Virus record (IMG/VR): IMGVR_UViG_3300034103_002323 | Span: 1 to 26,154 of that record | Strand: one strand, 5' to 3' | DNA: 26,154 nucleotides | Origin: a virus | Shown: positions 1 through 26,154 of the stretch, one piece after another | How positions within the stretch are numbered: the first letter of the stretch is position 1 | Layout: each line of letters begins with the position of its first letter | Notes under the pieces: model-generated | Told to the model about the DNA's origin: nothing | Databases searched by the model: none | Seen by the model: only the letters and a program-made list of their open reading frames with translations | Translations under genes and position numbers: made by a program

Positions 1-1310
1 GAACCCAACTCACCAACGTTTAGTATCTTGGCTACAACGTTATATGTATCTGGATATAACATCTGTTTAGGCATTTCCTCGATCGAGGGACCGTACCGAC
101 TCCACCATGTCAGATTCTTCTCTCGGGTGTAAAAGTCAGTCTGTTTCTTTAAATCCAATTCAAATTTTTCTCGATACCATTCGTTCATAGGCTCGTCATT
201 AGGTTGCGGCAACCAAATTGTCGTAGCGGCACTCTGCTGGTATTTATTCTTCAAATCCCACATCGCGGCGTAAATGTGCTTACACCATTTAGGTTGATAA
301 TAAAATAAATTTGGATCAGAGTAAGACTCTTGTTGATAAGAAGGAATATTGTATATCTGATTAAGATAAATAAAACCAAAAGAACGAGCGTAACCTGGAT
401 TATCCTGCGCATTTACCACGCGGGGTGTTTGTTCAGGACCGGCGTCATAGAAACCGGGAGAAGTATTGAAAACACCCGTGTACGGATAGCGCATCTTCAG
501 AGACTTTTGATACAAGTCGAAAGACTCGCGCCCCAAGAAATCGGGACAGCTGCACTGTGAACGCATCTCTGTTGTCAGAAACTCGCCAGGGGACGGAGGC
601 CCTGAAGCAGGTATTGTCATAGAGTTAGCGTCGACAACACTCCAACTATTTTCAAGAGAGTGAGATAAAAACAGAGTGTTGAAAGTCGGCGTAAAATCCG
701 GATCTTTGGGTACGCCGTCAAAGCCCACGGCGACGACCGTGTAGTTATTGAACCCAAAAAGCTTGTCTACGCCGCCGGCTGTGAATCTATTAGATAGGAC
801 TTCGCCCTTAAAAAAGGATATAGGAGCACCAAAAGTAGATGTAAGTTTGACGGCGTAAGTCTGTGGATCGTAATTAGTTACCGAATCTATAGCGTATCCG
901 TAGTCTTTAAAGTTAAAAGAATCTCTAGGTCGAATTCCGACCATCCACATTTTGGAGTCGGTCCTCGTTGTTGGGTATAAAAAACTGAGCCCCGGAACGT
1001 AAACACCAGAACCAGGATCGTTACCTAAGTAGTATTTAAAACCGTAACCCAAACCGTCGTATGCTTGCTGCGCATACATAGACAGCTCATAACCACGGCG
1101 CCATCTAGTCCAGAGGGAAGCGTAGTTATAGTCACTCAGAACGCTGAAATCTTTAGTACCTACAGCGGGTCTAAAACGCCGATTAAAAGGTTGCGGTCGA
1201 CTTAATTCGGAAGGTTTTTCAGCGCCGGAAATATCGGAAACAGATCGGATACCTGAGTTCGCGTTGAACTGACGAAACCCAAAGTTATCCGATCCTTTCC
1301 GACGTGACAT
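1..1310 (-). CDS. Large structural-region protein with split SWIM-like zinc motif (3' end outside window)
   Basis: An open frame runs from ATG at 1310 to the window edge, at least 436 codons without a stop; its C-terminus is missing. It starts 6 nt after the stop of the preceding gene, so it belongs to the same transcript. The N-terminus (MSRRKGSDNFGFRQFNA) is basic, and the rest is rich in Tyr, Phe, Trp and Asn, as in many virion proteins. Cys253-Ser-Cys255-Pro-Asp-Phe and, 88 residues later, Trp-Cys343-Lys-His345-Ile-Tyr-Ala together match the C-x-C...C-x-H pattern of SWIM zinc fingers, with an unusually long insert. SWIM domains in other proteins bind DNA or protein partners. The position in a run of structural genes suggests a virion component, but no specific role is recognised. 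Confidence is high that it is a gene, low on function. Confidence 0.85.
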   Translation of the reverse strand, partial: MSRRKGSDNFGFRQFNANSGIRSVSDISGAEKPSELSRPQPFNRRFRPAVGTKDFSVLSDYNYASLWTRWRRGYELSMYAQQAYDGLGYGFKYYLGNDPGSGVYVPGLSFLYPTTRTDSKMWMVGIRPRDSFNFKDYGYAIDSVTNYDPQTYAVKLTSTFGAPISFFKGEVLSNRFTAGGVDKLFGFNNYTVVAVGFDGVPKDPDFTPTFNTLFLSHSLENSWSVVDANSMTIPASGPPSPGEFLTTEMRSQCSCPDFLGRESFDLYQKSLKMRYPYTGVFNTSPGFYDAGPEQTPRVVNAQDNPGYARSFGFIYLNQIYNIPSYQQESYSDPNLFYYQPKWCKHIYAAMWDLKNKYQQSAATTIWLPQPNDEPMNEWYREKFELDLKKQTDFYTREKNLTWWSRYGPSIEEMPKQMLYPDTYNVVAKILNVGELG

Positions 1311-1316
1311 AGCAGA

Positions 1317-1886
1317 TCAATAGAATCCGCCTTGAGCCAAGATAGTGATGCCCGAAGGACTGAGACCGCCAGAAGCGCGGACGCCAGAAGCACCTGCAGG
1401 ACCCACGCCGATGTAACCGGCACACAGGATGTAGCCCTTTTCGAGGTATAAACCCTCGTTTTTACCGATTTGAACAGGAGCGATCAGGTTAGTATCACCG
1501 GTGCGAGGAACCGGTGCCATCACAGCAGGTAACTGAACACCCAGCGGGTAACCAAAAGTAGAACCGCTCAGTCCGACTTCAAAGCGTCCGACCATCAGAG
1601 CAGCTGACGTGGAAGGAGCCGCTTGGTTCGGCATATAGACGTACAGACCAATATCAGCCGTACGAATGCCACTGTTGTCAGGATAATCTTCGTTGCTGAC
1701 AATGGTAACGTCTTCAACGAGAGCGCCGTCTTCAGACGGAAGATCGCCCACGCGCACTAACTGGATCAAGTCCCCCAGGGCGGGGTTAATGGGATCACAA
1801 GTAGTAGTAGCGTTTGTAATACGCGCGCCCCGTAAAAAAGGACGATCTACAAGACAAGGTTGCTTGTTGGTGCTAGTAGAGGCCAT
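1317..1886 (-). CDS. Beta-rich structural or decoration protein candidate
   Basis: A 189-residue protein with ATG at 1886 and no clear Shine-Dalgarno. The composition (many Gly, Val, Thr, Ser, Pro and few Lys) and short alternating hydrophobic stretches such as DIGLYVYM suggest a beta-rich fold, like head decoration or fibre proteins. The last 40 residues are very Gly/Ser/Ala rich (for example GVGPAGASGVRASGG). There is no signal peptide, membrane segment or catalytic motif. It lies 21 nt after the preceding minus-strand gene and 6 nt before the large partial gene, so it should be co-transcribed with both. The family is not recognised; the structural role is inferred from context and composition only. 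Confidence 0.75.
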   Translation of the reverse strand: MASTSTNKQPCLVDRPFLRGARITNATTTCDPINPALGDLIQLVRVGDLPSEDGALVEDVTIVSNEDYPDNSGIRTADIGLYVYMPNQAAPSTSAALMVGRFEVGLSGSTFGYPLGVQLPAVMAPVPRTGDTNLIAPVQIGKNEGLYLEKGYILCAGYIGVGPAGASGVRASGGLSPSGITILAQGGFY

Positions 1887-1907
1887 TGTGTGCGCTAGAT
1901 GGGGTTA

Positions 1908-2348
1908 TCAGGCTAAACCCCGTAAAGGGTTGTCGGTTTTAAGGGGCGCAGGCTTGACTAATGCCGACGCCAATAATGCAGACGAATCTTCTTTAGACCC
2001 GCCAATACGCTCAAGAATCTTATTAAGCCGATCTTCGTCTTGCTGCTTAGCGATGTAGTCAGAGATCATGCGGGTAGCCATGCCTTGAGGAGCTGGCTCC
2101 ATGCCTCGGATCCCTCGGATCATGTTTCCGAGTCCTTCAAGCAAAATACTGCCGCCGATCCACGCGTTGTTAAAGGGGCTGTCCAAACCGCCAGGTTTAG
2201 CGGGGCTGGGACTGGTGGAAGGTGCCAACCCCTCAGCTACGGAAGAGAAATCATTAATGCTATACGCCGGCGACTCAAATCCGCCGGCAATAGAAGTACC
2301 AAAGTCATACCCGCGTACGGGTACAGAATTAGAAAAATAGTCCGCCAT
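1908..2348 (-). CDS. Hypothetical phage protein, 146 aa
   Basis: The ATG at 2348 has a good ribosome site, GAGGA about 8 nt upstream, just after the stop of the 634-aa gene. The first 65 residues are Ser/Pro/Gly rich and look disordered. Residues about 65-80 (WIGGSILLEGLGNMIRGIRG) form an amphipathic or weakly hydrophobic helix. Residues about 90-125 are charged and probably helical (ISDYIAKQQDEDRLNKILER). The family is not recognised. Like its upstream neighbour it combines a disordered Pro-rich part with a Gly-rich hydrophobic stretch, a pattern seen in internal or ejected virion proteins, but that role is a guess. Confidence 0.7.
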   Translation of the reverse strand: MADYFSNSVPVRGYDFGTSIAGGFESPAYSINDFSSVAEGLAPSTSPSPAKPGGLDSPFNNAWIGGSILLEGLGNMIRGIRGMEPAPQGMATRMISDYIAKQQDEDRLNKILERIGGSKEDSSALLASALVKPAPLKTDNPLRGLA

Positions 2349-2358
2349 GGATCAATCC

Positions 2359-4263
2359 TCAGAACAGGGGCATTTTTTCAAGGGTTTGGTACGCCTGCGG
2401 AGCAAGCGTGGCGTTTAAATCCGCCGCTCCTTGAGTACTAAAAGCAGCATTCATCGCTGCAGCACGCGCTTGACCGGCTGCGTTATTGGGCGTGTTGGTA
2501 CCCATGGAAGTACCCAGAACAGCGCCTTGCGCCACGGGCATCTGTTGACTAGGACCGCGACGCTGCATTTGAAGTTGCAGACGGTAGGCAAGCTCGGGGT
2601 TAGCTTTTGCCCAAGTTTCTAAAGCTGCCTCGGTTTCAATGCCGACGGAAGCAGGTGCGCCCATTCCTTTAAGTGCGCCGATAATTTGTTCCGACCGGCC
2701 AGGAGCACCAGCGTAAGCCGCTTGAACACGGTAAAAATCACCAATGTTCTGGTACTGAGAAGCATCTTGACGGAGGCCCTGGGCTGCGTTTTGGATTGCT
2801 TGACGATACTCGGATTCTCGCGAATCCATAAGTTGCGGTACCGACCCAGCCCCCATGGAGCTACCGACGGGAGCTGCCGGAGCTTGCCCGCCAATCGGAG
2901 CCGACGGACCAGGAGCAAAAGGCGCTGCAGGAGCGCTAAGTGAACTGGGGTTGACGGTACCTGGGATTGCGTTGGTGCTACCAGCAATAGGTTGAGGGGC
3001 AGCCGTTAGAGGAGCACCAGTAACAGAGGGAGTATTGGCACCAGATTCAGGAGTCGCCGTGGGCACACCCAGCTGCGTTTCACCGGGCGAAGGGTATCGA
3101 GGTTGCAGCCCAGACATGTCCACGCCTGATCTCCGGAGTGCAATTCCGAGGGGTTCATGAGCAATAGGCTGTTCGGGTTGTTCTTGACGACCGGACATGT
3201 CCACGCCTGATCTCCGGAGTGCAATTCCGAGGGGTTCATGAGCAATAGGCTGTTCGGGTTGTTCTTGACGACCGGACATATAAGCAGCAAGACCAAGACC
3301 TCCTAAAATCCCGCCGCCGACGAAAGGTGCAACAGGCATCCGCAAGGAAGCAGAAGTCCCGCCAGCTGCGGCGGCCCCAGCGGCAGCAGGAGACGAAAAA
3401 ATCTGACCTAGATCAACGGTATTGATTCCGCCCATAGCATTAGCTCGGGTCGCAATAGGAGATCCCTCAGGCAGGGCTACTCCACGTCCGAGAATTTCAT
3501 AAACATTTACGGGTTGAATACCTGGTTCAACTGCAGAACCTGTCGTGCGTGCGAGAGCGCCCCCCCGACCTCCAGTAGATAAACCGGCGCCGCCTGCAGG
3601 GGGAGCCATACCGCCTCCAACCGAACGCGTAAGATCACCGCCCCGATTCAGGTATTGAGTGGGAGTTGTTTCCAGCTGCCGGATCAGAGGAGAGTCAAAT
3701 CCCTCGGTGCTTAACAGTGCTTCCATGACGTCGTCAGCATTGACGCCACGCTCTGCAGCCGTGGTCTCGACGATGGAACGAATACGGTTATACCCTTCAG
3801 GGTCTCGACGCATCAGTTCTTTACCGTAAGCAAAGGCAGGTTCAGGAGCTTGCGGGGAACTTAAAATCGCATAGGGGCGGACAGTAGTGCTCGCGGGAAT
3901 ATCTTGAACTCGAACTATAGGTAAAGAACGTTGTCCAGGAGCAACACCAGGAGTACGAGCCGGAAGAGTTTCGCGAGGAACATCGGCTTGGGGATACCCA
4001 GCGCGACGAGGAATTTGTTCTGCAGGAACTTCGCGAGGGCCGGGAAGTTGCCGCTGAAATCTTCCAGTAGATCGATCAGGAGGAACGTTTAGACGCGGTT
4101 GAACGGCAGGACCAGTAGGTGCGGAAGGAGTAACGGAAGAGCTAGGTTGGATCGTTTGCCGAATTTGCCGAGGGCTCGGCGCATCCGGAATCATGTTATT
4201 GATCATCCGGAGCCCGCCTTCGACAAGCGCTCGGATGGTTTTTTCGTATGCGCTGTACGACAT
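2359..4263 (-). CDS. Pro/Ala/Gly-rich 634-aa protein with hydrophobic segment and 27-aa tandem duplication
   Basis: A long low-complexity protein. Residues 1-25 look helical. Residues 28-140 are Pro/Arg/Gln-rich and probably disordered. Residues 145-205 are a compact helical island in which ERGVNADDVMEALLSTEGF (171-189) faintly resembles the N-lobe of lytic transglycosylases around their catalytic Glu; this is weak. Residues 309-329 (PVAPFVGGGILGGLGLAAYM) are a Gly-rich membrane-type segment. Directly after it a 27-residue unit beginning MSGRQEQPEQP occurs twice in tandem (329-355, 356-382). The C-terminal third is again Pro/Ala/Gln rich with a short helical stretch near 485-570. The architecture would suit an internal virion or ejection protein that inserts into membranes. 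The family is not recognised. Confidence 0.75.
   Translation of the reverse strand: MSYSAYEKTIRALVEGGLRMINNMIPDAPSPRQIRQTIQPSSSVTPSAPTGPAVQPRLNVPPDRSTGRFQRQLPGPREVPAEQIPRRAGYPQADVPRETLPARTPGVAPGQRSLPIVRVQDIPASTTVRPYAILSSPQAPEPAFAYGKELMRRDPEGYNRIRSIVETTAAERGVNADDVMEALLSTEGFDSPLIRQLETTPTQYLNRGGDLTRSVGGGMAPPAGGAGLSTGGRGGALARTTGSAVEPGIQPVNVYEILGRGVALPEGSPIATRANAMGGINTVDLGQIFSSPAAAGAAAAGGTSASLRMPVAPFVGGGILGGLGLAAYMSGRQEQPEQPIAHEPLGIALRRSGVDMSGRQEQPEQPIAHEPLGIALRRSGVDMSGLQPRYPSPGETQLGVPTATPESGANTPSVTGAPLTAAPQPIAGSTNAIPGTVNPSSLSAPAAPFAPGPSAPIGGQAPAAPVGSSMGAGSVPQLMDSRESEYRQAIQNAAQGLRQDASQYQNIGDFYRVQAAYAGAPGRSEQIIGALKGMGAPASVGIETEAALETWAKANPELAYRLQLQMQRRGPSQQMPVAQGAVLGTSMGTNTPNNAAGQARAAAMNAAFSTQGAADLNATLAPQAYQTLEKMPLF
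3113..3274. repeat. Perfect 81-bp tandem duplication (two copies) inside the 634-aa gene
   Basis: The segment 3113-3193 is repeated base for base at 3194-3274. The unit is 27 codons long, so the reading frame is kept and the protein repeats a unit starting MSGRQEQPEQP. A third copy begins (GACAT at 3275) but diverges at once. No synonymous difference exists between the copies, which points to a very recent duplication, or to an assembly or strain-specific copy-number change. Confidence 0.97.
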
Positions 4264-4288
4264 CCTAAAGACCTAGCCTGAGTTTATA

Positions 4289-4909
4289 TTAGCGCCAATC
4301 TGCGTAGAAATACAGACGATCAGCACGAGATACATCAGGTGGGCCAGGAATAGCCTGAATAAATTCTGCGCCACTACGTTCAAATCTGTAACGAGATGCC
4401 ACGGGGTCTTTGTAGTTGGCTACATACAGCATTTCTGCGAGCCTATTTGTCTCGTATAGATAGTTCTGCCGCCAGACTTTGGCTACTTCTGTTTTATCTT
4501 GAATATTAATCGAACGGTTTACATCGCCAAGAATTGTTTCTTGCCGGTTGGTAGCGCGACCAGCTGCAAGTTCTGTTAAGCGCTCAGCTTCCTCACAGCG
4601 CTCTACTTGCTGGATTATTTTGTCGTAATAAAATTCGCTCGGAATACTGTTGCAAGCTTCTAATAATCTAGAGTAATCACCCGCAGGTACAGTAGCGATA
4701 TTATAACCTAGGTGATAAGTTACACGACTAAAGTTAAAGTCATCAAGTCTATAACCAAAAACCTGAGCAGGATTACGCGTTAACTGATTAACAGCAGCGT
4801 AAACTACTTCTCTTTTAGTGGCATCGGTAGTGTCAGGCTGAAAAACAACGCCTTGTTGTGCTAAATAACTTTGAAGTTGTTCTAGCTCTTGTTGTGTAAA
4901 CTGGGCCAC
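4289..4909 (-). CDS. Hypothetical phage protein, 206 aa (possible connector or virion protein)
   Basis: A 206-residue soluble protein starting at GTG 4909 (MAQFTQQELEQLQSYLAQQG). It is mostly alpha-helical by composition: helices are likely at 5-20, 30-45, 80-125 and 130-165, and the C-terminus is aromatic (RADRLYFYADWR). Residues 98-118 are Glu/Arg-rich and could form a coiled coil. It lies 26 nt upstream of the 634-aa gene and 56 nt after the helix-hairpin-helix gene. That 56-nt gap is AT-rich and holds a possible -10 box (TACAAT on the minus strand), so a promoter there is possible but weak. Size and helical character would fit a head-tail connector or neck protein, but no family signature is visible. 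Confidence 0.75.
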   Translation of the reverse strand: MAQFTQQELEQLQSYLAQQGVVFQPDTTDATKREVVYAAVNQLTRNPAQVFGYRLDDFNFSRVTYHLGYNIATVPAGDYSRLLEACNSIPSEFYYDKIIQQVERCEEAERLTELAAGRATNRQETILGDVNRSINIQDKTEVAKVWRQNYLYETNRLAEMLYVANYKDPVASRYRFERSGAEFIQAIPGPPDVSRADRLYFYADWR

Positions 4910-4964
4910 AACTACCGACGCCTACAGTACACCTATTGTACTCTTTATTTATTTAATCCAAGGA

Positions 4965-5405
4965 TTATTCAACGTAGATCGCATCACTGAGGATTTCATC
5001 CCAGTTAATGTGTTTAATTTGACGGAGCTGCTCCAGTTTTGAAAAGCGCTCACCTGGCAGGGACATGCGCAACTCGATGATCTCGTTGGCGGTTTTAAGG
5101 CCCACGCCGGGAAGAATCTGCGTCAGTAGCTCGGGGGTAGCGCCGTTCAGGTTGAAACGACTTGGCGCAGGCACTTGGGGCTTAACAATCTGACGACCCC
5201 GTCGCGACTTAACAGGTTTTGCGCCCTGTTCTGAATCTGTATCTACTTCCTTTTGTTCGATTTGATTTTTATGCGCGAAAAAGACCTTCCCCGTGGTTTT
5301 AGACTTCACCATAAAGTACTCACCGTCATCATGAGTACTGAGAATATCTACTTTAACACCACTAGGTGTATAGGTGACGTCTTGAGGAACAGTGGCAGTC
5401 ATCAT
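4965..5405 (-). CDS. Helix-hairpin-helix (ComEA-like) DNA-binding protein
   Basis: A 146-residue protein with two parts. Residues about 10-50 have a small beta-barrel pattern (GVKVDILSTHDDGEYFMVKSK) that could be SH3-like. A basic linker follows (KPVKSRRGRQIVKPQ, about 64-78). Residues about 83-146 carry a helix-hairpin-helix unit of ComEA type: the opening FNLNGATPELLTQILPGVGL contains the N-x-A-T-x-E-L and L-P-G-V-G hairpin motif that contacts the DNA backbone without sequence specificity. ComEA-type domains occur in DNA-uptake and repair proteins; in a phage head region, packaged-DNA binding is a possible role. The start could be either of two adjacent ATGs. It is divergent from the plus-strand gene at 5465, with 59 nt between them. 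Confidence 0.85.
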   Translation of the reverse strand: MMTATVPQDVTYTPSGVKVDILSTHDDGEYFMVKSKTTGKVFFAHKNQIEQKEVDTDSEQGAKPVKSRRGRQIVKPQVPAPSRFNLNGATPELLTQILPGVGLKTANEIIELRMSLPGERFSKLEQLRQIKHINWDEILSDAIYVE

Positions 5406-5464
5406 AAAGATACGACTTTCGCAAAGTATAGGACAAAGTTAGAATAGAGGAAAGGTAACGAACC

Positions 5465-5944
5465 ATGCCCAACCCTTTTAACTTACTTAGATTTGCAAAT
5501 CAAGTACCTGGCGTAGGCAAAGCTTTAAGAGCTATATACGCAGTTGCTCCGGATGTAGGCATTGGGTTGCCCCTTGGACTCCTAATGTCTCCAAAAAAAT
5601 CTCCAAAAAAAGAAAAAACAGCTGTACTAAACACAGCAGCAGAAGTTGCCACGTCGCTTGTACTAGGCGGAGCCGAAACAATTCCTCAGGTGACTCAATT
5701 AGCTACGGACCCAGGGATCCTTAAAGCGCTCGGGCAAGAAGGGCTCAGCAAAAACGAAATAATTCGAAATTTAAATGCGCGAGCTCGCACGATCAACCCC
5801 AGCATGTATACCGAGCAGCTGGTAGAACAAATTGTTGAAGGTCAGATCGACGCGGAAAAAGAACGGCTGATGCAGGAAGCCCGCAATCGCCTGCGTGGAA
5901 CCGAAGTATTCCTGCCGACCTCAAGCATGATGCAGATGCGTTAA
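5465..5944 (+). CDS. Hypothetical protein, 159 aa, on the opposite strand
   Basis: The only short plus-strand gene among the left-hand structural genes. ATG 5465 is preceded by a purine-rich ribosome site (GAGGAAAGG, 5447-5455). The first 42 residues are weakly hydrophobic and Gly-rich (for example DVGIGLPLGLLMSP, 30-43). A Lys run follows (SPKKSPKKEK, 42-51), then a mixed helical region, and a charged C-terminal helix (about 120-145). It could be membrane-associated through its N-terminus. The family is not recognised. It ends tail-to-tail with the 292-aa structural gene, with a minus-strand terminator in between. A weak promoter may precede it (TTCGCA 5418-5423 and TAGAAT 5440-5445, 16-nt spacing). 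Confidence 0.75.
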   Translation: MPNPFNLLRFANQVPGVGKALRAIYAVAPDVGIGLPLGLLMSPKKSPKKEKTAVLNTAAEVATSLVLGGAETIPQVTQLATDPGILKALGQEGLSKNEIIRNLNARARTINPSMYTEQLVEQIVEGQIDAEKERLMQEARNRLRGTEVFLPTSSMMQMR

Positions 5945-5950
5945 GGCAAG

Positions 5951-5975
5951 AAAAAACCCCTCCCGGAGGAGGGGT
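5951..5975 (-). terminator. Rho-independent terminator for the capsid operon
   Basis: A perfect 8-bp GC-rich stem (ACCCCTCC / GGAGGGGT, 5956-5963 with 5968-5975) closes a 4-nt loop. Read on the minus strand the loop is UCCG, a UNCG-type tetraloop, and the stem is followed by a T run. It lies 22 nt past the stop of the 292-aa structural gene. No T run follows on the plus strand, so it acts mainly on minus-strand transcripts. Confidence 0.88.
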
Positions 5976-5997
5976 CCCCTACGCCGACCTGAGTATA

Positions 5998-6876
5998 TCA
6001 GGAAGGAACGGTCGAAGTGTAGATGGTGGATTCCACCACGCCGCCGGGCTGGAGGGCCAGATCATCACGCTTAGGCGCGGTGTCGGGCACGATCCAACAG
6101 ACTTCGCAGATAGCGAGAGCCTTATCCTTACCGGCAAGTCGACCGGATCGAGCACGAGGATCGAAAGTGCCGGAAGCCAGAGCCAGACCGGAAGCGACAA
6201 CGCCGCCCAAGTTGCGAGTAGCAAACAGCCTCCAGGTGGTCTCCGCAGTAAGCGCAGACATCCTGCTGGCGTCGATGATGTTCACCGAAGCGTTGCTACC
6301 GTTCTCAATGCGGCTGTTAGCGCCGGTTACAGACACGCCAAACTGACCGGACACAACAGTGCCGTCGCTGCGAAGACCTTGGCTCACTGCGGGAACCAGG
6401 CTGAGCTGAGGGGTGGCGCTGCCGCCGCCCACGCCGCTGCTGATTACGTCGCCGCCATCAACACGCAGGGAAGCGCGGTACACAAAAGAACCTGAAGGCA
6501 CCGAAATGCCGTCAGCGATGTCGGCGCGGACATCTTTGTGATAATCCGGGGAAGGGATGATCACAGTGGCACTGCTGAAGGGTTGGTTAGACCCGTTCAG
6601 ACCAGAACCGTAGGGTTGAGCATAGGACTCAAGCTGGTTAACGGAACCGTTGGCCTGATAAGACAGATCAACATAACCGATTGCCTGTTGAGCAATCCAG
6701 CCGGGACGGAACACCACACCGACAGGACCGCCAATAGGCTGGTTAGTCAGAGTTTCGGAGGTTCCGTTTTCGTTGTTGAAAACAACGGACTTTTCGTCGT
6801 GCCAGTAACGCAGGACGTTGGTGTAGTTACCAGGATAAATCTTGGCAACTTGCACTTGATTAGGGTTAATCGCCAT
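5998..6876 (-). CDS. Probable major structural or head protein, 292 aa
   Basis: The next gene after the major capsid protein and the last of its operon. ATG 6876 has the strongest ribosome site seen in the window (AGGAGG, 8 nt upstream), which predicts high expression. The protein is rich in Gly, Ser, Val and Asn with short alternating hydrophobic stretches, suggesting mostly beta structure. There is a Ser/Gly loop region around 155-175 (DVISSGVGGGSATPQLSLVP) and no membrane segment. A second abundant structural protein just after the capsid gene is common in tailed phages (decoration, head-completion or tail proteins); which of these applies here cannot be told. The family is not recognised by name. 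Confidence 0.8.
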   Translation of the reverse strand: MAINPNQVQVAKIYPGNYTNVLRYWHDEKSVVFNNENGTSETLTNQPIGGPVGVVFRPGWIAQQAIGYVDLSYQANGSVNQLESYAQPYGSGLNGSNQPFSSATVIIPSPDYHKDVRADIADGISVPSGSFVYRASLRVDGGDVISSGVGGGSATPQLSLVPAVSQGLRSDGTVVSGQFGVSVTGANSRIENGSNASVNIIDASRMSALTAETTWRLFATRNLGGVVASGLALASGTFDPRARSGRLAGKDKALAICEVCWIVPDTAPKRDDLALQPGGVVESTIYTSTVPS

Positions 6877-6884
6877 CGTTAGTA

Positions 6885-6890
6885 CCTCCT
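6885..6890 (-). promoter_or_regulatory. Strong Shine-Dalgarno site (AGGAGG)
   Basis: Minus-strand AGGAGG is followed by TACTAACG and the ATG at 6876, a spacing of 8 nt. Most other genes here have weak sites or none, so this marks a strongly translated structural gene. Confidence 0.85.
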
Positions 6891-6891
6891 A

Positions 6892-7900
6892 TCAAGCGTT
6901 AAAGGAGTAAGCAACGGTGGCGAAATCAGCGTTCAGAAGTTCGAAACCTGCGTACAGGCTCCAAATCATCATGATAAAACGGCTGAAGTCGTCGTTGTTA
7001 TTCAGAAGCACCTGAGCGTTGTTGCCGCCGATGCCGACGCCCACGCTCTGGGGACCGAAGAACATACCGATTGCACTCTCGTAAGACTTCGATGTGCCGC
7101 CGATGGTGGCAGTCTGACTCTGAGAGGGCATGTTGGTCGATTCGAAGAAGCGAACGCCTTCGAACACGAAACCGGTGGGCATGATGGGCTCACCAGCCAC
7201 GAAGCTGGCTTGACCAAAGCCTTGACCCATGTAGATAGCAGCGTTGGGCTGCATACCGGACATGAGGGGGTTGATCTGACCGTTGCCAGGATAACGAGCC
7301 ACTTCACGGAAGTCGCTGTTCTGACGCAGGTGCATCAGGAAGGTAGGATCGCAAACACAGCGATAGAAACCGTCCTGATAAGTAGGAACGTTACGCTTAC
7401 GCAGGCTCTTCACCACGCGCAGCAGGTCGTCCTTCACGTCGAACTTGGCTTGTTCGGCGTTGGAGTAGGTCAGCGAACCGACGGCAAGATCACCAGGGTA
7501 GTAGTAACCACCTTGGGTGTCGGAAGCTTGGCCTTTGGAAACTGCTTTCAGGAGTTCGTTAATGAACACCCGGTCACGCCAACGACGATAGTCGTCGAGC
7601 AGAGTCAGCGAACCGATGGACTGGTGGAAAGCGGTGAGGTTACCGGTATCCAGCAGCAGGCGCTGTGCAGTGATCAGGGTTTCCCGAGCAATCTTAAAGG
7701 TGCTCGGCTGAGTGGGATCGGACGGATCAGCAGGACCGGTGTACTCCTTAAGAGTCACCAGCACTTTGTCCTTCACAATGTTGCGGCTGTTAGCAGTACC
7801 GATGGTCTGCTCTGCAGTACGCTCACGGGATTCCTTGCTGCCGGGGTTACCCCAGAAGCGATAACGATCAAGCTGAACGGTCTGGCCGGGTTGTTTGCTA
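6892..7900 (-). CDS. Major capsid protein, exon 2 (C-terminal ~336 residues)
   Basis: This exon carries most of the capsid protein. The frame continues upstream of the GTG at 7776 to about 7900, where the intron begins; a GTG start at 7776 would cut off a conserved-looking stretch (KQPGQTVQLDRYRFWGNPGS). The segments GFYRCVCDPTFLMHLRQNSD and, later, FEGVRFFESTNMP resemble the end of N4 gp56-type capsid proteins, where a G-V-R-F-x-E-T/S-N-x-P signature is typical. Joined to exon 1 (8884-9002) it gives about 375 residues, a normal size for an HK97-fold capsid protein. It follows portal and scaffold genes as expected. The splice point at 7900/7901 is inferred from frame and group I rules, with an alternative one base away. 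Confidence 0.85.
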
Positions 7901-8883
7901 CCTGTAATGCTTTAATAAGCACCGAGAGGCTCTTTATCCTCTCGTAACATCAACTTAAGGGCGTTGATGAGTAGACTATATCTTCACCCACAGCAGGATT
8001 TTCCTCTGTTTGGGTGCTCCGCACTCGTGTCACCTTATCGGCTTCTACAACAAAGTTGTTGCGGTCAGCCTCGCTCCATTTTGACTTTCCTCGATTAGTT
8101 CGAGTGTCATAACGGAGGTCAAATTTGTATTGCATAGCTTTACAACCATAAGGCTTAAGTGCTTCTACAAAATTCCTAGCGTTTGTTCCGTTAGCACGAA
8201 GATTCCACAAATTTGGATTCTTTTTAGCTGAAGGTACGCGAGGAGTTAAAGAAGCTCCTGTAAGACTTTCTATCCAATCTGATACCGTCAAAGCAGTATC
8301 ATAAGGGACGTATAAAGCCAGCTCTACAATGCGTTCCCTAATGTAAGGTTCCCCGGTTCGCGTAGATTGGCCACGCTTTCGCAGGTGTAAGTTCCCGTCG
8401 TCCATGTACAGAACGGCAAGACCCTCTAAACCAATATCCCTTAGGAAAGTAGCTGTAAAAACTTTCTTCCCTTGAGGATACAGTTCCCTATAAATAGGTA
8501 CTAACAGCTCGTTCTGATTAGACCACCACTGACAGGAAGGAAAAGTTCCGGTCTGGCAGTCAGACTCGCGATCCTTTATGGGCTGTTTAATACCCAGAAT
8601 TCGGTTTAAGCGCCCCACTTTCCAGCGAAGGAACTCAAACTGTTTTCTTGAATGGGCTATGTGGAGACTAGGGTAAGTAGTCACCTGCCGTAAATGGCCG
8701 TCACCCAAACAAACCCCTTTTAAAAAGGAGCGATCGCTACGAGAGAGCATTTGAGCAGTGTTAGTCGTTGAACCTTCCAACCATTTCTGATTGGCTTGGC
8801 TGCTGATTGGCCTCCCTTTCGGGTCCGGCGTTCCAGCAATTCACGGAGTTTAACCTAAAGGCTTTCACCTAAAGGGACTCTAG
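7901..8883 (-). ncRNA. Group I self-splicing intron in the major capsid gene (~983 nt)
   Basis: Minus-strand core elements appear in canonical order: P-like AATTGCTGGAA (8841-8831), Q-like AATCAGCAGCCAAG (8808-8795), R-like GGTTCAACGACTAA (8774-8761) and S-like AAGATATAGTC (7984-7974). R and S can form P7 (GACTA with TAGTC). The endonuclease frame fills the loop between R and S, the P8 region. Best junction: exon 1 ends ...ATGGGT (8884), whose U can pair with G in an internal guide GUCC; the intron ends ...ATTACAGG (7901). P10 could form between CTA at the intron start and TAG at the exon 2 start. A second in-frame option (intron 8881-7902) cannot be excluded. Exon 1 meets an in-frame TAG right at the junction, so splicing is required. 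Confidence 0.88.
7950..8750 (-). CDS. LAGLIDADG homing endonuclease encoded in the group I intron
   Basis: A 266-residue protein from ATG 8750; a TTG 30 nt upstream is possible but lies in the conserved R element. It has two LAGLIDADG-type helices, FLKGVCLGDGHL (about 9-20) and GLEGLAVLYMDDGNL (about 107-121), each ending in the acidic residue expected at the active site. The second resembles the W/L-Y-M-D-D-G motif of the LAGLIDADG_2 family found in group I introns. Such enzymes cut the intronless allele and promote intron homing; some also act as maturases. The last codons overlap the intron S element, a common compact arrangement. There is no strong ribosome site. The frame is intact, so the enzyme may be active. 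Confidence 0.9.
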   Translation of the reverse strand: MLSRSDRSFLKGVCLGDGHLRQVTTYPSLHIAHSRKQFEFLRWKVGRLNRILGIKQPIKDRESDCQTGTFPSCQWWSNQNELLVPIYRELYPQGKKVFTATFLRDIGLEGLAVLYMDDGNLHLRKRGQSTRTGEPYIRERIVELALYVPYDTALTVSDWIESLTGASLTPRVPSAKKNPNLWNLRANGTNARNFVEALKPYGCKAMQYKFDLRYDTRTNRGKSKWSEADRNNFVVEADKVTRVRSTQTEENPAVGEDIVYSSTPLS

Positions 8884-9002
8884 ACCCATGGGTCCAAGTC
8901 ATGCACCACAACCGGCTCTGCAGCCATCTCTACAACATACGCTGGGTGCGGACGGTAGAGCTCTGCGCCGAGCAGCTTCGGAAAATCATTGTCGACGAAC
9001 AA
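8884..9002 (-). CDS. Major capsid protein, exon 1 (N-terminal 39-40 residues)
   Basis: A short 5' exon, easily missed because it starts with TTG and meets a stop (TAG) at the intron border. From TTG 9002 it reads (f)M-FVDNDFPKLLGAELYRP and ends ...HDLDPWV. A ribosome site, GGAGG (9011-9015), lies 8 nt upstream. No ATG or GTG exists in frame between the upstream in-frame TAG and this codon, so TTG is the only reasonable start. The reading phase at 8884 (two bases of a Val codon) fits exon 2 at 7900, giving ...DPWVSKQPGQ... after splicing. The alternative junction would give DPWVCSKQ. Confidence 0.82.
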
Positions 9003-9010
9003 AGCGTCAA

Positions 9011-9050
9011 CCTCCGAAGAACTACATACGTAATCTAACTAGAGAATCAA
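9011..9050 (-). promoter_or_regulatory. Candidate sigma-70 promoter and ribosome site of the capsid gene
   Basis: On the minus strand TTGATT (9050-9045) and TATGTA (9028-9023) are spaced 16 nt apart, followed by GGAGG (9015-9011) before the TTG start. The -10 box is imperfect, so the promoter is tentative; the ribosome site is clear. The region lies in the 80-nt gap after the Tyr/Gly-rich gene. Confidence 0.35.
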
Positions 9051-9082
9051 TAGATTAAAAGACCCTTGTCTCGTTTTTAGCG

Positions 9083-9796
9083 TTAACCTAATTTACGGCT
9101 GAGATTACGTACGCTCTCTGGCAGTTGGTAGTAAATGGAGCCATAATTGGAAACATATCTGGCCGCACCGCCGCGATACATGAATCTAAAAGGAACGGAC
9201 ATAAGCCCAGGTTCTTCCGTACGAACTGTCTGCGTATACGTCTTGCAGTACACCGGCGGGTTATAAACCCACTCAGATCGATTAGAAGTTCCCAGCGGAC
9301 CTAGCGAATTGGTAAGGATGCCTCCTTCGTATCGCCCGTGGGTGACGCCGCCGCCGGTTATGCCTTGCTGCCCTGTGTTACCAGTTGGCGTATTGTACGG
9401 ATCATATACTTGAGAGTCGGGTGCAGAGCCTCCAAAGTACGTAAATTTTCCTGCGTCCCGGACGCCATAATCCGGTCCGGTAAAAGTCTGAACTTTACGA
9501 CCGGCAATCGTATTAACAGTGACGGGCCGGTAACCCTGGTACGAGCTTAGAACACCGCTCGGTGCGTAATCGATGTTTTCGTAGTCAGTCCAATACCCAG
9601 AGATCGCCGCAGGAACTTGCCGCCACGCGGTCGAATACGTACCGCTGTAGCTAGGTGAGCCAGCGACAATCCTGCCTACGTCTGCTCCGGTATCTTGAAT
9701 ACCAGAACTGACTACGACATAACCTTGATGAGAGGGTCCGGTCTGTACCTGATGAGGCCCAGAATCATAGTTGTAATTTCGATACGATATATACAT
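9083..9796 (-). CDS. Tyr/Gly-rich virion protein candidate, 237 aa
   Basis: A 237-residue protein extremely rich in Tyr, Gly, Ser and Thr (for example MYISYRNYNYDSGPHQ at the start and VSNYGSIYYQLPESVRN near the end), with very few Lys and no membrane segment. Such composition suggests an extended beta-rich or glycine-loop structural protein. A single Cys is in VYCKTYTQTVRTEEPG (about 185-200). It lies between the small coiled-coil gene and the capsid gene, in the same operon. The ATG at 9796 has no clear ribosome site. The family is not recognised; a virion role is inferred from position. Confidence 0.75.
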   Translation of the reverse strand: MYISYRNYNYDSGPHQVQTGPSHQGYVVVSSGIQDTGADVGRIVAGSPSYSGTYSTAWRQVPAAISGYWTDYENIDYAPSGVLSSYQGYRPVTVNTIAGRKVQTFTGPDYGVRDAGKFTYFGGSAPDSQVYDPYNTPTGNTGQQGITGGGVTHGRYEGGILTNSLGPLGTSNRSEWVYNPPVYCKTYTQTVRTEEPGLMSVPFRFMYRGGAARYVSNYGSIYYQLPESVRNLSRKLG

Positions 9797-9822
9797 TTAA
9801 AGCAGCCAGAGCTGCCTTAATT

Positions 9823-10032
9823 CTAAGCGGCGGGGGTGTTATCAGTCGGAGCGTCGACAGCGATGTTATCAGTCGGAGCTTCAGCAGGGATTCGACTGTC
9901 AAGGGCACGAATATCGCTGCCGATTAAGGTTATATCCCGAGCGTAATTAGCTTTAAGCTCTTCGAGTTCTTTTTTAAGCTGCTCGACTTCGGTATTCTCT
10001 CCGCCACGGCGGCGACCAATGGAGTTGGGCAC
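9823..10032 (-). CDS. Small coiled-coil protein, 69 aa
   Basis: It starts at GTG 10032, only 3 nt after the stop of the preceding small basic gene. Residues 1-12 are basic (MPNSIGRRRGGE). Residues 14-48 form a heptad-like helix (VEQLKKELEELKANYARD), then a short acidic tail in which APTDN occurs twice with a 9-residue period; the DNA shows this as a 16-nt direct repeat (9837-9852 and 9864-9879). A small coiled-coil protein just before the capsid gene could assist assembly, but no function is assigned. Confidence 0.65.
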   Translation of the reverse strand: MPNSIGRRRGGENTEVEQLKKELEELKANYARDITLIGSDIRALDSRIPAEAPTDNIAVDAPTDNTPAA

Positions 10033-10035
10033 GGA

Positions 10036-10218
10036 TTACTTACCTTTGTTCTTTTTGTATTTTACAGCTTTTTTCTTCGCTTCCTCGCGGTTTTTTACAC
10101 GCTCAGGAAGCTCACCTTTAGTCTTCTTTTCGTACTCATCTACCTTAGATTTAGAAATTTCACCTCGTTCCTGCATGGCATAGAATTTACGCCTTTGAGC
10201 TTCTGACTTAAAAGGCAT
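10036..10218 (-). CDS. Small Lys/Arg-rich protein, MPFKSEAQRRKFYAM type
   Basis: A 60-residue protein with about one third Lys and Arg. The N-terminal MPFKSEAQRRKFYAM and the later LPERVKNREEAKKK are a recognisable pattern of short conserved proteins in many phages and environmental viruses; no function is established to my knowledge. The high positive charge fits binding to DNA or RNA. It is the first gene after the terminator at 10247-10278, so it probably opens the capsid transcript. The gap upstream is AT-rich, but no convincing promoter could be fixed. Confidence 0.75.
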   Translation of the reverse strand: MPFKSEAQRRKFYAMQERGEISKSKVDEYEKKTKGELPERVKNREEAKKKAVKYKKNKGK

Positions 10219-10246
10219 CGTAATAAATGGTTTTTAACAGTCTACT

Positions 10247-10278
10247 TAATAAAAAACCCCCGTTGTCCAGACGGGGGT
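10247..10278 (-). terminator. Rho-independent terminator after the scaffold gene
   Basis: A perfect 8-bp stem (ACCCCCGT / ACGGGGGT, 10256-10263 with 10271-10278) has a 7-nt loop and a T run (10255-10250) in the minus direction. A second small hairpin (AACGGTG/CACCGTT, 10301-10319) without a T run lies between it and the scaffold stop. Together they separate the terminase/portal/scaffold transcript from the capsid transcript. Confidence 0.88.
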
Positions 10279-10333
10279 AAAAAGACTCGTCCACCATGCG
10301 AACGGTGCTTTACACCGTTTAACTAACTCTACC

Positions 10334-11287
10334 TCAGGCTTGATCCAAGAACAACAGTTTGGCTCGCAGAGACTCAGGAGACATGTTGTTCAGGTAACGC
10401 CAAGCTTGATCAGGAGCTTGGTTCATAACCTGGCCAAACTGTTCCCACTGCGCGTTGGGGTCTTGAGTACGCTGACCGCCGGTAGCAGCGGCAGGCACAG
10501 CAGGCACCTGATCGTAGTTGGGTGTATAGGACTGCTGTTGGAGAGCAGTGCGAGCGTTATCGGCAGCGATCTGTTCGTCGGTGCGAAGATCGGTGGGATA
10601 CACCTCGGTGAAGAACCGGTTGGTGTAGTCAGCCAGATGATCAGGATCAGTCAGAATCTGCTCCATAGCCATGCCACGGGTGGCAATTTGCTCCAGAGTC
10701 TGATGCTGTTGGATCAGCGCATCCTCCAGGGTGGTGGAGTACTGATTCAAGATCGCAGGCGCTTCGAGGCCGAAGTGGTTAACGACGGCGGCGCTTGCTT
10801 GGCTTAACTGCGGCTCCTGCGCCGTAGAAGTCGGCGAGGAAATTGGGGTCGTATAGACGCTGTTGGATAAGGTCGGCTGAACCGTAGGGGGTTGGTAAGC
10901 CCAGGGCTGTTGGGCCTGTAAAGCCAGATTGCTCTGTTGAATATCCGGCGCCGCTACCTGGGGCTGCGCTAACGATGCTGTCTGGCTGAGGGACGGGGAG
11001 AGCCGGGAGACGATCCGGTCCAGGCTGCCCAGCGCTGCCTCCCATGGGTTGCTCGGGGAGGAGGCTGACGGAAACTGGCTGGACTGGCTGTTGATAGAAG
11101 GGACCGTAGCCAGTTGTGCCGGCGACGGCGCTTGGGCTGTAGTTGCCGAAGCTACCGCCGGGGTAGGGGTTTGCGCCACCCACTGAGGGTAGACGGTTGA
11201 GCCCATATCCGGGGAGAAGGCCGCCTGGGGCGCCGCTACTGCCGGGGAGACCGGGCTCGGGGTCGAAGCTGGGATCGCTTGGCTCAT
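10334..11287 (-). CDS. Probable capsid scaffolding protein, overlapping the portal gene
   Basis: A 317-residue protein placed between portal and capsid genes, where scaffolds usually lie. Residues 1-170 are Pro/Ser/Ala/Gln rich and probably disordered, with a short helix (NPWEAALGSLDRIVSRL, about 82-98). Residues 175-245 are helical and acidic (EQILTDPDHLADYTNRFFTE), and the C-terminus is a helix ending AKLLFLDQA. An acidic Gln-rich helical protein with a charged tail fits scaffold proteins. The start is uncertain: ATG 11287 or ATG 11206, neither with a ribosome site. From 11287, 509 nt are shared with the portal gene in another frame. The well-folded C-terminal half lies outside the overlap. 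Confidence 0.78.
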   Translation of the reverse strand: MSQAIPASTPSPVSPAVAAPQAAFSPDMGSTVYPQWVAQTPTPAVASATTAQAPSPAQLATVPSINSQSSQFPSASSPSNPWEAALGSLDRIVSRLSPSLSQTASLAQPQVAAPDIQQSNLALQAQQPWAYQPPTVQPTLSNSVYTTPISSPTSTAQEPQLSQASAAVVNHFGLEAPAILNQYSTTLEDALIQQHQTLEQIATRGMAMEQILTDPDHLADYTNRFFTEVYPTDLRTDEQIAADNARTALQQQSYTPNYDQVPAVPAAATGGQRTQDPNAQWEQFGQVMNQAPDQAWRYLNNMSPESLRAKLLFLDQA

Positions 11288-13019
11288 AGCTGCCCGAGTA
11301 AGTTAGTTCTTGCGCGAGGTGATCGAATGTGCGGTAGAGGAGAGGCGTTATATTTAACCTCGGATCTGCCGCTAAGGGCTGGGTCGGCGCAAGAGGGTGC
11401 GGCGACTGCATCAGCTGATTTAATGTTAGCAGGAAATTTTGTAGTGCGGCTTGCGTTTGTTGAATCATTCTGAAGGGGAAACCCTTCAACATTTCCGCTC
11501 GTTCTAAATCACTTTTATCTGGGAACAAGTAACGCAGCGCTTCCACGCTGTCAACACCTAGCTCCTGAAGATTTCGAACAACGATCGATTTCTGGTTGAT
11601 GTCGTAAGCGGTGTCTTCATAAACATCGCCTTGGAATCGATACGTTACTTCTCTATCTCCGTCTGGCGGAAGACCAAAAACTCCACCAGGTACTTTGTTT
11701 TCAGAGAGGGCCGTTTGAATAGCAAGATCTACATCCTGCTCGTACTTAGCCAGCTTCTTTTGATAACGTTCCGCTGCTTCCGGAGTTTCTTCTTTTGGCT
11801 CCTTGGGAGGAGTCAAACCCATGACAGAAATAAAACTCTCGCGGAAAACCTGCTCCTGGTGGTAAACAATCATTTCCAGCAGTCGGCAGAAGCCGTAGCT
11901 CAAAAAACTCTTATTTTTACGAAGAGCAGTCGCTTGAGCACGACCCATAAGGCCCTTAATTTCCGTCGCAGTGGCACCGGCGCTAATCGATATTTCGTCA
12001 ACGCCGCCGAGTGCGGTTCGAATTTCTTCTCGTAGTAACAACGCATATCGATTCATGTCCCCGTTTACGGGGTCAGGGGTCATGTAACCAACCCGATCCG
12101 ACGGCTCTACGTTGGCAATAATTCGAGGAACTCGAAGACCCCCGATACCAGACTGCGATCCGAACGGATCTGAGACCCTCGTGGAAGGAGAATCTAAACC
12201 GCCAAATCCGCTTTGACTGCTGATCGTCGGACGGAAGTTACGATCGGTATCACTCGCCTCCACCAGATCACTACGCGGACGCGAACTGATCAGAGTCGGA
12301 TTACCAAAGAACTCAATGTTCTTGGCAATATTCTGCATCATTTGATCATGCAGAACGATCTGCTGCATGAACGGCTCGAATTCACCTTCGCCTTCGGTAC
12401 CGCTGGCGTTCGGCTTGTTTAAAACCTCCACGGCGGGGATAAACCCCAGCGTATTTGGCCGACTATTGCGCGGAGTAATGACAGAGCCTGGCTCTAAGTC
12501 AAAACTCAGCTCCGTGTCGGCTTCGTACTCTGTGATCGTCTCGGCCGTAATTGAGATACGGACGTACCTCTTGTTCTGCCCGTAAGTATTTGAAGGCAGT
12601 CCTAAATTGCCGTTTTTAACTTTGTACGAATAAAGGATTACGACTTCTTCAATCTCTCCGTTTAGATCGTGGTAAACCCGATACTGGTTTTTGTTAAAAA
12701 AGTAAATCTGATACTTCAGCTTGGGATCGGGTCTGAAATAGAAAAGACCCGAACCGTCAATCAAAAAATTCCGAACGATAGCCGGGAAACGGATATCAAG
12801 TTTATTAAGTTTTATCAGATCATCTAGAAACTTACTACGAGCTTTATACGTATCTTGTTCACAGTAAAAAAACAGACCCTTCTTGATCATAAGAAGGGTC
12901 ATCTGCTGCACATGACTCAGTACCACCATCGTGGCGGACTGCTTTGAGCGATCCTGAGTCCGAGCTGCCTCCAGAATCTCACTGAATCGTCCCCGGACGC
13001 TTAAAAGATCTGCAGGCAT
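10779..13019 (-). CDS. Portal protein, 746 aa
   Basis: The portal forms the twelve-subunit ring through which DNA enters the head. The first ~570 residues look like a portal core: helix-rich N-terminus, a beta-rich wing (KYQIYFFNKNQYRVYHDLNG), a long LREEIRTALGGVDEISISAG segment of the clip/stem type, and a helical crown region (VEALRYLFPDKSDLERAEML). The tail from about residue 578 to 746 is Pro/Gly/Tyr-rich and ends in five basic residues (KRRRR). This tail corresponds almost exactly to the stretch shared with the scaffold gene. Portal cores are often 450-600 residues, so the tail is an extension. The gene follows the GT17 gene by 18 nt; ATG 13019 has no ribosome site. Identification is by size, order and pattern. 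Confidence 0.85.
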   Translation of the reverse strand: MPADLLSVRGRFSEILEAARTQDRSKQSATMVVLSHVQQMTLLMIKKGLFFYCEQDTYKARSKFLDDLIKLNKLDIRFPAIVRNFLIDGSGLFYFRPDPKLKYQIYFFNKNQYRVYHDLNGEIEEVVILYSYKVKNGNLGLPSNTYGQNKRYVRISITAETITEYEADTELSFDLEPGSVITPRNSRPNTLGFIPAVEVLNKPNASGTEGEGEFEPFMQQIVLHDQMMQNIAKNIEFFGNPTLISSRPRSDLVEASDTDRNFRPTISSQSGFGGLDSPSTRVSDPFGSQSGIGGLRVPRIIANVEPSDRVGYMTPDPVNGDMNRYALLLREEIRTALGGVDEISISAGATATEIKGLMGRAQATALRKNKSFLSYGFCRLLEMIVYHQEQVFRESFISVMGLTPPKEPKEETPEAAERYQKKLAKYEQDVDLAIQTALSENKVPGGVFGLPPDGDREVTYRFQGDVYEDTAYDINQKSIVVRNLQELGVDSVEALRYLFPDKSDLERAEMLKGFPFRMIQQTQAALQNFLLTLNQLMQSPHPLAPTQPLAADPRLNITPLLYRTFDHLAQELTYSGSYEPSDPSFDPEPGLPGSSGAPGGLLPGYGLNRLPSVGGANPYPGGSFGNYSPSAVAGTTGYGPFYQQPVQPVSVSLLPEQPMGGSAGQPGPDRLPALPVPQPDSIVSAAPGSGAGYSTEQSGFTGPTALGLPTPYGSADLIQQRLYDPNFLADFYGAGAAVKPSKRRRR

Positions 13020-13037
13020 TTTACAAAAACGACGTTA

Positions 13038-13880
13038 TCAGGAGTCCGGAAGAAGGTACTCCTTCACTCGTTCTAGTTTAAACAATTCTGGCGGTAAAAG
13101 ATCATGCGGATACGAGGTCAGCAGATGATCTTTGCGACCGAGCGGATCTGTGCCACCCGCCTCCGCTTTGTAATTATCTAAATAGCTCAGCATCTCCTCG
13201 CTGTACGCAGGAGCATGAGCATTTGGAATGTCGTCATAGCAGTGCGAGAAAGACGTCAGTTTGCGCTTAAGGCGATCAGGCCCTCCCATCCAACTAAAAT
13301 GCCATCCTGCATCACAGTCTCCTACCACAAGATCGTTGGGGTTCTGGCGAATCTCCGAAAGAGTTTGATCTAGATGATCGTGAAGAACGACGGTCCCGCA
13401 GGTCCAGTTGGTCGGGGGTTTCGTCTTATCCCCGTCCGGGCTCATAACACGAAGATCTGCCCGCCCGTACATCATCGGCATAGAAAGACGCACACAACGT
13501 GCAGGATCTTCTTTAGCGAGCTCTACAGCTTCTAAAAGAGCAGACGGCTTAGGAATCTCGTCGACATCAGAGAAGAAGAAGACCGAATCCGGCGGCGTCA
13601 TCCGCATACCCACGGCAAGAGCGTCGCGCTGAGCGTATTCGCGGACCCAAGGGTTAGGAGCGATATCCGGCGGCGGCAGTTCGACGTGCAGCACCTGAAG
13701 TTTATCTTCAGGCAGACCGAGTTTTCGAATCGTCTCTAAACAAGTGAACGGTTTTTCGTCGCCCTTAAAAGTCCGGTTGGCGTCGGTAATGATGAAGCCG
13801 TCAACAATATCTTTAAGAATTTCTACGCGAAGTTCGAGCAGCTCAGCTTCGTTGAAATAGAGAAAACAATCAAAGAGCAT
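13038..13880 (-). CDS. Glycosyltransferase family 17-like protein
   Basis: A 280-residue protein from ATG 13880. An upstream in-frame TTG at 13913 is less likely, because MLFDCFLYFNEAELLELR is the usual start of this family. The pattern FDxFxxFNExxLLxxR, then a Asp-Ala-Asn-Arg-Thr-Phe-Lys-Gly segment, and later FFFSDVDEIP (acidic metal and nucleotide-sugar site) match GT17 enzymes, whose animal members add N-acetylglucosamine to mannose. Phage and bacterial GT17 members probably transfer sugars to other glycans. No membrane segment, so cytoplasmic. It sits among virion genes just before the portal gene, suggesting late expression. Confidence 0.88.
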   Translation of the reverse strand: MLFDCFLYFNEAELLELRVEILKDIVDGFIITDANRTFKGDEKPFTCLETIRKLGLPEDKLQVLHVELPPPDIAPNPWVREYAQRDALAVGMRMTPPDSVFFFSDVDEIPKPSALLEAVELAKEDPARCVRLSMPMMYGRADLRVMSPDGDKTKPPTNWTCGTVVLHDHLDQTLSEIRQNPNDLVVGDCDAGWHFSWMGGPDRLKRKLTSFSHCYDDIPNAHAPAYSEEMLSYLDNYKAEAGGTDPLGRKDHLLTSYPHDLLPPELFKLERVKEYLLPDS

Positions 13881-13932
13881 GGAAGGCCGAAACGGGCCTG
13901 CACAGCTTAGCAAGATTTGCTATAAAAAGCAC

Positions 13933-14184
13933 TCACCAGCTCCGACACGCCCAGTAGCGAGCTTTTAATTTGCTTCCGGGATTGTCGCAGTTATGTCTGG
14001 CCCGGAAGTTAGCGCGTCGCTCAGGAATATGTTTTTTGATCGTCATGTTCGGGTCACCAAAACGTACTAAACGTACCTGATCCCCTTCTTTAGCAGCGAC
14101 CGCAAATTTCTTACCGCCGCCAGAATCGCGACGAGGTTTGTTGTACCCGTCAAACACTTCTCCGGCAATACGAATCTTGGCCAT
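13933..14184 (-). CDS. Small basic protein with RARHxCxNPGxKxKARYW motif
   Basis: An 83-residue protein. The segment KKFAVAAKEGDQVRLVRFGD is followed by the motif RRANFRARHNCDNPGSKLKA and the ending RYWACRSW. I recognise this pattern from short conserved proteins in phages and large DNA viruses. Two Cys and one His near the C-terminus could bind a metal, but this is not shown. The start ATG at 14184 overlaps the preceding stop (TGATG), so translation is coupled. It is the last of three adjacent small basic genes. Function unknown. Confidence 0.8.
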   Translation of the reverse strand: MAKIRIAGEVFDGYNKPRRDSGGGKKFAVAAKEGDQVRLVRFGDPNMTIKKHIPERRANFRARHNCDNPGSKLKARYWACRSW

Positions 14185-14402
14185 CAGCTTTTGTTCTTTT
14201 TCTTAATGTACTCGGAAGCACGACGACGAGCTTCTTTAGCTTTTTCAGTATTGGGCACTTGAGTATTCACAGGTTTGTTACCAGCCGTGGCACGTTTCTT
14301 TTTTTCATCCGTGGCGCGGCGCTCTTCATCGCTCATTGAAGCCCACGCGGACTTAGGCAGATATCGCTCGGTTCGACCTTTTTCTCGCGCTAAATCAGCC
14401 AT
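14184..14402 (-). CDS. Small Lys/Arg-rich protein, RYLPKSAWASMSDEE type
   Basis: A 72-residue basic protein. RYLPKSAWASMSDEERRATD, followed by a KKKR run and NTQVPNTEKAKEARRRA, resembles short conserved segments that I recall from aquatic viruses, including large DNA viruses. The charge pattern suggests nucleic-acid binding, with a folded N-terminal helix pair and a disordered tail. It begins 2 nt after the preceding stop and its own stop overlaps the next ATG, so the three small genes form a coupled set. No function is established to my knowledge. Confidence 0.78.
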   Translation of the reverse strand: MADLAREKGRTERYLPKSAWASMSDEERRATDEKKKRATAGNKPVNTQVPNTEKAKEARRRASEYIKKKNKS

Positions 14403-14404
14403 AA

Positions 14405-14635
14405 CTAGGACTTTTTGCTTTTTTCGTATTCTTCACGCGTCTGCCAATCTTCTTTGCCCCAGCGACTTAGCTTGTTTTCACTAGATTTTTTACCTTCGTA
14501 TTTGCCGCCCGCTTCCTTGTAGTACTTAACAGCCAACTGCATAGCCCGCGCTGAATGCCCACCTAAGCGCTTGCGAGCTTTAGCTTTTGCGGCGGCCCAT
14601 TTTGCAGGGTCTTTTTTCTTTGCGACTTCAGACAC
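14405..14635 (-). CDS. Small basic protein, DUF5872-like
   Basis: A 76-residue protein starting at GTG 14635, overlapping the preceding stop by 8 nt. The segments KDPAKWAAAKAKARKRLGG, HSARAMQLAVKYYKEAGGKY and LSRWGKEDWQTREEY follow the pattern of the DUF5872 family as I recall it: a W-x-x-x-K-x-x-A, G-G-x-H-S-A-R-A-M-Q motif and K-x-x-x-W-x-x-E-x-W. The family has no known function and occurs in viruses and bacteria. About 30 percent of residues are Lys or Arg. It is the first of the three adjacent basic genes. Confidence 0.8.
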   Translation of the reverse strand: MSEVAKKKDPAKWAAAKAKARKRLGGHSARAMQLAVKYYKEAGGKYEGKKSSENKLSRWGKEDWQTREEYEKSKKS

Positions 14636-14951
14636 TAGCTACTGGGGTTCCGTTACCCGGAGAAACAGGAATGCCGGTTTGAGGGCCACGCTTCGATGCG
14701 GCCTTTCGAAGCAGTTCGGCCTTCATGGACTCGGTAGGGTCTTCAGTCGGCGAAAACTCATCTTCGTAAGTGCCGTACGGACCATACTGAGGGGGAATAG
14801 GCGCATTAGGTGCTTCTTCGCTCACTTGATTTTCATAGTCGTCACTTCGCATTGCTGCTCGTTGAGCAGTGCGTTGACGACGCGACGCTAACTCCTGGGC
14901 GTTAAATGCCTTGGTGAAAAAGTCGCCGGCTTCGAGAAAAGGGTCTGCCAT
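14628..14951 (-). CDS. Hypothetical protein, 107 aa
   Basis: ATG 14951. Residues 1-40 are a charged helix (FFTKAFNAQELASRRQRTAQ). Residues 40-80 are acidic and Pro/Tyr/Gly rich, likely disordered. The C-terminus has a short basic helix and a Gly/Pro/Val tail. No family is recognised. It follows the 64-aa gene by 12 nt and overlaps the next gene by 8 nt, so it is part of the same operon. Confidence 0.7.
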   Translation of the reverse strand: MADPFLEAGDFFTKAFNAQELASRRQRTAQRAAMRSDDYENQVSEEAPNAPIPPQYGPYGTYEDEFSPTEDPTESMKAELLRKAASKRGPQTGIPVSPGNGTPVASV

Positions 14952-14963
14952 ATTTACAGTTTA

Positions 14964-15158
14964 CTACATGCTTCCAATTTGCTGCGCCACGAGTGCTTTA
15001 GCTAATAGATCAGATTTTAAAGCAGACATAAAATCAGATGAAACAGCACCTTTCTTTTGCAAGGAACTAAGAATATCATCCGCATCTAAACCTGCGCTTT
15101 CGCGAAGATTTTTGCCTCCGCCAAGCAAAGAGATTAAGCTGGAGTAATCAGTGGCCAT
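14964..15158 (-). CDS. Hypothetical protein, 64 aa
   Basis: A short helical protein (MATDYSSLISLLGGGKNLRE at the start, LLAKALVAQQIGSM at the end). Its ATG overlaps the previous stop in TGATG, so translation is coupled. No motif, membrane segment or family is recognised. It is kept as a gene because of the coupling and the tight packing with both neighbours. Confidence 0.65.
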   Translation of the reverse strand: MATDYSSLISLLGGGKNLRESAGLDADDILSSLQKKGAVSSDFMSALKSDLLAKALVAQQIGSM

Positions 15159-15442
15159 CAGTAGAGCACAAAAACACCAGGGGCGTTACCGCTGATAATA
15201 GCTGTACAAGAAATAGGAATAAGCTGATTCCCTGAAAGATTACTAGCCGTAGCTTTTTGACCGGGAGCGTCAGCAAGCTCGACAGTCAAGTAAGTTTTAG
15301 CGGCGGCAGCATCTGCTTCGATAAAAACAGCACGGCATGAAGGAAAATTAATTAGGCCACTGCTAGGAACATGTCCAAATCCACTGGAATACGGCAGAGC
15401 TGCCGTTTGACCGTAAACAGAACCGAAAGCCCTTACGTCCAC
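15158..15442 (-). CDS. Small beta-rich protein, 94 aa
   Basis: It starts at GTG 15442, 3 nt after the DUF3310 stop. The sequence is Gly/Ala/Ser rich with alternating hydrophobics (RAVFIEADAAAAKTYLTVEL; ISCTAIISGNAPGVFVLY), suggesting a small beta-sandwich such as a decoration or fibre-tip domain. Only two Cys (residues 36 and 79) are present. The style is like that of the partial protein at the right edge of the window, but no homology is claimed. Function unknown. Confidence 0.68.
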   Translation of the reverse strand: MDVRAFGSVYGQTAALPYSSGFGHVPSSGLINFPSCRAVFIEADAAAAKTYLTVELADAPGQKATASNLSGNQLIPISCTAIISGNAPGVFVLY

Positions 15443-15445
15443 TAC

Positions 15446-15673
15446 TTAATGATTCTCTTTGTTTGATTCTAACTCACCGATCAAGCACTGAAGATACCAA
15501 GCCGCTTTTTTCAGGTCCTCCACGCCGTTTTTAAACTTGTACCGCCAGACGTATTTAGCGATATTGCCGTGGCAGTAGTCCCTAAACCCTTCAGGACCTA
15601 GTTGAGCCTTCAAAGCATCGATGCACTCAATAGCACCTGACGTATAGTGCGTAGGATGATTGACGTTGTCCAT
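15446..15673 (-). CDS. DUF3310 family protein
   Basis: A 75-residue protein with the DUF3310 pattern along its whole length: NHPTHYTSGAIECIDAL, then GNIAKYVWRYKFKNGVEDLK and AAWYLQCLI. The family is common in phages, often annotated as nucleotide kinase by analogy with T7 gp1.7, where the assignment concerns nucleotide metabolism. Whether this short form is an enzyme is not known. The His/Tyr in the first block and the Lys-Tyr-x-W-R-Y core are conserved in the family. It lies 6 nt after the GT-A gene and 3 nt before the next gene, in the packaging operon rather than in a DNA-metabolism cluster, which is unusual for its type. Confidence 0.88.
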   Translation of the reverse strand: MDNVNHPTHYTSGAIECIDALKAQLGPEGFRDYCHGNIAKYVWRYKFKNGVEDLKKAAWYLQCLIGELESNKENH

Positions 15674-15679
15674 AAAAAA

Positions 15680-16561
15680 TCAGATCTGAAGCATTTTATC
15701 GCAGGTTATGAGCTCTGGCTGCGTTTTAGCCAGCTCTATTGAGTACTTGGTGTCGTCGTGGGCTAACAAACAACAAGGATGCGGTTTATAAACACCGTTT
15801 TCTTCAATCACTGGGATGCAGCGACGGTGCTCATAGCCAAAAGGGACGTCCTCAAACGCTAAACCCATAGAACTTCGGTCGGCAAGGGGCCAATTTCGAA
15901 AACCGACGATTTCGACGCTCTTTGCCGGGTCCATACTGCCGCTTTTCACGTATTTGACTGCGTCAAAACTATCCAAAATCATCGCAGCGTAATAAGGACT
16001 TGCAATTTGGGCAAAAAACTTGATTTCGCGGTCGATAACGAGCAATTTCTTTACGTCAAAGCCTCGTTCTGACCAAACATTGGGAGTTCGCTTGGTTAAA
16101 AAGTACCGATAGTGGTTATCAAACGGTATTTTCTCCCCTTCAAAGACTTCATACCGAATAAATCCTGGTTCCAACCCGTATGCAGCCAATCGAGGCTTCC
16201 AACGCATCCAATACTTAAAGTGTTCCCAAGTAATCAGCATGTCATTTTCTTGATAAATGTAATAATCGTACTTGTAATTCATACAAGCCAGCACAAGATC
16301 GTTTTTATGCGCCCACGTCAAGCCCCAGCCCTCATAACTGGAGCCGGCAATAACGATATTTAACTCCAATTGCTCCCGAAAAGGCCGCAATAAGTTAGCT
16401 AATTGATTCGCATCATCCTGAGCTTCATTATTTATGTAGATAAACACAGAAACTTTAAGGTCGTACTCTGTATAAAGCTTCAAAACCTTGAGCAGCTTTT
16501 CGACCCGAGCCAGCGGATTGTGCGCCGCAATCGCGACCCAAAGAGTTTTATCGGAAGTCAT
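15680..16561 (-). CDS. GT-A-type glycosyltransferase-like protein
   Basis: A 293-residue protein. The likely start is ATG 16561, just after the terminase stop (TGACATG); an in-frame TTG at 16573 would overlap. The first ~120 residues follow the GT-A fold: strand-helix WVAIAAHNPLARVEKLLKVL, a second strand VSVFIYINNE, and later YYIYQENDML, an acidic site in the place of the DxD motif. An aromatic stretch follows (WEHFKYWMRWKPRL), then an acceptor-binding-like C-terminal half with paired Cys (PHPCCLLAHDD). No membrane segment. It is not clearly any named family. It is the gene right after the large terminase. Confidence 0.72.
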   Translation of the reverse strand: MTSDKTLWVAIAAHNPLARVEKLLKVLKLYTEYDLKVSVFIYINNEAQDDANQLANLLRPFREQLELNIVIAGSSYEGWGLTWAHKNDLVLACMNYKYDYYIYQENDMLITWEHFKYWMRWKPRLAAYGLEPGFIRYEVFEGEKIPFDNHYRYFLTKRTPNVWSERGFDVKKLLVIDREIKFFAQIASPYYAAMILDSFDAVKYVKSGSMDPAKSVEIVGFRNWPLADRSSMGLAFEDVPFGYEHRRCIPVIEENGVYKPHPCCLLAHDDTKYSIELAKTQPELITCDKMLQI

Positions 16562-16562
16562 G

Positions 16563-18086
16563 TCAATACTCAACTGAAAAACTGCCCCGACGCTGTAAGA
16601 AAGTGATTAACCAAGTGTATGCGTCCAATAAATCGTCATGGGCTGTAGCACCTACATTAATCAACTGATCGAAGAGCGCATCGAACTTGCGATATTTGTT
16701 AAAGACGACTTTCTGGTTCTCCAAAAGACCAAGCGTGCCTCTAAAACGAGCAATTTTATCGCCCCTGAACCCTTTAACTTCGTGAATATGAAGGTTACTG
16801 AGGCCCCTTTCGTTCAGAAGAACTCGCCGGAGATCCGCAGCAAGGCTTGCCTGATATGCCACGGATTCGACAACAAGCGTCACGGTGGAATACGTCGGCT
16901 GATACTCACCGTTGTACTTAGTTAGGATGCCCCACTCAAGCAACATGTCGCATAGAAGGTCTATTTTTTCAAGGTTTCCTATAGAACGACACTGATGCGC
17001 ATCAACGATATAATACTTATCTTTTAATCGGCCCCCTAGAACAAAAGCTGTGTAGTCCGAAGTCTCATTTTTGCTTGCTGAAAGGTCGATGCCGAGGGCC
17101 AAACTGTCGAATTCGGTCGCCACGTCACCTTTAATCAACAGATCCGGGGAAACGACAAGGTCGCTCGTGGCCACAGGTTGCTGCTGATACTGAAAACAGA
17201 AAGCAACGGGATCAAGTTCTTTCTGCTGCAATAGGTAGTCAACAGACCATTGAGTCTGCCAGTAACTTTTGGGCTGACCCTTATCGTCGTACGTCAGTGC
17301 CTCTTGAGTTACTTGCTTCCACCCTTTCTCCGGAACGAACATTGTCTTGTGGATGTCGAGCGGATGAAATCGCGTACCCAAGCAAATAGATCGACCGCCC
17401 TCAAACACAATAGGAGCAATAACACTACTCCAGTTATTATTCATCTCCTCACGAATCGTAGGATTCTTGATATCAGCTGAACTTTTTATAGGGTCATCGA
17501 TTAACACTAAATGAGCTCGTTTAGACGTAATACTACCGCGTAGTCCTGCTGCCCTTAGAGTAAATTCTTCATCACCTAATCGAGGAATACCGGCGTAGTC
17601 GTAATCAATCGACCAGCCGATATCCGATTGCATTCCTGGCTTGAGTCGACATGTCGGAAAAATTTTACGAAATTCTGATGAGTCAACGATCTGTCGAATA
17701 ATCCGTGATTTAGGGATAGCTGTAGCAATGTTATAACTCACGTAGATAATCTGCAAAGGTCTTTTTGCAGCAGTATGACGTCCTATACACCATGCCGTAA
17801 ACATATTGAGAACGGTCGACTTAGCCGAACCTCTCGGTGCTAAAATATCAAGATTAAGACCAGCAATATCTAATAAGTACTTGTTGCTTTCGTTTGTTAC
17901 CAAGTGCTCGTGCCATTCGAGCATGTGAGGCGCGGGGGGCTTGTCTAAAAGCGTACAGAAAGTATGAAAGTCATTAGACGCTTTAGTATAAATAGTTTCT
18001 ATTACGTTACTATCGCCGGCTTCGATCGCTTTAAGTGCACGTAGTTGGGCGCCACGGCGGTAGGCAAAACTCTCCCTACTAGGCAT
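16563..18086 (-). CDS. terL: Terminase large subunit (DNA-packaging ATPase/nuclease)
   Basis: A 507-residue motor that translocates DNA into the head and cuts it at the start and end of packaging. Walker A is APRGSAKST (83-91), of the type seen in T7-like and many cyanophage terminases. Walker B is LVLIDDP (193-199), and LGTRFHPLD (237-245) is the coupling motif. The C-terminal RNase H-type nuclease shows GIDLSAS (Asp334), VVESVA (Glu407) and HDDLLDA (Asp484/485/488), so all expected acidic residues are present. Length is normal. ATG 18086 lies 54 nt from the divergent GT4 start, so its promoter must be in or upstream of that gap; no ribosome site is visible. Confidence 0.95.
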   Translation of the reverse strand: MPSRESFAYRRGAQLRALKAIEAGDSNVIETIYTKASNDFHTFCTLLDKPPAPHMLEWHEHLVTNESNKYLLDIAGLNLDILAPRGSAKSTVLNMFTAWCIGRHTAAKRPLQIIYVSYNIATAIPKSRIIRQIVDSSEFRKIFPTCRLKPGMQSDIGWSIDYDYAGIPRLGDEEFTLRAAGLRGSITSKRAHLVLIDDPIKSSADIKNPTIREEMNNNWSSVIAPIVFEGGRSICLGTRFHPLDIHKTMFVPEKGWKQVTQEALTYDDKGQPKSYWQTQWSVDYLLQQKELDPVAFCFQYQQQPVATSDLVVSPDLLIKGDVATEFDSLALGIDLSASKNETSDYTAFVLGGRLKDKYYIVDAHQCRSIGNLEKIDLLCDMLLEWGILTKYNGEYQPTYSTVTLVVESVAYQASLAADLRRVLLNERGLSNLHIHEVKGFRGDKIARFRGTLGLLENQKVVFNKYRKFDALFDQLINVGATAHDDLLDAYTWLITFLQRRGSFSVEY

Positions 18087-18087
18087 G

Positions 18088-18114
18088 TTGATAAACTGAT
18101 AGCGCTGTTATAGT
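18088..18114 (+). promoter_or_regulatory. Candidate promoter of the plus-strand GT4/GH130 pair
   Basis: TTGATA (18088-18093) and TATAGT (18109-18114) are spaced 15 nt apart, shorter than the usual 17. A small inverted repeat (ACTCG...CGAGT, 18121-18136) lies between it and the ATG at 18141. The same 54-nt gap must also serve the divergent terminase operon, for which no convincing boxes were found. Confidence 0.3.
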
Positions 18115-18140
18115 GATTGTACTCGATTCGCCGAGTTTGC

Positions 18141-19313
18141 ATGTCGAAAATCCTTTGGTATGGCGATGCTTGTAGTAATACAGGCTTTGCAAGAGTAACA
18201 CACAGCGTACTAGATGTTCTTAAGAACGAACATGAAATCGTGGTGATGGGGATCAACCACACGGGTGATCCACACGATAAACCATACAAGGTATATCCAG
18301 CCTGCCCTGCAGGCTCAGGCGATCGATTCGGTATCGGCAGAATTCCGGAGATCATAGAAAAAGAAAAACCAGACGTAATTATCTGCCTGAACGACATCTG
18401 GGTTGTAAATCAGTTTTGGGAACGCTGTCAGTTCTTGAAAGATCAGATCGGCTTTAAGTTCATCGCGTACTTCCCGGTGGATAGCGAGAGCTACTTCCCC
18501 GACATGCTGCGTCATATCAAGCACTGGGATCTAGCAGTCACCTTCACTGTTCCCTCTGCCGAGCGTGTCATGAAGTGCGGCGCAGATGCTCCGCGACTCG
18601 CTGTGCTCCCCCATGGGGTTGACACAGGTCGGTTCTACCCGATGGACAAAGTTGAAGCTCGCAAGCGGATCGGTATTCCCGAAGATAAATTCGTCGTTCT
18701 TAACGCGAACAGGAACCAACCGCGTAAACGCATTGACCTGACGATCAAGACGTTCGCCGAGTTTGCGGTCAACAAACCCGACACCATGCTGTACCTGCAC
18801 ATGAGTACGAAAGACATGGGCTGGGATATTCTGCCTCTCTTTAAACACGAGATGCAGCGCCGTGGTCTGGATGACGCCAATCGACTGATTTTGACTTCGG
18901 CAAACATCAACTACCTGAGCGCACCGCCGGACGAATTGCTCAATACAATTTATAACGCCTGCGACGTCGGTATTAATACATCCGATGGAGAAGGCTGGGG
19001 TCTTGTTAGTTTCGAACATGCGGGCTGTAAAAAACCGCAGGTTGTTCCGCACCACACAGCGTGCCAAGACATCTGGAAAGATGCGGCCGAACTTATCCCC
19101 ATTTCCACATGGGTTGTGGATAAAGATCTTGGTGTCGAACGCGGTCTGATCAACGTGACGCAGGCGGCTCGGATCCTGGACGATTTGTACCACGATTTAC
19201 ATACGTACAACGAAGTGGCTGAGGCGTGCTATAACGTCACTCAGCGTCCGGAGTATCGCTGGGAATCTATTGGTGCTGGGTTCAGTGCCGCCATCAAAGA
19301 TCTGGGGGTTTGA
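18141..19313 (+). CDS. Glycosyltransferase family 4 (group 1) protein
   Basis: A 390-residue GT-B enzyme that transfers a sugar from a nucleotide-sugar donor, retaining the anomeric configuration. ATG 18141 is chosen over an in-frame TTG at 18117 because MSKILWYGDACSNTGFARVT is a typical N-terminal Rossmann start. Family marks are LPHGVDTGRFYP (about 162-173), a basic VVLNANRNQPRKRID stretch (about 191-205) and the C-terminal donor motif SDGEGWGLVSFEHAGC, with its E-x7-E pair. There is no membrane segment. It reads against the flanking minus-strand genes and is followed 2 nt later by the GH130-like gene, so the pair forms a small operon. It could modify virion or host glycans. Confidence 0.9.
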   Translation: MSKILWYGDACSNTGFARVTHSVLDVLKNEHEIVVMGINHTGDPHDKPYKVYPACPAGSGDRFGIGRIPEIIEKEKPDVIICLNDIWVVNQFWERCQFLKDQIGFKFIAYFPVDSESYFPDMLRHIKHWDLAVTFTVPSAERVMKCGADAPRLAVLPHGVDTGRFYPMDKVEARKRIGIPEDKFVVLNANRNQPRKRIDLTIKTFAEFAVNKPDTMLYLHMSTKDMGWDILPLFKHEMQRRGLDDANRLILTSANINYLSAPPDELLNTIYNACDVGINTSDGEGWGLVSFEHAGCKKPQVVPHHTACQDIWKDAAELIPISTWVVDKDLGVERGLINVTQAARILDDLYHDLHTYNEVAEACYNVTQRPEYRWESIGAGFSAAIKDLGV

Positions 19314-19315
19314 TC

Positions 19316-20398
19316 ATGCAGTCTCAGACTCGGTATTACCATTTGTATAGCGACGTAGTCCATCCGACTAAGTCAACGGGTGACGGCATCCCGACGGTCT
19401 ACGAGCAGGCAGAAGCTCTCGGCGGAAAATTCACTCGAATTGTTAAAGGTTTGCCGAAAGATCACGTCGCTAATTTCAGCCCGTCAATCGTCCGATTCAA
19501 CGGTTCGCTGTACATCGCGTGGCGATCTCAGCCCGAAGCTTTTGGTTTTAGATACGACAACAAGTACTTTTATTTGAACGGGCAACCCAACGAGCTGTAT
19601 TTCGGGATGTTGGGGCCGGATGATGCCTCGGTCATTGGCACCAAAAAACTCCGCCCCAAAAAACACCGGCTTAGTTACGAAGATCCGCGTCTATTTGTAG
19701 GTCCCGACGAAAATCTGTACGTACAATTCGTAGCTTCGACGTACGCTAGTAAGTACGATTCCAATCCGAAAAAACTGTTCTCGCAGCCAAAGGTCATCGT
19801 CTGCTGGCTGAATGAACAATTCGACGCAGTCAGCGCTGCAATACCGCCGATCGGTAAGAATCTTACTGTCGGAGCGGCTGAAAAAAACTGGGCGTTCTTT
19901 AGTGCGAACGACGAGCTGAACTGTCTGTACTCCACACGGCCTTTAGTTGTTGAGCGAGAGTCAGGTAAATCGACCAAGCTCGACACAACAGCGCTAGATA
20001 AAGCTACGCAAGGGTGCCCTACTTTTAATTCGACAGCACCTATTGACCTTGGGTATTGCTATCTAATTTTTTATCACTGGAAGCACATGACGTGCACACC
20101 AGATGGTAAGCCTTACCTCATCTACCACGTCGGTGCTTACTTAGTGAATAAAGACTTCACTAAACTGACCTACATGACTGAGGAACCCTTATTTACGGGT
20201 TCCTTGAATGACCGCGTGATCGAGTGGACGGACGCCTTCGGAACTCCCATTTCAAATCAGCCTGCGGTTATTCTCCCCTTCGGTGCTTTTGTTGAAGGCG
20301 ATCAACTCGTAATGCCCCTTGGGGTTAACGATGCCTTCATGGGCATCTTCCGTACTAAACTAGAGCATATTATGAAGCGTATGAGCCCTGTGCGTTAA
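19316..20398 (+). CDS. GH130-like five-bladed beta-propeller protein
   Basis: A 360-residue protein from ATG 19316 (a TTG 6 nt upstream overlaps the GT4 stop). NFSPSIVRFNGSLYIAWRSQ, then LSYEDPRLFVGPDENLYVQF and GAAEKNWAFF resemble the blade motifs of GH130 (beta-mannoside phosphorylases) and related GH32/43 propellers, with E-D-P-R as the key block. GH130 enzymes cleave mannosides with phosphate. Whether the catalytic Asp is present cannot be decided by eye, so a glycosidase, phosphorylase or binding protein are all possible. Linkage to a GT4 gene fits glycan remodelling. No signal peptide is seen. Confidence 0.72.
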   Translation: MQSQTRYYHLYSDVVHPTKSTGDGIPTVYEQAEALGGKFTRIVKGLPKDHVANFSPSIVRFNGSLYIAWRSQPEAFGFRYDNKYFYLNGQPNELYFGMLGPDDASVIGTKKLRPKKHRLSYEDPRLFVGPDENLYVQFVASTYASKYDSNPKKLFSQPKVIVCWLNEQFDAVSAAIPPIGKNLTVGAAEKNWAFFSANDELNCLYSTRPLVVERESGKSTKLDTTALDKATQGCPTFNSTAPIDLGYCYLIFYHWKHMTCTPDGKPYLIYHVGAYLVNKDFTKLTYMTEEPLFTGSLNDRVIEWTDAFGTPISNQPAVILPFGAFVEGDQLVMPLGVNDAFMGIFRTKLEHIMKRMSPVR

Positions 20399-20416
20399 AT
20401 ATTTTTGTGCTACAGT

Positions 20417-20448
20417 AAAAACCCCGGCGGAGCGCTAACTCCCCGAGG
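20417..20448 (-). terminator. Rho-independent terminator facing the minus strand
   Basis: A hairpin of about 7 bp (CGG-c-GGAG 20425-20432 with CTCCCCG 20439-20445, one bulge, plus two flanking C-G pairs) is followed on the minus strand by GGGGTTTTT. No T run follows on the plus strand after the stem. It lies 627 nt beyond the small terminase candidate stop and would end minus-strand readthrough before it crosses the GH130 and GT4 genes. Confidence 0.7.
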
Positions 20449-20475
20449 CGTGATCAACCTACACACACTAGGCCG

Positions 20476-21078
20476 ATGCCTAATCATAGACCATTGCCGG
20501 CGTTTGAACGCCTGCACGAGCTTCTTGAAATCGTCCCGATCGCCGAGTCTCAATACGGGACTCATTCGGGACTGATCTGGAAAGTACGCAGGAAGGGGAC
20601 AAAAGGGATTGGCAGCGTGGCGGGATCGCCGAAGCCGCATCCGAAGGACCCCGCTCGGATAGATTGGAAGGTTATGATTGATGGTACGAATTATTTCGCA
20701 TCGCGGATTATCTTCATGCTGATGCGAGGGTTCGACCCTGGTGAGCTGACGATTGATCATGAAGATCAAAACTCACTCAACAACAACGTCTGGAACCTCC
20801 GGATCGCCGATCACGTCCTGCAAGCCAACAATCGGAAGCAAGGATCCACCAACTCAAGCGGCGCCACGGGAGTCAGCTGGAATAAAGATAGAGGGAAGTG
20901 GCGGGTTCAGCTTAGATGCGGCAGCAAAAATAGGTTCCTCGGCCGCTACACTTGCCTGATCGAAGCCGCTCGTGTGTGGAACAATAAGGTCATCGAACTC
21001 GGATTCGATACACTCGGCAAGCCTCTCAACGACCTTGAGGCCCTATCGTGCAGCTGCGGTTGTTCAATTAAATCTTAG
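20476..21078 (+). CDS. HNH-AP2 homing-type endonuclease
   Basis: A 200-residue free-standing endonuclease. Residues 79-121 hold an HNH core: FMLMRGFDPGELTIDHEDQ with Asp94-His95, then NSLNNNVWNLRIADHVLQA with the family Asn and Leu-Arg. Residues about 128-172 form an AP2-like DNA-binding domain (GATGVSWNKDRGKWRVQLR ... FLGRYTCLIEAARVWNN). A Cys-rich tail ends the protein (SCSCGCSIKS). HNH-AP2 proteins are typical mobile genes of phages that cut a site in related genomes and spread with it. It is in reverse orientation to the virion genes; its stop overlaps the stop of the small terminase candidate by 4 nt, tail-to-tail. No Shine-Dalgarno is evident. Confidence 0.92.
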   Translation: MPNHRPLPAFERLHELLEIVPIAESQYGTHSGLIWKVRRKGTKGIGSVAGSPKPHPKDPARIDWKVMIDGTNYFASRIIFMLMRGFDPGELTIDHEDQNSLNNNVWNLRIADHVLQANNRKQGSTNSSGATGVSWNKDRGKWRVQLRCGSKNRFLGRYTCLIEAARVWNNKVIELGFDTLGKPLNDLEALSCSCGCSIKS

Positions 21079-21605
21079 GCCTTCTCCTCAAGTTCAATCG
21101 TACTCCATACTAATACAGCAGCTTCATCTACAAGTTGCTGTAACCCAGGCTGCCCGTCCAAGGTGTTGATCAATTCGCGAATAGTACGATCGGCGCCGGC
21201 AAGAATCAAGCCGCGCCGGTCTAAACCATCTGCAATAGATCGTACAGCTTGAATGTGGCTACGAAGTTCTTTCTGAACCGCTGAAATTTTTGTCGCCGCT
21301 GATGCAGGGTCGAGCATTTGATTTTGTACCATGTCCCGTACATTTCTGATGTCAATTTGTAAGTCATCAATCTCACGGAGTAATACTTTACGGAGATCTT
21401 CTTTGGGAAATTTCTCCTGAATCCACGCCGTCAGGTCTGCGATGCTGCCGGTGTAACCAGGACGCAAAAACCTGGCGTATAAATAAGCTTCAATGTCACT
21501 CGTCGTATTCTTCGAATAATGAATAAACGCATCTTTGTTCGACGCGTCAAGCGAAGCTAACCACGCGGCAACCGTGGTTGAATCCCCGATTGTCGATTTA
21601 ATCAC
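21075..21605 (-). CDS. Terminase small subunit candidate, 176 aa
   Basis: It starts at GTG 21605, overlapping the previous stop (GTGA), so translation is coupled. Residues 10-60 look like a small helical DNA-binding domain (SDIEAYLYARFLRPGYTGSI then LTAWIQEKFPKEDL). Residues 70-125 form a long coiled coil (LREIDDLQIDIRNVRDMVQN onward). The C-terminal 50 residues are amphipathic. This arrangement (N-terminal helix-turn-helix, central coiled-coil oligomerisation region, C-terminal tail) and the place upstream of the large terminase in gene order fit a small terminase. No family signature was recognised, so it could also be an unrelated virion protein. Confidence 0.6.
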   Translation of the reverse strand: MIKSTIGDSTTVAAWLASLDASNKDAFIHYSKNTTSDIEAYLYARFLRPGYTGSIADLTAWIQEKFPKEDLRKVLLREIDDLQIDIRNVRDMVQNQMLDPASAATKISAVQKELRSHIQAVRSIADGLDRRGLILAGADRTIRELINTLDGQPGLQQLVDEAAVLVWSTIELEEKA

Positions 21606-22306
21606 GCAAAGCCTCCGGCGCCAAGAGCGGCGCCCCGAGCTTCACGACGCATCGCTAGTTCTTTCTCACCCTGACCTTTAAGGAGCGCAAGGTTTTTACC
21701 GATATCTAAGTTGGCTTGCGTCTGCGCAAGAACCTGTGCGTTACGGGTATTAGCGGCGCTAGTCCCTACGTCCGTAATACCTTTAGCTAAGTTAGTGTAT
21801 TGCAGACCCAAAACATCTGCGCCTTTCTTAGCTAAATCAGCTTGAGTTTCACCGCCAAGAAGTTCTAAAGCGGTGCGTCCTTTAGCCGCCAATCCCTGCT
21901 GCCCGATCGCCTCCTCGGCGAATTTCATCATGGGACCGGTTAAAGCACCCGCCATTTGAGACTCTTTAGAGCGAGCCCCGGTAAACATGTCGTAAACAGA
22001 TTGACCGATAAGATTAGTCTGTGCGGCTTCAGCACCCAAATAAGGGGCTAAATTCGCCATTAACTCCTGACCCGCGTAAGTAAGACGCGTATTAATTGGA
22101 GCTAATTTTGTATACAGACCCTGAAGTTCGGTTTGTGCGGCTTGGGCTTGTGCTTGCGAATTTCCGCCAATAGCGCTACCTAAGAAATTAAGTCCTGCGT
22201 TGGCGAGCATAAAAGGACCGAGACCGGCCAAAGCTCCGGCCCCAGCGGCTGCTCCTCCTGCTGCGCCTGCGTTGATTGCCCCTAAGGCTAAAGGTGCCAT
22301 TGCCAT
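21602..22306 (-). CDS. Ala/Gly-rich internal virion or ejection protein candidate
   Basis: A 234-residue protein. Residues 1-48 are strongly Ala/Gly-rich and hydrophobic (INAGAAGGAAAGAGALAGLG), enough to enter a membrane. Then comes a Gln/Ala-rich helix (NSQAQAQAAQTELQGLYTKL, about 49-68) and more Ala/Leu/Gln helices, ending in a basic stretch (KELAMRREARGAAL). The plan, an N-terminal Ala/Gly segment followed by Gln/Ala helices, resembles small internal virion proteins of podoviruses that help DNA cross the envelope. That similarity is of style only. It starts 4 nt after the preceding gene and overlaps the next by 4 nt. Confidence 0.72.
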   Translation of the reverse strand: MAMAPLALGAINAGAAGGAAAGAGALAGLGPFMLANAGLNFLGSAIGGNSQAQAQAAQTELQGLYTKLAPINTRLTYAGQELMANLAPYLGAEAAQTNLIGQSVYDMFTGARSKESQMAGALTGPMMKFAEEAIGQQGLAAKGRTALELLGGETQADLAKKGADVLGLQYTNLAKGITDVGTSAANTRNAQVLAQTQANLDIGKNLALLKGQGEKELAMRREARGAALGAGGFA

Positions 22307-22310
22307 TGGA

Positions 22311-23093
22311 TTAGCCCTTCCTTACACCAATGTTACTAAAAGGCTGCATAGCAGCCGAAAGCGTAGAACTCAATGCAGACGCACTAGGCGGTGCAAAGGC
22401 TGCGACAGTCGCCGCTCCGAGACCAGTGGCCATAGCTGCGTTAGCGTTGTACATCGCAATCTGCCGCTCTTTCCACGCGTCAATGTTTGCTTTCTCAATA
22501 TCGCGTGCGTACCGAGCTCGCTCGCCCTGACGAGTTAACTCAGAAGTTACAATCTGAGACTTCAGAAGATTCTGAAGCCGCATCTCTTCAACCTGACGAA
22601 GCCGCTCGGGATCGCCAAGTTCCTTTAAATAGTTAACGAGGTCCTCAACAGTCTTGTCCTGCTGCTGCGGAATCGTAGTCCCCGAATACGGAGCCGTGGT
22701 CGGAGGCAGCGTAGTCGAAGGCGGAGGCGGAAGAGTAGGTGCCGGAGGTGCAGTTCCAGGAGTTACAGTTCCAGTAGCAGGAGTAGATGCTCCGGCAGTT
22801 TGTTGGGGAGGTTTCGCGGCGGGACGTGCCTTGTCGGGATTAAACCCCTCCATGTAAGAAGCCTTGGCGTAAATCTCCGCCGGCGTCTTAGATCCGGTCA
22901 TCCGCTCAAAAGATTGCGGATCCTGAACCATGCGGCCAAAACTTTCAGGGCTCTGCCAGCCCATAATAGGGCCGCCCCAAAGAACGGGCCTGCCATCCAT
23001 AATTGCGAGCTCTCCGCCACCACGCATCCAACCTGCCGGATCGAGCAGAGCTGCTCCGTATTCAAAAGGGCCGCGAGCGTTGATGTTTGTCAT
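22311..23093 (-). CDS. Hypothetical structural protein with Pro-rich linker, 260 aa
   Basis: ATG 23093 (MTNINARGPFEYGAALLDPA) lies one base after the preceding TGA and is preferred to an in-frame codon at 23141, which would overlap that gene. Residues about 1-85 form a compact domain. Residues 90-140 are a Thr/Pro/Ala linker (for example TLPPPPSTTLPPTTAPYS). Residues 145-210 form a long charged helix (VEDLVNYLKELGDPERLRQV). The last 45 residues are Ala-rich and hydrophobic (AAMATGLGAATVAAFAPPSA). It may be a virion or ejection component like its neighbours. The family is not recognised. Confidence 0.72.
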   Translation of the reverse strand: MTNINARGPFEYGAALLDPAGWMRGGGELAIMDGRPVLWGGPIMGWQSPESFGRMVQDPQSFERMTGSKTPAEIYAKASYMEGFNPDKARPAAKPPQQTAGASTPATGTVTPGTAPPAPTLPPPPSTTLPPTTAPYSGTTIPQQQDKTVEDLVNYLKELGDPERLRQVEEMRLQNLLKSQIVTSELTRQGERARYARDIEKANIDAWKERQIAMYNANAAMATGLGAATVAAFAPPSASALSSTLSAAMQPFSNIGVRKG

Positions 23094-23094
23094 G

Positions 23095-23796
23095 TCAGGG
23101 CACCTGGGTGGCGAGTTGCTGCAGCACAGAACTCTGAGCAAGGTTCTGTGGAGCAGTCAGATTTTGAATAGCAGTATTTAACAGACCTTGTGCTGTCGAG
23201 TACCCGGACTGTACTCGTTGCCGCTGAATGTCGCCAAGCGTAGAAAGTTCTTGCCGTTTAATCCCACCGCCAACTTCTAGCTCAGCTCGCTTGAGGTGGG
23301 CACCCAATTCCATCTGCCGGATCGCAGCGCTGATCTGCCCCTCTAAAGCTTTCAGAGCACGCTCACGAGCACCGAGCTCTTCAAGTTCAGCGCTGCGTCC
23401 GGCCCGAATCTGACCATAAACATCCTCGGCCGACGGACCAGCGTCAAGACCAAAGAACCGACCAAAACGCTGACGAGCTCGTTCCTGTTCAATCAGACGA
23501 GGAATCAGATCCTCGCTAAGAATGGCCTTAGAACCGGGGGCGTCAGAAGTCTCAGGAAGCTTGCCGCGAAACGCAGCAACTAAATCCGGAAGTGCCGCAC
23601 CAACCGCCGAGCTTAACAAAGGTGCGACGATATTCTGCCGGTTAAATCCAGGAGGCGTAGCGGCGGCAGATAAATCAGGACCCGCAGTCTGAGACTGTAA
23701 AACACTCTGGATAACGGCAGGAGCCACGCCGGCAGCGGTCAGCTGCGTGACTAACTGGACTAACCCACCTGCGGCGGGTGCAGCTGCGGCAACCAT
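23095..23796 (-). CDS. Ala/Gln-rich coiled-coil structural protein candidate, 233 aa
   Basis: ATG 23796 has a good ribosome site (GGAGGT about 11 nt upstream, at the end of the previous gene). Residues 1-35 are an Ala/Val hydrophobic helix (MVAAAAPAAGGLVQLVTQLT). Residues 95-200 are charged and helical (LIPRLIEQERARQRFGRFFG; ELEELGARERALKALEGQIS), probably a long coiled coil. The tail is Gln/Leu/Ala rich. A hydrophobic N-terminus plus long coiled coil fits ejection-type virion proteins; no named family is seen. Confidence 0.72.
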   Translation of the reverse strand: MVAAAAPAAGGLVQLVTQLTAAGVAPAVIQSVLQSQTAGPDLSAAATPPGFNRQNIVAPLLSSAVGAALPDLVAAFRGKLPETSDAPGSKAILSEDLIPRLIEQERARQRFGRFFGLDAGPSAEDVYGQIRAGRSAELEELGARERALKALEGQISAAIRQMELGAHLKRAELEVGGGIKRQELSTLGDIQRQRVQSGYSTAQGLLNTAIQNLTAPQNLAQSSVLQQLATQVP

Positions 23797-23799
23797 TAG

Positions 23800-24036
23800 T
23801 TACTGACCTCCCGGATTGTCATATTGAGTGCCCGAAAGAGCCATTTTCTTATTTGATTTTACTTGATCTTCCGGGTTATTAGTAGCAACCAGATTCTGCA
23901 ATTGTTCCGGCGAAGGTAACGCAGCTGTCTGAGGAAATGTAGAAGCCATATACATTTTTAAAAACGCACCTGGATCTAGTGCCGGTGCGTCACGGCGAAC
24001 ATCCCGTTCCCTAAGTTGTTGTTCTCTTAGAGTCAT
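23800..24036 (-). CDS. Small hypothetical protein, 78 aa
   Basis: ATG 24036 overlaps the previous stop as TAATG, indicating coupled translation. The N-terminus is charged (LREQQLRERDVRRDAPALDP), followed by a short helix (PGAFLKMYMASTFPQ) and a polar Asn/Gln-rich tail. No domain is recognised. The 3' end carries the ribosome site of the next gene. Confidence 0.68.
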   Translation of the reverse strand: MTLREQQLRERDVRRDAPALDPGAFLKMYMASTFPQTAALPSPEQLQNLVATNNPEDQVKSNKKMALSGTQYDNPGGQ

Positions 24037-24539
24037 TAGCCGAGATTCTGGAATGCCACGCTGGGCGGAATGTTGTTCGAAGCAGGTGCGTTCAGCATCG
24101 AATACTGACCGCCGTAGTTAGGCAGATCAAATTCGGCCGGACGCTGACGACTCAGATACTCTGCGCCTTCGTCACCCTGTTGGGTCAGATTTTGGATATA
24201 CGAGAGGAACACATCGATCAACGAAGGGTCTTGCAGAATCGCCGAAACAAGCTCTTCGATTTCTTCTGCGGCAGCTTCATCAATGACGCCAGCCTGGAGA
24301 CGTCGCTCCAGTTGCACTTTCATCTCAGGTTGAGACGTATCAGGATACGCATTAAGCGACCGAGTCGGCTGCGTCATCATGCCGTTGCCTTCCATGCCAG
24401 GCATCGGGGGCGCAGCACGGTAGTAGTTCTTGAGCACCGTGGCGACCATAGGAGTCGCAGCGGCACGCTCAGCCGGAGTCCGGGGAACAGGTAAACCCAG
24501 GACGCGAGCCGCTAATTCGTAATCGGAGTCAGAGAACAT
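24036..24539 (-). CDS. Hypothetical protein, 167 aa
   Basis: ATG 24539 lies inside the 3' end of the XRE gene (28-nt overlap). Residues 1-45 are helical (YELAARVLGLPVPRTPAERA). A Met/Pro/Gly-rich spacer follows (about 43-65), then an acidic helical region (IDEAAAEEIEELVSAILQDP, about 86-105) and a polar Asn/Gln/Pro tail. The overlap makes the regulator and this gene co-transcribed, so the regulator promoter could drive the whole virion set to 21075. No family is recognised. Confidence 0.72.
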   Translation of the reverse strand: MFSDSDYELAARVLGLPVPRTPAERAAATPMVATVLKNYYRAAPPMPGMEGNGMMTQPTRSLNAYPDTSQPEMKVQLERRLQAGVIDEAAAEEIEELVSAILQDPSLIDVFLSYIQNLTQQGDEGAEYLSRQRPAEFDLPNYGGQYSMLNAPASNNIPPSVAFQNLG

Positions 24540-24802
24540 GAACTAACGGCTACGTCTTCTAGTTCCATTTTAGTACGAAGCTTCAAGATTTCGCCGGGTT
24601 GCACCTCCAGTACGATGCAGATTTTCTCCAGCACTTCTGGACTCGGAATATAAAACTCGTCCGAACAGATGTTGCGCGTCGTTGTCGGCGATAGGTCAGC
24701 TAACTTGCTGAGTCGGAAAGACGAAATCCCACGCTCGGTCAGGATTTCGTCTAACCGATTAACTAAGCGTCGTTCTGACGGACGAGAACTGTAGAAGGGC
24801 AC
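24512..24802 (-). CDS. XRE/Cro-CI-type helix-turn-helix regulator
   Basis: A 96-residue protein starting at GTG 24802. Residues about 14-70 carry the HTH_XRE fold: RLVNRLDEILTERGISSFRL, then LSKLADLSPTTTRNI as the helix-turn-helix, ICSDEFYIPSPEVLEKICIV and a final L-x-V-x-P-G-E-I-L motif. It belongs with short Cro/CI-like regulators, near the YozG-like HTH_26 group. A DNA-binding regulator inside a virion operon is uncommon. Its 26-bp inverted-repeat promoter region suggests autoregulation. There is no ribosome site upstream of GTG, and the predicted transcript would start at or next to this codon. Whether it represses or activates is unknown. Confidence 0.88.
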   Translation of the reverse strand: MPFYSSRPSERRLVNRLDEILTERGISSFRLSKLADLSPTTTRNICSDEFYIPSPEVLEKICIVLEVQPGEILKLRTKMELEDVAVSSCSLTPITN

Positions 24803-24836
24803 AGCCGTTATTTAACTAATAGCTGTATCCTATCAA
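24801..24836 (-). promoter_or_regulatory. Promoter with overlapping inverted-repeat operator of the XRE gene
   Basis: On the minus strand TTGATA (24836-24831) and TAAATA (24814-24809) are 16 nt apart, a good sigma-70 match. An imperfect inverted repeat with 10-nt arms (ACAGCTATTA / TAACGGCTGT, 8 of 10 pairs matching, 6-nt centre) spans 24801-24826 and covers the -10 box. Transcription would begin near 24802, the G of the GTG start, giving a leaderless message. Autorepression is inferred. Confidence 0.55.
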
Positions 24837-24837
24837 G

Positions 24838-25605
24838 CTAGAAACCTAAATTTTTAGCTCGTACGAATTCCAAGTTGTACGTGGTTAGACAGGGCGGGAA
24901 CGCGGGGTTGTTAAACGGGTTTTTGTAGGGCTTACCTTCGATGTGTCCCTGCCACGCCTCGGACCATTTGGCGTGCATGTACGTTTTGTTGAGCTCATGG
25001 GCCATGTGGATTTTGTTGGCCAGCTCAGGTTCCGAGCGCCAGGTCTGCGATCCGTCAGCGTAGGAGCCAGTCAGCTCACCGTGGTAATACGGCACACCAA
25101 CTGACATGACTCGTTTGAAGTCTTCGTCATGCTGGAACCGCATACCCCAATCGAGATCTTCGCAGTAAGCGGGGTATAGATTTTCGTCAAACAGACCGTA
25201 CTTCTGGACTGCCCAATCCTTCAACAGGAACACGTCCCAAGCGCCGTTGTCTCCGTGTACCACGCCAACTTCAGGGTCTTGGGCTTTCTCGTGCATTGCT
25301 TTGAGAAAACCTGGAGTGAACATGACGTCATGGTTTACGATGAGCCAATACGGCGCATTCATAAAGCACTTGATCGTCAAGTTCCAGTAGCCCGAACAGC
25401 CGATGTTGGCAGGCAGGTGGCAAACCTTGACGTTTTTGATGTATTTGTGGGGAATTTTTTTAAGTGCGTCAAGCTCCTCGGTGATCTCGTCGCGTCCGTT
25501 GTTATTGAAGACAACGAAGGTGTCTACAGGGTAGTCTATGCTATAAAACAGTCTATAAACCCAATGAGGTGAGTTTACAACAGCTGTGCTAATAATCGGA
25601 AGCAT
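24838..25605 (-). CDS. Glycosyltransferase family 2-like protein
   Basis: A 255-residue GT-A enzyme. The N-terminal strand-loop (MLPIISTAVVNSPHWVYRLF) and FVVFNNNGRD fit a nucleotide-sugar site, although the usual N-terminal Asn/Asp signature is only partly kept. YWLIVNHDVMFTPGFL (about 85-100) holds the acidic metal site, and GLFDENLYPAYCEDLDWGMR (about 137-156) is the typical GT2 acceptor/catalytic block with E-D-x-D. No membrane segment. ATG 25605 directly follows a 17-nt palindrome. The gene ends just before the XRE promoter. It probably acts in the cytoplasm on a nucleotide-sugar donor; acceptor unknown. Confidence 0.88.
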   Translation of the reverse strand: MLPIISTAVVNSPHWVYRLFYSIDYPVDTFVVFNNNGRDEITEELDALKKIPHKYIKNVKVCHLPANIGCSGYWNLTIKCFMNAPYWLIVNHDVMFTPGFLKAMHEKAQDPEVGVVHGDNGAWDVFLLKDWAVQKYGLFDENLYPAYCEDLDWGMRFQHDEDFKRVMSVGVPYYHGELTGSYADGSQTWRSEPELANKIHMAHELNKTYMHAKWSEAWQGHIEGKPYKNPFNNPAFPPCLTTYNLEFVRAKNLGF

Positions 25606-25622
25606 GAAGCTTTAAAAGCTTC
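25606..25622. repeat. Perfect palindrome abutting the GT2 start codon
   Basis: GAAGCTTT-A-AAAGCTTC has 8-nt arms around one base and ends at the base before the ATG. In RNA it could form a 6-bp stem with a 5-nt loop that hides the translation start, or in DNA serve as a protein-binding site. No T run follows, so it is not a terminator. Confidence 0.75.
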
Positions 25623-25636
25623 CGGTATATTAGCAG

Positions 25637-25837
25637 TTAAAATTTAATCTTTGAAAAACGACGTATTGTGTCATCTTCAGTACGGACTTTACTAAAGTAA
25701 GCAGCAGCCATAGAGATGGCCTGAGTAACGCTGTTGGAGCGGCGCTTCTTAATTAGACCGAGGTACTCAGAAGCAATGAACAAAGCAAAAAAGGCCAAGG
25801 TCTCATAAGAAACCTTGACCCCGAGGATGGTGATCAT
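25637..25837 (-). CDS. Small single-pass membrane protein, 66 aa
   Basis: It starts at ATG 25837. Residues 8-28 (KVSYETLAFFALFIASEYLG) form a likely transmembrane helix, followed by a positive KKRR stretch, which predicts a cytoplasmic C-terminus. The remaining part is a basic amphipathic helix (SVTQAISMAAAYFSKVRTED, 36-55). It has a size similar to small phage holins or membrane anchors, but the single helix and basic tail are not diagnostic. I recall small conserved cyanophage proteins with a similar start, without known function. Confidence 0.72.
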   Translation of the reverse strand: MITILGVKVSYETLAFFALFIASEYLGLIKKRRSNSVTQAISMAAAYFSKVRTEDDTIRRFSKIKF

Positions 25838-25872
25838 GATTAGGTTAAGTCACGTGTTTTTAGTATATGGTC

Positions 25873-26154
25873 TTAAAGTGAAAAAATACAGAAATCAATA
25901 AATTGCCCGGTATCGCTTAATGTGGTTGGGCTGGCAACTGTGTAAGTTGCTATTTCAAGCGCAGTAGTAGATTTACTCCAAATAACCGGCAATACGGTTG
26001 CTGAACCTAACATATTTAAGCTTACAGAATATTGAGCGTCTGACGCAGGAACGGTAAATGCAATTCTATACCGACCAACGGCAGTTCGTGTGATAGAGGT
26101 GCTTCCGGTGGGTTGCAAGTATCTTGTGTCAGACAAAGTTGCATCTGCTTTGAA
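25873..26154 (-). CDS. C-terminal part of a beta-rich protein (5' end outside window)
   Basis: The frame is open to the right edge of the window, giving 93 codons before the TGA-type stop region at 25873; a TTG at 26136 is an unlikely start because the frame continues upstream (FKADATLSDTRYLQPTGSTS). The sequence is rich in Thr, Ser, Ala and Val with alternating hydrophobics (GRYRIAFTVPASDAQYSVSL), suggesting a beta domain like those at the ends of tail fibres or other receptor-binding proteins. That role is inferred. It precedes the small membrane gene by 36 nt. Confidence 0.7.
   Translation of the reverse strand, partial: FKADATLSDTRYLQPTGSTSITRTAVGRYRIAFTVPASDAQYSVSLNMLGSATVLPVIWSKSTTALEIATYTVASPTTLSDTGQFIDFCIFSL

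Follow-up and report, generated by a model that had tools for sequence, protein, structure and literature searches.

Gene arrangement in the head module

The analysed stretch of DNA, called the window here, is a virus record of 26,154 bases to which the phage collection has no close match at the DNA level. Its minus strand carries, among others, the genes for the terminase, the portal protein, a 317-aa protein and the capsid protein in this order. The portal gene belongs to a head module and lies on the same strand as the nearby terminase large subunit (16563..18086), which is located upstream of it. The portal open reading frame (10779-13019, minus strand) encodes 746 residues, and a second open reading frame on the same strand (10334-11287) encodes 317. 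This second frame is shifted by +1 against that of the portal, and its start lies within portal codon 578. The two frames share 509 nt (10779-11287, minus strand), corresponding to portal residues 578-746 plus the stop codon in one frame and to 169 full codons of the 317-aa protein in the other. Both frames are open over the whole shared stretch, and recomputing the open reading frame coordinates reproduced to the base the overlap described in an earlier note on this DNA. Outside the overlap remain the portal core (residues 1-577, 11289..13019, minus strand) and the C-terminal half of the 317-aa candidate scaffold (10334..10778, minus strand).

The gene directly upstream of the portal gene (13038-13913, minus strand) has a match to glycosyltransferase family 17 (Pfam PF04724, E 1.7e-16). 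The capsid gene of the window is split. Its coding sequence breaks off near 8890 and resumes near 7899 with the downstream exon of the major capsid protein (6892..7899, minus strand, upper end approximate), and a group I intron lies in between (7948-8891, minus strand; Rfam RF00028, E 5.1e-11, 48.7 bits compared to a gathering score of 50). The intron carries a LAGLIDADG endonuclease (7950-8780), and related endonucleases are present in 11 other fetched loci. The capsid frame is uninterrupted in L003-L006 and L008. In the related Synechococcus phage S-EIV1 (L082) the capsid gene is an open frame of 385 codons (12311-13465), over which the database record places an antisense CDS in the first half (AHV82227) and only a 156-aa CDS (AHV82228) in the second half.

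The portal protein and its tail

The portal protein matches PHROG 20475, annotated as 'virion structural protein' (E 8.6e-159), and the portal family PHROG 64 (E 5.5e-10). A tblastn search of the phage collection returned a single record, that of the cyanophage S-EIV1 with 42% identity, and a sequence search of the PDB gave no match. The AlphaFold model, built with 75 sequences, has a mean pLDDT of 58. Values are mostly above 50 up to about residue 573, the chief exception being residues 239-356, while the tail reaches ten-residue means of only 26-50 and is thus predicted to be disordered, as had been supposed. Foldseek found 61 PDB matches with E <= 0.001, and the 50 that were listed are portals or portal/neck/tail complexes; the TM-scores, by query length, are low (0.19-0.29). 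Judged by this model, the protein has the fold of a tailed-phage portal. Within the tail, residues 713-731 (GSADL..., 10827..10883, minus strand) contain short predicted helices and the positions G713, D716 and P725, which are invariant in 75 sequences. The tail ends with the basic sequence KPSKRRRR in translation (10782..10805, minus strand), and most of the aligned relatives have basic ends as well.

The 317-aa protein as candidate scaffold

The AlphaFold model of the 317-aa protein is poor (mean pLDDT 49). It predicts mostly disorder up to about residue 160, in agreement with the disordered N-terminal half that had been proposed, and helices beyond. The C-terminal helices at residues 277-314 (10346..10459, minus strand) have ten-residue pLDDT means of 91, 89, and 80 over residues 281-310. 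In the N-terminal half, residues 80-95 (NPWEAALGSLDRIVSR, 11003..11050, minus strand) include a predicted helix at 81-95. N80, P81, and W82 of this motif are conserved in at least 90% of 75 sequences, and A85 is invariant.

Sequence comparisons did not connect the protein to a known scaffold. In PHROGs the best E-value was 0.26 (a family of 21 members), the PDB gave no sequence match at E <= 5, and a kinship with gp9 of T7 was dismissed at an hhalign probability of about 0. The sole Pfam match, CCDC53 (E 0.003), is below the cut-off of the family. In the BFVD viral set the model had one significant match, a 133-residue entry that, based on its length, might be the truncated protein of S-EIV1. 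Scaffolds typically combine a disordered N-terminal half with a helical C-terminal end, and they diverge fast. A missing sequence match is therefore weak evidence. Because of its position, composition, and predicted shape the 317-aa protein probably works as scaffold, although it is assigned to no scaffold family. It is unlikely, but deserves some weight, that it is instead another head protein such as an internal core or ejection protein. The absence of similarity to known scaffolds and the low confidence of the model would be in accordance with this, as would the fact that the gene is not placed beside the capsid gene, to which an ORF of 237 aa (9083-9796, without PHROG or Pfam match) is closer. 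However, the gene is situated between the portal and capsid genes, all on one strand, and the predicted order of disordered and helical halves is what is generally known from scaffolds.

Conservation of the overlap in relatives

In total, 254 sequences were examined: the window, 80 close relatives, S-EIV1, 80 relatives of S-EIV1, ten genome contigs, 81 further viral contigs, and one sequence (G279) from a genome of the same phylum as Nodosilinea. At most the best 80 loci were kept per viral scan, and the sequences are not equivalent to independent genomes. Twenty sequences were not evaluable, 19 because the portal end is missing and one because the portal frame breaks early. In all of the remaining 234 sequences the second frame is open across the portal end, and 233 of these were counted again with one script. 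The overlap is found in 78 of 78 evaluable sequences of the window clade (81 looked at, three running off the contig), in 80 of 80 of the S-EIV1 clade (81 looked at, one running off; in six of the 80 the second frame shows less than 200 nt beyond the portal stop), in all ten genome contigs, in 65 of 65 of the marine clade together with L174 (81 looked at, 15 running off and one with an early portal stop), and in G279. Among the sequences with the overlap are that of S-EIV1 and one located in the genome of Nodosilinea nodulosa, and none of the portal relatives that were fetched lacks it. A premature portal stop in close relatives, which the earlier note had named as a finding that would speak against it, does not occur in the 78 of 81 sequences in which the portal end is present. 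The portal cores of eight representatives are only 36-66% identical to each other. Judged by its persistence with portal cores down to 36% identity, this long overlap is also ancient, and the group of cyanophage-related viruses that has it is widespread.

The one early stop concerns a marine locus (L182), in which the portal frame ends after about 211 codons, at about 3633 and far from the overlap, while the match continues; a frameshift, an intron, or an assembly error could each account for it. Of the 386 genomes searched in the phylum to which Nodosilinea belongs, only Nodosilinea itself and G279 contain a relative, both with the overlap. These two loci (L172, 8001-10905, from Nodosilinea nodulosa PCC 7104, and L256 from G279) represent provirus or virus-derived regions of the lineage in bacterial genomes. 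Nine further contigs of the lineage (L163-L171) are assigned to Euryarchaeota, Rhodobacteraceae, Crocinitomicaceae, Blastopirellula or bacterial assemblies, mostly MAGs. They probably represent viral sequences that were carried along in the binning, and their host labels are therefore not trustworthy.

How surprising an open second frame is in a single genome was estimated by swapping portal codons for synonyms at the gene's own usage. The second frame of the window stayed open in 2% of 2000 such shuffles. Nine genomes had been chosen and eight were scored (L162 was outside the complete set), with the frame open in 0.05-13% of the shuffles. The open frame of one genome is thus only moderately surprising. 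That the overlap is not due to chance follows from its conservation across the relatives and not from the open frame in one genome. The third frame of the same strand is open over the overlap in none of 210 sequences.

Start site of the second frame

The ATG of the second frame (11285..11287, minus strand; ATGAGCCA) is present in all 81 sequences of the window and its 80 close relatives. For the later candidate start at 11206, just 40 of the 81 have an ATG at the corresponding distance. A scaffold start only near 10790, also named in advance as contrary evidence, has left no sign in the close relatives. Six codons upstream of the ATG the second frame is closed by a TGA or TAA stop (11303..11305, minus strand) in 80 of the 81, the exception being L079. 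A clear Shine-Dalgarno sequence is absent from the 30 nt preceding the ATG in the window clade. In the S-EIV1 clade, whose start is located about 12 nt further upstream, all 80 evaluable sequences have AAAAGGAG seven bases before the ATG, written within the portal codons CAA AAG GAG ATG. The first start in the marine clade and L174 is a GTG with an upstream AGGAG in 60 of 65 sequences; the five sequences without AGGAG have four ATG starts and one GTG. The length of the overlap differs between the branches. In S-EIV1 the ATG is found 551 nt before the portal stop and the protein would comprise 325 residues, the overlap at the Nodosilinea locus is 683 nt long, and in G279 the start is about 31 codons into the portal tail with an overlap of 344 nt.

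Because Shine-Dalgarno-like sites are embedded in the relatives, we infer that the second frame is expressed by internal initiation. Programmed frameshifting from the portal frame, yielding a portal-scaffold fusion instead of or besides the free protein, would also suit two genes on the same strand in different frames, and in phage SPP1 a structural gene is described as yielding a product by +1 frameshifting (PMC6316719). However, it is very improbable here given the conserved start codon, the spaced Shine-Dalgarno-like site in two clades, and the stop that the window clade keeps in the second frame just ahead of the ATG.

Selection on both reading frames

In the +1 geometry the third positions of portal codons are second positions of the second frame, and third positions of the second frame are first positions of portal codons. 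Selection was measured as pairwise site differences and not by fitting a codon model for two frames. The tests were restricted to complete gene pairs whose scaffolds are less than 95% identical to each other, which left 33 of 72 in clade A (S-EIV1 excluded), 33 of 71 in clade B, and 34 of 61 in the marine clade. L251-L254 were left out of the marine set, and L174 was never part of it.

The variation at fourfold sites of the portal frame drops from 0.611 outside to 0.231 inside the overlap in the window clade (33 genomes), from 0.532 to 0.120 in the S-EIV1 clade (33 genomes), and from 0.631 to 0.279 in the marine clade (34 genomes). Fourfold sites of the second frame behave correspondingly, rising from 0.235 in the overlap to 0.521 after it in the window clade, from 0.267 to 0.470 in the S-EIV1 clade, and from 0.394 to 0.543 in the marine clade. 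In the window clade variation recovers abruptly at the portal stop, from 0.19 to 0.48 in adjacent blocks of 25 codons. The per-frame synonymous analysis in relatives that the earlier note had suggested thus gives low variation in the overlap for both frames in three clades, and this pattern indicates that purifying selection acts on both frames. Together with the conservation in 234 of 234 sequences, the fourfold-site drop supports the claim of real dual coding. At the amino acid level the portal tail is more variable than the core (0.28 compared to 0.16 in the window clade, 0.27 compared to 0.14 in the S-EIV1 clade).

These data bear on the possibility that only the non-overlapping C-terminal half of the second protein is made, as in the S-EIV1 record, where AHV82225 has its ATG 22 nt downstream of the portal stop codon and covers the last 133 of the 325 residues. 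The open frame would then be a by-product of the Pro/Gly codons of the portal tail, and with shuffle frequencies of 0.0005-0.129 in eight genomes such a frame is not very rare. However, a by-product would account neither for the collapse of portal-frame fourfold variation in three clades nor for the conserved start and NPW motif nor for the Shine-Dalgarno-like sites placed at the embedded start, and the next start codon that the second frame of the window offers near the portal stop is just a TTG at +31. We regard this possibility as extremely unlikely.

The constraint is not evenly distributed. Portal first and third positions were compared in blocks of ten codons. In the window clade the constraint falls on the portal frame in the first block, at 119-209 nt (PYPGGSFGNYSPSAVAGTTGYGPFYQQPVQ), and at 329-389 nt, and on the second frame at 29-119 nt and at 239-299 nt, the latter stretch holding PWEAALGSLDRIVSR; distances are counted from the second start, and the pattern is mixed elsewhere. 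None of 2000 codon-order shuffles in clade A and none of 2000 in clade B reached the variance of the smoothed frame difference. Thus, the two frames take turns along the overlap in both clades tested (A and B). The predicted scaffold helix at residues 81-95 falls where the second frame dominates, and the stretch with the short helices of the portal tail (residues 716-731) is dominated by the portal frame in the S-EIV1 clade and mixed in the window clade.

Low synonymous variation upstream of the second start

The reduced synonymous variation already begins 150-250 nt upstream of the second start. In the portal codons just upstream of it (11288..11447, minus strand) the fourfold value is 0.39-0.43 compared to 0.61 for the whole core, and in the S-EIV1 clade the dip amounts to 0.27-0.35. 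Because it extends beyond the second start, some other constraint must act upstream too. Runs of nearly invariant synonymous sites, which are perhaps a promoter or an RNA element, are patchy in the window clade (about -142 to -122, at about 11409-11429 of the window) and in the S-EIV1 clade form a nearly invariant block at about -262 to -230 (L082 10489-10511). A further overlapping frame was discarded as the cause, with stops in both other same-strand frames in 33 of 33 sequences of each clade; the three antisense frames have stops in 26, 33, and 33 of 33 sequences in clade A and in 33, 33, and 25 of 33 in clade B. An upstream RNA structure showed little covariation (5 of 76 pairs with two-sided change, term -1.17, in 22 S-EIV1-clade sequences) and is not claimed. 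A second copy of the conserved block with less than seven mismatches in 23 was not found in the 20-kb S-EIV1 locus.

In principle, the low variation could stem not from a second protein but from an RNA element, a local mutation cold spot, recombination, or a recent sweep, and both the early onset of the dip and the nearly invariant block about 250 nt upstream in the S-EIV1 clade would fit such a cause. It would, however, have to end right at the portal stop in the window clade, where variation recovers, and to switch its position-specific pattern between the frames along the overlap. In addition, the upstream RNA fold hardly covaries and the third frame is not kept open. We therefore consider it extremely unlikely as an explanation of the low variation within the overlap.

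Origin and function of the overlap

It is very likely, as far as can be judged from the comparison of sequences, that two real head-assembly genes share the 509 nt, namely the portal gene and an internally initiated gene for a 317-aa protein, most likely the scaffold. Ribosomes starting at 13019 would produce the 746-aa portal with its core, the disordered Pro/Gly-rich tail, the GSADL motif, and the basic end. Within the portal cistron, initiation by a second ribosome at 11287, in a frame shifted by one base, would yield the 317-aa protein, whose disordered N-terminal half would contain one conserved NPW helix and be followed by the helical C-terminal half. As disorder prevails in both overlapping halves, the sequence could be shared out between the two frames, with short motifs of one protein placed over tolerant linkers of the other. 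We also infer that linking the synthesis of the scaffold to the message of the portal might be advantageous, and coupling of the portal and the 317-aa protein is plausible.

The earlier note had further proposed that the portal tail or the head of the scaffold arose by overprinting. This part of the proposal did not gain support, as the overlap is already present in every relative sampled and codon usage is conflicting. It is the scaffold frame that comes nearer to native usage in 22 of 33 loci of clade A, 4 of 33 of clade B, and none of the ten genome contigs, and because the groups conflict the codon-usage test for the older frame was dropped as evidence. The shorter overlap in G279, one sequence and the deepest relative, would fit a start that moved upstream in the other branches. 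It is possible, but we think rather doubtful, that the overlap defines the lineage and predates the split of the S-EIV1-like, marine, and cyanobacterial-provirus branches, that the portal tail and the head of the scaffold touch in the procapsid and cannot change independently, and that the embedded ribosome site sets the scaffold-to-portal ratio. The genome of S-EIV1 comprises 79,178 bases and has no obvious need to save 500 of them, yet the overlap survived. It provides a natural test of whether overlaps persist through compression, through coupling of expression, or through constraints between partner proteins.

Comparison with known systems

Nested or out-of-frame gene overlaps are well known in phages, for example C/Nu3 and Rz/Rz1 of lambda and A/B and D/E of phiX174. 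The lambda C/Nu3 pair involves a scaffold but is in frame, Rz/Rz1 serves lysis, and phiX174 is a small single-stranded-DNA phage. A survey reports that 61% of dsDNA virus genomes as annotated contain overlaps of more than 50 nt and that the largest overlap shared across families is 185 nt, counting only 95% nucleotide similarity (PMC7017920), so that these figures are not directly comparable with a deeply diverged overlap. A portal-scaffold overlap is not reported among the literature matches listed, a coverage outside of which most subscription journals fall. Thus, while overlapping genes as such are already known, a long, deeply conserved out-of-frame overlap of a portal and a candidate scaffold gene appears to be new.

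The division of nucleotides between the two frames resembles that of the tat/rev and rev/env overlaps of HIV-1, for which PMC9119678 describes functional segregation with key motifs placed over linkers of the other protein. The HIV-1 overlaps concern retroviral genes and their analysis included experiments, whereas phage assembly genes and conservation alone are considered here. In T7 the functions follow the same order, with gene 8 (portal), gene 9 (scaffold), and gene 10 (capsid), and the scaffold is of similar size (307 aa). However, T7 genes 8 and 9 do not overlap but are separated by 99 nt. S-EIV1 (KJ410740) shares with the window both the homologous portal (AHV82224, 42% identity) and the homologous second gene, which is likewise in the +1 frame. 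Its record differs from the reading proposed for the window in that the overlap is missing from the annotation, which lists AHV82224 and AHV82225 as hypothetical proteins, and an annotation that avoids overlaps can in this way miss the larger part of a head-assembly protein.
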